Shown one piece after another: positions 1 to 64,000 of a DNA stretch of 64,000 nucleotides. Position 1 is the first letter of the stretch. Each line of letters opens with the position of its first letter. This DNA is from Knoellia remsis. Lineage in GTDB: Bacteria > Actinomycetota > Actinomycetes > Actinomycetales > Dermatophilaceae. A program made the position numbers and the translations under genes. The notes beneath the pieces are model-generated. The model saw only the letters and a list, made by a program, of their open reading frames with translations, was not told the origin of the DNA and did not search any database. The DNA lies in NCBI RefSeq assembly GCF_003002895.1, contig NZ_PVTI01000002.1:62001-126000 (forward strand), written 5' to 3'.

Positions 1-1
1 G

Positions 2-229
2 GTCGCCGACCTCGACTACCCCGAGGACTCGACCGCGGACACCGACATGAACGTCGTCATGACTGGGAGCGGAAGCTTCGTCGAAGTCCAAGGGACTGCC
101 GAGGGAGCCGGCGCGGCTTTCGACCGCGGCCTACTCGATCAGCTGCTCGACCTGGCCACCGCCGCGTGCGCTGACCTCACCCAGCGTCAGCAGGCATCCC
201 TCGCAGAGCCTGTGCGGGAACGCGCATGA
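2..229 (+). CDS. rph: Ribonuclease PH, C-terminal part (5' end outside window)
   Basis: Phosphorolytic 3'-5' exoribonuclease that trims tRNA 3' ends in the cytoplasm. Only the last 75 codons are present. They carry the diagnostic [15 protein letters not shown] block (active-site aspartates) followed by VVMTG and [10 protein letters not shown], which are typical of the RNase PH C-terminal half. The reading frame enters from the left edge. The stop codon overlaps the start of rdgB by 4 nt (ATGA), the usual actinobacterial rph-rdgB arrangement. Confidence 0.95.
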
Positions 230-879
230 CGGAGCGTCGCCATCGTCTTGTGCTCGCCACGCACAACGAGCACAAGGTCCACGAGCTCGAACAGATCCTC
301 GGGGACCTCGTTGACGATCTGGGACTCGAGATCGTCTCTGCGGCCGCGTTCCCCGACGTGCCCGAGACTCCGGAGACCGAGGTGACCTTCGTCGGCAACG
401 CCCGGCTCAAGGCCGCTGCGCTTGCCTCCGCCACGGGCCTGCCTGCCGTGGCCGACGACTCTGGTCTTGCTGTCGACGTACTCGGAGGCTCACCGGGGGT
501 CTTCTCCGCGCGCTGGTCGGGTTCGACAAGCGGCGCTGCCGCGACACGCCACCAGCGCGACGCTGCCAACCTCGCGCTACTGCTCGAGCAGGTCTCCGAC
601 GTCCCGGATGCCCACCGCGGCGCCGCCTTTCGCTGCGCCGCGGTGCTCGTCATGCCCGACGGTCGCGAGGAGATCGCGGAGGGTGAGGTGCGCGGCCACC
701 TGATCCGTGCGCCGCGCGGCACCAACGGATTCGGCTACGACCCTGCCTTCGTGCCCGAAGGCGACAATCGCACCTTGGCCGAGTACAGCGATGCCGAGAA
801 GAACGCCATATCTCACCGTGGCCGTGCGTTCCGTGAGCTCTCACCCCGCCTCGCCGACGCGTTGCGGCCCCTCGGGTAG
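226..879 (+). CDS. rdgB: RdgB/HAM1 non-canonical purine NTP pyrophosphatase
   Basis: Hydrolyses dITP, XTP and ITP to monophosphates, keeping deaminated purines out of nucleic acid. It is 217 residues, close to the usual ~200. Visible family motifs are [14 protein letters not shown] near the N-terminus (substrate-binding TxN-K), [11 protein letters not shown] and PGVFSARW in the middle, and [15 protein letters not shown] followed by [11 protein letters not shown] near the C-terminus. The ATG overlaps the rph stop (ATGA), so translation is coupled. Confidence 0.95.
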
Positions 880-885
880 GTCCAA

Positions 886-1749
886 GTGCGGGCCGGACTC
901 CGTCGTGCAGTGGATCGCGTTGTGCGACGTGGCCAGCGGAAGGTGCTCTGGACCCAACAGACGGCGGGCCTGGGCAACTTCCTGTACGACTGGATGCACG
1001 CGCACCACTGGCGTGCTCGCGACCTCGACATCGTCAGCCTGCGCACGCCCAAGATGCGTCCGTGGCTCCCGGTCTTCGGCGCACCAGCCATGGAGCTCAC
1101 GGTCGAGCCAGAAGATGTGCGGCGCACCGACCGGATCGAGAAGGGGCTCTACTCGGAGTGGGGCGTCGCCTTCGACGAGTCGAACCTCGACGAGTTCATC
1201 CGCGGCTTCATCGAACCGACAGGAGTCATCGCACCGGAACGAGTGCCGGAGTCACACCGATTGACCGACGCAGATGTGCTGATCAACGTGCGGCGCGGTG
1301 ACTACGTCAGCAGCGCCGCCAACCGACTCAACTACTCGTTCGACCTCGACGAATACCTCACCGCCGCACTGACCCGCAGCCGTGAGGGCGGGGGAGCGAT
1401 CGAACGGATTCACGTCGTCTCAGACGGGATCGACTGGTGTGTCGACCACCTGGGCTGGCTCGATCAGCACGCTGATCGGCTGACGTTCGAGACCGATGGC
1501 CTCCCACCGGAGACCCACTTGGCGATCGTGGCGAACGCGCCGCGCCTGATCCTCGCCAACTCGACCTTCTCCTACTGGGGCGGCTACCTCAGTTCATGGC
1601 GCACACGGCGCCCGGAGTGGATCGTGGCGCCGTGGTTCCACATCAGAGATGAGGCCGACGGTGCCGCATGGCAGCTTGACCCGCGATGGAGCATCGTGCA
1701 GGACATCCCGAGCCATTGGGCTCCTGTCACCGATCCGGTGTCCGAGTGA
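886..1749 (+). CDS. GT11-like glycosyltransferase (alpha-1,2-fucosyltransferase family), first copy
   Basis: Probable nucleotide-sugar glycosyltransferase for a cell-surface glycan. The 287-residue product has the GT11 signatures: an INVRRGDY donor-binding block (about residue 132), a HVVSDGIDWC block and LANSTFSYWGGYLSSW near the C-terminus. The family transfers fucose (alpha-1,2) or related deoxysugars, but the substrate here cannot be read from sequence. It starts with GTG 6 nt after rdgB, and its stop overlaps the next gene (GTGA), which is a paralogue of the same family. It opens the glycan cluster that runs to about 8.8 kb. Confidence 0.75.
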   Translation: MRAGLRRAVDRVVRRGQRKVLWTQQTAGLGNFLYDWMHAHHWRARDLDIVSLRTPKMRPWLPVFGAPAMELTVEPEDVRRTDRIEKGLYSEWGVAFDESNLDEFIRGFIEPTGVIAPERVPESHRLTDADVLINVRRGDYVSSAANRLNYSFDLDEYLTAALTRSREGGGAIERIHVVSDGIDWCVDHLGWLDQHADRLTFETDGLPPETHLAIVANAPRLILANSTFSYWGGYLSSWRTRRPEWIVAPWFHIRDEADGAAWQLDPRWSIVQDIPSHWAPVTDPVSE

Positions 1750-2645
1750 AAGCCATCGTGCGTGACGCCGCCTCCGCAGTGCTCTCACCGGTGCGGCGAC
1801 GGCTGGGCCGGCGCGACGTCAACTGGACCCCGGACTTCATGGGATTCGGCAACCAGCTCTACCTCTGGTGCTGGGCACACGAGCGGCGCGGCCAGCATCC
1901 CGAGCCGCGGGTGCTCATCAACGAGCGCACCCGCCCGTGGCTCCTGGAGATCCCGGCCTTCTCCGAGAGGTTCCTCATCGAGCCCGACGAGGTGCACTTC
2001 CTCGACCAGCGCCACGACCACTGGGCTCACAAGCAGGCCGAGAGCGGATATGCCCAGGGCTTCTCGCCCCAAGCGCGCTCCGCGTTCATCCGGGATGGAC
2101 TCATGCCCGAGCCGCTCCTCGCCGGGGTGACCAACTCGGACCTCGCCAGCGACACCGTCCTCACGGTCAACGTGCGTCGCGGCGACTACTACTCGGTCGC
2201 CGCGCACCGGAGCTGGTTCGCCATCGACCTCGCGGCCTACGTGGATCAGGCGGTTCGACGCTCCATCGTGCGTGACGGCGAGGTGCAGCGCATCCACGTC
2301 GTGTCCGACGACCAGCAGTGGTGTCGAGACCACCTGCCGTTCCTCTGGGCGGCTGCCGAGGAGGTGACCTTCGCGCCCGACACGGACACCGCTGCCCAGA
2401 ACTTCCGGGATATCTGCGGATCGCGACGACTCGTGATCTCGAACTCGACCTTCTCGCTCTGGGGTGCCTTCGTCAGCCGCACGGTCCACGGCCAGAACCC
2501 CGGCATGATCTGGGCCCCGGCGTTCTTCCAGAGCACCTATCCGCCGGGCCGCTGCGTGGAGTACGACGCCGACTTCTCGTTCGTCGACGAGCTCCCCGAC
2601 GGCTGGCAGCCACAGTGGGTCTTGGACGGTCGCGCACGCCCCTGA
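1746..2645 (+). CDS. GT11-like glycosyltransferase, second tandem copy
   Basis: A 299-residue paralogue of the preceding gene, sharing the VNVRRGDYYS, HVVSDDQQWC and SNSTFSLWGAFVSR motifs and the MGFGNQLYLWCWAHE opening block. The GTG start at 1746 makes a 4-nt GTGA overlap with the upstream stop. The open frame extends further upstream, but that would overlap the paralogue by 60 nt, so the coupled start is preferred. The tandem pair suggests duplication with divergence in acceptor or linkage specificity, which is inference. Confidence 0.75.
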   Translation: MKAIVRDAASAVLSPVRRRLGRRDVNWTPDFMGFGNQLYLWCWAHERRGQHPEPRVLINERTRPWLLEIPAFSERFLIEPDEVHFLDQRHDHWAHKQAESGYAQGFSPQARSAFIRDGLMPEPLLAGVTNSDLASDTVLTVNVRRGDYYSVAAHRSWFAIDLAAYVDQAVRRSIVRDGEVQRIHVVSDDQQWCRDHLPFLWAAAEEVTFAPDTDTAAQNFRDICGSRRLVISNSTFSLWGAFVSRTVHGQNPGMIWAPAFFQSTYPPGRCVEYDADFSFVDELPDGWQPQWVLDGRARP

Positions 2646-2726
2646 CCGCCTCAGGTCCGGGAAGCGCTGATGGCGGAACCGCTGACTGGTTAACCTTGGC
2701 CCGAATCCGAGAGGGGAGTGCGCAAC

Positions 2727-3347
2727 GTGAAGCGACTGGTGATCGCGCCGCACATGGACGACGAGTCCATGGGCTGCGGCGGGCTCATGGCGAAGTACCC
2801 CGACGAGTGCGTCGTCGCCACCGTCACCGACAGCGGCCCCACCCGCGCGGCCGAGCACGCCGAGGCGATGCGGATCCTCGGCGTGACCGACAGCCGCAAC
2901 CTCGGCTTCGAGGACGGCGTCACCGACCAGCACATGACTGAGCTCGTCGCCGCCCTCGACGCCGTCATGGCCCACGTGCGCCCCGACGAGGTCTACCTGC
3001 CGTTCCCGTCGCTGCACCAGGACCACATCGCCGTCTACGAGGCCGGCATGCGCTCGGCCCGGGTTTCCATGTCGGCCGATCACCACTTCCCGCCGAGCGT
3101 CCTCGTCTACGACATCGCCGCCTACGACGTGAACCTCTACCCGAGCGACCTGCGCTGGAACGTCTTCGAGGACCTCACCGAAGACCAGGTGACCAAGAAG
3201 GCGCTCGCGTGCACGGCATACCAGTCCGAGATCCCGACGGAGATCCACCCGATCAACTCCGTCAAGCAGCTCGCCGCGGCGGCCGGACTCGTCCGGCTCA
3301 TGGCCTACGCCGAGCAATACGCGCTCGTCCGACAGGTGCGCCGGTGA
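2727..3347 (+). CDS. PIG-L (LmbE-like) zinc N-deacetylase
   Basis: Predicted metal-dependent deacetylase of an N-acetylated sugar or pseudo-sugar. The HMDDES zinc/catalytic motif lies within the first 15 residues, followed by MGCGG; a later LHQDH supplies the third metal ligand region. I place the start at GTG 2727 because GAGGGGAG at 2711-2718 is correctly spaced from it, whereas GTG 2718 would sit on top of the RBS. The stop overlaps the next gene (GTGA). Coupling with a WbqC-like gene suggests the two modify one sugar in sequence: an amine is exposed and then decorated (inference). Confidence 0.85.
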   Translation: MKRLVIAPHMDDESMGCGGLMAKYPDECVVATVTDSGPTRAAEHAEAMRILGVTDSRNLGFEDGVTDQHMTELVAALDAVMAHVRPDEVYLPFPSLHQDHIAVYEAGMRSARVSMSADHHFPPSVLVYDIAAYDVNLYPSDLRWNVFEDLTEDQVTKKALACTAYQSEIPTEIHPINSVKQLAAAAGLVRLMAYAEQYALVRQVRR

Positions 3348-3991
3348 AGGCCGCGATCCACCAGCCCGACCTGCTGCCGTGGTCGGGGTTCTGGTTCAAG
3401 ATGGTCAATTGCGACCGCTTCGTCCTCGCCGTCCACGACCAGCTGCAGAAGCACTGGGTCCAGCGCCGCGTCATGATGCGCGAGACGTGGGTGACCTTGC
3501 CGCTCGTCGGCAAGCCGCACCTCGTGCCCATCAACACCGTCGAGGTCAAGGACGGCTGGCAGCAGCACCTCGTCGACTCCATCACCGGCCGCTACACCGG
3601 CGCGCGGCACTGGAAGGACCGCGGCCCCGACCTGCTCGACCGCATCACCTCCGTTGAGGCCACCAACCTCGCCGATATCAACATTGCCCTCATCGAGCAG
3701 ATCCGCGACCTGCTCGGCATCACGACCGAGCTCGTCGTCCCGCCGCCGCCGAAGCAGGCCGGGCTTGAACGCGTCCTCGAGGTCCTCGTCGACCAGGGCG
3801 CGACGTCGTACCTCTCCGGCACCGGCGCCCGCGACTACATCCGCGACGAAGGGCAGGCCCGCTTCGACGAGCTCGGCATCGAGCTCGTCTGGTCGGACCA
3901 CGAGAAGACGACCGGCGACTCGATCGTCACCGTCCTCATGGACCACGACGACCCGATGGAGATCATCTCGCTGCGCCACGGAGGCGATTGA
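3344..3991 (+). CDS. WbqC-like family protein
   Basis: The 215-residue protein begins KAAIHQPDLLPWSGFWFKM, the hallmark N-terminus of the WbqC-like family found in O-antigen and exopolysaccharide clusters. A central PINTVEVK and a later TSYLSGTGARDY block also fit. The biochemical reaction of the family is not firmly established; an acyl- or aminoacyl-type modification of an amino sugar is often inferred. It is translationally coupled to the PIG-L gene. Its last 29 bp overlap the end of the convergent glycosyltransferase gene. Confidence 0.8.
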   Translation: MKAAIHQPDLLPWSGFWFKMVNCDRFVLAVHDQLQKHWVQRRVMMRETWVTLPLVGKPHLVPINTVEVKDGWQQHLVDSITGRYTGARHWKDRGPDLLDRITSVEATNLADINIALIEQIRDLLGITTELVVPPPPKQAGLERVLEVLVDQGATSYLSGTGARDYIRDEGQARFDELGIELVWSDHEKTTGDSIVTVLMDHDDPMEIISLRHGGD

Positions 3992-5048
3992 CGCCTCGCC
4001 GTGCGAGGCGACGGGCACCGACGTATGCCGCGCCGGCGCGCCCGCCACGCGGACCGTGTGCCATGTAGTGCTCCAACGTCACCGGCGCCTCGATGAGAGC
4101 CGGTGACCCGGGCGCCAGCACCGACTCGAAGGCACGAGCCAGCGCGTCACGAACTTCCTTGGGGGAGTAGCGCGCCCGCACCAGCTCATGGCCGCGGTCC
4201 ACCGGCACCTGCCACGCCGCCCGGTCCGCGTCGAACAGCTCCATCGACGCCAGCGTCGCGTCGCACATCCCCACGACGTCGGAGTCGAGGATCACCGCAC
4301 CCGTCTCGGGCGTGAGGTACTCCTTCGCCCCGTCGCCGGTGAACCCGATCACGTGACACCCCGCCGCCATCGCCTCCGCCCCCGGCAGCCCCAGCCCCTC
4401 ACGCTCGGCACCGAAGAGGAAGATCGCCGACCGCCCCAGCTCCTCGGCGACCTGCGCCTGAGTCATGCCGTCGATGAGGACGACTTCCCAGTCGCCGAGC
4501 CGCCCCGAACGCCGGACGAGCTGCACCGCGCCGAGCAGGTCCTCGCGCCGCCGGCGGGGCATGAGTGCGATCCGCCGCTCCTTCTCACGCGGCACGAAGT
4601 AGTCCTCGATCTCGACCGGCACGTGGTGGATCGGGAAGCCCGGCGCGCACGCTCGCCGCAGGAACGTCACGATCGCGTCCGACACCCCGAGCACCCCGAC
4701 CGCCTGCGGCCAGCCCGGGTAGTCACCGCGCACGTCCCGCGTGAACGAGGCGTCGGCGAAGACGAAGTCCATGCCCTGGCACAGCATGACGAGCGGTACG
4801 CCCGGGTTGAGGAAGCTCCACTTCGACCCTCCCGTCTCCGGCACGACGAGGACGTCGCCCGGCGCCGCGGCGACCGTGCGCCCGGTCTCGACGGGAGCGG
4901 TGCTCGACCACTCGGCATACGCGAATCCCGGTGTGCCGTGCCAGACCCGGGCGTCGTGGCCGAGCGCGACCAGGTGCTCGACGTACTTGTAGATGACCTT
5001 GATCCCGCCGCTCGGCGAGGGCAGGTCGGGCGCCATGAACCGGATCAT
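3963..5048 (-). CDS. GT4-type glycosyltransferase
   Basis: A 361-residue protein with a GT-B layout. The N-terminal half starts with PDLPSPSGGIKVIYKY, a GG loop as in the acceptor domain. The C-terminal half has FLFGAEREGLGLPGAEAMAAG followed by VIGFTGDG, the EX7E-like donor-binding region of GT4 enzymes. It is probably retaining and cytoplasmic or membrane-associated, acting on surface polysaccharide. A good SD (AAGGAG on the minus strand near 5060) precedes the ATG. Sugar specificity is not readable. It is co-directional with the next GT4 gene, 27 bp away. Confidence 0.8.
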   Translation of the reverse strand: MIRFMAPDLPSPSGGIKVIYKYVEHLVALGHDARVWHGTPGFAYAEWSSTAPVETGRTVAAAPGDVLVVPETGGSKWSFLNPGVPLVMLCQGMDFVFADASFTRDVRGDYPGWPQAVGVLGVSDAIVTFLRRACAPGFPIHHVPVEIEDYFVPREKERRIALMPRRRREDLLGAVQLVRRSGRLGDWEVVLIDGMTQAQVAEELGRSAIFLFGAEREGLGLPGAEAMAAGCHVIGFTGDGAKEYLTPETGAVILDSDVVGMCDATLASMELFDADRAAWQVPVDRGHELVRARYSPKEVRDALARAFESVLAPGSPALIEAPVTLEHYMAHGPRGGRAGAAYVGARRLARRGVNRLRGAAR

Positions 5049-5075
5049 CAGCAGCTCCTTCGTGCGGGTCAGGCG

Positions 5076-6194
5076 TCACAGGAGAGAGGTGAGGTGCTCG
5101 ACCCGGCGCGCAGACGTCGTATCCACATCATGCTGGTCCATGAAGGCCAGGCCGGCCTCACGTCGAGCCGTCCACTGTGCCGGGTTGTCGAGGATATTCA
5201 CGGCGGCCCGCTCCAGGGCTGTGGCGTCGCTGGTCTGGACTGCCCAGCCCAGCCCGTGCCGACGCACGAGGGCCTTCAGGGCCGCGTTGTCGAAACCCAG
5301 CGGTGGGACGCCGCATCCCGCCGACTCCAGGTATGTTCCGCTCGGGTCGCCGAACGGGTGGGGAAGGACCATGAGGTCCACGTTGTCCCGGACGAAGGTC
5401 GTCCAGTCCGGGTCGAAGGGCAGGTGGCCACGAAAGGTCACCTCCTTGCCGGCAATCGCGCGCAGCTCGTCGAGCTGGGTACCCGTGCCGAGGACGGTGG
5501 TCTCGACGTCCACGCCGTGGCTCCTGAGTCGCGACGACAGCTCGATGGCGAAGCGCGGTCCCTTCGCGGCGATCAGGCGGCCGGAGAAGCACAGTCGCAC
5601 TGTCTGTCGCGGCGGGTTGCGCACGGCGGCGCGGGCGTCATCGAGGTGCTGACGCGTGATGCGGCTGTCGAAGTAGAGCAGGGCCGAGCGAGCGATCGAG
5701 GAGAACCTGTCGTGCGCGGGGTGGCCGTTGCACTGGACCCCGCGCACCCTGCGCACCAACGCGTCGGTCTCCCGTCCCTGGCGCCACGCACCGACGCGCG
5801 GGCGGGTGGACGAGACGACGTCTGCGCTCCGACTGTGTTCCGCGGCCAGCGCCTCGGGGGCGAACTCGAGGACCGGCACGAGTAGGTGCGGAACCGCCCC
5901 GAGCGCCGCCGTGGCAGGCAGGTAGGGCGCCAGGATGAGGTCCGGAAGAGGGCGCGTGGCCGCACCGAGGATGTGCTTGTCGGTGAAGACCTCGAACGGT
6001 AGGTCGCCCAGCCGATGCCACCTGTCGCTGACCCCCGCGCTGCTTGGCGGGCCGGGCACTGAGGCGGCGACCAACATTCCGGGCCAATGGTCGGCCAACC
6101 GGGTCAGACCCGACATCGTCTTGTCGTCGATGGCCACTCGACCCGCCTCGTCCACGGGCAGGACGCCTGGCAGAACCACGGACAGGGTGGGCAC
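5076..6194 (-). CDS. GT4-type glycosyltransferase
   Basis: A 372-residue protein whose C-terminal half has the GT-B donor domain pattern: CFSGRLIAAKGPRFAIEL, then TVLGTGTQLDELR, VTFRGHLPF, and LPHPFGDPSGTYLESAGCGVP (the EX7E region, with an unusual TYLESA in place of the common ALEAMA). The GTG start lies 7 nt after a minus-strand TAGGAT box, so the mRNA is probably leaderless. It is divergent from the next gene. Its role in surface glycan assembly is inferred from context. Confidence 0.75.
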   Translation of the reverse strand: MPTLSVVLPGVLPVDEAGRVAIDDKTMSGLTRLADHWPGMLVAASVPGPPSSAGVSDRWHRLGDLPFEVFTDKHILGAATRPLPDLILAPYLPATAALGAVPHLLVPVLEFAPEALAAEHSRSADVVSSTRPRVGAWRQGRETDALVRRVRGVQCNGHPAHDRFSSIARSALLYFDSRITRQHLDDARAAVRNPPRQTVRLCFSGRLIAAKGPRFAIELSSRLRSHGVDVETTVLGTGTQLDELRAIAGKEVTFRGHLPFDPDWTTFVRDNVDLMVLPHPFGDPSGTYLESAGCGVPPLGFDNAALKALVRRHGLGWAVQTSDATALERAAVNILDNPAQWTARREAGLAFMDQHDVDTTSARRVEHLTSLL

Positions 6195-6201
6195 GAGCGC
6201 G

Positions 6202-6207
6202 ATCCTA
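6202..6207 (-). promoter_or_regulatory. -10 box of leaderless promoter (GT4 gene)
   Basis: On the minus strand this reads TAGGAT. It ends 7 nt before the GTG of the glycosyltransferase starting at 6194, the spacing expected if transcription starts on the start codon. No clear -35 is seen. Confidence 0.45.
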
Positions 6208-6243
6208 GGTCAGTACGCGGTCGCAGCATGCGAGCATGTGCGC

Positions 6244-7446
6244 GTGAGGGAACAGCGCATCGTGATGCTCGCGTACGTGCTCCCTCACGACGCGGTCCCG
6301 CATGCGGGCGGCCGATACGTTGCTGCGGTTCACGAGTTCGTCTCGCGTCACCACGACGTCATGCTGTTGACGGCCGACACGACCGTCAACCGTCGCGCCG
6401 CGCAGATGGCCGGTGCTCCCCGTCACCAGCTGGTCACCGTTCGCGGGCCGCTGGGTTGGTTGACCACCAACGTGGACCGATGGTGGCGCCGGCTGGACCC
6501 GGGGGCTCCGTACCTGCCCTACGCGGTGGGTCTCCTGATCTCGTCGGCAGCGCGATCAGCCCTCCGGGAGGCCGACATCGTTGATCTCCAATGGGAGGAC
6601 TCGATCCGGTTGGCGCCCTTGGTACGCCAACTCAGTCCCCACGCCCGGGTCGTCGGGACCTTCCACGATGTCCAGTCGCAGAGCTTCGCCCGTGAACCAA
6701 GAAGGGGCAGATGGTCCCGGGTGTACTGGCGTGCACAGACAGCGCTGGCACGTCGACGCGAGCGACGCCTCGTCCGGCAGCTCGACACCGCACTCACCTT
6801 CAGTGCCAAGGACGCTGCGCTGCTCGGCTCGCCGGCGAACCTCACGGTGGTCCGGCCCCCCTTGGGTGCAGCCGTCGCGCAACCGAGCAACTCGGGAGAG
6901 CTCGTGACGGGGGCTGGCTCCGACGGTGCCGTCGTGTTCGTCTCGTACCTGGCCCGCGTGGAGAACGCGCGGGCGGCGGCATGGCTCCTCGAGGAGATCT
7001 GGCCGCTCGTGCGAGAACAGCTGTCCACGGCGCGGTTGCGCATCGTGGGTGGCGGGGCGTCAGCACATCTCGTGGCGATGGTCGATCGGGTGGAGGGCGC
7101 CGAGCTGACCGGTTTCGTGGCCTCTCTCGATGAGGTCTACGCCGGGGCAGGGGCGTGCGTCGTTCCGCTGCGTGAGGGTGCCGGAGTGAAGTTCAAGGTT
7201 GTCGAGGCCTTGCTGCATGCCGTGCCGACGGTGACCACGACGGTGGGCGCAGAGGGCATCGACGGGCCGGACCTGTTCGCTGCCGTGACCGACGACCCGG
7301 CCCTCATGGCCGCCGCGCTGGTTCAGGCACTTACCGACCCGACGTCACAGCTCGCCCGATGGCGTCGGGCGCAGGCCTGGGCCGAGCGTGCCTTTGGCAG
7401 TGACCAGTTCGAGGACGAGATTGCGTCCGCATACGGCTTGACGTGA
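6244..7446 (+). CDS. GT4-type glycosyltransferase (PslH/EpsH-like)
   Basis: About 400 residues. The N-terminal half begins MLAYVLPHDAVPHAGGRYV, with a GG donor/acceptor loop. The C-terminal half contains VFVSYLARVENARAAAWLLEE, RLRIVGGGAS, and CVVPLREGAGVKFKVVEALL, which is typical of polysaccharide GT4 enzymes. The open frame extends upstream through the divergent gene. GTG 6244 is the first start clear of that gene; GTG 6262 and ATG 6265 are alternatives. The stop overlaps the following gene (GTGA). Start confidence is moderate, family confidence good. Confidence 0.75.
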   Translation: MREQRIVMLAYVLPHDAVPHAGGRYVAAVHEFVSRHHDVMLLTADTTVNRRAAQMAGAPRHQLVTVRGPLGWLTTNVDRWWRRLDPGAPYLPYAVGLLISSAARSALREADIVDLQWEDSIRLAPLVRQLSPHARVVGTFHDVQSQSFAREPRRGRWSRVYWRAQTALARRRERRLVRQLDTALTFSAKDAALLGSPANLTVVRPPLGAAVAQPSNSGELVTGAGSDGAVVFVSYLARVENARAAAWLLEEIWPLVREQLSTARLRIVGGGASAHLVAMVDRVEGAELTGFVASLDEVYAGAGACVVPLREGAGVKFKVVEALLHAVPTVTTTVGAEGIDGPDLFAAVTDDPALMAAALVQALTDPTSQLARWRRAQAWAERAFGSDQFEDEIASAYGLT

Positions 7447-8768
7447 CGGCGGGGATCACGTCGACCTGCTCCCGCGGTCGACTACCGGTTCGGTACTGCT
7501 TGAATGTGGACGTGCGCGCCCGGCTGAAGCTTTCTCCCGCCCAGAGCCGGCTTTTCCTGTGGGCCGGCGTGCTGGCGTCCACCGCTGCGTTCGCGAGGAT
7601 GGTGCGGTCCGACTGGCTGCTCGCGCAGTCGTTCAACGTGGGGGTGGCCGGAGACATCTCGGTCTATCAGGGCGCGTTGCAGAACTGGCGTGATGGTGGG
7701 GCCCTCTACGAGTGGGAGAACGGAGCCGGGTTCGGCTTCACCTACCCACCATTCGCCGCCATCGTGATGACCCCTGTGACCTGGCTGGATCCCGAACGCT
7801 TGGGCGACATCTGGACGGTTCTGGACCTGCTGTTTGCCGGTGTTCTCGTGGCCTTGATCTTTCGAGCGTCCCAGCTCGCGTGGGGGCGTGTTGGCACATT
7901 GGCGGCCTATCTCGCCGCGGTGGCCATGTTCCTTGGGAGCTCTCAGTTCCAGTCCGAGATCATCAACGGCCAGGTCAACGTCGTGCTCGCTCTGTTGATC
8001 GTGTTGGACCTTGGCGCCTCTGTGCCAGAGCGATGGCGCGGTGTTCTGACGGGTGTGGCGGCAGCAATCAAGCTGACGCCCTTGGTCGCCATTGCGTGGT
8101 TGGTGCTGACGCGCCAATGGCGATCAGCGGCGCTGGCGTCGTTCTCCTTCATCGGGCTAGGGGCCTTGGCATGGCTGGTCTATCCGGACGTCTCGAAGGA
8201 GTTCTGGACCCGAGCAGTGCTGGACACCGGTCGCGTCGGGCGGCCCGATCTGCCGGCCAACGCGTCCGTCTTCGGTGTCCTGTCGCGGGCGGGTCTGGAG
8301 GGCCTGCCTCGAACCGTGCTGTGGCTGACCCTCGGCACGGCGCTCGTCCTCGCCGCCTTCTATCGCGCCGAGCAGGCACGGCGGCGAGGTGACCACATCT
8401 CCGCGGCCATTCTTGTCATGTGCGCTGCTGTGCTGGCCTCGCCCATTTCGTGGCCGCACCACCAGATCTGGCTTCCGCTGGCGGGTATCGCGCTGATCCT
8501 GCATCGAGGCTGGCGCGTCAAGCTGTCAGGCGCTGTCGTCCTCGTGTTCTGTGTTCTGCACATCCCCCTCAGTCGGGCGTTCGACCAGGCCGGCCCGTTC
8601 ACCGGGGCGCTCGACTCCATCGACTTCATGATGTTCGCCATGATCTGTGTGCTCGGCCTGGGGTCGCGGGACATCGATCGCGACGGGCCGGCAACGCGCG
8701 AGGACGGCATACGGACAGGCGGCGTTCGCCGACGCGATCCGCACCGCCTACAGCTGGAGGGACCCTGA
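7443..8768 (+). CDS. GT87/DUF2029 polyprenyl-phosphate-mannose-type membrane glycosyltransferase
   Basis: Multi-pass GT-C enzyme, 441 residues with about ten hydrophobic segments. After the first segment comes DISVYQGAL (acidic catalytic loop), then FTYPPFAAI, and NGQVNVVLALLIV, which is the NGQ motif of the DUF2029/PimE-like family. These enzymes add mannose or arabinose from polyprenyl-phosphate donors on the outer membrane face. The GTG at 7443 overlaps the upstream stop (GTGA); TTG 7500 is an alternative that would remove 19 residues. It ends the glycan cluster. Confidence 0.8.
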   Translation: MTAGITSTCSRGRLPVRYCLNVDVRARLKLSPAQSRLFLWAGVLASTAAFARMVRSDWLLAQSFNVGVAGDISVYQGALQNWRDGGALYEWENGAGFGFTYPPFAAIVMTPVTWLDPERLGDIWTVLDLLFAGVLVALIFRASQLAWGRVGTLAAYLAAVAMFLGSSQFQSEIINGQVNVVLALLIVLDLGASVPERWRGVLTGVAAAIKLTPLVAIAWLVLTRQWRSAALASFSFIGLGALAWLVYPDVSKEFWTRAVLDTGRVGRPDLPANASVFGVLSRAGLEGLPRTVLWLTLGTALVLAAFYRAEQARRRGDHISAAILVMCAAVLASPISWPHHQIWLPLAGIALILHRGWRVKLSGAVVLVFCVLHIPLSRAFDQAGPFTGALDSIDFMMFAMICVLGLGSRDIDRDGPATREDGIRTGGVRRRDPHRLQLEGP

Positions 8769-8794
8769 CACACCGCAGTTACAGTGACCACTAC

Positions 8795-8876
8795 GCGCGA
8801 GTGGCGGAACTGGCAGACGCGCCAGATTTAGGTTCTGGTGCCTTCGGGTGTGCGGGTTCGAGTCCCGCCTCGCGCA
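8795..8876 (+). tRNA. tRNA-Leu (anticodon UAG)
   Basis: An 82-nt class II tRNA. The acceptor stem GCGCGAG pairs with CTCGCGC, the anticodon stem CCAGA/TCTGG encloses loop TTTAGGT (anticodon TAG), there is a long variable arm with a TTCG loop, and the T arm is GCGGG-TTCGAGT-CCCGC. CCA is not encoded. A TACAGT box at 8780-8785 is a plausible -10. Confidence 0.95.
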
Positions 8877-8936
8877 CAACCCGGCTCGGGCCCGCTGATA
8901 GTTTGGCGCGAGCCGAGACGAACCAGGAGAGCAGCG

Positions 8937-9422
8937 TTGAGTGAGCGACTGGCCCCGGGCGACACCGCCCCGGACTTCACCCTGAGCACCGACACGGGTG
9001 AGAGCGTCACGCTCTCGGACCTGCGCGGGGAGAAGGTCATCGTCTACTTCTACCCGGCCGCGATGACGCCGGGCTGCACGAAGCAGGCGTGCGACTTCAG
9101 CGAGTCCCTCGACTCCCTCAAGGGCGACGGCTACACCGTCCTCGGCATCTCGCCGGACAAGCCGGAGAAGCTGGCGAAGTTCCGCGACAAGGAGCACCTC
9201 ACCCTCACCCTGCTCTCCGACCCGGACAAGCAGGTCATGACGCAGTGGGGCGCCTTCGGCGAGAAGAAGCTCTACGGCAAGACCGTCCAGGGCGTCATCC
9301 GCTCCACCGTCGTCGTCGACGAGGACGGCAAGGTCGAGAACGCCTGGTACAACGTCAAGGCCACCGGCCACGTGGCCAAGCTCCGCAAGGACCTCGGACT
9401 TCAGGGAGACTTGACCGCATGA
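8937..9422 (+). CDS. bcp: Thioredoxin-dependent thiol peroxidase (Bcp/PrxQ)
   Basis: Reduces H2O2 and organic hydroperoxides using thioredoxin. It is 161 residues, the usual Bcp size. The peroxidatic motif is TPGCTKQACDF, so both the peroxidatic Cys and the resolving Cys five residues later are present. LGISPDKPEKLAKF and GVIRSTVVVDEDGKV are typical PrxQ blocks. TTG 8937 is chosen because AGGAGAG lies 7 nt upstream and the predicted N-terminus (LSERLAPGDTAPDF) matches the family; the nearby GTG is out of frame. The stop overlaps the next gene (ATGA). Confidence 0.92.
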   Translation: MSERLAPGDTAPDFTLSTDTGESVTLSDLRGEKVIVYFYPAAMTPGCTKQACDFSESLDSLKGDGYTVLGISPDKPEKLAKFRDKEHLTLTLLSDPDKQVMTQWGAFGEKKLYGKTVQGVIRSTVVVDEDGKVENAWYNVKATGHVAKLRKDLGLQGDLTA

Positions 9423-9673
9423 GCAACATCGCCGCCCTCGAGGCCGACATCGCCCAGCGCCGCGCGCGTCTGGCCCGCACCCTCGACGAGCTCACCACCC
9501 GCGCCACGCCGTCGAACATCGCCAAGCGCGAGGTCGACAAGGCCAAGGCGCGTTTCGCCGACGCGACGACGACCCCCGAAGGTGACCTACGGGTCGAGCG
9601 GATCGCGGCGGCCGTCGCGGTCGTGGCCGTGGTCGTCGCCCTTCGCGTGCTGCGGGGTCGTCGCCGCCGCTGA
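9419..9673 (+). CDS. DUF3618 small membrane-anchored protein
   Basis: 84 residues: an amphipathic N-terminal helix (LEADIAQRRARLARTLDEL) typical of DUF3618, a short linker, one C-terminal transmembrane segment (AAAVAVVAVVVALRVL) and an RGRRRR cytoplasmic tail. Function is unknown; the family is found in actinobacteria, often near phage-holin-family genes. It is coupled to bcp by ATGA. The last 87 bp overlap the convergent glycosyltransferase gene, an unusually long tail-to-tail overlap in which both frames look real. Confidence 0.8.
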   Translation: MSNIAALEADIAQRRARLARTLDELTTRATPSNIAKREVDKAKARFADATTTPEGDLRVERIAAAVAVVAVVVALRVLRGRRRR

Positions 9674-10669
9674 CGTCGTCGACGTCCCTGTCGCCGTCGT
9701 CTCGCTGACCGGTCGGCGGTCGTAGGTCCAGCGCTCCTCGGCGAGGTTGTCGGCGCCGGCGCGGTGACCGGCGCGTCCGGCCGCCTCGACGACGAGCGCG
9801 GCGACCCTGCCGCCGATGCCGCTCGGCAGGACTCGCAGCGCCCGGTCGCCAAGCGCACCAAGTTGTGTGGCTCGCTTGCGCGACCCCGCGAGCCGCGCCG
9901 TGCCCGCGACGGCGCGGCCCCACGCGCTGTGGTCCGACGGTGGTGGTGTCACGGTGCGCGGGTGGGTGCGCTCGAGCACCGTGCGTGCCGACCCGCTGAC
10001 GTATGCCCGCCCGGCCCGCTCCGCGAGCGACGTCGCCGGTGCCGTGTGCGCGAGCTCGAGCTCGCGGTCGATGACGAGCTCAATGCCGGCCTCGTGCAGC
10101 CGCGCCCCGAGCTCGGCGTCCTCGCTGTACGTGAACGCCGGGTCAAAACCACCCACCCGTTCCCACGTCGCACGGGTGAGCGAGTTGTGTGCCGCCCACC
10201 CCACCCAGCGCTCCTGCGGACCGCGTTCGTATGCCGTCCGCAGCAGTCGCGCGTTCGCCGGACGTCCGTAGGCGCGGGCGTAGGGGGTGTCGTCGAACCG
10301 GTCGCGGGTCGGGCCGATGACCCCGAGGTCGTCACGGCCGGCGTGCAGCTCGACGTGACGGCGGACCATGTGTGGTGGCGGCAGCAGATCGTCGTCGCAG
10401 CGGATGAGCACGCGCCCCCGAGCCGCGTCGTATCCGGCGTTGAGGGCGTTCGCGACGCCGCCCTGCTCGGGCAGGGTGACGACCCGCAGAGGCGCGCGGA
10501 CGGCATACGACTCGAGGACGGCGGGGGAGTCGTCGACGACGCCGTCGAGTACGACGACGACCTCCCACGGGCCGTCGTGGTCCTGCGCGGCGAGGGCGGG
10601 GAGGAGCGTGCGCAGCCGGTCCGCGCCGCGGTGCGACGGGACGATGACCGACGCGTCGAGAGGAGTCAT
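9587..10669 (-). CDS. GT2-family glycosyltransferase
   Basis: Inverting GT-A enzyme of about 360 residues. ASVIVPSHRGADRLRTLLPAL opens the nucleotide-binding domain. Also visible are VVVVLDGVVDDS, ALNAGYDAARGRVLIRCDDDLLP (DxD-like metal site) and GGFDPAFTYSEDAELGARL (ED catalytic-base region). The C-terminal 40 residues are low-complexity (Thr/Ala/His/Asp) and overlap the DUF3618 gene. ATG 10669 is preferred over 10681 because a TATGCT box ends 7 nt upstream, matching the leaderless pattern seen elsewhere in the window. Confidence 0.82.
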   Translation of the reverse strand: MTPLDASVIVPSHRGADRLRTLLPALAAQDHDGPWEVVVVLDGVVDDSPAVLESYAVRAPLRVVTLPEQGGVANALNAGYDAARGRVLIRCDDDLLPPPHMVRRHVELHAGRDDLGVIGPTRDRFDDTPYARAYGRPANARLLRTAYERGPQERWVGWAAHNSLTRATWERVGGFDPAFTYSEDAELGARLHEAGIELVIDRELELAHTAPATSLAERAGRAYVSGSARTVLERTHPRTVTPPPSDHSAWGRAVAGTARLAGSRKRATQLGALGDRALRVLPSGIGGRVAALVVEAAGRAGHRAGADNLAEERWTYDRRPVSETTATGTSTTSAAATTPQHAKGDDHGHDRDGRRDPLDP

Positions 10670-10676
10670 CGCTCGC

Positions 10677-10682
10677 AGCATA
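10677..10682 (-). promoter_or_regulatory. -10 box of leaderless promoter (GT2 gene)
   Basis: The minus-strand TATGCT ends 7 nt before ATG 10669. It supports that start and a leaderless transcript. Confidence 0.4.
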
Positions 10683-10701
10683 GGGGCCCACCAGCGGTGG
10701 A

Positions 10702-10707
10702 TACGGT
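10702..10707 (+). promoter_or_regulatory. -10 box of leaderless promoter (vapB)
   Basis: TACGGT ends 7 nt before the vapB ATG, so the transcript probably starts at the start codon. Confidence 0.4.
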
Positions 10708-10714
10708 GGACCGT

Positions 10715-10945
10715 ATGAAGTCGACGTTCGAGCTGCCCGACGCGCTGGCCAGGGAGGCCAAGGAGCTGGCCCGTGCCCAGTCGACCACCGTGCGTGACCT
10801 CGTGGTCACCGGGCTGCGGCGCGAGATCGATCGGCGCACGAGCGATCGATCACGGCCCGACTTCGTCTTCCCCACTGCTGACGGTGAGGGGCTGCGCGTC
10901 GACCCCGGTGAGGCGATCCGCATCGCCTCTGCCGAGACCGCGTGA
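10715..10945 (+). CDS. vapB: VapB-type antitoxin
   Basis: 76 residues. The N-terminus (MKSTFELPDALAREAKELAR, then TTVRDLVVTGLRRE) is the ribbon-helix-helix DNA-binding part of VapB antitoxins that autoregulate vapBC operons. The C-terminal tail would bind the PIN toxin. Its stop overlaps the start of a vapC frame (GTGA), but that toxin is broken, leaving vapB an orphan. Confidence 0.75.
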   Translation: MKSTFELPDALAREAKELARAQSTTVRDLVVTGLRREIDRRTSDRSRPDFVFPTADGEGLRVDPGEAIRIASAETA

Positions 10946-11134
10946 TCGCGCTCAAGACGAACTACTCCTTTACGCCCACCGGCGGGACTCGCCGCTCCAT
11001 GTTGCGGCCACGCGCGTCCTCGCGGGTGCGGTGGCTGCCCCCGCCGGCGTGGCGATCCCTTGGCCGTGCCTGCACGAGTTCCTAGCCGTGGTCACCCACC
11101 CGAGGATTTATGCGCCACCCTCAGACATGGGCCT
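10942..11134 (+). pseudogene. vapC: Decayed vapC PIN-domain toxin (frameshift plus truncation)
   Basis: The GTG at 10942 overlaps the vapB stop and the first codons read VIALKTN, against the family VIALDTN. The first catalytic Asp is therefore replaced by Lys. A one-base loss just after shifts the frame; the rest reads LLLYAHRRDSPLHVAATRVL, then IPWPCLHEFLAVVTHPRIYAPP in another frame, a clear VapC N-terminal half. The similarity stops near 11130, where a copy of the tRNA-Lys 3' end begins. The C-terminal half with the remaining acidic residues is missing. Confidence 0.8.
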
Positions 11135-11171
11135 GGTGCGCCATCAGGGACTGGAACCCCGAACCTGCTGA
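11134..11171 (-). repeat. att-like partial copy of tRNA-Lys 3' end
   Basis: A 38-bp copy of the tRNA-Lys 3' region including CCA; it differs from 12170-12207 at two positions. It covers the T arm, acceptor 3' strand and part of the anticodon stem, and cannot form a complete tRNA. Confidence 0.75.
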
Positions 11172-11204
11172 GGAAGGCTGTGGCCGGAGTCATCGGCGCC
11201 TTAA

Positions 11205-11573
11205 CTACTGTTCGCGCTGGTCACCGAGTGCGACTTCAGCTTCTCCAAACAACGGTTCCAGGTGGCGACGCCAAGCGGGGAGGTCGCGCGACAGGGTCAG
11301 CCACGTGACGTCCCGGTTGATCTCGTCGTACTGGTGGATGATGAAGTTGCGGTTGGCGACGGCGAGTGCCCACTCGACACCAGCGGGCGCGAGGACACCG
11401 ATCCTCGCGAGCCGGTTGGCTGCCTCGCCGAGTTTCATCATCAGTGAGTCGCCTGCTTCTTGCAGGAGCGGATCGGCCATGTAGTCGTCGCGACCCCGGA
11501 GGGTGATCTCGTGGACCCGGCTGAGCCATGCCTGGATGTGCAGCAGCTCCTTCGCTGCGGACCGTTGCATCAC
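11205..11573 (-). CDS. hepT: HepT-like HEPN-domain toxin (DUF86)
   Basis: About 122 residues, helical. The HEPN RNase motif R-x4-6-H appears as RNFIIHQYDE near residue 75, following LMMKLGEAANRLA, which is typical of HepT. In HEPN/MNT modules the HEPN protein is the RNase-like toxin and the MNT partner AMPylates its Tyr beside this motif; a Tyr is present (HQY). The GTG start overlaps the mntA stop (GTGA), and ATG 11570 is also possible. It lies in the tRNA-Lys island remnant. Confidence 0.85.
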   Translation of the reverse strand: MMQRSAAKELLHIQAWLSRVHEITLRGRDDYMADPLLQEAGDSLMMKLGEAANRLARIGVLAPAGVEWALAVANRNFIIHQYDEINRDVTWLTLSRDLPAWRRHLEPLFGEAEVALGDQREQ

Positions 11574-12043
11574 AACAGGACCGCCTCTCGGCGGATGTCG
11601 TCATCGAGTCCAGACCTGAGGCCGCCGTAGTCGACGAGATCGACATCCCGTCCGAGGATGTCCTCGATGATCTGCGTGAACCGGACGAAGTCGAACGACG
11701 ACGTGTTCGGCGGCGGCTGGACTAGGAGGTCGATGTCGGAGTCCGCCCGTGCCTCGCCACGGGCGACAGACCCGAAGACCGCAAGCCGCGTGTAGCCGTG
11801 CTCGGTGGCAACGGCCTTGAGGATGGGAGTCGCTGCTTCGAGGAGTTCCTGCGGGTGAACCTGGTCGAGGTGTGTCGCCACCTTGAGCTGCTGGCTCACG
11901 GCGGGCTGGGAGATACCCAGTGCACTCGCGATGTCGCGTTGGGAGGCGCCCGCCGCAACCATGGCGCGGAGCGCGAGAGCGCGGCGCAGGCGCGCCACAC
12001 CCTCCGCGCGTCGCGCGTCGCGGTACTCGGCCGCCAGTGTCAT
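11570..12043 (-). CDS. mntA: MntA-type nucleotidyltransferase antitoxin with N-terminal HTH
   Basis: 157 residues. Residues ~30-55 (GASQRDIASALGISQPAVSQ) form a helix-turn-helix. Residues ~85-110 (LAVFGSVARGEARADSDIDLLV) hold the minimal nucleotidyltransferase GSx(n)DxD motif. It is the antitoxin that AMPylates and silences HepT; the fused HTH probably autoregulates the operon. It is translated first and coupled to hepT. A minus-strand TAAGGT box 6 nt before the ATG suggests a leaderless mRNA. Confidence 0.85.
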   Translation of the reverse strand: MTLAAEYRDARRAEGVARLRRALALRAMVAAGASQRDIASALGISQPAVSQQLKVATHLDQVHPQELLEAATPILKAVATEHGYTRLAVFGSVARGEARADSDIDLLVQPPPNTSSFDFVRFTQIIEDILGRDVDLVDYGGLRSGLDDDIRREAVLL

Positions 12044-12049
12044 AAGGCA

Positions 12050-12055
12050 ACCTTA
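12050..12055 (-). promoter_or_regulatory. -10 box of leaderless promoter (mntA-hepT)
   Basis: The minus-strand TAAGGT ends 6 nt before the mntA ATG. Confidence 0.4.
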
Positions 12056-12138
12056 TCGCAGACGACGCGTGGCCGCTCGGACGGCACGGGGCGGCATTGA
12101 GGGCCGCATCGACATGGGGCGGCCCGAAGACGACGAGG

Positions 12139-12162
12139 CCCCGTCCGCAGTGGCGGACGGGG
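12139..12162 (-). terminator. Terminator hairpin downstream of tRNA-Lys
   Basis: Perfect 10-bp stem CCCCGTCCGC/GCGGACGGGG with a 4-nt loop, 8 bp past the tRNA 3' end in its direction of transcription. There is no T-run, as is common in high-G+C genomes. Confidence 0.6.
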
Positions 12163-12169
12163 GTCTCGG

Positions 12170-12245
<76 letters not shown>

Positions 12246-12339
12246 GCGAGCGGAGACATTAGCAGGCCGGTGACCCTCTCACGAAATCGGCGGACCGCAC
12301 GTCGCGCGGGATGGTCACGGCCCGGTCGGCGTGGGCAGA

Positions 12340-12345
12340 TAGCCT
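12340..12345 (+). promoter_or_regulatory. -10 box of leaderless promoter (fakA-like gene)
   Basis: TAGCCT ends 6 nt before GTG 12352. Confidence 0.45.
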
Positions 12346-12351
12346 GCCGAC

Positions 12352-14034
12352 GTGCCCGAAACCCTCGACGCCGACGGAGCCCGCCAGTGGGCGGCGCTGA
12401 CGCGTGCGGCGTTCGCGGCCCGACGCACCGAGATCGACGAGCTCAACGTCTTCCCGGTCCCGGACGGTGACACCGGCACCAACCTCTACCTCACGATGGA
12501 CGCCGCCCTGAGCGAGGTGCGCCGGGTGCACGCCGCCGAGGGCATCCTCGGGACGGCGAGCCTGGTCGAGGAGGCCCGCACCTTGGCGCGGGCCCTCCTC
12601 ATGTCGGCCCGCGGCAACTCCGGGGTCATCGTGAGCCAGCTCGTCAGCGGTATGACCGCGGTCGTCCTCGACGAGAACCTCACCGAGGTCGACGGGCCGG
12701 CTCTCGCGCGAGCCATGGAGCGGGGTGCCGCGCTCGCGCGGGCCAGCGTGGCGCATCCGCAGGAGGGCACGATCCTCAGCGTCGCCGACGCCGCGGCACA
12801 GGCGGCCACTCGCCGCGCGGCCGACGGGGGCGCGGCGGCGGACGTGGCGGAGGCGGCCGCGACCGCGGCAGCCGAGGCGCTCGAACGCACCCCAGACCAG
12901 CTCGACACCCTCGCCCGCGCCGGAGTGGTCGACGCCGGCGGTGCCGGGGCGGTGCTCATGCTCGAGTCCCTGCATCGCGTCCTCACCGGCGACTGGTCCG
13001 AGGCCGAGGGCATCATCGGCCGGGCCGCCGACCAGCTCGCGCCGCGTGCGGGGTGGCACGTCGGTACCGGCAGCACCCGCGCCGGTGACCCCCTCGACGA
13101 CGACCACCTGGCGGCCGCAGCGGGAGGCGACGGACCGGCATACGAGGTCATGTACCTCCTCGACGACAGCGACGACGCCCGCGTCGGCGCGCTCACGACA
13201 GCGCTCGACGGGCTCGGCGACTCGCTCCTCGTCGTCGGCGGTCCCGACCTGTGGAACGTCCACGTCCACGTCGATGACATCGGCGCGGCGATCGAGGCCG
13301 GCATCGACGCGGGACGACCGCACCGCATCAAGGTCACCCACTTCGCAACCCAGATCGCCGCGAGGGAGCCGCAACGGTTCGCCGTCGTCGCCTGCGCGGC
13401 CGGGCCGGGGATGGCCGAGGTGCTCAGCGACGCGGGCGCCGTGGTCGTGCCGAGCGCACCCGGCGCGCGTGCGTCCGCCGGGCAGCTGCTCGAGGCGATC
13501 CGCGGGACCGGCGCGACATCCGTCGTCGTGCTGCCCAACGACAGGGACACCCTCATGGCGGCCGAGGTCGCCTGCCGCGCCGCCGAGGAGGACGGCCTCA
13601 CGACGGCCATCGTGCCGGCCCGCGCCGCGGTCCAGGGCCTCGCGGCGCTGGCTGTCGTCGACCCGGCAAAGGGGTTGCGGGAGAACGCGATTGCCATGAC
13701 GAGTGCCGCTGGTGCCACGCGGCACGGCGCCGTGACGATTGCGTCCCGCGAGGTGCTCACGTGGGCCGGCCCGGTGACGCCCGGCGACGTCCTCGGAGTG
13801 GTCGGCGGCGACGTCGCGTTCGTCGGCGACGACCTCGCGACGGCGGCCGACGAGGTGCTGCGCCGACTGCTCTCCGGTGGCGGAGAGCTCGTCACGATCG
13901 TCTCCGGCGCCGACGCGAGCCCTGGGCTCGTGGACGGCGTGGCCGAACGTCTCGCCAAGGAGCACTTCGAGGTCGAGGTCGTGCGCATCGACGGCGGCCA
14001 GCAGGTCTACCCGCTGCTCATCGGTGTCGAGTAG
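12352..14034 (+). CDS. DAK2-domain fatty-acid-kinase-like protein (FakA/YloV family)
   Basis: 560 residues. The N-terminal DhaL/DAK2 domain (residues ~1-195) has NVFPVPDGDTGTNLYLTM, the Asp triad that binds Mg-ATP, followed by SARGNSGVIVSQ and DAGGAGAVLM. A middle region and a C-terminal DegV-like part follow (TSVVVLPNDRDTLMAAE). In Firmicutes FakA phosphorylates fatty acids bound by FakB; in actinobacteria the homologue sits next to recG, as here, and its substrate is less well established. It probably has a leaderless mRNA and is followed by recG after 15 nt. Confidence 0.88.
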   Translation: MPETLDADGARQWAALTRAAFAARRTEIDELNVFPVPDGDTGTNLYLTMDAALSEVRRVHAAEGILGTASLVEEARTLARALLMSARGNSGVIVSQLVSGMTAVVLDENLTEVDGPALARAMERGAALARASVAHPQEGTILSVADAAAQAATRRAADGGAAADVAEAAATAAAEALERTPDQLDTLARAGVVDAGGAGAVLMLESLHRVLTGDWSEAEGIIGRAADQLAPRAGWHVGTGSTRAGDPLDDDHLAAAAGGDGPAYEVMYLLDDSDDARVGALTTALDGLGDSLLVVGGPDLWNVHVHVDDIGAAIEAGIDAGRPHRIKVTHFATQIAAREPQRFAVVACAAGPGMAEVLSDAGAVVVPSAPGARASAGQLLEAIRGTGATSVVVLPNDRDTLMAAEVACRAAEEDGLTTAIVPARAAVQGLAALAVVDPAKGLRENAIAMTSAAGATRHGAVTIASREVLTWAGPVTPGDVLGVVGGDVAFVGDDLATAADEVLRRLLSGGGELVTIVSGADASPGLVDGVAERLAKEHFEVEVVRIDGGQQVYPLLIGVE

Positions 14035-14049
14035 GGGAGCGGACGAGCC

Positions 14050-16251
14050 ATGTATGCCGAGAGCACGCCGCTGACGAAGGTCCTCGCCAAGCGCGAGGCC
14101 AAGAAGTTCAAGGACTCCCGCGGGATCGAGACCGTGGGCGACCTCCTCGCGTACTGGCCGCGGCGCTACCAGAACCCGCAGAGCAACCTCGCCGACGCCC
14201 GAGTCGGGTCCTACCTCGTCGCCGTCGCCGAGGTGAAGTCCGCATCGACGCGCTCGATGAAGTCCCGCCGCGGACGGATGCTGCAGGCCGTCATCACCGA
14301 CGGGACCACCGACCTCGAGGTGACGTTCTTCAACGCCCACGGCCACGAGGGCAAGCTCGTCCCCGGAACCCAGGCGCTCTTCGCCGGGCAGGTGTCGCGC
14401 TACGGCAACAAGTTCCAGCTCGCGCACCCCGGCTACTCGCTGCTCAGCGACTTCGACCGCGGCGAGCGGCGCGGACTCATCCCGGTCTACAAGCAGGTCG
14501 GCAACCTGCACACCTGGACCGTCACCGAGTGCGTCCGGATGGTCCTCGACCTGCTCGACGAGACCGAGGAGCCGCTGCCCGATACGGTGCTGGACCGCCG
14601 CGATCTCATGGGTCGCACGGCGGCGCTGCGCGGTATCCACACGCCCGACTCATGGCCGGAGGTCAAGGCCGCGCGTCGCCGGATGTCGTATGAGGAGGCG
14701 TTCGTTCTGCAGGTCGCCCTCGCCCAGCGCCGGGCCCGTCAGGCGGCCGAGTCCACCCATGCCCGAACGCCGCGGCCCGGTGGGTTGCTCGACGCGTTCG
14801 ACGCGCGCCTGCCCTTCGAGCTGACTGCCGGGCAGCGTGAGGTCGGCGCGACGATTGCGGCCGAGATGGCGCGCGAGGTGCCGATGCACCGGCTGCTCCA
14901 AGGTGAGGTCGGCTCCGGCAAGACCGTCGTCGCGCTGCGGGCGATGCTCGCCGCCGTCGACGCCGGAGGGCAGGCTGCGCTGCTCGCACCGACGGAAGTC
15001 CTTGCCGCACAACACCATCGCTCCATCACCGCACTCCTCGGCGACCTCGCCGAGGGCGGCATGCTCGGCGGCAGCGAGATCGGCACGCGCGTCGCCCTGC
15101 TCACCGGCAGCATGCCGACGGCGGCCCGCCGCAAGGCGTTGCTCGACATCGCGAGCGGTGACGCCGGCATCGTCATCGGCACCCATGCCCTCATCCAGGA
15201 GCACGTGAGCTTCCAGGACCTCGCCCTCGTCGTCGTCGACGAGCAGCACCGCTTCGGCGTCGAACAGCGAGATGCGTTGCGCGGCAAGGCTGCCCGGCCG
15301 CCGCACGTGCTGGTCATGACGGCGACCCCGATCCCGCGCACCGTCGCGATGACGGTCTTCGGCGACATGGAGACCTCGACCCTGCGCGAGCTGCCGGCGG
15401 GACGCGCGCCGATCACGACCCACGTCGTGCCCGAGGACAAGCCCGGCTGGATGCAGCGGACGTGGGAGCGCGTGGCCGAGGAGGTATCGCTCGGTCGGCA
15501 GGCCTATGTCGTGTGCCCGCGCATCGGCGAGGACGACGAACCGGACGAGGACGCCGAGATCTTCGCCGCGTCGTCGGGCGCGGACAGCGATGGCGACGCC
15601 GACGAGGCTGGCGGCGACGAGGGTGGGGGAGCGGTGCGACCGCTCGCTTCGGTGTATGCCGTGCACGCGCAGCTCGCGCAGAACCCTGCCCTCGCCGGGC
15701 TGACCATCGGCGTGCTCCATGGCCGCCTCCCGGCCGAGGAGAAGGAGGCGGTGATGCGCGACTTCGCCGACGGCAGCATCGACGTTCTCGTCTCGACGAC
15801 CGTCATCGAGGTCGGCGTCGATGTGCCGAACGCGAGCGTCATGGTCGTCATGGACGCCGACCGGTTCGGCGTCTCCCAGCTGCACCAGCTGCGCGGCCGC
15901 GTCGGGCGAGGTGGCCTGCCCGGGCTCTGCCTGCTCGTCCACCATGGCGACGGCATCGAGCCGCACGAACGCCTCGACGCGGTGGCCGGCACGACCGACG
16001 GGTTCGAGCTCGCCCGGGTCGACCTCACCCAACGCCGCGAGGGCGACATCCTCGGCGCGGCCCAGCACGGCGGTCGCAGCCAGCTGCAGTTCCTCCACGT
16101 CCTCGACGACGAACAGCTCATCGAGGACGCCCGCGAGGACGCCTTCGCGCTCGTCGAGGCCGACCCCGAGCTCGCCGACCACCCCGCCCTCGCCGGCCTC
16201 GTGCGCGACCGCCTCGACGCCGAGCAGGCGGCCTACCTGGAACGAGGCTGA
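14050..16251 (+). CDS. recG: ATP-dependent DNA helicase RecG
   Basis: Remodels stalled replication forks and branched DNA. 733 residues. An N-terminal wedge/OB domain is followed by motif I EVGSGKTVVAL, motif II as DEQHRFGVEQR, motif III MTATPIPRT, then VSTTVIEVGVDVPNAS and QLHQLRGRVGRG (motifs V and VI). An acidic low-complexity insert (about 30 residues rich in D, E, G) sits at 15530-15630 between helicase halves. It precedes rsmD by 1 nt, the normal actinobacterial order. Confidence 0.96.
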   Translation: MYAESTPLTKVLAKREAKKFKDSRGIETVGDLLAYWPRRYQNPQSNLADARVGSYLVAVAEVKSASTRSMKSRRGRMLQAVITDGTTDLEVTFFNAHGHEGKLVPGTQALFAGQVSRYGNKFQLAHPGYSLLSDFDRGERRGLIPVYKQVGNLHTWTVTECVRMVLDLLDETEEPLPDTVLDRRDLMGRTAALRGIHTPDSWPEVKAARRRMSYEEAFVLQVALAQRRARQAAESTHARTPRPGGLLDAFDARLPFELTAGQREVGATIAAEMAREVPMHRLLQGEVGSGKTVVALRAMLAAVDAGGQAALLAPTEVLAAQHHRSITALLGDLAEGGMLGGSEIGTRVALLTGSMPTAARRKALLDIASGDAGIVIGTHALIQEHVSFQDLALVVVDEQHRFGVEQRDALRGKAARPPHVLVMTATPIPRTVAMTVFGDMETSTLRELPAGRAPITTHVVPEDKPGWMQRTWERVAEEVSLGRQAYVVCPRIGEDDEPDEDAEIFAASSGADSDGDADEAGGDEGGGAVRPLASVYAVHAQLAQNPALAGLTIGVLHGRLPAEEKEAVMRDFADGSIDVLVSTTVIEVGVDVPNASVMVVMDADRFGVSQLHQLRGRVGRGGLPGLCLLVHHGDGIEPHERLDAVAGTTDGFELARVDLTQRREGDILGAAQHGGRSQLQFLHVLDDEQLIEDAREDAFALVEADPELADHPALAGLVRDRLDAEQAAYLERG

Positions 16252-16252
16252 G

Positions 16253-16882
16253 GTGACCCGGATCATCGCCGGCACGGCGGGCGGCCGTGCCCTCAAGACC
16301 CCCGGCGGACGCGGCACGAGGCCGACGAGCGACCGCGTCCGCGAGGCACTCTTCTCCGCGCTCGACGCCCGCGACGCGGTCGCCGGGGCGCGCGTCCTCG
16401 ACCTGTATGCCGGCTCGGGCGCCCTCGGTCTCGAGGCCGCCAGTCGCGGGGCGAGCGAGGTGACGCTGGTCGAGCACGACCGGTCGGCGGCGGCCCTCAT
16501 CCGCACCAACGCCGCCGCCCTCGGGCTGCGCGCCACGGTCCTCGCGACGACCGTGTCTGCCGCGCTCGGGGGTGCGGGCACGCCTGCGCGAGAACGCAGT
16601 TCGGGTGCGCTGGGAGGCGCGCGGACGGCATACGACCTCGTCCTGCTCGACCCGCCCTACGACCTGCCCGAGGACGCGCTGGCGACCGACCTCGCGACGC
16701 TCGCCGACCGCGGCTGGCTCGCAGACGACGCCCTCGTCCTCGTCGAACGCTCCAAGCGGTCGCCCGAGCCGGCGTGGCCCGATGGGCTCGAACCCGAACG
16801 CCGCAAGGCGCACGGCGACACGGTCATCTGGTGGGCCCGCTGGGTTCCGGACGCGCGGCCCGACCGTGCTGCCTCGACCTGA
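16253..16882 (+). CDS. rsmD: 16S rRNA (guanine(966)-N2)-methyltransferase RsmD
   Basis: SAM-dependent methylation of G966 in the small subunit. 209 residues: N-terminal TRIIAGTAGGR, SAM motif VLDLYAGSGALGLEA, and catalytic DPPY in LVLLDPPYDLP. Just before DPPY there is an extra stretch (about residues 103-125, AGTPARERSSGALGGARTAY) that is not typical of the family; it encodes a copy of the genome's GTATGCCGTCCGC word. GTG 16253 lies one base after the recG stop. Confidence 0.92.
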   Translation: MTRIIAGTAGGRALKTPGGRGTRPTSDRVREALFSALDARDAVAGARVLDLYAGSGALGLEAASRGASEVTLVEHDRSAAALIRTNAAALGLRATVLATTVSAALGGAGTPARERSSGALGGARTAYDLVLLDPPYDLPEDALATDLATLADRGWLADDALVLVERSKRSPEPAWPDGLEPERRKAHGDTVIWWARWVPDARPDRAAST

Positions 16883-16912
16883 CACGCCCGGGTCGGATGG
16901 TGGTCGCGTCAC

Positions 16913-16956
16913 GTCGATGACTGATGGGTACGTATGAGTACTTATCGGTCATCGAC
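16913..16956. terminator. Hairpin repeat between rsmD and hemerythrin gene (family A)
   Basis: A 19-nt arm (16913-16931), a 6-nt loop and a 19-nt arm (16938-16956). The first nine base pairs (GTCGATGAC/GTCATCGAC) are perfect and the inner part has G-T wobbles. The right arm shares ACTTATC-GTCATCGACGTT with the hairpin at 32207-32240 (one base differs), so this is a repeat family and probably a terminator. Confidence 0.6.
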
Positions 16957-17049
16957 GTTTCGCGAGGGTGTGTCGGCGGGTCACGCGATCGGAACGGGGT
17001 CCTCCGGAAGTGAGGTCGACCTGAGTGCGCGAAACCAGCCCTGATCAGC

Positions 17050-17055
17050 CAAAAT
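17050..17055 (+). promoter_or_regulatory. -10 box of leaderless promoter (hemerythrin gene)
   Basis: CAAAAT ends 7 nt before ATG 17063. This favours 17063 over ATG 17054 as the start. Confidence 0.35.
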
Positions 17056-17062
17056 GACCCAC

Positions 17063-17698
17063 ATGAGCGACTACGAGATCCCCCGCCCCACCTCCGGTGA
17101 CGTCGTCGAGCTCATCCTCGACGACCACCGCACCTTCGAAGACCTGCTGCGCGAGTGCCGCCGCCCCGACGTCGACCGCGCCGCTGCCCGCGAGGCGCTG
17201 TCCGCGATCCTCGTCGCGCACGCCGAGGCCGAGGAGGACGAGGTCTACCCGGAGCTGCGCAAGAGCCGCGCCATCGGCGAGCACGAGGAGGAGCACGGCG
17301 AGGAGGAGCACGCCGAGATCCTCGAGGCCCTCGAGGCGTTCCTCGAGGCCAAGGGCACCGACACCGACAAGTACGACTCCGCCCTCGAAGAGCTCGCCAC
17401 CGCGGTGAACCACCACGACAACGAGGAGGAGCAGACGATCCTCGCGCCGGCCCGTGTCGACGTGTCCCAGGAACGGCGCGACGAGCTCGGCGTCGCCTTC
17501 GCCACCCGGCGCAACCAGCTCCTCGAGGAGGGCGCCGGCAGCCTCGACCAGGTGCGATCGCTGCTCAAGAAGGCCGAGAAGGAGGGCGTCATCGCCTCCG
17601 AGGACGCCCGCGAGAAGGCCGACGACATCAAGGCCGACGCCAAGGAGGAGGCCAAGGAGGTCGAGGAGGCCTCCAAGGAGAAGGCCAAGAAGTCCTGA
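17063..17698 (+). CDS. Hemerythrin HHE-domain protein with lysine/alanine-rich tail
   Basis: 211 residues. The N-terminal two thirds is a four-helix hemerythrin-like domain with the iron-ligand spacing His...HxxxE: LILDDHRTFEDLL, VAHAEAEEDEVYPEL, EHGEEEHAEILE and NHHDNEEEQTILAP. The last ~50 residues are a charged helix (EDAREKADDIKADAKEEAK). Such proteins bind diiron and are linked to O2, NO or oxidative-stress sensing; the exact role is unknown. It is a single gene ended by a strong hairpin. Confidence 0.88.
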   Translation: MSDYEIPRPTSGDVVELILDDHRTFEDLLRECRRPDVDRAAAREALSAILVAHAEAEEDEVYPELRKSRAIGEHEEEHGEEEHAEILEALEAFLEAKGTDTDKYDSALEELATAVNHHDNEEEQTILAPARVDVSQERRDELGVAFATRRNQLLEEGAGSLDQVRSLLKKAEKEGVIASEDAREKADDIKADAKEEAKEVEEASKEKAKKS

Positions 17699-17732
17699 CC
17701 CGATCCGGGTCGAACACGGTGACGACCCGTGA

Positions 17733-17771
17733 GAGGTATGCCGGCCGCGCGCAGTGCGGCCGGCATACCTC
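17733..17771. terminator. Perfect 16-bp hairpin built from inverted GTATGCCG copies
   Basis: GAGGTATGCCGGCCGC and its exact reverse complement flank a 7-nt loop. Each arm contains one copy of the GTATGCCG word found all over the chromosome. The position after the hemerythrin gene and before the coaD promoter suggests a terminator. Confidence 0.75.
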
Positions 17772-17800
17772 GTCGTCGGCGAGCCTTCGCCGTCGTCCCC

Positions 17801-17806
17801 TAGGGT
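17801..17806 (+). promoter_or_regulatory. -10 box of leaderless promoter (coaD)
   Basis: TAGGGT ends 7 nt before GTG 17814, favouring it over GTG 17805, which overlaps the box. Confidence 0.45.
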
Positions 17807-17813
17807 GGCGAGC

Positions 17814-18314
17814 GTGAGCGAGCAGATCAGGCGAGCCGTGTGCCCCGGGTCCTACGACCCCGTCACCGTCGGGCACCTCGACGTCATCGAGCGTGCCGCC
17901 GCGCTCTACGACGAGGTCGTCGTCGCGGTCCTGCACAACCCCGCCAAGCAGGGCACGTTCACCGTCGACGAGCGGATCGCGTTCATCGAGAACGCCCTCG
18001 CGCCCGAAGTGCGCGAGCGGGTGCGGGTCGAGCCCTTCGCCGGACGGTTGCTCGTCGACGTGTGCCGCGACGTCGAGGCCGACGTCATCGTCAAGGGCCT
18101 GCGCGGCGGCACCGACTTCGCCTACGAGCTGCCGATGGCGCTGATGAACCGCCACCTCACCGGCGTCGAGACCGTGTTCCTCCCGGGCGCTCCCGAGTTC
18201 GAGCACGTGTCGAGCTCGCTCGTGAAGGAGGTCGCGAAGTTCGGCGGCGACGTCACCGGGCTCGTCCCCGACGACGTCCTGCGCGCCCTCACGGAGAAGC
18301 TGGCCGAGGGCTGA
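17814..18314 (+). CDS. coaD: Phosphopantetheine adenylyltransferase CoaD
   Basis: Penultimate step of CoA synthesis: 4'-phosphopantetheine plus ATP gives dephospho-CoA. 166 residues, the normal length. The N-terminal AVCPGSYDPVTVGHLDVIERA has the (T/S)xxH-type nucleotidyltransferase motif (GHLDVI). The C-terminal FEHVSSSLVKEVAKFGGDV matches the ISSSLVKE block. KGLRGGTDFAYELPMALMN is the substrate-binding region. Confidence 0.96.
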   Translation: MSEQIRRAVCPGSYDPVTVGHLDVIERAAALYDEVVVAVLHNPAKQGTFTVDERIAFIENALAPEVRERVRVEPFAGRLLVDVCRDVEADVIVKGLRGGTDFAYELPMALMNRHLTGVETVFLPGAPEFEHVSSSLVKEVAKFGGDVTGLVPDDVLRALTEKLAEG

Positions 18315-18497
18315 CCGGCGCCTGACCGGCAGCCGCAGCGGCAGCCACCCCGGCAGGGGAGCGCGGGTCCCATGCTCTGCATGGGCCGGCATACCGACCG
18401 CATTTGGGAAGCGACCACACGCTCCGGTACCGTTGCTCCTCGGTCTGCGTCTGCCGTGACGACGGGCCGAACCACTCGACTTCGTACGGCAAGGGCA

Positions 18498-19079
18498 ATG
18501 ACTCGTCTCGATCCCCGTTCCCCTCTGGTGCTCGACACCAAGGAGGTGGGCCGGCGACCCGGTTCGATGGCGGAGCTCACCCGCGAGGTCGAGGCACCAG
18601 CCGGTTTCGGCACGGAGGTGCTGCAGGTCGCCGAAGGGGAGCCCCTCTTCGTCGACGTGCGGCTCGAGTCCGTCGTCGAGGGCGTCCTGGTCACCGGTTC
18701 GGTGCGAGGCACGGCGACCGGCGCCTGCGTGCGGTGCCTGGACCCGATCAGCCACGACGTGGACGCTCGGTTCCAGGAGCTGTTCGCCTACGCCGATCGG
18801 GGAGCCCACCGCGAAGAGGTGGGGGACGAGGATGCAGCCGAGGAGTACAGGATCGAGGACGGTCTGATCGACCTCGAGCCGGTGCTCCGGGATGCGGTGG
18901 TTCCCCAGCTGCCGTTCCAGCCCGTATGCCGTCCCGACTGTCCCGGGTTGTGTTCCGTCTGTGGAGCGCACCTCGCGGACGACCCCGGACACGCACACGA
19001 GCAGATCGACCCCAGGTGGGCGGCCCTGAAGGACCTCGCGTCCGACCCGTCCACACCGCAGAACTCAGAGAGGACCTGA
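18498..19079 (+). CDS. DUF177 (YceD-like) protein
   Basis: 193 residues. Conserved C-terminal QPVCRPDCPGLCSVCGAHL forms a four-Cys zinc-like knuckle, and CVRCLDPI lies in the middle. DUF177 proteins are encoded immediately before rpmF in most bacteria; they are implicated in 23S rRNA/ribosome assembly in plants and bacteria. ATG 18498 has AAGGGC just upstream. The leader between coaD and this gene (18315-18497) holds one GTATGCCG copy and a possible TACCGT -10 near 18427. The gene ends one base before rpmF. Confidence 0.9.
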   Translation: MTRLDPRSPLVLDTKEVGRRPGSMAELTREVEAPAGFGTEVLQVAEGEPLFVDVRLESVVEGVLVTGSVRGTATGACVRCLDPISHDVDARFQELFAYADRGAHREEVGDEDAAEEYRIEDGLIDLEPVLRDAVVPQLPFQPVCRPDCPGLCSVCGAHLADDPGHAHEQIDPRWAALKDLASDPSTPQNSERT

Positions 19080-19080
19080 C

Positions 19081-19275
19081 GTGGCTGTTCCGAAGCGGAA
19101 GACGTCGCGCTCCAACACCCGCTCGCGCCGCGCCAACTGGAAGGCGACGCCGGTCACCCTGACCACGTGCCCCCAGTGCAAGGCCCCGACGCAGCCGCAC
19201 GTCGCGTGCCCGTCGTGCGGGACGTACAACGGCCGCCACTACGGCGTCGCCGAGCGCACCGAGCACCAGGGCTGA
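19081..19275 (+). CDS. rpmF: 50S ribosomal protein bL32
   Basis: 64 residues. [20 protein letters not shown] is the classic N-terminus. The four cysteines (TCPQCK and ACPSCG) make this the zinc-binding C+ form of L32. GTG start directly after the DUF177 stop. Confidence 0.97.
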
Positions 19276-19286
19276 CCCACCCCGCC

Positions 19287-20060
19287 ATGGGGAGGGGCTC
19301 CACCGGGGCGGGGTCGCTGACCCCCAGGCGCCCTGTCGCCGAGCTCCACCAGCACCTCCTCGAGGTCACCGGTGGAGCCGTCGACGAGGCGCTGCTCCTG
19401 CGTGCCCTGACCCACCGCTCGTTCGCGTACGAGAGCGGCGGACTGCCGCACAACGAACGTCTCGAGTTCCTCGGTGACGCCGTCCTCGGGCTCGTCGTGA
19501 CGGACACGCTCTACACGACCCACCCGGACCTCTCCGAGGGTCAGCTCGCCAAGCTGCGCGCCGCCGTCGTCAACATGCGGGCGCTTGCCGAGGTCGGTCG
19601 GACCCTCGGCCTGGGGGACTACCTCCACCTCGGCCGCGGTGAGGAGTCCACGGGCGGTCGGGACAAGGACTCGATCCTCGCCGACACCGTCGAAGCCGTC
19701 ATCGGCGCGACCTTCTCGAGCGCCGGCATGACGGCCGCGACCGCGCTCGTGCACCACCTGCTCGACCCGCTCATGGCCCACTCCGCCACCCTCGGCGCCG
19801 GCCTGGACTGGAAGACCAGCCTGCAGGAGATCTGCGCCCTGCACGGCGTGGGCCCCGTCGAGTACGTCATCGCCGACGACGGCCCCGAGCACGCCAAGAC
19901 CTTCGAGGCCCGGGTCCTCGTCGACGGCGTCCCTCACGGTGCCGGGGTCGGCCGCACGAAGAAGGACGCCGAGCAGAAGGCCGCGGCCGAGGCCTGGAAG
20001 ACCCTCAGCGACCGCCACGGTGACGGGGCCTCGACGGCCCCGCTGCCGGACGCCGACTGA
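19287..20060 (+). CDS. rnc: Ribonuclease III
   Basis: Double-strand-specific endoribonuclease for rRNA and mRNA processing. 257 residues. The RIII signature is [16 protein letters not shown], and the second acidic cluster (DTVEAVIGA) supplies catalytic Asp/Glu. The C-terminal dsRNA-binding domain ends with [19 protein letters not shown]. The start at ATG 19287 is 11 nt after rpmF; the frame is open further upstream inside rpmF. Confidence 0.95.
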
Positions 20061-20112
20061 CCGACGCTCGACTGTCCCACCGGACCGACCCGACGAGACG
20101 CGAGGTGACGCC

Positions 20113-20979
20113 GTGCCCGAGCTGCCCGAGGTCGAGGTCGTCCGCCGCGGCCTCGCCGACCACGTCGTCGGCCGGACCATCACCGGCGCGACGTTCCTCG
20201 GTGCACGCGTGGCCCGCCGGCACGTCCCCGGCCCGGTCGACCTCGCCGACCGCATCACCGGCCTGACCGTCGCGCAGGCCCGCCGTCGCGGCAAGTATCT
20301 CTGGCTCGTTCTCGCCGAGCCCGCAACCGGTGCTGCCGCCGCCGGCCTCATCGTCCACCTCGGCATGAGCGGTCAGCTGCTCGTCGAACCCTCGGACGCC
20401 CCGGATGAGAAGCACCTGCACGCCCGGCTGACCTTCGCCGACGGCGACCCCGAGCTGCGCTTCGTCGACCAGCGCACCTTCGGCGGTTTCGCCCTCGACG
20501 ACCTCGACGACGACGGCGTGCCGCACCAGATCCGGCACATCGCGCCCGACCCGTTCGAGGACTCCTTCGACCAAGCGGCGGTCGTGCGGCGCATCAAGGC
20601 CAGCGACAGCGCGATCAAGCGCCAGCTGCTCCACCAGGGCGTCGTCTCCGGGATCGGCAACATCTATGCCGACGAGGCCCTGTGGCGTGCGGGTGTCCAC
20701 GGCGAGCGGCTCGGGAGCAGGCTGACCAAGCCGGTGATCTCGCGGGTCCTCGACCATGCGCGGGAGGTCATGAGCGCGGCTCTCGCGCAGGGCGGGACGA
20801 GCTTCGACGCGCTCTACGTCAACGTCAACGGCGCGAGCGGCTACTTCGACCGCTCACTGCATGCGTACGGCCGTGAAGGGGAGCCGTGCGACCGGTGCGG
20901 CACGCCGATGCGACGCGAGCAGTTCATGAACCGCTCATCGTTCTCGTGCCCGCGCTGCCAGCCGCGCCCACGCCGCTGA
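20113..20979 (+). CDS. mutM: Formamidopyrimidine-DNA glycosylase MutM/Fpg
   Basis: Bifunctional glycosylase/AP lyase removing 8-oxoG. 288 residues. After removal of the initiator Met the N-terminus is PELPEVE, with catalytic Pro2 and Glu3. GKYLWL holds the beta-elimination Lys. The H2TH region is [12 protein letters not shown], and the C-terminal zinc finger is CDRCGTPM...SFSCPRCQ. It follows rnc by 52 bp. Confidence 0.96.
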
Positions 20980-21069
20980 GCCACCGGCCCGCTCACCCCG
21001 CGGCGTTGAGCGCCCGGCCGCTCTTCCCGTGGCGCAGAGCGACCGGAGCGCGCATCCGCGGCGCGCACG

Positions 21070-23130
21070 TCACTTCGGGAGCGGGAGGTCCTTGAGGGTG
21101 ACCTGCTTCTTGGTATGCCGTTCGCTCAGGTCCGCGAACGCCTGCCGGATCGTCTTGGCGTAGAGGTGGGCGCCGACGAGGGAGGGGTGCAGCCCGTCGG
21201 ACTGCAGCTGGCCCTCGGTTCCCTCGACGGCGGCATCCCAGTCGGCGAGCGCCACGTTGCCCCGGCCCCGGGCGAGCTCGCGCAGGGCGGCGTTGTCGTC
21301 GGCGATGCGGCTCATCCGCCCGTGCAGCGTCACGAGGACGACCATCCGGTCCGGCCCGAGTGCGTCGAGGGTCTGGCGGGCGCGCCCGACGTCGACGCCC
21401 GCGTTCGTGCCGAGGGCGAGAACGACGGCGCGACGGTTGTCGTCGCCACGCTCGGTCACGGCGGCGAGGCCCTGGGACCACTGGCGGTTGGACTTCGCGT
21501 CGATGCGGATGCCGGGGAAGTAGTAGCGCAGGGCCTGCAGGCTGCCGACCATCATCGAGTCGCCGTAGGCGTCGATCTCGGCGCCCGTGGGCATGGTCCA
21601 GTCCTGTGTCACCGCCGCCGACGGGGCGTTTGACGCGCTGGCCGACGGCGCCGGCGCCGCCCCTGACGGGCTCGCGGATGCGGCCGGTGTCGGGGCTGCA
21701 TCAGCGGCGTTGGCCTCGAGCAGCTCCTGCACGCGGGTTCGGCCCGGCGCCGTGGCCAGGACGACGGCGAGGGCGATCGTGAGGACGGTGACCGCCGCCC
21801 AGGTGGCGCGCGCGGTGCGCGTACCGGCATACCGTAACCGCCGCAGCCCACGCTGCGCCGCGCTCCGGAAGCCGTGCTGACGGACGGGCGTCTCGACGAA
21901 GCGGAAGGAGAGGTCGGCGATGGCCACGGTGACGAGCACGGCCCACAGCCGGGACCAGAGGTAACCGTCGTCACCGCGCTGCGCCCACGCGAGGTCGGCC
22001 TCGATGATGAGGATGACCGGCCAGTGCCAGAGATAGAGGCCGTAGGAGCGCTGGCCGATCCAGCGCAGGACGGGCGCGTCGAGGACCGAGCGCAGGGGAG
22101 AGGGGCGGTCGACGACGCCGAGGACGAGGATGGCCGTGGCGAGCGAGGCGAGCAGGATGCCGCCGCGGAAGGTGAACGGCGTCGACTCGTCGAGGAGGGC
22201 GACGAGCGCGACGAGGACGAGCCCGGCGACGGCGAGCACGGGACGGCGGACTCGCTCCCACCGCCCGGTCGACGTCCAGGCACGGTGCGGCGCCGCCCAC
22301 GCGAAGGCCAGCGCGGCGCCGAGCATGAGCCCCATGAGGTGGGTGTCGGTGCCGTAGTAGACGCGCGTCGCACCCTCGGCCGGGTCGAAGCGCACCGCCA
22401 TGAGCACCGCCGAGCCGACGGCCAGTGTGACGGCGACGAGCGCACGCGCCCGCGCCGACGGCGCGAACCGCAGCAGCGCAAGCGCGACGAGCGGCCACAC
22501 GAGGTAGAACTGCTCCTCGACCGCCAGCGACCACAGGTTCATGAGCAGCTGCGGTGACGTGCTCTGGAAGTAGTCGGACCCGGCCGCGATCTCGAGCCAG
22601 TTGCTCGTGAAGGTCAGCGCGCCGAGGGCCTGCCGGCGGATCCCGACGAGCAGGTCGGCCTCGACGAGCCGGGCGATGAGGGCCACGGTCGGCACGAGGA
22701 CGAGGAGGGCGGGGAGGAGCCGGCGGGCGCGCCGCGTCCAGAACCCGCGCAGGTCGACGCGGCCCTCGCGGCGGTGCTCACGCACGAGCAGCGTGGTGAT
22801 GAGGAAGCCGGAGATGACGAAGAAGACGTCGACGCCGAGGAAGCCTCCCGGCAGCCACCGCGGGTCGAGGTGGAAGAGCAGGACGGCGATGATCGCCGCG
22901 GCCCGCAGGCCGTCGAGGCCGGGAAGGCGGCCACGCTCCCGTTCCGGGTGGCCGCCACTGTCGGCATCGACGAGCGAGCGGTGGCCGTCGAGCGCGGCAG
23001 GTGTGCCCACACCTGCATCGGCCGCGCCTGCGTCCTCTGCGGCTGCATCCGCTGCGGCTGCATCCGCTGCGGCTGCATCCGCTGCGGCTGCGCCCGCTGC
23101 GGCCCGTCCCGCCGGCGTCTCCACGCTCAT
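21070..23130 (-). CDS. AT3-family acyltransferase with C-terminal SGNH domain (OafA-like)
   Basis: 686 residues. After an alanine-rich repeat N-terminus (residues ~5-45), the acyltransferase-3 domain begins at GLDGLRAAAIIAVLLFHLD and runs through about ten membrane segments with FFVISGFLITTLL and SLAVEEQFYLVWPL. The extracytoplasmic C-terminal part (AEIDAYGDSMMVGSLQAL, later DGLHPSLVGAHLY) is an SGNH hydrolase-like domain with GDS and DxxH. It probably O-acetylates a surface polymer such as peptidoglycan or polysaccharide. Convergent with mutM. Confidence 0.88.
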   Translation of the reverse strand: MSVETPAGRAAAGAAAADAAAADAAAADAAAEDAGAADAGVGTPAALDGHRSLVDADSGGHPERERGRLPGLDGLRAAAIIAVLLFHLDPRWLPGGFLGVDVFFVISGFLITTLLVREHRREGRVDLRGFWTRRARRLLPALLVLVPTVALIARLVEADLLVGIRRQALGALTFTSNWLEIAAGSDYFQSTSPQLLMNLWSLAVEEQFYLVWPLVALALLRFAPSARARALVAVTLAVGSAVLMAVRFDPAEGATRVYYGTDTHLMGLMLGAALAFAWAAPHRAWTSTGRWERVRRPVLAVAGLVLVALVALLDESTPFTFRGGILLASLATAILVLGVVDRPSPLRSVLDAPVLRWIGQRSYGLYLWHWPVILIIEADLAWAQRGDDGYLWSRLWAVLVTVAIADLSFRFVETPVRQHGFRSAAQRGLRRLRYAGTRTARATWAAVTVLTIALAVVLATAPGRTRVQELLEANAADAAPTPAASASPSGAAPAPSASASNAPSAAVTQDWTMPTGAEIDAYGDSMMVGSLQALRYYFPGIRIDAKSNRQWSQGLAAVTERGDDNRRAVVLALGTNAGVDVGRARQTLDALGPDRMVVLVTLHGRMSRIADDNAALRELARGRGNVALADWDAAVEGTEGQLQSDGLHPSLVGAHLYAKTIRQAFADLSERHTKKQVTLKDLPLPK
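23041..23100 (+). repeat. 15-bp tandem repeat, four units, in acyltransferase N-terminus
   Basis: Units GGCTGCATCCGCTGC at 23041, 23056 and 23071, with a one-base variant at 23086. On the coding strand they give an Ala-Ala-Asp-Ala-Ala period, and degenerate copies continue on both sides. The in-frame unit length would let copy number vary without frameshift. Confidence 0.85.
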
Positions 23131-23136
23131 GCTGTC

Positions 23137-23142
23137 AGGTTA
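23137..23142 (-). promoter_or_regulatory. -10 box of leaderless promoter (acyltransferase)
   Basis: The minus-strand TAACCT ends 6 nt before the ATG at 23130. Confidence 0.45.
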
Positions 23143-23194
23143 TGGACCGCCACTGACAGCCCCGGGGAGGCGCGCGGAGGTCCGACCCGCGACC

Positions 23195-23200
23195 TACGAT
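23195..23200 (+). promoter_or_regulatory. -10 box of leaderless promoter (acyP)
   Basis: TACGAT ends 8 nt before ATG 23209. The same box precedes the chorismate mutase gene. Confidence 0.45.
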
Positions 23201-23208
23201 CGGGGCTT

Positions 23209-23532
23209 ATGGAGAACAGCCTCGACCCGACCGGTGACGGACTGCGCCCCACGCGCGTGACGATGTCGGTGCGCGGGCGGGTCCAGGGTGTGGGCTTCCG
23301 CTGGTGGACGCGGGCGCGCGCTCTCGAGCTCGGTCTCTCCGGCCATGCCCGCAACACCGACGACGGGCGCGTCGAGGTCGTCGCCCAGGGTCCGCGCGGT
23401 GCCGTGGCGCGACTCGTCGAGCTGCTGTCCGAGCAGCCGTCGACGATGCACCGCCCGGGGGAGGTCACGTCGGCGTCGACGCCCGTCGAGAGCGAGCCCC
23501 GCCCGGACCTCACCGGCTTCGTCGAGAGGTGA
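23209..23532 (+). CDS. acyP: Acylphosphatase
   Basis: 107 residues. The catalytic block is SVRGRVQGVGFRWWTRARA: the GxVQGVxFR loop with the phosphate-binding Arg. The catalytic Asn follows in GHARNTDDGRVEVVAQG. It hydrolyses acyl phosphates such as carbamoyl phosphate. The N-terminal ~15 residues before TRVTMSV are longer than usual. acyP upstream of smc is the common actinobacterial order. Confidence 0.92.
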   Translation: MENSLDPTGDGLRPTRVTMSVRGRVQGVGFRWWTRARALELGLSGHARNTDDGRVEVVAQGPRGAVARLVELLSEQPSTMHRPGEVTSASTPVESEPRPDLTGFVER

Positions 23533-23604
23533 GGGTGCGCGTGAGGGCGCGCGGACGGCATACCGGCTCGTGGGACACCGGACCGGGCCCGCCGGTGACG
23601 TTCC

Positions 23605-23610
23605 TACGAT
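23605..23610 (+). promoter_or_regulatory. -10 box of leaderless promoter (chorismate mutase)
   Basis: TACGAT ends 7 nt before ATG 23618. Confidence 0.45.
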
Positions 23611-23617
23611 GGGGCCC

Positions 23618-23905
23618 ATGAGCGAGGTCCCACCCGAGCTGGCCCGGCTGCGGTCGAGCATCGACAACATCGACGCGGCCCTCGTGCACCTGCTCGCCGA
23701 GCGCTTCAAGTGCACCCAGCGCGTGGGCGAGCTCAAGGCGGAGATGGGTATGCCGCCCGCGGACCCCGCGCGCGAGGAGCGGCAGGTCGCGCGGTTGCGC
23801 GCCCTCGCGGACGAGAGCGGGCTGGACCCGGAGTTCGCGGAGAAGTTCATCAACTTCGTCATCGCCGAGGTCATCCACCACCACGAGCGCATCGCCGGCA
23901 CCTGA
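23618..23905 (+). CDS. Chorismate mutase, AroQ type
   Basis: 95 residues, all helical. LARLRSSIDNIDAALVHLLAERFK matches AroQ helix 1 with the active-site Arg, VGELKAEMGMPPADPAREE the second helix, and the C-terminal FINFVIAEVIHHHERI the third. It converts chorismate to prephenate for Phe/Tyr synthesis. As a monofunctional cytoplasmic form with no signal peptide it may depend on DAHP synthase for full activity, as known for the mycobacterial homologue. Confidence 0.88.
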   Translation: MSEVPPELARLRSSIDNIDAALVHLLAERFKCTQRVGELKAEMGMPPADPAREERQVARLRALADESGLDPEFAEKFINFVIAEVIHHHERIAGT

Positions 23906-23929
23906 CGGCGTCTCCTGCTCGCCTTCCCC

Positions 23930-24005
23930 CTTTCCCGCCTGATCACGGGACCGGGGTGTTCGTGTCGGAACCGTTCCGCCCCGAACACCCCGCTTCCGCC
24001 ACGAA
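23930..24005 (+). repeat. Left 76-bp inverted repeat flanking the AbiEi-like gene
   Basis: The reverse complement of 25062-25137 with about 6 mismatches. It contains an imperfect palindrome (GGTGTTCGTGTCGGAAC/GTTCCGCCCCGAACACC) and, at its outer end, TTTCCCGCCTGATCACGG. It starts 24 bp after the chorismate mutase stop. Confidence 0.85.
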
Positions 24006-24030
24006 CCCCCGGCCCGGGCGCACACGTCGC

Positions 24031-24069
24031 TTGTCCACAGGGCACGACTCCCGGCGGCGGTTGTCCACA
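24031..24069 (+). promoter_or_regulatory. Two DnaA-box-like TTGTCCACA words, 30 bp apart
   Basis: TTGTCCACAG occurs exactly at 24031 and 24061. It equals the actinobacterial DnaA box. The pair sits between the left inverted repeat and the AbiEi-like gene and could be an operator. Only two copies are present, so this is not an origin. Confidence 0.5.
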
Positions 24070-24122
24070 GATCCCGAGCATGGGGTGGCGATGCGTCATC
24101 CGACGGACTGAAGGTCGGTCCC

Positions 24123-25040
24123 ATGAAGCTCGACGACAACCTCCTCGCCATCGCCGCGACGCAACGCGGCATGTTCACGACGTCGCAGGCTCGTGGCGTC
24201 GGGCTGGACCGCAAGGGGCTCACCGCCGCGGTCGCTTGCCGACTGTTGTTGCATCCGGCGCGCGGTCTGTATGCCGTGGCGCACCTTGTCGACACCGACC
24301 CGGCCGTCTGGCACGGTCACCTCGCGACGGGCGCGCACCTCATCTACGAGAACGCCGCACTGACCGGTGTCACTGCCGTCCTGGCGCACGATCTGCCGGT
24401 CTGGGGGTGCCCGCTCGACCGGCCGGCCATCGCACGGGAGACCGCTCGTAGGGTCGGGACCAAACCGTTCCGCGTGCGGCCGCGAGAAATGGGGCGCACG
24501 GTGGAATCCCCTTGGGGCCCAACGGTTCCCCTCGCCGACGCCCTCGTCCAGCTCGCGGTCGACCACGGCATCGTGCAGGGCGTGGTCTCTGCCGATGCGG
24601 CCCTGCACCGGAAGTTGGTCACGGTGGACGAGCTGACGGCGGCCGTCGCATCCGTCGAACACTGGCCACGGTCGAGCCGACCCCGCGCGATGCTGACGTT
24701 CGTCGACCCGCAGTGCGAGTCCGTGGCAGAAAGCCGCGCACGCGTTGAGTTCCTGACGCACGGCATACGGGTCGTCTCACAGGTCGTCGTCCGGAGGCGG
24801 GACGGATCGATGATCGGACGCGCGGACTTCGGCGTGGAGGGCACAGACGTACTGGTCGAGATCGACGGCAAGGTCAAGTACGCCGACGGCGACCCCGAGG
24901 TGCTGTGGCGCGAGAAGCGACGCGAAGACGACATGCGTGCCGAGGGCAAGATCTTCGTGAGAGTGACGTGGGCCGATCTGGAGGTCTCGGGTCGAGCGTC
25001 GGCGAAGGTGCGACGGGCCCTGCGCGACCGGGCGGCGTGA
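24123..25040 (+). CDS. AbiEi-like / DUF559-type protein with PD-(D/E)xK-like core
   Basis: 305 residues. The N-terminal ~90 residues resemble the AbiEi antitoxin winged-helix region (IAATQRGMFTTSQARGVGLD, then LLHPARGLYAVA). The C-terminal part has GRADFGVEGTDVLVEIDGKVKY, giving D...E-x-K as in the Vsr/DUF559 nuclease fold. No AbiEii partner is adjacent. Such solitary genes are frequent in actinobacteria and their function is not established. The ORF, with AAGGTCGG as RBS, is enclosed by 76-bp inverted repeats, suggesting a cassette that moves or recombines as a unit. Confidence 0.8.
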   Translation: MKLDDNLLAIAATQRGMFTTSQARGVGLDRKGLTAAVACRLLLHPARGLYAVAHLVDTDPAVWHGHLATGAHLIYENAALTGVTAVLAHDLPVWGCPLDRPAIARETARRVGTKPFRVRPREMGRTVESPWGPTVPLADALVQLAVDHGIVQGVVSADAALHRKLVTVDELTAAVASVEHWPRSSRPRAMLTFVDPQCESVAESRARVEFLTHGIRVVSQVVVRRRDGSMIGRADFGVEGTDVLVEIDGKVKYADGDPEVLWREKRREDDMRAEGKIFVRVTWADLEVSGRASAKVRRALRDRAA

Positions 25041-25061
25041 CGGCCGGCGGGCGCCTGGAAC

Positions 25062-25137
25062 TTCGTGGCGGCAGCGCGGTGTTCGTGGCGGAACAGTTCC
25101 GCCACGAACACCCCGGTTCCGTGATCAGGCGGGAAAG
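25062..25137 (-). repeat. Right 76-bp inverted repeat flanking the AbiEi-like gene
   Basis: It contains a perfect 17-bp palindrome (GGTGTTCGTGGCGGAAC, one central base, then its complement). It is about 92% identical to the inverted copy at 23930-24005. The remaining 150 bp to smc show no gene. Confidence 0.85.
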
Positions 25138-25289
25138 AGGGCAGGTCTCAGGAGTCGCAGGAACCACACGCGTCACAGGCATCACCGGGCGCCCGTCGCG
25201 TCCCGAGAGCGCCCTGACCCCGCCGGTACAGTGAGCGCTCGACCTGCACCCCGTGCAGCCCGCCGTCCCCGAGCACCGAGAGCCACCGC

Positions 25290-28200
25290 GTGTACGTCAA
25301 GAGCCTGACCCTCAAGGGCTTCAAGTCCTTCGCCTCGGCCACGTCGATGCGCCTCGAGCCGGGCATCACGTGCATCGTCGGCCCCAACGGCTCCGGCAAG
25401 TCCAACGTCGTCGACGCCCTCGCGTGGGTCATGGGCGAGCAGGGCGCCAAGAGCCTGCGCGGCGGCAAGATGGAGGACGTCATCTTCGCCGGCACCGCCG
25501 GGCGCCCGCCGCTGGGTCGCGCCGAGGTCAGCCTCACCATCGACAACACCGACGGCGCCCTGCCGATCGACTACACCGAGGTGACGATCACCCGGACGAT
25601 GTTCCGCAACGGCGGCTCCGAGTACGCCATCAACGGCACCCCGAGCCGGCTCCTCGACATCCAGGAGCTGTTGTCCGACAGCGGGATCGGCCGCGAGATG
25701 CACGTCATCGTCGGGCAGGGTCAGCTCGACACCGTCCTGCGCGCGACACCCGAGGAGCGTCGCGGCTTCATCGAGGAGGCCGCCGGCGTCCTCAAGCACC
25801 GCAAGCGCAAGGAGAAGGCGCTCCGCAAGCTCGACGCGATGGAGGCCAACCTCACCCGCGTCCACGACCTCACCAGCGAGATCCGCCGTCAGCTCGGCCC
25901 GCTCGGGCGCCAGGCCGAGGCGGCGCGCAAGGCTGCCGTCATCCAGGCCGAGGCCCGCGACGCCCGGCTGCGCATCCTCGCCGACGACCTCGTCCAGCTC
26001 ACCTCGACCCTCGAGCAGGAGGTCGCCGACGAGACGGCCCTCATCGAGCGCCGCACGACCGTCGAGAACGCCCTCGAGTCGCTGCGCGCCCGGATCGCCG
26101 AGGTCGAGCGCCAGGCCACCGACGCCGCCCCCGAGCTGGGGCGCTCGCAGGAGCGCTTCGTCACGCTGCAGTCCCTGCGCGACCGGCTCGAGTCGACCGC
26201 ATCCGTCGCGCGTGAGCGGGTCCGCCTGCTCAGCCAGGACGACGAGGACGAGACGACAACCGGCCGCGACCCCGAGGAGCTGCGCGCCCAGGCGGCTCAG
26301 GCCCGCGAGGCCGAGCAGAAGCTCCTCGCCGAGGTGAGCACCGCCGCCGAGGAGCTCGCCGCCGCGGTCGCCTCCCGCGAGGAGGCGGAGCGTGCGTATG
26401 CCGCGGAGCAGGATCGCTTGTCGCGTCTGGCTCGCGCTGCTGCCGACCGTCGCGAGGGGCTCGCGAAGCTCGCCGGCCAGGTCGGCGCCCGCCGCAGCCG
26501 CATCGAGGCGGGCGAGGCCGAGATCGGGCGCCTGCAGGGAGTGATCGCAGCATCGGCAGCCCGCGCCGCCGAGGCCGAGCGCGAGTTCTCCCGGCTCGAG
26601 GGCACCATCGCGAATGACGAGGAGGGCGAGGAGGGTCTCGACACCGCCTACGAGACCGAGGCCGCCGCGCTCGCCGAAGTCGAGGCCCGCATCACCGAGC
26701 TCGAGCAGGCCGAGCGCGAGGCCGAGCGCGACCGCGCGTCCGCCGCCGCCCGCGTCGACGCCCTCGAGCTGAGTCTGCGCCGCAAGGACGGTGCCGCTGC
26801 GCTGCTCGCGGCGTCCGAGTCGGCCGGCGAGTCCGGCGTCGAGGCCAGCGGCTCCGACGGCTCCGGCTCCGCCTCCGGCGACGACTTCGGCATCCGCGGC
26901 ACCGTCGCCTCGCTGCTCCAGGTGAGTGGCGGTCACGAGGGCGCCGTCGCGGCCGCGCTCGGCTGGGCGTCCGAGGCGCTCGCGGTGGGCACCGCCGCCC
27001 AGGCCGCCCGCGCCGTCGGGGCCCTGCGCGACGACGACGGGGGACAGGCGACGCTCCTCGTCGGCGACACCGCCGCACCGTCGGACCGCTCGTCGTGGCC
27101 GGCCCTCGACGGCTCGGCCGTCTGGGCCCGGGATGTCGTCGACGCGCCCGCCGACGTGCTGCCCGCGGTCGAGCAGTTCCTCGACCGGGTCGCTCTCGTC
27201 CCGAACGCCGAACACGCTTTGGCCCTCGTCGCCCGAGGCGAAGGCATCACCGCGGTGACCGCCGACGGCGACGTCTTCGCGCCCGGATGGGTGCGCGGCG
27301 GGTCGAGCAGCGGCGAGTCGCTGCTCGAGCTGCAGTCCGCCCTCGACGAGGCCCGCGCCGGCGCCGAGGCCGCGACCCAGCGCGGCGAGCAGTCCCGGTT
27401 CGCGCTCGCGGCCGAGCGCGAGAAGGCCGCGACTGCGCGCGAGCGGGTCGAGGCGGCGCTGGATGCGTTGCACGACAGCGACGCCCGCATGGCCGCCGTC
27501 GCCGAGGAGCTCGGGTCGCACCAGTCGACGATGCGTACCGCCCGCGCCGAGATCGAGCGCACCGAACGCACCATCGCCGACGCCGAAGCGGCGCTCGAGT
27601 CCGACCGCACCGAGCTCGCCGCGCTTGAGCAGCGGCTCGAGGAGGCCAGCGCCACCGACGACGGCGACGCCGACGAGCCGTCGACCGACGAGCGCGACGC
27701 CCTCGAGCTCGCCGCGAGCCGCGCTCGGACCGCCGAGACCGAGCTGCGCCTCACCCTGCGCACCCGCGAGGAGCGCGCCCGCGCCCTCAAGGGCCGCGCC
27801 GACTCCCTCGAGGGCGCCGCCCGCAACGAGCTGCAGGCCCGCGAACGCCTCCGCCAGCGCCAGGAGCGGCGCCGCCGGGAGGCGACGATCGCCGACGCAG
27901 TGAGCCGCGCGGCGGCATACGCCACAGAAAAGATGGCTACCGCGCTGGAACGCGCGGCACGCCTGCGCGACGAGGCCGAGCGCGGACGGGCCGAGCGCGA
28001 CACCGCGATCCAGGCGCTGCGCGCCGAGCTCGGCACCCACCAGGACGAGCTGCGCGAGCTCACCGACACCGCGCACCGCGACGAGGTCGCCCGCGCCCGA
28101 CAGGTCGCCCGCATCGAGCAGCTGCAGGCCAAGGCCGTCGAGGAGCTCGGCATCGACCCCGACGTGCTCATGGAGGACTACGGACCGCACCAGCCGATCC

Positions 28201-28919
28201 CGTTCATCGCCGACCCCGACCACGAGGGTGAGACCCCCGAGCCGTCGGCGTTCGTGCGCGACGAGCAGGAGAAGCGGCTGCGCAAGGCCGAGCGGGGGCT
28301 GTCGGCGCTGGGCCGGGTCAACCCGCTCGCGCTCGAGGAGTTCGCGGCGCTCGAGGAGCGGCACAAGTTCCTCACCGAGCAGCTCGAGGACCTCAAGAAG
28401 TCCAAGCGCGACCTGCTCGACATCGTCAAGGAGGTCGACGAGCGGGTCGAGCAGGTGTTCACCGAGGCGTTCCACGACACGGCCGAGCAGTTCGAGCGCG
28501 TCTTCCAGCGGCTCTTCCCCGGCGGGTCCGGGCAGCTCGTCCTCACTGACCCGAGCGACATGCTCACGACCGGCATCGAGGTCGAGGCCCGCCCGCCCGG
28601 CAAGAAGGTCAAGCGGCTGTCGCTGCTCTCCGGTGGTGAGCGTTCGCTCGTCGCCGTGGCGCTGCTCGTGTCGATCTTCAAGGCGCGGCCGAGCCCGTTC
28701 TACATCATGGACGAGGTCGAGGCGGCGCTCGACGACACCAACCTCGGCCGGCTCATCACCCTCTTCGAGGAGTTGCGCGACTCGAGCCAGCTCATCGTCA
28801 TCACCCACCAGAAGAAGACGATGGAGATCGCCGACGCCCTCTACGGAGTGAGCATGCGCGGCGACGGCATCACGACCGTCGTGTCGCAGCGCATCCGCGA
28901 CGTCGCCGCGTCCGCCTGA
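25290..28919 (+). CDS. smc: Chromosome segregation protein SMC
   Basis: 1209 residues. Walker A GPNGSGKSNVVDAL near residue 32, long Ala/Glu/Arg-rich coiled coils, a hinge around residues 540-680 (GIRGTVASLLQVSGGHEGAV), then signature LSGGERSLVAVAL and Walker B FYIMDEVEAALDD at the C-terminus. It condenses and aligns chromosome arms with ScpAB, which are not in this window. A Ser/Gly-rich patch (about residues 510-530) precedes the hinge. GTG start; the acyP-smc-ftsY order is preserved apart from insertions. Confidence 0.97.
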   Translation: MYVKSLTLKGFKSFASATSMRLEPGITCIVGPNGSGKSNVVDALAWVMGEQGAKSLRGGKMEDVIFAGTAGRPPLGRAEVSLTIDNTDGALPIDYTEVTITRTMFRNGGSEYAINGTPSRLLDIQELLSDSGIGREMHVIVGQGQLDTVLRATPEERRGFIEEAAGVLKHRKRKEKALRKLDAMEANLTRVHDLTSEIRRQLGPLGRQAEAARKAAVIQAEARDARLRILADDLVQLTSTLEQEVADETALIERRTTVENALESLRARIAEVERQATDAAPELGRSQERFVTLQSLRDRLESTASVARERVRLLSQDDEDETTTGRDPEELRAQAAQAREAEQKLLAEVSTAAEELAAAVASREEAERAYAAEQDRLSRLARAAADRREGLAKLAGQVGARRSRIEAGEAEIGRLQGVIAASAARAAEAEREFSRLEGTIANDEEGEEGLDTAYETEAAALAEVEARITELEQAEREAERDRASAAARVDALELSLRRKDGAAALLAASESAGESGVEASGSDGSGSASGDDFGIRGTVASLLQVSGGHEGAVAAALGWASEALAVGTAAQAARAVGALRDDDGGQATLLVGDTAAPSDRSSWPALDGSAVWARDVVDAPADVLPAVEQFLDRVALVPNAEHALALVARGEGITAVTADGDVFAPGWVRGGSSSGESLLELQSALDEARAGAEAATQRGEQSRFALAAEREKAATARERVEAALDALHDSDARMAAVAEELGSHQSTMRTARAEIERTERTIADAEAALESDRTELAALEQRLEEASATDDGDADEPSTDERDALELAASRARTAETELRLTLRTREERARALKGRADSLEGAARNELQARERLRQRQERRRREATIADAVSRAAAYATEKMATALERAARLRDEAERGRAERDTAIQALRAELGTHQDELRELTDTAHRDEVARARQVARIEQLQAKAVEELGIDPDVLMEDYGPHQPIPFIADPDHEGETPEPSAFVRDEQEKRLRKAERGLSALGRVNPLALEEFAALEERHKFLTEQLEDLKKSKRDLLDIVKEVDERVEQVFTEAFHDTAEQFERVFQRLFPGGSGQLVLTDPSDMLTTGIEVEARPPGKKVKRLSLLSGGERSLVAVALLVSIFKARPSPFYIMDEVEAALDDTNLGRLITLFEELRDSSQLIVITHQKKTMEIADALYGVSMRGDGITTVVSQRIRDVAASA

Positions 28920-28995
28920 CTCAGCCCGGGGGCTGCGCGGCCTCACCCAGGTGGGCGGACGGCATACGCCAAGGTCGCGAGCGACCGGACGGGTG

Positions 28996-29057
28996 CGCAA
29001 GGGTCCGGAGGGAAACTTTCCCTCCGGACCCTTGCGTTTTGCTCCCCAGGAGCAAAA
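28996..29057. terminator. Double hairpin terminator between convergent smc and lepB
   Basis: The first hairpin is a perfect 20-bp stem (28996-29015 with 29017-29036) with a single-base tip. The second is TTTTGCTCC/GGAGCAAAA with a 3-nt loop at 29037-29057. The T4 and A4 tracts serve as U-runs in both directions, so it should stop both genes. Confidence 0.85.
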
Positions 29058-29064
29058 CGTGAGG

Positions 29065-29772
29065 TCAGCCGGCGGTGATGCGGCCGAACGTCCCCAGCGG
29101 CCAGATCCGGAACACGACCGGCCCGACGATCCGGTTCATCGGCACGAACCGGGCACACCCTCCGGCCTCGGTGCCGCCGCGGCAGTTGACGACCGAGTCC
29201 GCCGACTGGGAGCGGTGATCGCCCATGACGAGGAGCCGGTCCTCCGGGACCCGGATCTCGGGGAAGCACCGCGAGGACCTGGGTGTCGTGTCGCAGGTGA
29301 GCTCGGGGGAGCGGAACGCGTGGTCGTCATGGACGTAGGGCTCGTCGAGCGGCTTCGAGTTCACGAGCACGCGACCTTGGCCGTCGCAGCACGCGACCGT
29401 GTCGCCGGGCGTCCCGATCACGCGCTTGACCGTGTATGCCGTGTTCGAGGGGCCGATCCCGGTGAGGTCGCCGACCTTGCGGGCCGCGCGGGCGAGAGCA
29501 TTGTCGGCCTCGGGGAGCTGGGGCTCCTGCCAGGTCTCGCCGTGGGAGAAGACGACGATGTCGCCTCGCCCGACGGTCGAGTCGAGTCGGTTGACGACGA
29601 TGCGGTCGCCGATCTGGAGGGTGTTCTCCATCGACTGCGACGGGACCCCGAACGGCTTGACGAGGAAGGCCTGGACCAGCCCGACGACAATGACCGCGAG
29701 CACGATCTCCAGCCATGCAGGGAGTCTGCGTCGGGGCCGCGCAGGCACCTCGTGAGGGGTCGTCGCGGTCAC
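29065..29772 (-). CDS. lepB: Signal peptidase I (S26A), copy 1
   Basis: 235 residues. One N-terminal membrane anchor (LEIVLAVIVVGLVQAFLV) is followed by the catalytic Ser in PSQSMENTL and catalytic Lys in YTVKRVIGTPGD. An actinobacterial CC motif (VACCDGQG) and the C-terminal box MGDHRSQSADS are present. It cleaves signal peptides on the outer face of the membrane. It stands apart from the two tandem copies at 52.6-54.3 kb. A TAGGCT box 7 nt before the GTG suggests leaderless transcription. Confidence 0.92.
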   Translation of the reverse strand: MTATTPHEVPARPRRRLPAWLEIVLAVIVVGLVQAFLVKPFGVPSQSMENTLQIGDRIVVNRLDSTVGRGDIVVFSHGETWQEPQLPEADNALARAARKVGDLTGIGPSNTAYTVKRVIGTPGDTVACCDGQGRVLVNSKPLDEPYVHDDHAFRSPELTCDTTPRSSRCFPEIRVPEDRLLVMGDHRSQSADSVVNCRGGTEAGGCARFVPMNRIVGPVVFRIWPLGTFGRITAG

Positions 29773-29779
29773 CCGGCCG

Positions 29780-29785
29780 AGCCTA
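29780..29785 (-). promoter_or_regulatory. -10 box of leaderless promoter (lepB copy 1)
   Basis: The minus-strand TAGGCT ends 7 nt before the GTG at 29772. Confidence 0.4.
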
Positions 29786-29871
29786 CGCGGTGACGTGGGC
29801 GCGATGGCTGCGGCGTCTCACCCGCGGGGTGTCGTTTTGGCAACGCCGTGAGGTTGGGCCACCCTTGTCGC

Positions 29872-30129
29872 ATGGTCGCGCTCATCCTCGGCATGCTCAT
29901 CTGCGTCGGACTCGCCCTCGCCGTCGTCGCGCTCGTCGCGGTTCCGGCACGTCGCGATGGCCGGGACATCCTCACGCCCAAGGGTGAGGACGTCGTCACC
30001 GCGCTCAAGGAGCGCCAGCAGGCCGCCCGCCAGCGGCTCGAGCGTGGTGAGCGCTCGGAGGACGACGGTGCGGATGCCGAGCCCGACCCCGAGACGAGCG
30101 CCGCAGCCGACGCGGGCGCGCGGTCCTGA
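29872..30129 (+). CDS. Small single-pass membrane protein of unknown function
   Basis: 85 residues. A transmembrane segment fills residues 3-25 (ALILGMLICVGLALAVVALVA). A basic then acidic cytoplasmic tail follows, with GRDILTPKGEDVVTALKERQ. I do not recognise a family. The ATG is preferred over GTG 29848 because a NANNNT box (CACCCT) ends 6 nt upstream. The stop overlaps the M13 peptidase start (TGATG), so the two are co-translated. Confidence 0.65.
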   Translation: MVALILGMLICVGLALAVVALVAVPARRDGRDILTPKGEDVVTALKERQQAARQRLERGERSEDDGADAEPDPETSAAADAGARS

Positions 30130-32090
30130 TGCGCTCGGGCATCGACCGTTCCGCCGGCGACCCCTCCATCCGTCCGCAGGACGACCTCTTCGGGCACGTC
30201 AACGGCGGCTGGGTCGCCCGCACCGAGATCCCGGCCGACCGCGGCCGCTACGGCACCTTCGACCAGCTGCGCGAGAACGCCGAGAGCCAGGTCCGCGACA
30301 TCATCACCGCCGTCGCAGAGGGCGATCCGCAGCCCGGCACCGTGGCCCGCAAGGTCGGCGACCTCTACAGCTCGTTCATGGACGCTGAGCGCATCGAGCA
30401 GCTCGGGGTTGCGCCGCTCGCGCCGTTCCTGCAGCGCATCGACGCCGTGCAGACGTCCTCGGACGTCATGGCCGTGCTCGGTGAGCTCCTGCGTGCCGGC
30501 GTCGACGGGCTCGTTCATCCCATCGTCAACACCGACGACCGCGACTCGTCCCGCTACGTCGTCTACCTCGAGCAGGCCGGCATCGGCCTCCCCGACGAGG
30601 CGTACTACCGCGACGCCGCCCACGAAGCCATCCGGGCGGCATACCCCGGTCACGTCGAGCGGATGCTCACCCTGAGCGGTGCGTATGCCGGTGACGCGGC
30701 CGCCGCTGCGGCCGCGCGGGTGGTGGACCTCGAGACCCGGATCGCGAAGGCGCACTGGGACCAGGTGGCGAACCGCGACGCCGTGAAGACGTACACCCTC
30801 GTCGACCGGGCCGGGCTCGAGGAGCTCACGCCGGACGTCGACTGGGATGCCTATCTGGCCGGTGTGCAGGCGCCGGAGGGGGCGTTCGACCAGGTCATCG
30901 CCCGGCAGCCGGACCACCTGCGGTCGATGGCGGCGGCGCTGACCGAGGTGGACATCGAGACGTGGCGCGACTGGCTGCGCTGGCGGGTCGTGCACGCACT
31001 CGCGCCCTATCTCAGTGATGCGGTCGTCGCCGAGAACTTCGACTTCTATGGCCGCACCCTCTCGGGCGTGCCGCAGATCCGGGACCGCTGGAAGCGCGGC
31101 GTCGCGCTCGTCGAGGACGCGCTCGGCGAGGCCGTCGGGCAGCTCTATGTCGAGAAGCACTTCCCGCCGCACGCCAAGGAGCGGATGCTCGAGCTCGTCG
31201 ACAACCTCGTCGAGGCGTTCCGCCGCGACTTCGACTCGCTCGAGTGGATGGGTGCGGACACGCGTCGTGAGGCGCTCGCCAAGCTCGAGGCGTTCACGCC
31301 GAAGATCGGCTACCCGGACAAGTGGCGCGACTACTCCTCCCTCGAGGTCGAGGCCGATGACCTGCTCGGCAACGTCGCGCGGGCGACGGCGTTCGAGGTC
31401 GACCGCAACCTCGCCAAGCTCGGTGGGCCGGTCGACCGCGACGAGTGGTTCATGACGCCGCAGACGGTCAACGCCTACTACAACCCGGGCCTCAATGAGA
31501 TCGTCTTCCCGGCCGCGATCCTGCAGCCGCCGTTCTTCGACGTCGACGCCGACGACGCGGTGAACTACGGCGGCATCGGTGCCGTCATCGGGCACGAGAT
31601 CGGGCATGGCTTCGACGACCAGGGCTCGCAGTACGACGGTGAGGGCAACCTGCGCAACTGGTGGACCGACAGCGACCGCGCGAACTTCGATGGCCGCGCC
31701 CAGCGGCTCATCGCCCAGTTCGACGAGCTCGAGTCGCGCGACGCCCCGGGGCACAAGGTCAACGGCGCGCTCACGGTCGGCGAGAACATCGGCGACCTCG
31801 GCGGGCTCACGATCGGCCACGCGGCATACCGGATCTCGCACGAGGGCGGCGAGGCGCCGGTCATCGACGGGCTGACCGGCGACCAGCGGTTCTTCTACGG
31901 GTGGGCGCAGGTGTGGTGCGGGCTCGCGCGCGAGGCCGAGGCGGTACGGCTGCTCGCCATCGACCCGCACTCGCCGATGGACCTGCGCGCCAACGCCGCT
32001 CGCAACCTCACCGAGTTCCACGAGGCGTTCGACGTGCGCGAGGGTGACGGCATGTGGGTGCCCGAGGACGAGCGGGTCCGCATCTTCTGA
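30129..32090 (+). CDS. M13-family zinc metallopeptidase (PepO/neprilysin-like)
   Basis: 653 residues, full family length. Zinc motif HEIGHGFDD (HExxH), third ligand region GENIGDLGG (ExxxD), and substrate-binding NAYYNPGLNEIVFPAAIL. The C-terminal pattern VWCGLAREAEAVRLL is also M13-like. No signal peptide is visible, so it is probably cytosolic, unlike eukaryotic neprilysins. It degrades oligopeptides. Coupled to the small membrane protein. Confidence 0.93.
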   Translation: MRSGIDRSAGDPSIRPQDDLFGHVNGGWVARTEIPADRGRYGTFDQLRENAESQVRDIITAVAEGDPQPGTVARKVGDLYSSFMDAERIEQLGVAPLAPFLQRIDAVQTSSDVMAVLGELLRAGVDGLVHPIVNTDDRDSSRYVVYLEQAGIGLPDEAYYRDAAHEAIRAAYPGHVERMLTLSGAYAGDAAAAAAARVVDLETRIAKAHWDQVANRDAVKTYTLVDRAGLEELTPDVDWDAYLAGVQAPEGAFDQVIARQPDHLRSMAAALTEVDIETWRDWLRWRVVHALAPYLSDAVVAENFDFYGRTLSGVPQIRDRWKRGVALVEDALGEAVGQLYVEKHFPPHAKERMLELVDNLVEAFRRDFDSLEWMGADTRREALAKLEAFTPKIGYPDKWRDYSSLEVEADDLLGNVARATAFEVDRNLAKLGGPVDRDEWFMTPQTVNAYYNPGLNEIVFPAAILQPPFFDVDADDAVNYGGIGAVIGHEIGHGFDDQGSQYDGEGNLRNWWTDSDRANFDGRAQRLIAQFDELESRDAPGHKVNGALTVGENIGDLGGLTIGHAAYRISHEGGEAPVIDGLTGDQRFFYGWAQVWCGLAREAEAVRLLAIDPHSPMDLRANAARNLTEFHEAFDVREGDGMWVPEDERVRIF

Positions 32091-32206
32091 GGCTCGACCC
32101 GCCCACGTCGTGTGGGTGCGGTGCGCACGCACGTGTTCGTCGTCCGGGAGTCGACAGCACGCGCGCGCGGCGGTGCGCGGACGGCATACCTCTCTCGTCA
32201 CCTCTA

Positions 32207-32240
32207 TGACGGATAAGTGTGTGTGAACACTTATCCGTCA
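32207..32240. terminator. Perfect 14-bp hairpin between M13 peptidase and ftsY (family A)
   Basis: TGACGGATAAGTGT and its exact complement flank a 6-nt loop. The right arm and following bases (ACTTATCCGTCATCGACGTT) match the hairpin at 16913-16956 except for one base. Probable terminator and member of a dispersed family. Confidence 0.65.
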
Positions 32241-32327
32241 TCGACGTTGTGAGACAGCCTTGGCTCTCGCGGCCGGCCTCGCCCCGCGGGTTCGGCGGCA
32301 CCGGGCCGGTGATGCGAAGATGGCGGA

Positions 32328-33542
32328 GTGAGCGCCATCGACACTCTCTGGGAATACGTTGCCGTCGCCGTCGGCATCCTCGTCGTCCTCGGCGGACTCG
32401 CCGCCGGGCTGCTGCGAGGGCGGGGTGGAGCGACCAAGGACCTGCCGCGTGAGCGTCCGACGCGGTCGGTCCCCGGGGCTCCCGGAGCAGGGCGTGACGA
32501 GGCGGACGGGTCGGTCGACACGCTTCCGCGGCCCGCGGACGACACGGTCACCCGCGACGACACGGCGGTCGAGGAGGAGACGCTCCCGCCGGTCGAGGTC
32601 CCGGAGGTCGAGCGTCCTGAGGCGCCGCAGACCCGGCTCCAGCGGCTGCGTGCCCGGCTCGCCCGTTCCAACACCGCCCTCGGCAAGGGCCTGCTCGCCC
32701 TGCTCTCGCGCGGCGACCTCGACGAGGAGGCGTGGGAGGAGGTCGAGGACACCCTCATCACCGCCGACCTCGGCGTCGAAGCGAGCACCGAGCTCGTCGA
32801 GAAGCTGCGCACCCAGGTCAAGGTGCACGGCAGCGCCGACGAGGCCACCGTGCGCGGCTGGCTGCGCGAGGACCTGCTCGAGCTCGTCGACCCGACCATG
32901 GACCGCTCCATCGCGTCGTCGCGCGTCGACGGGCGCCCCGCGGTGATCCTCGTCGTCGGCGTCAACGGCGCCGGCAAGACGACGACCGTCGGCAAGCTCG
33001 CCCGCGTGCTCGTCGCCGAGGACAAGGACATCGTGCTCGGCGCGGCCGACACCTTCCGTGCGGCGGCGGCCGACCAGCTCCAGACCTGGGGTGAGCGGGT
33101 CGGTGTGCCGACCGTCCGCTCCGACCGCGAGGGCGCCGACCCGGCCGCGGTGGCGTTCGACGCCGTCAAGGGCGCCTCCGAGCTCGAGGCCGACGTCGTC
33201 ATCGTCGACACCGCCGGCCGCCTGCACAACAAGGTCGGACTCATGGACGAGCTCGGCAAGGTCAAGCGGGTCATCGAGAAGCAGAGCCCCATCGACGAGG
33301 TCCTCCTCGTGCTCGACGCGACGACCGGACAGAACGGCCTGCGTCAGGCCGAGGTCTTCTCCGAGGTCGTCGGCATCACCGGCATCGTGCTCACGAAGCT
33401 CGACGGCACCGCCAAGGGTGGCATCGTCGTCGCGGTGCAGCGCCAGCTGGGCGTGCCGGTCAAGCTCATCGGCCTGGGGGAGGGCCCGGACGACCTCGCA
33501 CCGTTCGACCCCGAGGCCTTCGTCGACGCGATCGTGGAGTGA
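32328..33542 (+). CDS. ftsY: Signal recognition particle receptor FtsY
   Basis: 404 residues. An N-terminal membrane-binding helix (YVAVAVGILVVLGGLAAGLL) and acidic linker are followed by the NG GTPase: G1 GVNGAGKTTTVGKLA, DTAGRLHNKVGLMDEL, and KLDGTAKGG. It docks SRP-ribosome complexes at the membrane with Ffh, encoded at 38.5 kb. A GAAGAT box ends 6 nt before the GTG, suggesting a leaderless start. Confidence 0.96.
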   Translation: MSAIDTLWEYVAVAVGILVVLGGLAAGLLRGRGGATKDLPRERPTRSVPGAPGAGRDEADGSVDTLPRPADDTVTRDDTAVEEETLPPVEVPEVERPEAPQTRLQRLRARLARSNTALGKGLLALLSRGDLDEEAWEEVEDTLITADLGVEASTELVEKLRTQVKVHGSADEATVRGWLREDLLELVDPTMDRSIASSRVDGRPAVILVVGVNGAGKTTTVGKLARVLVAEDKDIVLGAADTFRAAAADQLQTWGERVGVPTVRSDREGADPAAVAFDAVKGASELEADVVIVDTAGRLHNKVGLMDELGKVKRVIEKQSPIDEVLLVLDATTGQNGLRQAEVFSEVVGITGIVLTKLDGTAKGGIVVAVQRQLGVPVKLIGLGEGPDDLAPFDPEAFVDAIVE

Positions 33543-33581
33543 CCCGGAGGTCCGTCGTATGCCGTCCGCTCCCGACCGTGG

Positions 33582-33983
33582 TCAGCTGGGGCGCTGCGCC
33601 GCGGGGAGGGAGCAGGCCGGGGTGCCGCCGGGCAGGCGGTGACGGTTGCGGGCGACCCAGCGGTAGGCCAGACCGGCGAGTGCGTTGACGCCGGGGGCGA
33701 GGATGGCCGCTCCGATCGGTTTGAACGGGAGGCGGCCGGCGAGGAGCGTGCGGGCGACGGCGTCCTGCCCAGTGCTGATGCGACCGTCGCTGCCAACCCA
33801 CTGGAGCGCGGCGTCGCACTGCTCGGGGGTGAGGCCGAGCGCGTCGAGGTCGGCGTCCTGGTAGGCGCTCACCGCGAAGTCGCCGGCGTGCGCCCGGACT
33901 CTCGTGGTCGTGAGGCGGGAGAGGCGGGTGCACACGCCGCAGTCGCCGTCGTAGACGAGCACGGGGCCGTTTGCTGCTGCCAT
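33582..33983 (-). CDS. DCC-family (DUF393) thiol-disulfide oxidoreductase-like protein
   Basis: 133 residues. The N-terminal VLVYDGDCGVCTRLSRL holds the DxxCxxC motif that names the family. KPIGAAILAPGVNALAGLAYRWVARNRH is the usual C-terminal block. Predicted redox-active, partner unknown. ATG 33983 is chosen; the open frame continues upstream through two 48-bp repeats, which are not coding. Confidence 0.85.
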   Translation of the reverse strand: MAAANGPVLVYDGDCGVCTRLSRLTTTRVRAHAGDFAVSAYQDADLDALGLTPEQCDAALQWVGSDGRISTGQDAVARTLLAGRLPFKPIGAAILAPGVNALAGLAYRWVARNRHRLPGGTPACSLPAAQRPS

Positions 33984-33998
33984 GCGCCCAGTCTCGCA

Positions 33999-34046
33999 CC
34001 TGTCCCCAACCGTCCAATTGGGTGAGTTCGGGACGGGAGGCGAGCG
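33999..34046 (+). repeat. 48-bp repeat, copy 1 (family B)
   Basis: Identical over 48 bp to 34064-34111. The core CCGTCCAATTGGGTGAGTTC lies in an imperfect 9-bp hairpin (GTCCCCAAC/GTTCGGGAC). The 17 bp between copies hold a GTATGCCG copy. Confidence 0.9.
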
Positions 34047-34063
34047 GGCGGCATACCGGCGCG

Positions 34064-34111
34064 CCTGTCCCCAACCGTCCAATTGGGTGAGTTCGGGACG
34101 GGAGGCGAGCG
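34064..34111 (+). repeat. 48-bp repeat, copy 2 (family B)
   Basis: Exact duplicate of 33999-34046 with a period of 65 bp. A third, shorter copy lies at 44474-44508. Confidence 0.9.
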
Positions 34112-34207
34112 CGGGAAACACAACGTTGACGCGGGTGAGGGATCTGCAACGTGGACGTAACACGACGCGGCGGCAGGTGAAACCGCCGGCTCCCAGACTC
34201 CTTCGTC

Positions 34208-35985
<1,778 letters not shown>

Positions 35986-36000
35986 CCCAACATCACCCGA

Positions 36001-36091
36001 CTGATTGCGACTTCGCAGAGTTGCTCGCTGCGCTCGCAACTCTGCGAAGTCGCAATCAGCGGTGATCGGCACTCTGCGAAGTCGCAATCAG
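36001..36091. terminator. Perfect 24-bp hairpin with a third repeated arm, glnK-glnD junction
   Basis: Arms 36001-36024 and 36036-36059 are exact complements with an 11-nt loop. The right arm (ACTCTGCGAAGTCGCAATCAG) is repeated at 36071-36091. The left arm can therefore pair with either right copy. The second option lies next to the glnD RBS (36099-36106), allowing attenuation-like control; a plain terminator is the simpler reading. Confidence 0.7.
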
Positions 36092-36116
36092 TGGGAGAAG
36101 GAGGGGAGTGAGGGAC

Positions 36117-38531
36117 ATGGGCGACGTGGCTGCACGCAGGCTCGACCTGGCCGGGACCCGGTCGTTCGCGGCTGCCGGTGCCGGGCCGGAACGGCGCCGG
36201 CGGCTCGCGGAGTTCAACGCCGCGTGGCTCGGCGAGGTGTGGGCCGACGCCACCGAGTCCCTGCGCCAGCCCCCGGCGAGCGGCATCGCGCTCGCCGCGG
36301 TCGGCAGCGTCGGACGCGGCGAGGCCGGGCCGCTCTCGGACTACGACCTCGTCCTGCTCCACGACACGCGCGCCCTGACGAACGACGACATCACCACCCT
36401 TGCCGACCGGTTCTGGTACCCGCTGTGGGACGCCGGGGTCCGCCTCGACCACAGCGTCCGGTCGGTGAGCCAGTGCCGCACCGTCGCGGCCGACGACCTC
36501 ACCGCCGCCGTGGGTCTGCTCGACATCGCCCCCGTCGCCGGGGATGCCGAGGTCGTCGCTGCGGCGCGCGCCACCGTGAGCCACGACTGGCGCGCCCAGG
36601 CCCGCAGGCGGCTGCCGCAGCTCGTCGAGGCCGTCGCCGCCCGCCACCACCGGCACGGCGAGCTGGCCCAGTCCCTCGAGCCCGACCTCAAGGAGGCGCA
36701 CGGCGGCCTGCGCGACCTGACGATCCTGCGCGCCCTCACCGAGGCCTGGCTCGCCGAGCGCCCGCGCGGCGAGGCCGACGCGGCATACGCACTCCTCCTC
36801 GACGTCCGCGACGCGGTGCACGTCGTCACCGGCCGCGGTCGGGACCGGCTCGGCCGCGAGGACCACGACGCCGTCGCGGCACTGCTCGGCCACGACGACC
36901 CCGACGACCTGCTCGCCGCCGTGTCCGACGCGGGCCGCACCATCGCCTACGCCCTCGACGGCACCCTCCGTCGCGCCGGGCAGTCGCAGCGCGCCCGCGT
37001 CCTGCGCGTCGGGCCGCGCCGCCCGCAGATGGTGCCGCTCGGCTACGGGCTCTTCGAGTCCGACGGCGAGGTCGTCCTCGGGTCCGGTTCGCTCGTCGAG
37101 ACAGACCCCCAGCTGCCGCTGCGCTCCGCCGTGGTCGCGGCCCGCGCCGGTCTGCCGATCTCGCCGACGACGCTCGACAACCTTGCCACGAAGAGCCCCG
37201 ACCTGCCGACCCCGTGGCCGGCCACCGCGCGGGACCTCTTCAGCGACCTGCTCGCTGCCGGCCCCGGTCTCGTCCCGGTCTGGGAGGGCCTGGACCAGCA
37301 CGGGCTCGTCGACCGCTGGCTGCCCGAGTGGGCCGCCGTGCGCTCCCGCCCCCAGCGCAATGCCGTGCACCGGCACACCGTCGACCGCCACCTCATCGAG
37401 ACCGTCGTCCACGCGAGCGGTCTCGTCCGAACCGTCGGCCGCGCCGACCTGCTCCTCCTCGCGGCACTGCTCCACGACATCGGCAAGGTCCGCGGCGCCC
37501 ACGACCACTCGGTCGCAGGTGCCCCGCTCGCCGAGGACGTCATGCGCCGCCTGGGGCACGCCGACGCCGATGTCGCCGTCGTCACGGGCCTCGTGCGCGA
37601 GCACCTCACCCTCATCGAGCTCGCGACCCGACGCGACCACGCCGACCCGGCGACGGTGGACGCCGCCCTCGCAGCCGTGGACGGTGACCGCGACCGGTTC
37701 GAGCTGCTGCTCGCGCTGACGGAGGCCGACGCCGTCGCTGCCGGCCCCAAGGCCTGGACCGACTGGCGGGCAGCCCTGCTGCGTCAGCTCGCCACCGCGG
37801 TCCGCGCCCGGCTCGACCGCACCGGCGGCGAGCCGAGCACGCCCGGCGAGCGGACGGCATACGAGACCGAGCTGGCGGCGACCACGGCGAGCGGTGACGC
37901 GCAGATCCCCGACGAGATCGTGCGAGCCCTCGCGGCGGGCGACCCGCACGTCGAGGTCGTCGCGAACGGCGGGTCCTGGCGCGTCGACATCGCCGACCGC
38001 GACCGGCTCGGGCTCTTCGCCGACACGGCTGGGCTGCTCGCGGCCGAAGGGCTCGTCGTGCGCACCGCCGTGCTGCGAACCCTCGACGGGGCCGCGGTCA
38101 ACGAGTGGCACGTCGAGTCCCCGTCCGGGAGCGCACCCGAACCGGAGCGGATCCGTCGCGGCCTCGCCCGACTCGCGACCGGAGACCGAGGACCGCTCGG
38201 GCTGCTCGAACGGCGCCGCCAGTTCGCGCGCCGTCGCGCGGGGGAGTCCGGTCTCGGGCTGCCCGGCCAGCCGCGCGCCCTCGTCGTTCCCGGCGCGAGC
38301 ACCGACGCCACCGTCATCGAGGTGCGCGCGGAGGACCGGCCGGGGCTGCTGCACGACCTCGGCATCGCCCTCGCGAAGTCCGGGGTGTCCGTGCGCTCCG
38401 CGCACATCGCGACGTATGCCGGCCAGACGCTCGACACCTTCTACGTCACCGACCGGGCCGGGCGCCTGCTCGACCCGGGCAAGGTCGCGCAGGTCGTCGC
38501 CGTCGTCATCGACACCTGCGACGCCGGTTAA
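36117..38531 (+). CDS. glnD: PII nucleotidyltransferase GlnD
   Basis: 804 residues. Nucleotidyltransferase motif GSVGRGEAGPLSDYDLVLL near the N-terminus; HD phosphohydrolase motif LLHDIGKVRGAHDHS centrally; two C-terminal ACT domains (RPGLLHDLGIALAKSGVSV). It modifies and demodifies GlnK in response to glutamine, by adenylylation in actinobacteria. ATG 36117 is preferred over GTG 36108 because GGAGGGG at 36100-36106 is well spaced only from the ATG. Confidence 0.95.
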   Translation: MGDVAARRLDLAGTRSFAAAGAGPERRRRLAEFNAAWLGEVWADATESLRQPPASGIALAAVGSVGRGEAGPLSDYDLVLLHDTRALTNDDITTLADRFWYPLWDAGVRLDHSVRSVSQCRTVAADDLTAAVGLLDIAPVAGDAEVVAAARATVSHDWRAQARRRLPQLVEAVAARHHRHGELAQSLEPDLKEAHGGLRDLTILRALTEAWLAERPRGEADAAYALLLDVRDAVHVVTGRGRDRLGREDHDAVAALLGHDDPDDLLAAVSDAGRTIAYALDGTLRRAGQSQRARVLRVGPRRPQMVPLGYGLFESDGEVVLGSGSLVETDPQLPLRSAVVAARAGLPISPTTLDNLATKSPDLPTPWPATARDLFSDLLAAGPGLVPVWEGLDQHGLVDRWLPEWAAVRSRPQRNAVHRHTVDRHLIETVVHASGLVRTVGRADLLLLAALLHDIGKVRGAHDHSVAGAPLAEDVMRRLGHADADVAVVTGLVREHLTLIELATRRDHADPATVDAALAAVDGDRDRFELLLALTEADAVAAGPKAWTDWRAALLRQLATAVRARLDRTGGEPSTPGERTAYETELAATTASGDAQIPDEIVRALAAGDPHVEVVANGGSWRVDIADRDRLGLFADTAGLLAAEGLVVRTAVLRTLDGAAVNEWHVESPSGSAPEPERIRRGLARLATGDRGPLGLLERRRQFARRRAGESGLGLPGQPRALVVPGASTDATVIEVRAEDRPGLLHDLGIALAKSGVSVRSAHIATYAGQTLDTFYVTDRAGRLLDPGKVAQVVAVVIDTCDAG

Positions 38532-38534
38532 CCT
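38529..38534 (+). promoter_or_regulatory. -10 box of leaderless promoter (ffh)
   Basis: TAACCT overlaps the glnD stop and ends 6 nt before GTG 38541. Confidence 0.45.
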
Positions 38535-38540
38535 TGTGCG

Positions 38541-40142
38541 GTGTTCACGAGCCTTTCCGACCGCCTGACATCGACCTTCCGCAACCTGCGGAGCAAGGGC
38601 CGCCTGTCCGAGTCCGACGTCAACAAGACGATCCGCGACATCCGGCTGGCGCTGCTCGACGCCGATGTCGCCCTGCCGGTCGTCAAGGAGTTCACCTCCT
38701 CGGTGCGTGAGCGGGCCCTCGGTGCGGAGGTGTCGGAGGCGCTCAACCCGGCCCAGCAGGTCGTCAAGATCGTCAACGACGAGCTCACCTCGATCCTCGG
38801 CGGCGACACCCGCACCATCCGGTTCGCCAAGTCCGGGCCGACCGTCATCATGCTCGCCGGCCTCCAGGGTGCCGGCAAGACGACCCTCGCGGGCAAGCTC
38901 GCCTACTGGCTCAAGGACCAGGGCCACACGCCGATGCTCGTCGCGGCCGACCTCCAACGGCCCAACGCCGTCACCCAGCTCGAGGTCGTCGGCGAGCGCG
39001 CCGGTGTGCCGGTCTTCGCGCCGGAGCGGGGCAACATCGGCGGCCACGACGCGGTCGGGCCCACGGGCGAGGGCACCCGCAGCTTCGGTGACCCGGTCGC
39101 GGTGTCCCGGGACGGCATACGCGAGGCCGTGAGCCGGCAGCACGACGTCGTCATCGTCGACACCGCCGGTCGTCTCGCCGTCGACGCCGACCTCATGCGC
39201 CAGGCCGGTGACATCCGCGCCGCGATCAACCCCGACGAGGTCCTCTTCGTCATCGACGCGATGATCGGCCAGGCGGCCGTCGAGACCGCCGAGGCGTTCC
39301 TCGAGGGCGTCGACTTCACCGGTGTGGTGCTGTCCAAGCTCGACGGTGACGCCCGCGGTGGTGCCGCCCTGTCCGTCGCCGGCGTCACCGGGCGGCCGAT
39401 CATGTTCGCCTCCACCGGTGAGGGCGTGAAGGACTTCGAGGTCTTCCACCCCGACCGGATGGCGTCGCGCATCCTCGACATGGGTGACGTGCTCACCCTC
39501 ATCGAGCAGGCCGAGAAGGCGTTCGACCGCGCCCAGGCCGCCGAGATGGAGCGGAAGTTCCTCGCGGCCGAGGACTTCACCTTCGACGACTTCCTCCAGC
39601 AGATGTCGGCCATCAAGAAGATGGGCTCGTTGAAGTCGATGCTCAAGATGATGCCGGGCATGGGGCAGATGTCGGCTCAGCTCGACGCCCTCGACGAGCG
39701 CGAGTTCGACCGGGTCGAGGCGATGGTCCGCTCGATGACGCCGTTCGAGCGCAACCACCCCAAGCAGATCAACGGCTCGCGCCGCGCCCGCATCGCCGGC
39801 GGTTCCGGTGTCACCGTCTCCGAGGTCAACCAGCTGCTCGAGCGGTTCGGCGAGGCTCAGAAGATGATGAAGCAGCTCGCCCGCGGCGGCGGCATCCCCG
39901 GGATGCCCGGCATGCCGGGGATGGGCGGCGGCGGTGGCCGCAAGAAGCAGCAGCAGGTGCAGCGCAAGAAGAGCAAGTCCGGCAACCCGGCCAAGCGTGC
40001 GGCCGAGGCGAAGGCCGCGGCGGAGCGAGCTGCGAACAAGCCGTCGGGTGCCTCGTTCGGCGGTGCCGGGAACGAGCTGGATCCCGCAGCGCTCGACCCG
40101 TCACAGCTGCCGAAGGGCTTCGAGAAGTTCTTGGGGAAGTGA
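38541..40142 (+). CDS. ffh: Signal recognition particle protein Ffh
   Basis: 533 residues. N domain, then GTPase G1 GLQGAGKTTLAGKLAYWL, DTAGRLAVDADLM and KLDGDARGG; the methionine-rich M domain (MKKMGSL-like, MLKMMPGMGQM) binds 4.5S RNA and signal peptides. The tail is longer than in E. coli, with Gly/Met and Lys/Ala-rich segments. The stop overlaps the hydrolase gene (GTGA). Confidence 0.97.
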   Translation: MFTSLSDRLTSTFRNLRSKGRLSESDVNKTIRDIRLALLDADVALPVVKEFTSSVRERALGAEVSEALNPAQQVVKIVNDELTSILGGDTRTIRFAKSGPTVIMLAGLQGAGKTTLAGKLAYWLKDQGHTPMLVAADLQRPNAVTQLEVVGERAGVPVFAPERGNIGGHDAVGPTGEGTRSFGDPVAVSRDGIREAVSRQHDVVIVDTAGRLAVDADLMRQAGDIRAAINPDEVLFVIDAMIGQAAVETAEAFLEGVDFTGVVLSKLDGDARGGAALSVAGVTGRPIMFASTGEGVKDFEVFHPDRMASRILDMGDVLTLIEQAEKAFDRAQAAEMERKFLAAEDFTFDDFLQQMSAIKKMGSLKSMLKMMPGMGQMSAQLDALDEREFDRVEAMVRSMTPFERNHPKQINGSRRARIAGGSGVTVSEVNQLLERFGEAQKMMKQLARGGGIPGMPGMPGMGGGGGRKKQQQVQRKKSKSGNPAKRAAEAKAAAERAANKPSGASFGGAGNELDPAALDPSQLPKGFEKFLGK

Positions 40143-40984
40143 CCGCTCCGGGAGGTGACGGGGCCGCTGTGGTGGGCCCGCTGCATACGCTCTCGGTGGG
40201 GACGTCGGGACCGCGAATTGCGTTCCTGCACGGGCTTTTTGGCCAAGGACGCAACTGGTCGACCATCGCCAAGGCCCTCGCCGGACCCGACGGCACGGGG
40301 GCGCGCTGCACCCTCGTCGACCTGCCCGACCACGGCCGCTCGCCGTGGTCCGAGGAGTTCTCGTATGCCGGGTATGCCGCCTCCGTGGCGGCGACGCTGC
40401 GCGCCGTCGACGAGGGGCCGTGGATCGTCGTCGGGCACTCGCTCGGCGGCAAGGTCGCGATGGTGCTGGCCCTGACGGACCCTGCTCTGGTGTCGCGGCT
40501 CGTCGTCGTCGACATCGCGCCGAAGGACTACGGCGACCTCGACCGGTTCGCCGGCTACATCCGTGAGATGCAGTCGCTGCCGCTGGGGGAGCTGCGCGAC
40601 CGAGCTGACGCGGAGGCGCGGTTCGAGGAGTCCGACCTGGGGGTCAAGGCGTTCCTGTTGCAGAACCTGCGGCGCGAGGGGACGTCGTGGCGGTGGCAGG
40701 CCAACGTCCAGCTCTTCGCCGACGACGCGGCGCAGGGCGAGGACTCGCTCATCGCGGACTGGCCGCTGCCGCCGGGGTCGGTGGCACCGTTCGAGGGTGG
40801 CGTGCTGTGGGTCGCGGGCTCGGAGTCGCGCTACATCAAGGAGGCGGACGCTGACGTGATGCGAGCGCTGTTCCCGCACGTGCGGCTGCTCAAGGTCAAG
40901 GGCGCGACGCACTGGGTGCACTCGGACGCGCCGGCCGTCGTCGTTGAGGCGCTGCGGCGCGTGGTCCAGGCCGCCTCTCGCTGA
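40139..40984 (+). CDS. Alpha/beta-fold hydrolase
   Basis: 281 residues. Oxyanion-hole HGLFGQGRNW, nucleophile elbow VGHSLGGKVAMV (Ser), and a C-terminal GATHWVHSDAP supplying the His. It resembles the YbfF/ABHD11-type esterases; substrate unknown. It is translationally coupled to ffh. Two GTATGCCG words lie 9 bp apart at 40364 and 40373 inside it. Confidence 0.85.
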   Translation: MTAPGGDGAAVVGPLHTLSVGTSGPRIAFLHGLFGQGRNWSTIAKALAGPDGTGARCTLVDLPDHGRSPWSEEFSYAGYAASVAATLRAVDEGPWIVVGHSLGGKVAMVLALTDPALVSRLVVVDIAPKDYGDLDRFAGYIREMQSLPLGELRDRADAEARFEESDLGVKAFLLQNLRREGTSWRWQANVQLFADDAAQGEDSLIADWPLPPGSVAPFEGGVLWVAGSESRYIKEADADVMRALFPHVRLLKVKGATHWVHSDAPAVVVEALRRVVQAASR

Positions 40985-41063
40985 CCGGCCGGTTCGTGCC
41001 CGTTGCCCAGGAGAGGGTGAGGCGGGGCAGCAGCCGGGAACAGCCGCGTCCGAGAGCGGCCGT

Positions 41064-41069
41064 TAGGGT
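41064..41069 (+). promoter_or_regulatory. -10 box of leaderless promoter (amidohydrolase)
   Basis: TAGGGT ends 7 nt before ATG 41077. Confidence 0.5.
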
Positions 41070-41076
41070 CGGAACC

Positions 41077-42165
41077 ATGACGGCATCGGTGCTGCACCTG
41101 GTCGGAGAGGTCATCGTCGGGACGGACGACGTGCGTCCCGAGGCGTGGGTCGTCGGCGGCCGGATCACCTTCGAGCGGCCGACCGGCGCGGGGCACGACG
41201 TCGAGACGCTGCGGGGGTGGTTCGTCCCCGGCATGGTCGACGCGCACTGCCACGTCGGGCTCGACCGGCACGGTGCCGTCGACGACGCGACCGCCGAGCA
41301 GCAGGCCATCGACGACCGCGACAACGGCACCCTGCTCATCCGCGACGCGGGCTCCCCGGCCGACACCCGCTGGATCGACGAGCGCGACGACCTGCCCAAG
41401 ATCATCCGCGCGGGCCGGCACATCGCCCGGACCAAGCGCTACATCCGCAACTACGCGTGGGAGGTCGAGCCGGAGCAGCTCGTCGAGCGGGTCCGCATCG
41501 AGGCCCGTGCCGGCGACGGCTGGGTCAAGCTCGTCGGCGACTGGGTCGACCGCGAGACCGGCGACCTCACGCCGTGCTGGCCGGCCGACGTCCTCGCCGA
41601 AGCCATTGCCGCCGCCCACGAGGAGGGCGCCCGCACGACCGCGCACTGCTTCGGCCCGGACTCGCTGCGGGACTTCGCCGCCGCCGGGACCGACTGTATC
41701 GAGCACGCCACGGGACTCGAGCCCGACACCATCGAATCCTTTGCGGCACAAGGGATCGCGATCGTCCCGACGCTCGTCAACATCGCGACCTTCCCGAGCA
41801 TCGCGGAGCCGGCGCGCGAGAAGTTCCCCGACTACCACCGGCGCATGCTCGACCTGCACGCCCGGCGCTACGAGACGTTCAGCGCGGCGCGAGAGGCCGG
41901 CATACCGATCTACCTCGGGACCGACGCGGGCGGCTCGATCGCCCACGGCCTCGCCGCCGAGGAGGCGGTCGAGCTCGGCAAGATCGGGTTCACCCCGACC
42001 GAGGTGCTTGCCGCCGCGACGTGGGGAGCCCGCGAGTGGCTCGGCCGGCCCGGGCTTGAGGAGGGCGCCGACGCCGACCTGCTCGCCCTCGACCGCGACC
42101 CACGCGAGGACGTCACCGCGCTGGGCGAGCCGAGCGCCATCATCCTGCGCGGACGGACCATCTGA
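41077..42165 (+). CDS. Amidohydrolase-family protein
   Basis: 362 residues. GWFVPGMVDAHCHVGL carries the HxH metal motif. A further TTAHCFGPDSL (His), DCIEHATGLEPDTI (His) and YLGTDAGGSIAHG (Asp) complete the binuclear site. It is close to the imidazolonepropionase/prolidase-like group; substrate not identifiable. The start is supported by the -10 box at 41064. Confidence 0.88.
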   Translation: MTASVLHLVGEVIVGTDDVRPEAWVVGGRITFERPTGAGHDVETLRGWFVPGMVDAHCHVGLDRHGAVDDATAEQQAIDDRDNGTLLIRDAGSPADTRWIDERDDLPKIIRAGRHIARTKRYIRNYAWEVEPEQLVERVRIEARAGDGWVKLVGDWVDRETGDLTPCWPADVLAEAIAAAHEEGARTTAHCFGPDSLRDFAAAGTDCIEHATGLEPDTIESFAAQGIAIVPTLVNIATFPSIAEPAREKFPDYHRRMLDLHARRYETFSAAREAGIPIYLGTDAGGSIAHGLAAEEAVELGKIGFTPTEVLAAATWGAREWLGRPGLEEGADADLLALDRDPREDVTALGEPSAIILRGRTI

Positions 42166-42166
42166 C

Positions 42167-42424
42167 TCAGCCGTAGTGGTAGCGACAGGCCGCGATGCGG
42201 ACCTCGTCGTCGACCACCTTGTAGACGAGGCGATGCTCGTCGGTGATGCGCCTCGACCAGTAGCCGGCGAAGTCGTGCTTGAGCGGGTCGGGCTTGCCGA
42301 TCCCAGCGTTCCCGTTGCGCTGGACGTCCATGAGCAACGTGTTGATCCGTTTCAGCACCTTGCGGTCCTGCGCCTGCCACCAGAGGTAGTCGTCCCAGGC
42401 CCCCTCGTCCCAGACGAGCAGCAC
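42167..42424 (-). CDS. yoeB: YoeB-family mRNA interferase toxin
   Basis: 85 residues, the size of E. coli YoeB. LVWDEGAWDDYLWWQAQDRK is the N-terminus. KPDPLKHDFAGYWSRRITDEHRLVY supplies Glu/Arg, and the C-terminal CRYHYG supplies the catalytic His and Tyr. It cuts mRNA at the ribosomal A site. It begins one base after yefM ends, the normal antitoxin-toxin order, and appears intact. Confidence 0.93.
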   Translation of the reverse strand: MLLVWDEGAWDDYLWWQAQDRKVLKRINTLLMDVQRNGNAGIGKPDPLKHDFAGYWSRRITDEHRLVYKVVDDEVRIAACRYHYG

Positions 42425-42425
42425 G

Positions 42426-42683
42426 TCAGTCGGTCTCGACGAGCTCGTGCGGGGTGCCGCGGCCGGACTCGAGGCGCTCCATCGCGTCGAGCAGACGGCG
42501 TGCGTTGGCGGGGGAGCGCATGAGGTATGCCGTCTCGCGCAGCGACTCGTAGTCCTCGAGGGACACGATGACGACGGGCTCGTGACCGGCGCGGGTGATG
42601 ACGACCTCCTCGCGGTCGTTGACCACGCCGTCGAGCACCTCGGCGTAGCGCTTGCGCGACTCGGTGTAGCCCATCGTCTTCAT
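42426..42683 (-). CDS. yefM: YefM-family antitoxin
   Basis: 85 residues. GYTESRKRYAEVLDGVVNDR is the DNA-binding Phd/YefM N-terminus, with VVIVSLEDYESLRE and MRSPANARRLLDAM in the toxin-binding half. It represses its operon with YoeB. A strong AGGAGG lies 4 nt before the ATG at 42683. The frame extends upstream without support. Confidence 0.92.
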   Translation of the reverse strand: MKTMGYTESRKRYAEVLDGVVNDREEVVITRAGHEPVVIVSLEDYESLRETAYLMRSPANARRLLDAMERLESGRGTPHELVETD

Positions 42684-42776
42684 GGTGCCTCCTGTACAGG
42701 AAAGCGTACGTTGGGGGCCGTTCGAGGTCAATGGCACCTCGACGGGGACGCGCACGCCAGGTGGGACCCCGTCGTC

Positions 42777-42782
42777 TACCTT
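42777..42782 (+). promoter_or_regulatory. -10 box of leaderless promoter (DUF1851 gene)
   Basis: TACCTT ends 6 nt before ATG 42789. Confidence 0.4.
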
Positions 42783-42788
42783 GGCGGG

Positions 42789-43277
42789 ATGGAGCTCATC
42801 AGGAGATTTCCCGAGCAGATGCTGCGCAGCGCTTTGGCCGACTGGGCCTGGGTCGGTGACCTCGACGGAGGCACGCCCATCGCGACCTCGGCCTTCGGGG
42901 ACGTCTTCCTCCAGCGCGACGACGGTGTCTGGTACCTCGACCTCGTCGAGGGCACCTTCACGCGGCAGTGGGACAGTCCCGAGGAGCTCCAGTCGGCCCT
43001 CAACACCCCGGAGGGCCAGGACCGCTTCCTGCTCGCCGGGCTGGTGAGCGCGGCGGCCGAGCGTGGGCTCGAGCCCGGGCCGAGCGAGGTGCTGTCGTTC
43101 ACGGTGCTCCCCGCCCTGGGCGGCGCGCTCGACGTGTCGAACCTCGAGGTCGCCGACCTCGACGTCGCACTGTCGATGGCCGGTCAGCTGCAGCGCCAGG
43201 TCAAGGACCTGCCCGAAGGTACCGCGATCACCGGCGTGAGCATCGGCGACGACGGCCGGCCGCACCTGCAGACCTGA
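42789..43277 (+). CDS. DUF1851 / Tdi1-like immunity-type protein
   Basis: 162 residues. TSAFGDVFLQRDDGVWYLDLVEGTF is followed by ALNTPEGQDRFLLAGLV and FTVLPALGGALDVSNLEVAD, a pattern seen in DUF1851, the Tdi1-type immunity domain (known as the antitoxin of an ADP-ribosylating or GAD-like effector). No cognate effector is adjacent; it lies beside yefM-yoeB, divergently. Function here is unknown. Confidence 0.7.
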   Translation: MELIRRFPEQMLRSALADWAWVGDLDGGTPIATSAFGDVFLQRDDGVWYLDLVEGTFTRQWDSPEELQSALNTPEGQDRFLLAGLVSAAAERGLEPGPSEVLSFTVLPALGGALDVSNLEVADLDVALSMAGQLQRQVKDLPEGTAITGVSIGDDGRPHLQT

Positions 43278-43308
43278 GGGGCCGTCCCCAGAGCCGTCCG
43301 CCCAGAAC

Positions 43309-43350
43309 TGTGCTGCAGGACGCGCAGCATGGCGCGCGTCCTGCAGCACA
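43309..43350. terminator. 17-bp perfect hairpin between convergent DUF1851 and tauE genes
   Basis: TGTGCTGCAGGACGCGC and its complement flank an 8-nt loop. The position between two gene ends suggests a bidirectional terminator. Confidence 0.75.
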
Positions 43351-43379
43351 CTTCCTTCACCAGAGAAGGGGGGCGGCCC

Positions 43380-44315
43380 TCAGACGGGGTCGCCGGCCAG
43401 CTCGCGCTCGCCCTCGACCGCGCCCTCGCGCGCCGGCTCCGGAGCCAGGTCGCGCTCGGCCCGGTGCGCCCGGACCGACCACGCGACGGCAGCGGCCCAC
43501 AGCGCGTAGATCACGGCATACACGGCATACCGCGTGCCCGACGACGCGTCGATCCAGTCGGACTTGAGCAGGGTGCGGGTGTTGGTGAGGACGATGATGC
43601 CGCCGACGGCGGAGCCGAGGACGCGCGGCGGGACGTGCCGCACGAGCCACGCCGCGATGGGCGCCGCGATGAGGCCACCGACGAGCAGCGCCGCCACCCA
43701 CGCGAAGTTGATCCCCTGCGAGCCGAGCGCCAGAAGGAACCCGATCGAGGCCGCCACCGAGACGAGGAACTCCGAGGTGTCGATCGAGCCGATGACCTTG
43801 CGCGGCTCGAGGCGACCGCTCGCGAGGATCGCCGGGGTGCCCACCGGGCCCCAGCCGCCGCCACCGGTCGCGTCGACGAAGCCGGCGACGAGACCGAGCG
43901 GCCCGAGGAACCGCTTGCGCAGCGGGTGCCCGAGCCGGTCGGTGCGCAGCCCGCGCAGGGTGAACCGCACGAGGACGTAGAGGCCGAGCGTGAGGAGGAT
44001 GAGCGACATCACCGGGGCCGCGACGCTCGTGTCGAGGCTGGCGAGGAACGTCGCACCGGCGAACGCGCCGACCGCGCCGGGGATGCCGATCTTCGCGACG
44101 ACCGGCCAGTTGACGTTGCCGAACTTCCAGTGCGAGGCGCCGGAGGCGAGCGTGGTGCCGATCTCGGCGAGGTGGACGGTGGCCGACGCGGCGGCGGGGT
44201 TCGTGCCGATGGCGAGCAGCAGCGTCGTGGAGGTGACGCCGTAGGCCATGCCGAGGCTGCCGTCGACGAGCTGGGCGCCGAGGCCGACGAGGGCCAGGAG
44301 GACGAGCTTGCGCAT
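43380..44315 (-). CDS. TauE/SafE-family sulfite/anion exporter
   Basis: 311 residues, about eight membrane segments. VDGSLGMAYGVTSTTLLLAIG and FVDATGGGGWGPVGTPAIL are the duplicated family motifs. It exports sulfite, sulfoacetate or related anions. It is divergent from an Rrf2 regulator across a 212-bp spacer. The SD is AGGACC on the minus strand. Confidence 0.88.
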   Translation of the reverse strand: MRKLVLLALVGLGAQLVDGSLGMAYGVTSTTLLLAIGTNPAAASATVHLAEIGTTLASGASHWKFGNVNWPVVAKIGIPGAVGAFAGATFLASLDTSVAAPVMSLILLTLGLYVLVRFTLRGLRTDRLGHPLRKRFLGPLGLVAGFVDATGGGGWGPVGTPAILASGRLEPRKVIGSIDTSEFLVSVAASIGFLLALGSQGINFAWVAALLVGGLIAAPIAAWLVRHVPPRVLGSAVGGIIVLTNTRTLLKSDWIDASSGTRYAVYAVIYALWAAAVAWSVRAHRAERDLAPEPAREGAVEGERELAGDPV

Positions 44316-44473
44316 GAGAGGTCCTGTCAGGGAGAGGGGGAGATATCCGGTCTGTCCGGTAGGAGTTTTCGTGACAGGGAGTTATGGGTCAACAAACGAG
44401 TCGTTATGTCTCACATGTCGGTATGCCGGCCGCTCGCCTGGCGTTGCTCGCGTTCCGACCCCGTCCCGACTCG

Positions 44474-44508
44474 GTCCCGAACCGTCCAATTGGGTGAGTT
44501 CGGGACGG
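44474..44508 (+). repeat. Third copy of the family B repeat
   Basis: A perfect 9-bp hairpin GTCCCGAAC/GTTCGGGAC around the CCGTCCAATTGGGTGA core shared with the 48-bp repeats at 34.0 kb. It sits directly before the Rrf2 gene and may act in its 5' region. Confidence 0.8.
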
Positions 44509-44527
44509 CTGGGGGACAATGCCGCCC

Positions 44528-44992
44528 GTGGACATCTCGGCGCGCACGGAGTACGCGGTGCGGGCGATGCTCATCCTCGCCGAGGCCGCGACGACCGAGG
44601 GCGGACCGGTGAGCGTCGAGACCCTCGCGACCCGTCAGGCGTTGCCGCGCAAGTTCCTCGAGGCCATCGTGGCCGACCTGCGCACGGCCGGGCTCGTGAC
44701 GAGCACCCGCGGCGCACGCGGCGGCTACTCCCTCGCGCGCGAGCCGCAGGAGATCTCGCTCGGTGACGTCTTCCGCGCGGTCGACGGCCCACTCGCGGAG
44801 GTGCGCGGGCTGCGGCCGCACGAGACGGCATACGAAGGCGTCGCACAACACCTGCCCACGGTCTGGGTCGCGGTCCGCGCCAGCCTGCGCGCGGTGCTCG
44901 ACGAGACCAGCCTCGCGGAGACATTCTCCGGCGACCTGCCCGATCACGTGCGCTCCCTCGCCGAGACCCCGGACGCGTGGGAGAGCCGATGA
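44528..44992 (+). CDS. Rrf2-family transcriptional regulator
   Basis: About 154 residues. DISARTEYAVRAMLILAEA is the Rrf2 N-terminus; LPRKFLEAIVADLRTAGLVTSTRGARGGYSLAR is the winged helix with its wing. The Cys cluster of Fe-S Rrf2 proteins (IscR/NsrR) is absent, so it is more like CymR, which controls sulfur metabolism, and that fits the divergent TauE gene. GTG 44528 gives the usual N-terminus; ATG 44519 is possible. The stop overlaps the next gene (ATGA). Confidence 0.85.
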   Translation: MDISARTEYAVRAMLILAEAATTEGGPVSVETLATRQALPRKFLEAIVADLRTAGLVTSTRGARGGYSLAREPQEISLGDVFRAVDGPLAEVRGLRPHETAYEGVAQHLPTVWVAVRASLRAVLDETSLAETFSGDLPDHVRSLAETPDAWESR

Positions 44993-46518
44993 CCGAGAGC
45001 ACCCAGCAGGACGTCGACACGACCGGCACCGGCCTCGACCCCGACGAGCTGGCAACGACCCTGCGCGTCCTCGCCCAGCTGCCCGACCTCGACGCCGACG
45101 ACCCGGCGATCCAGGCGGTGAAGCGCGCTACCGGCCGGATGTACAAGCAGATCCGCAAGGCCCGCCGCCGTGAGGCCAAGGCGCCACTCGTCGCCCACGA
45201 CGAGGCGATCCTTGCCAAGACGGCCACCGGCTCGCCGATGCGCATCGACGACGAGACCAAGGGGATCCTGCTCGAGGTCCCGCCCGTCGGCACGACCGTC
45301 GGCGAGCTCATCACGCCCCGCGGCTGCTACATCTGCAAGGACGACTACACGACCGTCGACGCGTTCTACCACTGGCTGTGCCCGACCTGCGCCGCGAAGT
45401 CCCACGCCAAGCGGGTCCAGCGTGCCGACCTCACCGGCAAGCGCGCGCTGCTCACCGGCGGCCGCGCCAAGATCGGCATGTACATCGCGCTCATGCTGCT
45501 GCGCGACGGCGCCCACCTCACGATCACGACGCGCTTCCCGCACGACGCCGCCCGCCGGTTCGCGGCGCAGGAGGACAGCGCGGACTGGATCGACCGGCTC
45601 AAGGTCGTCGGCATCGACCTGCGCGATCCCACCCAGGTCGTCGCGCTCGCCGACGAGGTCGCTGCCGCGGGGCCGCTCGACATCCTCATCAACAACGCCG
45701 CCCAGACGGTGCGCCGCTCGCCGGGCTCCTACTCCCACCTCGTCGACGGCGAGCAGGTGCCGCTCGAACGCGACGTGCGCTACCCCGAGCTCGTGACCTT
45801 CGACCGGATCAGCGAGGCCCACCCGGCGAACCTCCTCGGCACCCTGCGCGACACCAAGGTCGCCCACCACGAGGGGGAGTCCGAGGAGGACGCCGCCCGC
45901 TCGCTCGCCCAGCGCACCGCCGCGTCGATGACCGAGATGGCCCTCACCGCCGGGCACGCCAGCCTCGACCGGCACCTCGCCGGCACGGCCGTCGACGCCG
46001 GCGGGCTGCTGCCCGACACCCAGACCAACAACTCCTGGACCCAGGTCGTCGACGAGGTCGACCCGCTCGAGCTCCTCGAGGTCCAGCTCTGCAACTCCAC
46101 GGCGCCGTTCATCCTCGTGTCCCGGCTGCGGCCGGCCCTGCGCGCGGCGGTGCAGGGTGGCGCGAGGCGTGCCTACGTCGTCAACGTCTCGGCGATGGAG
46201 GGCCAGTTCTCGCGCCGCTACAAGGGTGCCGGGCACCCGCACACCAACATGGCCAAGGCCGCGCTCAACATGCTCACCCGCACGAGCTCGGGGGAGATGT
46301 TCGAGACCGACCGCATCCTCATGACCGCCGTCGACACCGGTTGGATCACCGACGAGCGGCCGCACCACGAGAAGCTCCGCATCGCCGCCGAGGGCTGGCA
46401 CGCCCCGCTCGACCTCGTCGACGGCGCCGCCCGCGTCTACGACCCGATCGTGCGCGGCGAGGCGGGCGAGGACCTCTACGGCCACTTCCTCAAGGACTAC
46501 GAGCCGAGCCCCTGGTGA
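44989..46518 (+). CDS. SDR-family protein with N-terminal four-Cys knuckle
   Basis: 509 residues, about twice the usual SDR length. The N-terminal ~150 residues include CYICKDDY and LCPTCAAKSHAKR, a probable zinc knuckle. The Rossmann part follows: KRALLTGGRAKIG (TGxxxxxG), NNAAQ, and VNVSAMEG. At the YxxxK position the sequence is HTNMAK, so the catalytic Tyr is replaced by Thr. The C-terminal ~60 residues follow standard SDR order. It is translationally coupled to the Rrf2 regulator. A dehydrogenase reaction cannot be assumed. Confidence 0.8.
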   Translation: MTESTQQDVDTTGTGLDPDELATTLRVLAQLPDLDADDPAIQAVKRATGRMYKQIRKARRREAKAPLVAHDEAILAKTATGSPMRIDDETKGILLEVPPVGTTVGELITPRGCYICKDDYTTVDAFYHWLCPTCAAKSHAKRVQRADLTGKRALLTGGRAKIGMYIALMLLRDGAHLTITTRFPHDAARRFAAQEDSADWIDRLKVVGIDLRDPTQVVALADEVAAAGPLDILINNAAQTVRRSPGSYSHLVDGEQVPLERDVRYPELVTFDRISEAHPANLLGTLRDTKVAHHEGESEEDAARSLAQRTAASMTEMALTAGHASLDRHLAGTAVDAGGLLPDTQTNNSWTQVVDEVDPLELLEVQLCNSTAPFILVSRLRPALRAAVQGGARRAYVVNVSAMEGQFSRRYKGAGHPHTNMAKAALNMLTRTSSGEMFETDRILMTAVDTGWITDERPHHEKLRIAAEGWHAPLDLVDGAARVYDPIVRGEAGEDLYGHFLKDYEPSPW

Positions 46519-46547
46519 GGTGACCGGCGCGCGAGGTGCGCGTCTTC

Positions 46548-46571
46548 GGTATGCCGCGCGGACGGCATACC
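46548..46571. repeat. Inverted GTATGCCG pair (hairpin) plus third copy upstream of rpsP
   Basis: GGTATGCCG/CGGCATACC form a 9-bp stem with a 6-nt loop. A third copy begins at 46583. It lies after the SDR gene and before the rpsP promoter, so a terminator role is plausible. Confidence 0.7.
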
Positions 46572-46652
46572 GCTGCCGCGTCCGTATGCCGGCCGCGCAC
46601 TGCGGGTGCGCGCGGGCGCCGCGCGTGGTCGGGAGCACCCCTCGACCTCTGG

Positions 46653-46658
46653 CAGAAT
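46653..46658 (+). promoter_or_regulatory. Likely -10 of the rpsP promoter
   Basis: TCTGGCAGAATGGTC here and TCTGGCAGACTTGTTC before rplS (52071) share an almost identical block. CAGAAT would be the -10, giving a leader of about 115 nt before rpsP. Confidence 0.45.
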
Positions 46659-46778
46659 GGTCCGCTGTACACCTTCCGCGCCGGAGTCTCCGGCGGCGGA
46701 TACCTACCCCGGGTGACGGCACCCCGCACGAGTCGCGTGCGGTCTCGCCGCGCTCACAACCGAACGGAGACCACACTC

Positions 46779-47630
46779 GTGGCCGTCAAGATTCGTCTCA
46801 AGCGGATGGGCAAGATCCGCACCGCCATCTACCGCGTCGTCGTCATGGACTCGCGCACCAAGCGCGATGGCCGCGCGATCGAGGAGATCGGCAAGTACGA
46901 CCCCAACCAGGAGCCCTCGCTCGTCGAGATCGACATGGAGCGCGCGGACTACTGGGTGGCCCAGGGGGCGCAGCCGACCGAGGCCGTCGCCGCCCTGCTC
47001 AAGCTCTACAAGGACGGCACCCTGAAGGTCGCCGAGGCCAAGCCGAGCAAGAAGGACCTCTACGAGGCCGCCGTCGCCGCCGCGGGCACGTCCGAGGGTG
47101 ACGACACCTCCGGCGCCACCACGGCGAAGAAGAAGGCCTCCAAGAAGGCCGACGCCGCGGTCGAGACCGAGGTCGCCAACGACGCGAAGGCCGACGCCGA
47201 CGCGGCCAAGGACGCCAAGGCCGACGCTGACGCCGAGGTTCCCGCGGAGACCGCGGCCGAGGCCGAGCAGGCCGCCGCGTTCGCCGACACCACCCCCGAC
47301 TCGGTCGAGACCGCCGACAAGGCCGGCGAGGCCGACGTCGTCGAGTCGCCCGCCGAGGCCACCCCGGCGACGGAGACCACCGAGGCCGCCGAGGCCGAGG
47401 GCGAGGACGCCAAGGACGCGAAGGCGGACAAGGACACCGACCTGCCCAAGGGTGCCGCCGCGGCGCTCGAGGACGGCTCGGCTCCCGAGGGCTACATCAT
47501 CAAGGGCAACAAGGACTCGATGAAGTTCCACGAGCCCGACGGCCAGTGGTACGACCAGACCGTCGCCGAGGTCTGGTTCAAGACCGCCGCTGACGCCGAG
47601 GCCGCCGGCTTCGTCAAGGCAGGGTCCTGA
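46779..47630 (+). CDS. rpsP: 30S ribosomal protein bS16 with long tail and extra C-terminal domain
   Basis: 283 residues, against 80-165 usually. Residues 1-80 are standard bS16 ([20 protein letters not shown], then [13 protein letters not shown]). Residues ~90-225 are Ala/Asp/Glu/Lys/Thr low-complexity. The last ~50 residues form a separate small domain ([20 protein letters not shown], then [18 protein letters not shown]) resembling the domain I recall as the sunset domain. GTG 46779 is chosen because bS16 begins there. It heads rpsP-khpA-rimM-trmD. Confidence 0.95.
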
Positions 47631-47632
47631 CC

Positions 47633-47875
47633 GTGCTCGAGGAGGCGCTGGAGCACCTCGTCACCGGCATCGTCGACCACAAGGACGACGTCGCCGTGAA
47701 GCGCAAGGAGCTCCGTCGCGGCGAGATCATCGAGGTGCGCGTGCACCCTGACGACCTCGGTCGGGTCATCGGCCGCTCCGGTCGCACGGCCAGCGCACTG
47801 CGCACCGTGATGACCGCGCTCGCCGGCGGCCGCCAGGTCCGGATCGACATCGTCGACACCGACCGGGTCCGCTGA
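47633..47875 (+). CDS. khpA: KH-domain RNA-binding protein KhpA
   Basis: 80 residues. The KH core is VHPDDLGRVIGRSGRTASALR, with the GxxG loop as GRSG. In other bacteria it pairs with KhpB and affects cell division and small-RNA biology. It lies 2 nt after rpsP, as in most Gram-positives. Confidence 0.94.
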   Translation: MLEEALEHLVTGIVDHKDDVAVKRKELRRGEIIEVRVHPDDLGRVIGRSGRTASALRTVMTALAGGRQVRIDIVDTDRVR

Positions 47876-47902
47876 GCACTCACGATCCGCACCTCGCACC
47901 AT

Positions 47903-47980
47903 CCGTCACCCCTTTTGGGGGACGGCGAGAAACGGCTCCCGAACAAGAGATCAGTTCTCTTGCTCGGGAGCCGTTTCTCG
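47903..47980. terminator. Two consecutive hairpins between khpA and rimM
   Basis: The first hairpin, 47903-47925, has CCCC-TTTT-GGGG at its core. The second, 47926-47980, is a ~25-bp stem starting CGAGAAACGGCTCCCGA with one mismatch. rimM has its own -10 box just after, so the cluster is probably split into two transcripts here. Confidence 0.75.
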
Positions 47981-47999
47981 TGTTCGGGGTCGGGCGAAC

Positions 48000-48005
48000 T
48001 ACGGT
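48000..48005 (+). promoter_or_regulatory. -10 box of leaderless promoter (rimM)
   Basis: TACGGT ends 7 nt before ATG 48013. The ATG itself lies inside a GTATGCCG word. Confidence 0.45.
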
Positions 48006-48012
48006 TGCCCGT

Positions 48013-48603
48013 ATGCCGCGTCCTGCTGAGTCCCTGCTCGTCGCCCGCATCGGCAAGCCCCATGGGCTGCGCGGTGAGGTGACGGTGCAGGTGCACACCG
48101 ACGACCCGGCGGGCCGGTTCGTGCCGGGAGCGGTGTATGACACCGAGGCGGCGGCCGGGACCGGTGTTCCGCGACGACTCACCATCGCCTCGGCGCGCAA
48201 GCATCGCGAGATCTGGCTGCTCGGGTTCGAGGAGATCCCGGACCGGACGGGCGCTGAGTCGCTGCGCGGCACGCGCCTCGTCACGAACCCGTCGGCGGAC
48301 GGGGGCGACTCCGGCAGCGACGGATCCGGCAGCGACGGATCCGACGGCGTCGACGGTGCCGACGAGGGCTTCTACGAGCACGACCTCGTCGGCCTCACCG
48401 TCGTCCGCCCGGCGGGGGAGGCGATCGGCGAAGTGACCGGGCTGACGGTCGGCGCGGCGCAGGACCTGCTCGAGGTGCGCCTCACCGGCGGTCGAGATGT
48501 GCTCGTGCCGTTCGTCGAGGCGCTCGTGCCCGAGGTCGACCTCGACGCCGGTCGTGTCGTCGTCGACGCGCCGCCCGGGCTGTTCGACCTCGACGAGTCC
48601 TGA
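48013..48603 (+). CDS. rimM: Ribosome maturation factor RimM
   Basis: 196 residues. The N-terminal [24 protein letters not shown] is the RimM signature. The C-terminal PRC-barrel begins near [10 protein letters not shown]. Between the domains is a Ser/Gly/Asp linker with a duplicated 15-bp unit (GGCAGCGACGGATCC, near 48310-48340). It assists assembly of the 30S head around uS19. Confidence 0.93.
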
Positions 48604-48623
48604 GCGAGAAGGGCATTCACGAC

Positions 48624-49841
48624 ATGCGACTCGACGTCGTCTCGATCTTCCCCGACTACCTCGCACCCCTCGACCTCTCGCTCATCGGCAAGGCCCGGCG
48701 CGACGGGCTGCTCGACCTGCACGTCCACGACCTGCGCGACTTCACGCACGACCGGCACCGCACCGTCGACGACACCCCCTATGGCGGGGGAGCGGGCATG
48801 GTGATGAAGCCGCAGCCGTGGAGTGAGGCGCTGGATCACGTTCTCGCACAAGGGAAGTCGATCGACGCCACCGGGCGGCGGCGCGTCCCGACCCTCATCG
48901 TTCCCGGCCCCGGTGGGGAGCCGTTCACCCAGGCCATCGCGCGCGAGCTCGCCGACGAGCCGTGGCTCGCGTTCGCGTGCGGCCGCTACGAGGGCATCGA
49001 CGAGCGTGTCTACGAGTGGGCGGGGGAGCGGATGCCGGTGCGCGTCCTCTCTCTCGGCGACTACGTCCTCAACGGCGGGGAGGTCGCGGTGCTCGCCATG
49101 GTCGAGGCGATCGCCAGGCTCCTGCCCGGGGTCATCGGCAATGCCGAGTCGCTCGTCGAGGAGTCGCACGAGGACGGGCTGCTCGAGTACCCCGTCTACA
49201 CCAAGCCCGCGACGTGGGACGGCCGCGAGGTGCCCGAGGTCCTGCTCGGCGGCAACCACGCGGCCATCGCGACGTGGCGCCACCAGCAGCGCGTCGAGCG
49301 CACCGCCGCCCGTCGGCCCGACCTGCTGCCGCCGGCCGCCGCGACGAGCGCGCTCGGCGAGCTCGAGGAGCGCGTCGCGACACCGGCCGACGCCCCCGAC
49401 CTGCAGGTGCTCACGCGCGCCTGCTGGGCGCCGGAGTTCGCGCGCTACGGCATGTTCGGCGCCGGCGAGGAGGACCTCGACGAGGTGCGCGACGGCATAC
49501 AGCACTGGGACACGCGCGTCTGGCGACGCGACGGCGCGCTCCTCGCGTCCGTGCGGGTGCGCCCGCACCCCGACGAGGACAGCGCGTGGCAGATCGGGCG
49601 GCTCATGGTGGCGCCGTACCTCCAGGGCCGCGGCCTCGGCCGCGAGCTGCTCGCGTATGCCGAGTCGCTGGCTCCCGAGGACGTCCGCACCTTCTGGCTC
49701 AACACCGGCGCGAAGTCGACCGAGAACCTGCGGATGTACCGCAAGGCCGGTTACCGGGTGCGGCCCGGCGAGGGCGCCTTCCCCGGCACCGTCGACCTCA
49801 CCAAGCGGCGCCCTGCCTCGCCTCCCTCCTCGTCCTCGTGA
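48624..49841 (+). CDS. trmD: TrmD tRNA (guanine37-N1)-methyltransferase fused to a GNAT acetyltransferase
   Basis: 405 residues, against ~245 for TrmD. Residues 1-240 are complete Trm[35 protein letters not shown] and [14 protein letters not shown] (trefoil-knot SAM site). Residues ~250-400 form a GNAT domain with [15 protein letters not shown] (acetyl-CoA loop) and MYRKAGYRV. There is no stop codon between them. TrmD makes m1G37, preventing +1 frameshifting; the target of the acetyltransferase half is unknown. The stop overlaps the next gene (GTGA). Confidence 0.92.
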
Positions 49842-50518
49842 GTCGCGGAAGCAGGCAGTCGCGGACCGATGTCGCCGCGACCTACGACGTCGTCGCCGAC
49901 GACTATGCCGACCACTTCCCGTCCACCGAACCGGAACAGCCGGCTGACATCGCGATGATCGACCGGTTCACCGCCCTCGTGGGACCGGGTGGGGCGGTGC
50001 TCGACGCCGGCTGCGGCGCGGGTCGGATGCTGCCCGTGCTGGCGTGTGCCGGGGTGCGGCCGGTCGGCGCAGACCTGGCGCCCGGGATGGTCCGTCGCGC
50101 TCGCACGGATCACCCCGAGTTCGACGTGCAGGTGGCGAGCAACGATGCGCTTCCGTTCTCCGACAACGCTTTTGACGGTGTCTTTGCGTGGTACTCGACG
50201 ATCCACACGCCCGACGGCGTGCTGCCGACGATGCTCCACGAGCTCGGCCGGGTGCTGCGACCGGGTGGGGTGCTGCTCGTCGCCTTCCAGACCGGGGTCG
50301 GGATGCAGGACGCCGGCCGGGCCTACCGAGCACTCGGGTACGACGTCGAGCTGGTGCGGCACCTGCGCACCGCCGACGTCATGTCGCGATGGTTGGCGCA
50401 GGCCGGGATCCGCGAGGTGGCCCGCCTCGACCGTGAGGCTGCCGGCGACGAACGGGACGGCCAAGCGGTGCTGATCGGACGGCATACGGGCGAGACCCCG
50501 GTAGCCTCGCCTGCGTGA
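49838..50518 (+). CDS. Class I SAM-dependent methyltransferase
   Basis: 226 residues. [14 protein letters not shown] is the usual UbiE/Methyltransf_11 opening. Motif I is [15 protein letters not shown], motif [15 protein letters not shown], and motif [17 protein letters not shown]. Substrate unknown. Coupled to trmD by GTGA and to the next gene by GTGA. Confidence 0.85.
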
Positions 50519-51114
50519 CGACCCCGCCGCTCAACCCGCCGGACCTGCGCGCCGCCCACGACCGGCTCTCGCGCCAACTGCGGATCGTCGGCGGCATCGC
50601 GACGGCAGTGCTCGTCGGGTTCGCGCTGTTGCTCGGTGTCGTCCTGTTGGCGGCCGAGAGCTGGGTCACGGGGCTCATCGTGGCTCTCGCCATCGTGGCT
50701 TTCGAAGGTGCGCTCATCGCGTTCTCGGCCGCGCGCGACCGCAAGGTCGGAGGCCCGGCCGGCCCCGGAGCCTCCAGCCTCGGGCAGGTCGTGACGACCG
50801 CGCCGCCCCCGCAGGTGTGGGAGGCCGTGTATGCCGCCCTGCGCGCCGAGGGTTTCGGCGCGCAGGGGCTGTCGGACCCGCTGACGGTGCAGGCGAGCCG
50901 GTCGCTGTCGATGATGAGCTACGGCGACGCGATCACGGTCCGGCTCGAGCCGAACGGTCACGGGCGCGGGCTCGTGACGGTCTGGGCGCGGCCGTCGTTC
51001 CCGATGCAGTGGCTGGCCTACGGCCGGAACCGGCGGTTCGCCAACGCGATCCTCCGGGCGGTCCCGGGTGTGCACGAGACGGCTCGCCAGCCGCGCCCTC
51101 GCTCGCAAGCCTGA
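50515..51114 (+). CDS. Membrane protein of unknown function
   Basis: 199 residues. Two adjacent hydrophobic segments (residues ~25-75: VGGIATAVLVGFALLLGVVL and GLIVALAIVAFEGALIAF) precede a soluble C-terminal domain with WEAVYAALRAEGFGAQGLSD. I do not recognise a named family. It is co-translated with the methyltransferase. The 75 bp that follow hold only a partial inverted repeat around GGCTCGCGAGCC. Confidence 0.6.
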   Translation: MTTPPLNPPDLRAAHDRLSRQLRIVGGIATAVLVGFALLLGVVLLAAESWVTGLIVALAIVAFEGALIAFSAARDRKVGGPAGPGASSLGQVVTTAPPPQVWEAVYAALRAEGFGAQGLSDPLTVQASRSLSMMSYGDAITVRLEPNGHGRGLVTVWARPSFPMQWLAYGRNRRFANAILRAVPGVHETARQPRPRSQA

Positions 51115-51189
51115 TCGATCCGGCTGGGGAAGCATGCCCCGGCTCGCGAGCCGGATTGAGCACGGCGCCTCCGAGGCGCGTCACCACGG

Positions 51190-51948
51190 CTAGGGGCGCA
51201 GGCGCTCGCGCAGGTCCGCCGGCAGCAGCCTGGCCGCGTCGATGAGCTGCCCGGCGACGACCGCCGTCGTCGTCTGCGCCGCCATGATCCCGAGGAGCAC
51301 GAGCACCTGCGCCGCCGCGGCCTGGGCCGGCGACCCGCCACCGAGCAGCACCCCGATGAACGCGCCCGGCAACGTCACGACCCCCGCCGTGCGCACCTGG
51401 TCGAGCCCGGGGATGAGCGCCTCGGGCAGCCGCCGGTGGGTGATCTCGTCGATGGCCTGGGCGCGGGTCATGCCGAGAGAGAGCGCCGCGTCGTACTGGC
51501 CGGTCTCCTCGCGCAGCGCCGCGAAGGCCCGGCGCCCGACGAGGGTGTGGCCGTTCATCGTGTTGCCGAGGATGATGCCGACGACCGGGATGAGCGCGAT
51601 GCCCTCGAGCGGGACCGTCCGCGTCACCAGGATGATCGTCACGACCGGCAGCAGCCCGGCCGCCATGGCCAGCGTCGCCCACGGCCATGCGCCCACCGCC
51701 TCCACCCGCCGCGTCGTCGTCACGACCGCGACGCCGAACATGAAGCACAGCAGCAGCACCGACAGCCACAGCGAGCGCGCCACCGCCGTGATGACGAGCG
51801 CCGCCAGTCCCAGCTGGAGCACCGCCCTCCCGGCCGCCACGACAGTGGAACCCGGCCGCGGAAGCCGCCCCACGGCATACATCACGAGCGTCAGCGCGAG
51901 AAGCGCGACGCACGCGATGGCGACCGGCCACCCGGGTTCGATGCTCAC
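51190..51948 (-). CDS. FetB/UPF0014-family ABC permease
   Basis: 252 residues, seven or so membrane segments. VRAVLQ-like AGRAVLQLGLAALVI, then GNTMNGHTLVGRRAFAALRE and PGAFIGVLLGGGSPAQAAAAQ are diagnostic of UPF0014. The E. coli homologue FetB exports iron with the ATPase FetA. No ATPase gene is adjacent in this window. A TAGCGT box 6 nt upstream suggests a leaderless mRNA. Confidence 0.87.
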   Translation of the reverse strand: MSIEPGWPVAIACVALLALTLVMYAVGRLPRPGSTVVAAGRAVLQLGLAALVITAVARSLWLSVLLLCFMFGVAVVTTTRRVEAVGAWPWATLAMAAGLLPVVTIILVTRTVPLEGIALIPVVGIILGNTMNGHTLVGRRAFAALREETGQYDAALSLGMTRAQAIDEITHRRLPEALIPGLDQVRTAGVVTLPGAFIGVLLGGGSPAQAAAAQVLVLLGIMAAQTTTAVVAGQLIDAARLLPADLRERLRP

Positions 51949-51954
51949 CCGCCC

Positions 51955-51960
51955 ACGCTA
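51955..51960 (-). promoter_or_regulatory. -10 box of leaderless promoter (fetB-like gene)
   Basis: The minus-strand TAGCGT ends 6 nt before the GTG at 51948. Confidence 0.4.
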
Positions 51961-52073
51961 GGGCCTCGCGCCCACACCGCCGTTGTCACCGCGCCCAACG
52001 AAGGGAGTCCCGCCCGTCGCGCGCACGACCGGCTGACCGCCGTCGCGATTTCTCGGTATGCCGGGTGCTCTGG

Positions 52074-52247
52074 CAGACTTGTTCCTCGCGTGTCGTCGTC
52101 ATGACGGCCCCCGCCACAGGGGGAGTGCGACAGCGCGGCCCCACGGGCCCGCGCCGAGCATGAGGCCGGACGAGGCGCACCACTCCAGACAGCAGCACCA
52201 CCTTCTTCGTGGGTGACCTGTGGCACCGCACAGAAAGCGAATGCACC
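52074..52247 (+). promoter_or_regulatory. rplS promoter (-10 CAGACT) and ~160-nt leader
   Basis: CAGACT at 52074-52079 lies in the block TCTGGCAGACTTGTTC, shared with the rpsP promoter. The leader to 52247 holds no ORF and has GC-rich segments able to fold, so a regulatory 5' UTR is possible. I could not match it to a known leader. Confidence 0.4.
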
Positions 52248-52607
52248 ATGCAGCGTTTCGACGAGATCGACAAGGCCTCCCTCAAGGAGGTTCCGGACTT
52301 CCGCGCCGGTGACACCGTCAACGTCCACGTCAAGGTCGTCGAGGGCACCCGCTCCCGTATCCAGCAGTTCAAGGGCGTCGTCATCCGTCGTCACGGTGGC
52401 GGCATCGGCGAGACCTTCACGGTCCGCAAGGTCTCCTTCGGTGTCGGTGTCGAGCGCACCTTCCCGCTCCACACGCCGATCATCGACCACATCGAGGTCG
52501 TCACCCGCGGTGACGTCCGCCGCGCGAAGCTCTACTACCTGCGCGACCTGCGCGGCAAGGCCGCCAAGATCAAGGAGAAGCGCGAGACGTCGCAGCCTGC
52601 CGGCTGA
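52248..52607 (+). CDS. rplS: 50S ribosomal protein bL19
   Basis: 119 residues. [20 protein letters not shown], then [20 protein letters not shown] and [17 protein letters not shown] are the full L19 pattern. It bridges the subunits. It precedes the signal peptidase genes as in other actinobacteria. Confidence 0.97.
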
Positions 52608-52636
52608 GCGTCCGCTCTCCGCACAGGCCGGGCGAC

Positions 52637-52642
52637 TAGCAT
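52637..52642 (+). promoter_or_regulatory. -10 box of leaderless promoter (lepB copy 2)
   Basis: TAGCAT ends 7 nt before ATG 52650. Confidence 0.45.
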
Positions 52643-52649
52643 CGTCGCG

Positions 52650-53390
52650 ATGACGTCTCCGGCCACACCCGACACCGACCCGGTCCCCGCCTCCACGGCG
52701 ACGGCCGGGTCGAGTCGTGCCCGGCACCGGCTGCCCGTGCTCCTTGCCGTCGGTGTGCTCGTCGTCATGCTCGTGCGTGCCTTCCTCGCGCAGCCGTATG
52801 CCGTGGCGAGCGCGTCGATGTCACCCGGCCTCGCGGAGGGGGAGAGGGTGCTGGCCGTCAAGGTCGGTCAGCCGTCGGTCGGTGACGTGGTCGTCGCCGA
52901 CGTGACCGAGGCCTGGCCCGGTCCGGACCGCGCGTCCTACACCGACGACGGTCTCATCGGGCGCTCACTGTCCTCGGCCTCGGCGGCGCTCGGGATCGAC
53001 CTCGGTGAGCAGTCCGTCCTCGGGCGGGTTGTCGCGACCGGAGGAGACAAGGTCACCTGCTGCACCGACGGGCGGCTCAGCGTCAACGGCACGGCGGTCG
53101 GCGCACGGCTCCCCGCCAACGCTGCCCCGTTCGAGGTGACCGTGCCCCCGGGCCGCTACTTCCTGCTCAGCGACAACCCCGACGAGGCCAACGACTCGCG
53201 CACCCATGTCGGTGCCGGCTCGGTCAGCACCGACGGCACCGTGCCGGCGAGCGCCATCATCGGCACGGTGGCCACCCGGATCTGGCCGGTGGGGCGCATG
53301 GGTAGCCTGTCCGGGCCCGACGCCCTCGGCGCGACCAGCGCCGCGCACGGCAGGTCCATCCCCACCAAGCCCTCCACCACCGAGCCCTGA
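52650..53390 (+). CDS. Signal peptidase I-like protein lacking the catalytic lysine, copy 2
   Basis: 246 residues. A membrane anchor (LPVLLAVGVLVVMLVRAFLA) is followed by SASMSPGL, retaining the catalytic Ser position. Where active paralogues have [10 protein letters not shown] or VKRVIGTPGD, this one reads LGRVVATGGD, so the general-base Lys is Gly. The CC motif (VTCCTDG) and the LLSDNPDEANDSR box (for GDHRSxSxDS) are degenerate but present. Possibly inactive, regulatory, or dependent on another base. It is followed by a canonical copy 14 bp later. Confidence 0.85.
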   Translation: MTSPATPDTDPVPASTATAGSSRARHRLPVLLAVGVLVVMLVRAFLAQPYAVASASMSPGLAEGERVLAVKVGQPSVGDVVVADVTEAWPGPDRASYTDDGLIGRSLSSASAALGIDLGEQSVLGRVVATGGDKVTCCTDGRLSVNGTAVGARLPANAAPFEVTVPPGRYFLLSDNPDEANDSRTHVGAGSVSTDGTVPASAIIGTVATRIWPVGRMGSLSGPDALGATSAAHGRSIPTKPSTTEP

Positions 53391-53404
53391 GAGCGGGACA
53401 CGTG

Positions 53405-54307
53405 ATGACGAGCCACGAGGCCCGGTTCGACCCGGGCCCAGCCGACCGCGACGGCGCGCGAGGGCCCGATGACCTCGACCACCCGTTCGAGGGATACGGG
53501 CCCGGGCCGGATGCCTCCGGGTTGGAGGCCCCAGGGCCGAACGGGCCCGAGGAGCCCGGTCGGGGGCGCTCGGCGATGGGTGCGCTCGGCGCCGCGGTGC
53601 GCGAGTTCGTCGTCGTCGTCGCGATGGCGCTCGCACTGTCGTTCGTCGTCAAGACGTGGCTCGTGCAGGCGTTCTACATCCCGTCCGGCTCGATGGAGGA
53701 CACGCTCATCGTCGACGACCGGGTCGTCGTCAACAAGCTCGTCCCCGACACTGTCGACCTGCAGCGCGGCGACGTCGTCGTCTTCGAGGACCCGGCGGAC
53801 TGGCTGGCGCCGATCCCCGAGGTGAGCCACGGCCCCGTCCGCGACGGGATCGAGCGGGTCCTGACCTTCGTCGGCCTCCTCCCGAACACGTCCGACGACC
53901 ACCTCATCAAGCGGGTCATCGGCATGCCGGGCGACCGCGTCGTCTGCTGCGACTCGCAGGGACGCCTCACGATCAACGGCGCCCCGATCACCGAGCCGTA
54001 CATCAAGCCCGGTGACGTCGCCAGCTCGATCAGCTTCGACATCACCGTTCCCGCGGGCAAGGTCTGGGTCATGGGCGACCACCGCAGCGACTCCGAGGAC
54101 TCGCGCTACCACGACCCGGACGGCACCGGCGAGCAGGGCTCGGTCCCGATCGACAAGATCACCGGCCGCGCCGTCGCCATCGTCTGGCCGTTCGACCGGG
54201 CGGGCTGGCTGCGTCGCCCGGAGGCGACGTTCGCGACCGTGCCCCCTCCCGGTCAGGTGACGCAGCGCGAGTCCACCGGCTCGCCGTCGCCCAGCGGCAC
54301 TCCCTGA
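53405..54307 (+). CDS. lepB: Signal peptidase I (S26A), copy 3
   Basis: About 300 residues. A Pro/Gly/Asp-rich cytoplasmic N-terminus (~60 residues) is followed by the anchor [20 protein letters not shown], catalytic Ser in PSGSMEDTL, Lys in [11 protein letters not shown], the CC motif VVCCDSQG, and [12 protein letters not shown]. All catalytic elements are intact. GTG 53402 and ATG 53405 are adjacent; the ATG is better spaced from GAGCGGGA. Confidence 0.94.
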
Positions 54308-54389
54308 ACCTCTTGACCCTGACCTCCTGACCCCTGACCGTCCGCAGGCCTCGACCGCCCGCACTCCCGAGAGCTCAGCACCACCCGTC

Positions 54390-55259
54390 ATGCCCCCCGC
54401 AGTCCGCCAGCGCAAACCCAGCCTGCGGGTCGAGCGTGCCCTGCAGCGCGACGGCTACCGGCTGCTCGCGGGCATGGACGAGGTGGGACGCGGCGCCCTC
54501 GCCGGTCCCGTCACGGTCGGCGTCGTCGTCATCGACGAGACCTGCCGCTCGGCCCCGCAGGGGGTGCGCGACTCCAAGCTGCTGCAGCCGCACGTCCGCG
54601 AGGCGATGGTTCCGCGGATCCGGCGGTGGGCGCACGCCCACGCGGTCGGGCACGCCTCGCCCGCCGAGATCGACGAGATCGGCATCATCGCGGCGCTTCG
54701 CCTTGCCGGGCGCCGGGCGCTCGCCCAGCTCGCCGTCGTCCCCGACCTCGTCATCCTCGACGGCAACCATGACTGGCTCACCGAGCCCGACGAGGTCGGT
54801 CTGCTCGCATTCGCCGGTGACGGCGGGGGCGCCGACGGCGGTGCCGGTGGTGCTGCCGGCTCTGGTGGCGGAGGTGGCGGAGCCGGGCCGCACAGCCCGC
54901 CGGTGACGACCATGATCAAGGCGGACCTGAAGTGCTCCTCCGTCGCCTCGGCCAGCGTCCTCGCCAAGGTCGAGCGCGACCGGATCATGGTCGACCTCGC
55001 AGGCGAGCACACGGCATACGGCTGGGAGCTCAACAAGGGGTATGCCGCGCCCGAGCACCTCGGTGCCCTCCGCGAGCACGGACCCAGCGAGCTGCACCGG
55101 CGCTCGTGGCGCCTCCCCGGGACCGTGCCCGACGACGTCATGGGTGATGATGTCGGGAGCGGGACGGTCGACGCCGTCCGCGTCGAGCCGGTCGCCGCCG
55201 AGGCGCCCGCGCCGACCCTGACCACGAGCGAGCCGACGTACGACGAAGGACACCAATGA
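54390..55259 (+). CDS. rnhB: Ribonuclease HII with glycine-rich insert
   Basis: 289 residues (usual ~210-240). [15 protein letters not shown] holds the DEG active site. DSKLL, and later [21 protein letters not shown], are conserved. Between them an insert of ~30 residues, mostly Gly/Ala (54820-54890), interrupts the domain before the VTTMIKAD strand. The C-terminal tail (~45 residues) is also extra. It removes ribonucleotides from DNA. The stop overlaps the next gene (ATGA). Confidence 0.94.
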
Positions 55260-55570
55260 GCGCCGAGGACCTCGAGAAGTACGAGAGCGAGATGGAGCTC
55301 GCCCTCTACCGGGAGTACCGCGACGTCGTCGGACTGTTCTCGCACGTCGTCGAGACCGAGCGCCGCTTCTACCTGTGCAACTCCGTCGACGTGAAGGTGC
55401 GCAGCGACGGCGGCGAGGTGTTCTTCGACGTGACGATGCAGGACGCCTGGGTGTGGGACATCTACCGGCCCGCGCGGTTCGCCAAGCAGGTGCGGGTCGT
55501 GACGTTCAAGGACGTCAACGTCGAGGAGCTCGCGAAGTCCGACCTCGAGCTGCCCAAGGGCGAGTTCTGA
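55256..55570 (+). CDS. DUF2469 conserved actinobacterial protein
   Basis: 104 residues: [20 protein letters not shown], then [15 protein letters not shown] and [20 protein letters not shown]. This is highly conserved in actinobacteria (mycobacterial homologue between rnhB and yraN). Function unknown. Co-translated with rnhB. Confidence 0.92.
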
Positions 55571-55600
55571 GGCGGTTCTCGCCGCGCTGAGCACGGTTCG

Positions 55601-55639
55601 TCGTCCACAGGCGACGACCTCGCGCCCCGTCGTCCACAG
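55601..55639 (+). promoter_or_regulatory. Two TCGTCCACAG words 29 bp apart before yraN
   Basis: TCGTCCACAG at 55601 and 55630 differ from the DnaA-box-like TTGTCCACAG pair at 24031/24061 by one base, with nearly the same spacing. Possible operator of the yraN-comM unit. Confidence 0.4.
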
Positions 55640-55692
55640 GCGGACGGGTCCGTGGTGGCGCGGTGGGCGAGTGAGAGCCGACGCTGCTCGGC

Positions 55693-56061
55693 ATGGACGG
55701 ACTGCACGGGACCCGGGCGCTGGGTCGCTACGGCGAGGAGCTCGCGGCGCGCTACCTGCGTGAACGCGGGCTGGAGATCATCGCGCGCAACTGGACCTGT
55801 CCGGACGGAGAGCTCGACCTCATCGCGCGTGACGGCGACTGTCTCGTCGTCTGCGAGGTCAAGACGCGTCGCGGGACCGGAGTCGGTGACCCGCTCGAGG
55901 CGGTGACCTGGGACAAGGTGCGGCGACTGCGACGGCTCACCGCGGCATACCTGCGCGAGCGGCCCGAGCCCGTGCGGGAGGTGCGCATCGACGTCATCGG
56001 CGTGCTCGCCCGTCGCGGCCAGCGCCCTGTGTTGCGGCACGTCGAGGCGGTGGGGTCGTGA
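55693..56061 (+). CDS. YraN (UPF0102) endonuclease-like protein
   Basis: 122 residues. GRYGEELAARYLRERGLEII, then GELDLIARDGDCLVVCEVKTR gives the ExD...E-V-K pattern of the PD-(D/E)xK fold. Function is unproven, possibly DNA repair or recombination. The stop overlaps comM (GTGA). Confidence 0.92.
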   Translation: MDGLHGTRALGRYGEELAARYLRERGLEIIARNWTCPDGELDLIARDGDCLVVCEVKTRRGTGVGDPLEAVTWDKVRRLRRLTAAYLRERPEPVREVRIDVIGVLARRGQRPVLRHVEAVGS

Positions 56062-57000
56062 ACGCCCGGCTCGGACGGACGCTCTCGGTCGCGCTCACCG
56101 GCCTCGACGGCGTCCTCGTCGAGGTCGAGGCGCACATCTCGGCACAGCTGCCGCACTTCAGCGTCACCGGCCTGCCCGACAAGGCGTGCAGCCAGGCACC
56201 GGACCGCATCCGCTCGGCCGCCGCCACGAGCGGCTGCCCGCTGCCGCCGCATCGCATCACGGCGAACCTGTCACCGGCCGCGATCCCCAAGGTGGGGACG
56301 GGCTTCGACATCGCGATCGCTCTCGCGGTGCTCGCCGCGGCAGACGTGGTCGACGCCCACCGGATCCGTGACGTCGTCCACCTCGGTGAGCTCGGCCTCG
56401 ACGGGTCGGTGCGCGGCGTGCGCGGCGTCCTGCCCGCGGTGCTCGCGGCCGCCCGGGTCGGAGTGCGGCACGTCGTCGTGCCACCTGAGAACGTCGCCGA
56501 GGCGCAGCTCGTCGACGGGATCAGCGTCCATGCCGCGCCGGACCTTCGGACCCTCGTCTCCTGGTATGCCGTCCGTGCCGGCGTCGACCCGCTTCCGGTC
56601 GCCGAGCCGGTCACCGGCGAAGGGGGTGCGAGCCGGCGTTCGGTCGACCTGGCCGACGTCGTGGGCCAGGACGAGGCGAGGAACGCCCTCGAGCTCGCGG
56701 CGACGGGGGAGCACCACGTCCTGTTCAACGGGCCACCCGGCGTCGGCAAGACCATGCTGGCCGAACGGCTCGTGACGATCCTGCCGCCACTCACCCGAGA
56801 GCAGGCGTTGCAGACCCACGCCATCCGCTCGCTCACCGGCGACGAGGTCGGTGGCGGTGGGCTCGACCTCACCCCGCCGTTCGTCGCGCCCCACCACAGT
56901 GCCTCGGTCGCCTCCGTCATCGGGGGCGGGTCGGGTTTCGTGCACCCCGGGGCGGTGTCCCGAGCCCATTGCGGCGTGCTCTTCCTCGACGAGGCGTGCA
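56058..57000 (+). pseudogene. comM: comM (YifB, Mg-chelatase-like AAA ATPase), 5' part, interrupted
   Basis: About 313 native codons. An N-terminal Lon-like fold (LVEVEAHISAQLPHFSVTGL, then HRITANLSPAAIPK), Walker A FNGPPGVGKTMLAERL, and PFVAPHHSASVASVIGGG. The native frame ends in the Walker B strand at VLFLDEA, after which the sequence becomes CNGKCTSF and is foreign. In other bacteria ComM is a branch-migration helicase that extends integrated DNA in natural transformation. The 3' half should lie beyond the right edge of the window. Confidence 0.93.
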
Positions 57001-57007
57001 ATGGAAA

Positions 57008-57034
57008 GTGCACCTCCTTCTCCAAGGAGGTCAC
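57008..57034 (+). promoter_or_regulatory. Hairpin that buries the integrase ribosome-binding site
   Basis: ACCTCCTT (57012-57019), loop CTCC, and AAGGAGGT (57024-57031) form a perfect 8-bp stem extended by GTG/CAC. The right arm is the whole Shine-Dalgarno sequence, 5 nt before the integrase ATG. In an mRNA reading through from comM the RBS would be sequestered. Confidence 0.75.
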
Positions 57035-57036
57035 TG

Positions 57037-58692
57037 ATGGACACGAACAAGAGCGCGGCGCGGGGCCGTCCTGGGCCGCATGCGCGGCCGGGGCGGGCAA
57101 CGAGGTCGGTGGTGTATCCGGCGTTCACGCGGACTGGTCCGGCCGAGCCGCTGCCCGAGACGAAGCCGATCTACCTGTATCTGCGGTTGTCGAAGTATCA
57201 CAAGGACAAGGCGGATGCGATCGAGCGGCAGCGTATCGACCTGACCCGGAAGCTGGCGGCCGAGGGTGGCTGGACGGTGATGGGTGAGTACATCGACAAC
57301 GACTCGGCGAGCAAGTCTGCGGTCAAGACCCGGAAGGGGTGGCGGCAGCTCAATCAGGACATCCAGGTCGGGCAGGTGCCGGCGTTGGCGTTCTGGAAGT
57401 TGGATCGGACGAACCGGATCGCGGCGCGGATCATGGAGTGGATCGCGCAGTGTCAGCAGGCGGGTGTCTACCTGGTCTCGCATCAGGACAGCGCCAGTGA
57501 GCTGAACACTGCGACGGCGGGCGCGAAGCTGGTGACGGGGATCAAGGCGCTGCTTGCGGAGGTCGAGACGGACTCGATGAGTGAACGACAGCTCGCCTCG
57601 AAGCGGCATCTGGCCGAGGCAGGCTTCTTCCACGGCGGCACGGTCCCGTTCGGGTGGTCGGCCGGTCCGCGGGTGGTGGATGAGTTGGGCCGTTCGGGGC
57701 GGAGGCTGGTGCCGCATCCGGTGGAGCATCCGGCGTTGCGGGATGCGGTGGACATGGTGCTGGCCGGGAAGAGCTTGGCGCAGATCGGCCGGTTCTGGCA
57801 GGACCGGTATGGGATCACGACGGCCAAGGGTGGTCCGGTGTGGGAGTCCACGATCTACCGGTCGTTGGTGTCTCCGCGGATGATCGGGTACCGGATGCGG
57901 CAGGTTCCCGAGCATCAGCGCGGGGTGAAGATCGACCTGCTCGACTACATCGCCCGTGATGGGTCCGGGGAGCCGGTGATCGCGCAGGAGCCGGTGTGTG
58001 ACCGGGCGACGTGGCTGCGGGTGCGCGGGTTGTTGGAGCAGGCGAAGACCTCGAAGACGCGACGGCCGTGGGGGTCGCACGAGTGGCTGCTGACGGGTCT
58101 GCTGCATTGCCAGTGCGGGTCGCGGCTGTACGGGTTGCAGAAGTACCGCACCAAGGCGTCCGGGGAGAAGGTGAAGGCGTACGAGTACCGGTGTCAGGCG
58201 AACCGGGTGCGCGGGCCGGGCAACTGCTCGGGCGGCTGCACCGTGAACGCGGCCAATGCGGAGGCGTTCGTGCTGGGCTGGTTCTTCTCGCAGATCACCG
58301 ATGACGCGCTGGCGCGGGCGCGGGCTCGCCGCCGCGCGGCCCGTTCGGATGCGGGGATCATCGAGGTGCTGGCACAGCTCGATGAGGCCAAGGCCGAGCG
58401 GGACGTGTTGGTGGGCAAGCAGGGCACGGGCGAGTACCGGGGGGCGATGGTGACGGTGCTGCTGTCGCTGATCGAGGATGCGCAGACCCGTGTGGATGCG
58501 TTGCAGCGGCGCCTGGATGCGCTGGAGCTGGACGAGGTGCCGATCGAGGACGGCCCATCCTTGATCGCGTCGTGGCAGGAGCGGGACATCAAGGAGAAGC
58601 GCGCGTATCTGCGGCGGCTGATCCACCGCGTCGACGCGCTGCCGGTCAAGGCGCCGATCGAGGAGCGGTTGCGGATCGTTCCGATCGAGTGA
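57037..58692 (+). CDS. Large serine recombinase (site-specific integrase)
   Basis: 551 residues. The N-terminal resolvase domain starts IYLYLRLSKYHKDKADAIERQ, with the catalytic Ser in RLS, and includes ALAFWKLDRTNR. A recombinase domain follows (WESTIYRSLVSPRMIGYRMR). The zinc ribbon (CQCGSRLYGLQ and YRCQANRVRG, later NCSGGC) and a coiled-coil segment lie in the C-terminal third. It integrates and excises the element at comM. The ATG follows AAGGAGG. It is transcribed inward from the comM junction. Confidence 0.93.
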   Translation: MDTNKSAARGRPGPHARPGRATRSVVYPAFTRTGPAEPLPETKPIYLYLRLSKYHKDKADAIERQRIDLTRKLAAEGGWTVMGEYIDNDSASKSAVKTRKGWRQLNQDIQVGQVPALAFWKLDRTNRIAARIMEWIAQCQQAGVYLVSHQDSASELNTATAGAKLVTGIKALLAEVETDSMSERQLASKRHLAEAGFFHGGTVPFGWSAGPRVVDELGRSGRRLVPHPVEHPALRDAVDMVLAGKSLAQIGRFWQDRYGITTAKGGPVWESTIYRSLVSPRMIGYRMRQVPEHQRGVKIDLLDYIARDGSGEPVIAQEPVCDRATWLRVRGLLEQAKTSKTRRPWGSHEWLLTGLLHCQCGSRLYGLQKYRTKASGEKVKAYEYRCQANRVRGPGNCSGGCTVNAANAEAFVLGWFFSQITDDALARARARRRAARSDAGIIEVLAQLDEAKAERDVLVGKQGTGEYRGAMVTVLLSLIEDAQTRVDALQRRLDALELDEVPIEDGPSLIASWQERDIKEKRAYLRRLIHRVDALPVKAPIEERLRIVPIE

Positions 58693-58876
58693 GGGTGTCG
58701 GCGACCTGCGCGGCATCGAGCATCGTCGCGACCTCCTCGATCACGTCGTCCGAGGCGGGCTGGGTGGTGCGCCGGATCGTCCCGGCGCACCACCCGGCCG
58801 CGAACGCGGGATAGGCCGGTTCGCCGACGAGCGGGTTCAGCTCGTCGGCGGGCGGGCAACCCGGGTCGGTGGTCAT
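58646..58876 (-). CDS. Small hypothetical protein of the element
   Basis: 76 residues: TTDPGCPPADELNPLVGEPA, then YPAFAAGWCAGTIRRTTQPA. No recognised family. Its start overlaps the stop of the DUF4913 gene (4 nt), which supports translation. Its end overlaps the integrase 3' end by 47 bp, convergent. It could be a directionality factor by position, but nothing in the sequence proves that. Confidence 0.45.
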   Translation of the reverse strand: MTTDPGCPPADELNPLVGEPAYPAFAAGWCAGTIRRTTQPASDDVIEEVATMLDAAQVADTLTRSERSATAPRSAP

Positions 58877-59448
58877 TGCTCGTCCCTGGCGATCGCGGCG
58901 AAGAACTCATCCTCAGCATGCCGGCGCTGTTCGACGTCGGCGATCACGAAGTCCACGAACTCGCTTTCGCGGTCGGCGATGATGACGTCTTCGACCGGCG
59001 GTGCGGGTTTCTCGCCGGGCCAGGTGGTCTGGCGGGTAGGGCGGTCGCGGTCCAGGCGGGTGCCGGAGGCGGCGACCCATTCGCGTAGCCGGTTGCGGGC
59101 GTCGGCGAAGTCGCGGTGCCAGCCCAGCGGGGCGCTGCCGCTCATGTCGGGGTCGTAGGCGCACAGCCAGTGCAGGTGCAGTGCGGACAGTTCCCACACC
59201 AGCTCGGGGTGGTGGTGCCAGAACGGTGGGATCACGCTGGCCGGGAGCCCGTAAGTGGTGCGCAGCCATCGGACCCACCGGTTCAGCTCGAACCACTCGA
59301 CCTCGGCATCGTCGGCGGTGAGCAGGTTCCAGTTGATCGGGTGCGGAGGCTCGGCGACCAGCGGATCGTTCTCGGCGACGAGGTTGTCCTCGTCCAGGTC
59401 GTCGGGCTCCTCGTCCAGGTCTTCGGGGTCCGGGGTGTGCTCGGTCAT
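58873..59448 (-). CDS. DUF4913-like protein
   Basis: About 191 residues. An acidic N-terminus (EDLDEEPDDLDEDN) is followed by ELNRWVRWLRTTYGL, PFWHHHPELVWELSALHLHW and WHRDFADARNRLREWVAASG, matching DUF4913, a domain common in actinobacterial plasmids and integrative elements. Function unknown. ATG 59448 is preferred over GTG 59460, where the SD would abut the start. Confidence 0.75.
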   Translation of the reverse strand: MTEHTPDPEDLDEEPDDLDEDNLVAENDPLVAEPPHPINWNLLTADDAEVEWFELNRWVRWLRTTYGLPASVIPPFWHHHPELVWELSALHLHWLCAYDPDMSGSAPLGWHRDFADARNRLREWVAASGTRLDRDRPTRQTTWPGEKPAPPVEDVIIADRESEFVDFVIADVEQRRHAEDEFFAAIARDEQ

Positions 59449-59463
59449 CGCTCTGCCCACCCT

Positions 59464-59943
59464 TCACATGCTGATCGCCGGCGCGGTGCTGGCCGGTCGG
59501 CGGTCGGGCGGATCGAACGCGGTCGCGTCCCGCTCGGCGGCCCGTGCGGTCGCGGTGTGCACGGGTGCGCTCTGTTCGGGGCCGGTGTGGCGCTTGCTGC
59601 GGTCCACGTCGTAGCGGGTGTAGGCGGTGTCGTGCCCGATCCCGGTGACCACGAACACCTCGCCTTCCATGCCGGTGTCACCCTTGGGGAACGTGCGGAG
59701 GAAGCCCTGGGCGATGAACCGGTCGCCGGGGACGTAGTTGTCCATGATCCGCTGCACGTTGTCGTCGTAGGCGACGAAGGTGGCGAAGGTCTTGCCGAGG
59801 TCGGTGAACGAGCCGTCTTCCTCGCGGTGCTTGCGTTCCTGCCCGAACCGCACCTTCACGTACGGGGCGCCGTCCTGGGTCTCCAGCTCTCGCGGCTCTT
59901 TGGCGATGAACCCTCGTATCGAGGGCCGCGCGTTGATCGACAT
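59464..59943 (-). CDS. ssb: Single-stranded DNA-binding protein of the element
   Basis: 159 residues. A divergent OB fold: ARPSIRGFIAKEPRELETQD, VKVRFGQERKHREEDG, TFVAYDDNVQRIMDNYVPGD, RFIAQGFLR. The C-terminal tail is Ala/Pro-rich and lacks the acidic DDDIPF tip of chromosomal SSB. It probably coats transferred DNA. A strong SD (AGGAGC) precedes the ATG. 78 bp separate it from the coupling-protein gene. Confidence 0.8.
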   Translation of the reverse strand: MSINARPSIRGFIAKEPRELETQDGAPYVKVRFGQERKHREEDGSFTDLGKTFATFVAYDDNVQRIMDNYVPGDRFIAQGFLRTFPKGDTGMEGEVFVVTGIGHDTAYTRYDVDRSKRHTGPEQSAPVHTATARAAERDATAFDPPDRRPASTAPAISM

Positions 59944-60021
59944 GCTGTGCTCCTGCCTGTCTCAGGCCGCGTCAACGGTGCGCGGCTACACCAGGCAGGT
60001 GCACCACCCTGCCCCGGCCGA

Positions 60022-61809
60022 TCAGGTGTCGGCGGGGCGACGCAGCAATGACTCGATGGCCCCGCGGTCCTTGCCGAGCTGGTCGGCGTCGGGGCGAGTG
60101 GGCCAGGCGCGCAGGTCGGTCACGATCGGCGGCGCCGAGCGCAGCAGGGTGATGCCAGTGCCGAACGGCAAGGTCCGAATGCGGTCCGGCGGCAGGATCG
60201 ACACCCGCCGGACCGACCGCTGGTTCGACCTCGTGCCGTGATCGCCAAGGGTCACCGAGTCGGTGTACTCGTCGCGTTCGCCGATGAGGGAGGAGAGGTC
60301 TTGGAGGTCACGGGAGTTGGAGGCGCCGCCGAGGATGATCTTCACGATGCTGGCGTCCCAGATCGCGCCGGCGGCGTTGTCGCCCCACTTCTCCCGCGCC
60401 TGGGCGAGCGACTGGAGGACGGGCAGGCAGGTGATGCCGGTGCCGCCGCCTTCGGCCATCAGCGTCGGCAGCGAGGGCAGGGGTGAGAGGTTGCCGATCT
60501 CGTCCAGGGCCAGCAGGAGGGGCGGGTCGAGGCGGGCGCCGGGTGAGCGGGCGGCGAGGCGGCGTGCGGCTTCCACGAGGTCTTCCACGAATGCCGCCAC
60601 GAGGGACGCGGACGCTCCGGCGCCGGCGCCGGTCGCCAAGAGAAACAGGGTGCCGCGCTGTTGGAGGAAGGCTTCGGGGTCGAAGTCCTCGCCCTCGCGC
60701 GGAGTCACTGCGTCGAGGACGCGCGGGTCGGCCAATGCTGAGAGCGCGAGGGAGACGCCCTGCCAGATGGAGTCGCGGGTCTTGGGGTCGGAGTCGATCA
60801 TCGCGCCGAGGGAGTCGGCCCATCCGGTGGCTGCGCCGGGGTGGTTGGTGAGGACGGCGACGGCTTCGGCGGCGATGGAGGGGTCCAGGGTCCAACGGAA
60901 CAGCTCGGCGGGTGGCCGGTGGTCGAGGGCGGCGGCGTGCAGCAGTGCTTGGAGGGCGGTGCGGGTCTTGCCTTCCCAGAACCCGCCCGACTCCACGCCG
61001 CCGCTGCTGAGTCCGGTACCTGAGGCGAGTCCGGTGGCGCGGATCATCGCCGTCAGCGGGTCCTCGCACCCGCGTACCGGGGACCACCGCAACCCCGACG
61101 GCACCCCTTCGGCGAGGTGCTGGGGGTCGAACACTCCCACCGGCCGGCCGTCCTGCTGCCGGGCTCTCAGGGTGGCGGTGAGGTTGTCCGGCCGCGTCGA
61201 TGTGGTGACGACCGCGCCCGGTGCGTCCAAGATGGCATTGATGACGACGTGCAGCCCTTTGCCGGAGCGGGGCGGGCCGAGCAGCAGGATCGAGTCCTCC
61301 ACCGATGCCCACACCTGCTTGCCGTGGCTGGTGCCCAGCAGGTACCCGACATCGGACGGAGCCGGCTCCTTCACCGAGGGGCGCAGCGTTCCGGCACGGC
61401 GCAGCAGCGCCTTGCCGGAGGCCGTCTGGCTGACCTCGTGGCCGGTGGCGGTGCCGGCCAGGCGGCGGGGGTCGGTCTCGGTCTTGCGGGTGTGACGGCG
61501 CAGCCGCACCCACACCCACCCGCCACCCACGCATAGCCCTGCGAGCAGGAGGCCGGTGACGATCCAGTAGGCGGCCGGGTTCAGCCCGTCCGCCTGGAGC
61601 GCGGCGGCGGGGTCGCCGGGGTTGAACAGCACCCCGAGCCCCGACGCCGGCCCCGCGGCAGGCTGTGGGCTGCGGGTGAGGAACGCTGCCACGCTGCCGG
61701 AGGCGCGCAAGATCAAGGCCACGCCGAACATGCCGACCAGGCCGATGAGGGCGGCGTTGGTCAGCTCGTCCCCGAACGAGCCGGTCTGTCGGCCCTGCGG
61801 GCTGCTCAT
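60022..61809 (-). CDS. VirD4/TraG-type type IV coupling protein
   Basis: 595 residues. Two N-terminal membrane segments (ALIGLVGMFGVALIL and YWIVTGLLLAGLCVGGG) precede Walker A LLGPPRSGKGLHVVI and Walker B LLLALDEIGNLSPLPSLP. VLQSLAQAREKWG is the conserved motif 3 region. It presents the relaxase-DNA complex to the T4SS channel. The start overlaps the upstream stop (ATGA). Confidence 0.9.
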   Translation of the reverse strand: MSSPQGRQTGSFGDELTNAALIGLVGMFGVALILRASGSVAAFLTRSPQPAAGPASGLGVLFNPGDPAAALQADGLNPAAYWIVTGLLLAGLCVGGGWVWVRLRRHTRKTETDPRRLAGTATGHEVSQTASGKALLRRAGTLRPSVKEPAPSDVGYLLGTSHGKQVWASVEDSILLLGPPRSGKGLHVVINAILDAPGAVVTTSTRPDNLTATLRARQQDGRPVGVFDPQHLAEGVPSGLRWSPVRGCEDPLTAMIRATGLASGTGLSSGGVESGGFWEGKTRTALQALLHAAALDHRPPAELFRWTLDPSIAAEAVAVLTNHPGAATGWADSLGAMIDSDPKTRDSIWQGVSLALSALADPRVLDAVTPREGEDFDPEAFLQQRGTLFLLATGAGAGASASLVAAFVEDLVEAARRLAARSPGARLDPPLLLALDEIGNLSPLPSLPTLMAEGGGTGITCLPVLQSLAQAREKWGDNAAGAIWDASIVKIILGGASNSRDLQDLSSLIGERDEYTDSVTLGDHGTRSNQRSVRRVSILPPDRIRTLPFGTGITLLRSAPPIVTDLRAWPTRPDADQLGKDRGAIESLLRRPADT

Positions 61810-62384
61810 GGCACCCGCCTGACCACAGTCGTGCCGGAAATAAGCCCGTAGAGGATGACCTCACCCCGACCTTCGTCCAGCGCGGCTTCGGGCTGGCGCC
61901 GGTCGAGCAGGGCGCGGGCGGCCCCGGTTCCGGTGGCGTCGGTGTGGGCGACGATCACGGCAACGGCGATGTCCTCACCGGGCACGAACCCCTCCCCGGT
62001 GACCTCGACCAGCGCCGGCGGCTCGTGCTGCGTGGTGTGCTTGGCGCGGCGTGCCCGCCGCGTCTGCGGCGCTGCCGTGTCGTCGTCGTGTGGTGGTGGG
62101 GTGGGTTTGCGGGCGCGGATGAGGTCGGTGAACACGGTCCCGTCGACCTCGCGGACCTCGATCCGCACCGCGACGGTGCGGTCCTTGGTCACCGCGTCCA
62201 GCAGCGGCCCGAAGCTGCTGCGCATCCACTCCTCGCCCGCCGCGGGTGGCGGGACCGCGGTCCCGTCGATGGTGACGTCCAGAGTGCCCGTCTCGGTGAC
62301 GGTGATGAGGACGTGGGGCAGCATCACCGGTGTCTCGTCGGGCTGCTGGGATGGGGTGCGGTGGAGTGGGTTGCGTCCGCTCAT
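61806..62384 (-). CDS. Hypothetical protein of the conjugation operon
   Basis: 192 residues. HVLITVTETGTLDVTIDGTAV and VRIEVREVDGTVFTDLI look like beta-strand regions, separated by a charged linker (RRARRAKHTTQHEPPA) from a C-terminal part (VAVIVAHTDATGTGAARALL). No membrane segment; family not recognised. It is locked between the VirB4-like and VirD4-like genes by 4-nt overlaps at both ends, so it is probably an accessory transfer protein. Confidence 0.75.
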   Translation of the reverse strand: MSGRNPLHRTPSQQPDETPVMLPHVLITVTETGTLDVTIDGTAVPPPAAGEEWMRSSFGPLLDAVTKDRTVAVRIEVREVDGTVFTDLIRARKPTPPPHDDDTAAPQTRRARRAKHTTQHEPPALVEVTGEGFVPGEDIAVAVIVAHTDATGTGAARALLDRRQPEAALDEGRGEVILYGLISGTTVVRRVP

Positions 62385-63868
62385 GACTGACCGCCCAGGT
62401 AGCGGGCGTCGGTCCGGAACAGCTCCAGCTCGACCGGATGGAGCTGATGCTGCGAAATGAAGCTCCTGGACTTGATCTTCCACAGCCCCTGCCCGACCCC
62501 GAGGGTGGGGAGGAGCTTCTGCTCGGTGCCGGTCAGACCGAGTGCCTGCGCGGTGGTGCCGAGCTGGTCGGACTCTTGCCGGTAGACGATGCGGGTCTCC
62601 GCGTTGGCGAGCAGGCTGTTGGCGAGGGAGCGCATCGCGGAACCCTGGTCGCCGACATTGTCGAGGTCGGTGAGCTTGTGGAAGATCAGCATGTTCGCGA
62701 TCCCGTAATGTCGCGCCAGCCTCCAGTGAGCGTCCATGCGTCGTAGCAGGGCGGGGTGGGACATCAGCCGCCAGGCCTCGTCGTAGATCACCCACCGCTG
62801 CCCGCCGGCCGGGTCCAGCAGCGCGGATTCCATCCACGCGCTGGAGCAGGTCATCAGCACCGAGATGAGCGTGGAGTTCTCCGTCACTCGCGACAGGTCG
62901 AGGCTGATCATCGGCAGCGACGGATCGAACGCCACGGTGCTCGGCCCGTCGAAGAGCCCCCCGAGGTCTCCGGCGACCAGGCGGCGCAGGGCGTGACCGA
63001 CGAGCCGGCCATCCTCCGCGAGGCGCCCATCCGGAGCATCGGTCGGGGTGAGGATGTGGTCCACGACCATCGGCAGGATCGGCACCGTGTTCTCTCGCAC
63101 AGTCGCGGTCAGCGCGAGGTCGATGGCGGTGTGCTCCAACGGCGTCAGCCCGCGCGCGAGCACGATCTCGGCGAGGGCGCCGATCAGGTCGCGACGACGC
63201 GAGGCGACGGTGGAGGACCACTGCTCATCCGACAAGCCACTTGGACGGTGGCCTTCATCGAGCGGGTTCAGCCTTGTGTGCAGTCCGTGACCAAGGACGA
63301 TCGCCCGCCCGCCGACCGCTTCGGCGACGGCGGTGTGCTCGCCTTTCGGGTCGCCGGGTACGTAGACGCGGCGGCCGAACGGCAGGGACCGGGTGTAGAG
63401 AGATTTCGCCAGTGAGGACTTGCCGGAGCCGACGATGCCGGCCAGGACGATGTTGGGGGCGGTGATGATCCCGCGGGCATACAAGACCCAGGGGTCGTAG
63501 ACGAAGCTGCCGCCGGAGTAGAGGTCTTGCCCGACGAACACTCCATCGGAGCCGAGGCCGCCTTCGGCGACGAACGGATACGCGCCCGCCAACGTCGCGG
63601 AGGTGTCCTGATGCCTGGGCAGCCGGAACCGGCCCGGCGACCTAAGCGCGGCCGGGCCGGGTTCGCCGGCTGCGGGCAGGTAGGTCGTCGCGCGGTGTTC
63701 GGCCTTCTCGGCCTCGGCTTTCGCCCGTGCCGCCTGCTTCTCTGCGTGGCGTCGCTCGGCCTGGAGACGTGCCGCGGCCTGTCGGCGTTGCTTGCGCAGT
63801 CGGCGGCGCTCGGCGGCGGGGGCCACCAGGACGGAGGTGTGCAGTCGCTCGGGCTCGGTGCCGGTCAC
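62381..63868 (-). CDS. VirB4-like conjugation ATPase
   Basis: 495 residues. A charged N-terminal helix (RRRLRKQRRQAAARLQAERR) precedes Walker A LAGIVGSGKSSLAKSLY. Then come YVPGDPKGEHTAVAEAVGG and Walker B WVIYDEAWRLM, with LARHYGIANMLIFHKLTDLD downstream, typical of VirB4/TraC-like motors. It powers T4SS assembly and transport. GTG overlaps the upstream stop. Confidence 0.88.
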   Translation of the reverse strand: MTGTEPERLHTSVLVAPAAERRRLRKQRRQAAARLQAERRHAEKQAARAKAEAEKAEHRATTYLPAAGEPGPAALRSPGRFRLPRHQDTSATLAGAYPFVAEGGLGSDGVFVGQDLYSGGSFVYDPWVLYARGIITAPNIVLAGIVGSGKSSLAKSLYTRSLPFGRRVYVPGDPKGEHTAVAEAVGGRAIVLGHGLHTRLNPLDEGHRPSGLSDEQWSSTVASRRRDLIGALAEIVLARGLTPLEHTAIDLALTATVRENTVPILPMVVDHILTPTDAPDGRLAEDGRLVGHALRRLVAGDLGGLFDGPSTVAFDPSLPMISLDLSRVTENSTLISVLMTCSSAWMESALLDPAGGQRWVIYDEAWRLMSHPALLRRMDAHWRLARHYGIANMLIFHKLTDLDNVGDQGSAMRSLANSLLANAETRIVYRQESDQLGTTAQALGLTGTEQKLLPTLGVGQGLWKIKSRSFISQHQLHPVELELFRTDARYLGGQS

Positions 63869-64000
63869 AGGGACAGCCCCCGCCCGGCCGATCCGGTGGT
63901 GCGGGCGGGTCCGGCGAACCAGTCCTTGTCTGCGCCGAGCGCTGTCCGTCGCACGGCGGACGCCTGCGTCGGCTCAGGTGCGGACGGGGCGCCGATCCCG
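63865..64000 (-). CDS. C-terminal end of an upstream conjugation gene (partial)
   Basis: 44 codons reach the right edge: GIGAPSAPEPTQASAVRRTA, then DKDWFAGPARTTGSAGRG. The stop overlaps the VirB4-like GTG. By position this is likely the SCO6880/PrgI-side component of actinobacterial T4SS operons, but the fragment is too short to identify. Confidence 0.6.
   Translation of the reverse strand, partial: GIGAPSAPEPTQASAVRRTALGADKDWFAGPARTTGSAGRGLSL

Follow-up and report, generated by a model that had tools for sequence, protein, structure and literature searches.

REPtrons and TIRtrons, as outlined in PMC3733652, couple a RAYT or TIRYT tyrosine transposase gene to a family of REP or long-TIR repeats. 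The gene lies between inverted, tagged repeats of a type specific to it, and single and paired copies of that type are dispersed mostly outside genes (PMC3733652). One gene, repeats at both of its ends, many solo or paired copies, and little movement of the gene itself make up the pattern portrayed in these accounts (PMC3733652, PMC3116915). REPINs are described as miniature mobile DNA arranged in inverted doublets and apparently served by a single-copy gene of the same genome (PMC3116915). Apart from the enzyme, these traits are also seen in the family of genes and repeats examined here, which we approached through one gene of Knoellia remsis and the 64,000 nucleotides of DNA around it (the whole stretch is hereafter called the window). 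The encoded enzyme is a different one: an AbiEi-type winged helix followed by a predicted PD-(D/E)XK nuclease, not a HUH/Y1 transposase. Its N terminus is of the kind found in AbiEi, the antitoxin of AbiE type IV toxin-antitoxin systems, and both AbiEi and Rv2827c are reported to bind inverted repeats (PMC7319586). The C-terminal core of the family resembles the Vsr-like DUF559 and MTES_1575 nucleases, as introduced in PMC3710099. Unlike AbiEi, the proteins studied here have a putative nuclease as their C-terminal half and the genes have repeats at both ends; no AbiEii (DUF1814) toxin gene lies adjacent, the neighbors in the window being chorismate mutase and smc. Inverted ends, together with gene-bearing and short derivatives, are features shared with insertion sequences (IS) and their MITEs. 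Tn7 TnsA, a PD-(D/E)XK nuclease partnered with the DDE transposase TnsB, illustrates that this fold can serve transposition.

The window gene (305 amino acids; 24123–25040, plus strand) is located between a chorismate mutase gene and smc. The original prediction had the acyP–smc neighborhood interrupted at this point, which is correct on the smc side; the gene directly after acyP encodes chorismate mutase (Pfam CM_2), so the place of the unit is between chorismate mutase and smc. The flanking inverted repeats proposed on first inspection (76 bp, ~92% identity) are real, and repeat finding in the window extends them to arms of 84 nt that are 90% complementary, at 23922–24005 (plus strand) and 25062–25145 (minus strand). 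Their inner ends lie 117 bp before the gene start and 21 bp after the stop codon, within the 120 bp originally given. As had also been anticipated, each arm contains a palindrome, with the outer tag outside and the palindrome inside. The right palindrome has a 17-bp perfect stem (25078–25112; repeat finding, hairpin scan, and fold z), and the left one is imperfect and weaker (23952–23992; hairpin scan, fold z −4.4/−5.2). Folded as single strands, both arms reach z values of −4.4 to −5.3 on both strands, with 0 of 200 shuffles as good. A pattern search with up to three mismatches allowed found the 18-bp tag TTTCCCGCCTGATCACGG exactly twice in the window (0.05 expected), at the two outer ends: 23931–23948 on the plus strand, where the match is exact, and 25119–25136 on the minus strand. 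Scored by the strongest inverted match between its 500-bp upstream and 450-bp downstream flanks, the window gene reached 128, compared with at most 29 for 33 other window genes tested and a maximum of 36 in 1,170 dinucleotide shuffles of family flanks; the inverted match is therefore not due to chance. Separately, tandem GCGGCTGCATCC units occupy 23040–23110, at the start of a long minus-strand open reading frame (21070–23130) that encodes an Ala/Asp-rich repeat.

The protein had been labeled AbiEi/DUF559-like. Its sole Pfam match at E ≤ 1 was AbiEi_4 (E = 0.0005, below the Pfam cut-off), and the PADLOC AbiEi profile matched at 3e-10, placing a winged helix at residues 7–52. Neither DUF559 nor MTES_1575 matched the window protein in Pfam at E ≤ 1, so the second half of the label holds for its relatives only. 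Among 40 aligned members, at E ≤ 0.01, the AbiEi-type N terminus was detected in 33, MTES_1575 in 17, and DUF559 in 14. The predicted core comprises E203, D235, E246, D248, and K252. After a length and completeness filter had removed 4 of 117 members, E203, Q220, D235, E246, D248, and R267 were invariant in all 113, and K252 was retained in 110. Such invariance suggests selection on the nuclease core among these members. Judged from sequence, the C-terminal half is a Vsr/DUF559-like PD-(D/E)XK nuclease domain with its core intact. An AF2 model of the window protein, built from four sequences, had a pLDDT of 48.7, and profile searching retrieved no significant solved relative. Pfam recognized no transposase or recombinase domain in the window protein or the 40 members, its matches being confined to AbiEi_4, MTES_1575, DUF559, and AbiEi_3_N, and NCBIfam gave no match for the window protein. 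Plasmid and phage collections contained no relative of the window protein, and viral contigs contained no member of the nuclease family; a single PHROGs family was matched, by 2 of the 40 members.

Beyond the window, the family was assembled as a first set of 117 members (8 found in the window genome by protein query, 29 search loci, and 80 fetched roughly down the E-value list from part of the matches listed) plus 29 loci from a profile search of other genomes of the class. These members are not independent, as many are orthologues. Of 118 genomes of the class that were sampled, 101 contained a match to the family; the window genome alone yielded 13 matches by profile, and a scan of genome contigs returned three loci only. 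With a cut-off score of 40, the 99th percentile of 3,000 cross-locus pairs, inverted repeats were detected at both ends of 103 of the 146 members, the window gene included (80 of 117 in the first set, 23 of 29 among the further members). None of 58 control genes, 33 of them from the window and 25 from other loci, reached this score. Within the window genome, seven of eight members passed (the window gene and those on C28, C5, C13, C4, C9, and C3), and the member on C7 scored 24. The matched arms span 29–149 bp, with a median of 77. Their sequences track protein relatedness (Mantel r = 0.48, with 0 of 2,000 permutations as high). Above 60% protein identity, 51% of 59 pairs have recognizable shared arms; the share falls to 5% of 160 pairs at 50–60% and 0.3% of 314 pairs at 40–50%, with none below, a steep drop that implies fast divergence of the arms. 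When arms were ordered by the protein tree and a part of them inspected, common outer tags were found within clades. TGA(T/C)CA(C/T)G faces outward at both ends of 10 of the 146 loci and at one end of 12, and never inward at both ends; the TTTCCCGCC tag is present on both sides in six loci and on one side in four. The arms are thus tied to the nuclease gene family. The question raised originally was whether the window repeat always flanks this family: the sequence itself does not, and 43 of the 146 score below the arm cut-off, although 103 carry a repeat of their own, largely specific to the member. Rfam gave no match at gathering scores for five loci. As a further observation, the 8-mer CGGCATAC/GTATGCCG is frequent on both sides of the genes (upstream in 22 and downstream in 26 of 146 loci), occurring in the window around 23552, for example.

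A second conserved element is located in the leader between the upstream arm and the gene. Unbiased 8-mer counting ranked TCCACAG-containing words at the top upstream of the genes and not downstream. Counted on either strand within 260 bp upstream, TCCACA is present in 135 of 146 members; the corresponding figures are 3 of 58 for control genes and 6.3% for random window pieces. The 220 bp downstream contain it in only 6 of 146. Of the 43 members that fail the arm test, 38 retain TCCACA upstream. The leader consensus is GTYRTCCACAG, with one TCCACA in 81 loci and two or more in 54. Neighboring copies are regularly arranged, with both on the forward strand in 49 of 56 pairs and a spacing of 28–30 bp in 42 of 56. 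A stricter pattern, T[GC]TCCACA, was found upstream of 58 of 146 members and 0 of 62 control genes. In the window, the two motifs are perfect copies of TTGTCCACA on the plus strand (24031–24039 and, 30 bp after it, 24061–24069), the only two in the 64 kb. In M. tuberculosis and S. coelicolor, this sequence is listed as the DnaA box of high affinity (PMC4285127). The leader motif would read either as a DnaA binding site or as the family's own conserved operator.

Copies of the arms also occur without the gene. Among the best 40 of 259 candidates scored in its own genome, the window repeat has at least one extra copy (C6:63535–63613), which follows ilvC and has no family gene. Searched against 98 genomes, it matched only its own genome, a congener with a related repeat at its own family gene (G004, eight matches), and one 31-bp stretch in G089. 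Three genomes with clear arms (G004, G019, and G189) were chosen for searches with their own repeats and, with the window genome, make up all four genomes searched in this way. The G004 type, queried as a typed consensus, was found in 20 distinct places, 18 of them away from the gene, after rows had been merged by hand and recounted. The G019 type was found in 26 distinct places, 24 away from the gene, with 40 of 43 candidates scored (the two weakest rows have E values of 3e-4 and 6e-4). In G189, which belongs to another family of the class, the 80-bp arm of the gene was found in at least 42 places, at least 40 of them away from the gene and 84–94% identical; these counts are lower bounds because 40 of 104 candidates were scored. 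The repeat sequences of the three genomes differ from one another. Single matches to the type that flanks the G001 gene were found in other Knoellia as well, the window genome (C1:68629) included.

The G189 copies inspected (30 of 42, both gene arms included) have sharp ends and unrelated flanks; 16 consecutive tag bases are invariant in all 30, and C tends to be more frequent than G just before the tag. Inverted pairs also exist in this genome, one 152 bp apart on C320 and another on C34 bracketing a gene that resembles one for a tRNA methyltransferase. No target-site duplication was found in 28 copies: flanking words of 2–9 nt showed no excess over shuffled pairing except at length 4, where there were three matches, a number reached in 7 of 200 shuffles. 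In this respect the system differs from IS elements and Tn7, as it does in a cassette that has no recognized transposase domain or partner gene. HUH systems are likewise not known to leave a target-site duplication. That copies should be scattered without the gene, as ordinary REP sequences are, was the outcome the original prediction had set against a mobile cassette. Such copies exist, and since they match the flanks of the same genome's nuclease gene, as in REP/RAYT systems, the cassette survives and ordinary REP sequences were rejected as a full explanation.

Folding differs among these elements. A G004 solo element forms a near-perfect 100-nt hairpin (z −11), and several solo units of this genome consist of one near-perfect palindrome of ~90–100 bp tagged at both ends. 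A single copy of the G189 arm shows no folding advantage over shuffles (z +1.1 and +1.2), and the consensus fold of the G189 copies has 10 pairs, of which 2 show change on both sides, with a covariation term of −0.24. On account of the G189 arm, a hairpin was rejected as the general substrate. Palindrome cleavage, as first envisaged for this protein, may therefore be the wrong picture for part of the family.

Empty and filled sites were compared across nine Knoellia genomes at two gaps between convergent genes. The first gap is empty in G001 (22 bp) and the window genome (23 bp). It holds a 102-bp solo repeat in G004, of that genome's own type, and a solo of the G001 type in G008 (117 bp). Other palindromes, identified by eye, are present in G006 (201 bp) and G002 (362 bp), and G007 carries ~2.1 kb of other sequence (C11 25431–27509) with a long palindrome (GTCTTTGTGCCCCAGTGGGACAA...) at one end. 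In G003 and G005 the gap is occupied by a gene of a second DUF559-like family with inverted repeats, again by eye. The G005 protein matches Pfam DUF559 at E = 0.006, below the cut-off, and the leaders of both genes contain two TCCACAG motifs 29 bp apart. This second family (motif GEYDGDQH; loci L227 and L229) lies between inverted repeats that, judged by eye, are palindromic, and the system may be wider than the nuclease family studied here. A separate short palindrome, GGGTCCCACGCT..GCGTGGGC, was seen in one arm on C28 of the window genome (L031) and again in the G006 gap (L221), and is possibly another small dispersed element.

The second gap, beside msrB, contains the nuclease cassette in five of the nine genomes, where it measures 1,253–1,266 bp. 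It is 25 bp in G007, 31 bp in G006, and 47 bp in the window genome, all without the cassette, and contains another palindrome in G008 (150 bp). The presence of the cassette at msrB in five of nine genomes indicates that gene movement is rare. A flip in gene orientation between species was considered and rejected, the five msrB-site genomes sharing one collinear orientation. At the chorismate mutase–smc gap, where a comparison with empty loci had been suggested, G008 has no cassette, and G019 has a solo repeat of its local type. In a genome of another genus (G039, locus L170), this gap is filled by a GGTCTGGGACTTCGG-like repeat in several copies. A midpoint-rooted tree of 21 members joins the window gene with the five msrB-site genes at 100/99 and nests it among them: four of the five cluster with it to the exclusion of the G004 gene (97/90), and within this cluster the four form a group of their own (98/95). 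Given this position, the 47-bp msrB gap, and a cassette at smc, the most parsimonious account is a single relocation in the window lineage. The comparison thus supports the mobile cassette first proposed, and the tree and empty sites suggest that the window cassette probably moved from the msrB site; independent gains, or duplication and loss, may instead account for the distribution.

The resemblance to REPtrons has limits beyond the enzyme. No GTAG or CGTC tag was seen by eye, the tags here being of the TGATCACG and CTTTCCCGCC types and others, and with arms of the lengths given above, some have no hairpin fold. Compared with REPINs as described in PMC3116915, the enzyme and the sequence differ, and several G004 solo units each consist of a single tagged palindrome. 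The Y1 transposase domain (PF01797) was matched in none of six genomes (G000, G002, G004, G005, G008, and G019) and in 5 of 14 control genomes. A REPtron-like pattern with no Y1 transposase led us to propose that the winged helix recognizes the arms and that the PD-(D/E)XK core cuts them. We consider it reasonably probable that the window cassette belongs to a large family of small mobile cassettes in actinomycetes, in which a nuclease binds, cuts, and moves its own arms in a REPtron-like manner, with a non-homologous enzyme and a leader tied to DnaA.

Such a cassette would consist of an outer tag and an arm bearing a binding site or palindrome, a leader with one or two DnaA-box-like motifs, the winged-helix and PD-(D/E)XK gene, and an inverted arm. 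The AbiEi-like winged helix would recognize the nuclease's own arms, and the Vsr/DUF559-like core would nick or cut at or near the tagged ends. The whole cassette would move rarely, and a single arm or arm pair more often, giving solo elements inserted mostly into gaps between genes. For the poorly folding G189 arms, recognition of double-stranded sites rather than hairpins is favored. The binding, cutting, and movement of arms by the protein, and the mechanism by which copies are made, are proposals. Through the leader boxes, DnaA would tie expression to replication initiation, making the cassette perhaps replication-coupled.

The same observations could be read with a stationary protein. In that case, the gene would encode a host regulator or an orphan AbiEi-like antitoxin, the arms would be operators and terminators evolving with the gene, and the dispersed copies would be a regulon or shared terminators. 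AbiEi-type proteins are described as binding promoter inverted repeats and repressing themselves (PMC7319586), and the window arms and a G004 solo element fold strongly. The genomic context of the solo copies points both ways. In 50 solo loci judged with a rough ORF caller, 15 lay between convergent, 19 between co-directional, and 3 between divergent gene calls, 4 overlapped a gene call (n = 41), and 9 were too short. The 34 of 41 in convergent or co-directional settings agree with this reading, whereas 3 of 41 in divergent settings do not fit a promoter regulon. Nor would a regulator need copies on both sides of its gene or an intact nuclease core. The sharp-ended G189 copies in unrelated flanks, the empty gaps of sister species, and the probable move of the cassette would leave dispersal still to be explained, and we regard this reading as unlikely.

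Two other explanations retain mobility and change the role of the nuclease. The arms and solo copies could be MITE-like elements of another, unrecognized transposase, with the nuclease gene as a passenger. Interspersed copies with sharp ends are what such elements would leave, the nuclease gene contains no recognized transposase domain, and our survey of genomes for transposases covered Y1 (PF01797) only, none being found in the six genomes. A passenger would not be expected to be accompanied by arms across the class, with the arms following its tree. Close pairs are also informative: the only two listed places less than 3 kb apart in G004 and in G019 are those around the nuclease gene. The places listed for G189, from 40 of 104 candidates scored, include three other close pairs, of which two leave no space for a gene and the third surrounds a housekeeping-like gene. 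We find a passenger gene quite unlikely. Homing-type enzymes are known among Vsr/PD-(D/E)XK nucleases, and this precedent, with the repeated use of the same gaps, raises the possibility of a selfish homing-type cassette whose protein cuts a target into which recombination copies the cassette, with no transposition as such. Homing needs homologous flanks, however, and the G189 copies have unrelated ones; insertion into one recognition site would not be expected to yield two full inverted arms, and solo copies without the gene are numerous. We accordingly judge homing very unlikely.

Returning to a nuclease that moves its own arms, the cassettes look like a kind of mobile DNA for which we found no description, though one that works like a known kind, the REPtron. 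To our knowledge, no mobile element described so far depends on such a nuclease by itself. We lean slightly toward the broader claim that this is a new class of bacterial mobile DNA, in which a lone AbiEi-type winged-helix/PD-(D/E)XK nuclease moves cassettes gated by DnaA boxes and seeds actinomycete genomes with nuclease-specific REP-like repeats. The genes concerned, which we take to be commonly annotated as orphan AbiEi antitoxins or DUF559 proteins, would then be its transposases. In the titles and abstract openings of the papers listed, with preprints and most subscription papers outside the scope, no link of the nuclease family to flanking or dispersed repeats was evident, and the DUF559, AbiEi_4, and MTES_1575 literature showed no repeat link at the same level.

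If this proposal is right, the family offers a compact nuclease system in which the sequence beside each gene reveals the likely target, the protein's own arms, providing many natural protein–site pairs. Whether control of a mobile element is coupled to replication becomes directly testable through the DnaA-box-like motifs. The finding also bears on REP families without a dedicated transposase, a matter left open for CGTC repeats in the account of Di Nocera et al. (PMC3733652). REP-like repeat populations would have arisen a second time, with an unrelated enzyme, and a common actinomycete gene family would gain a function.
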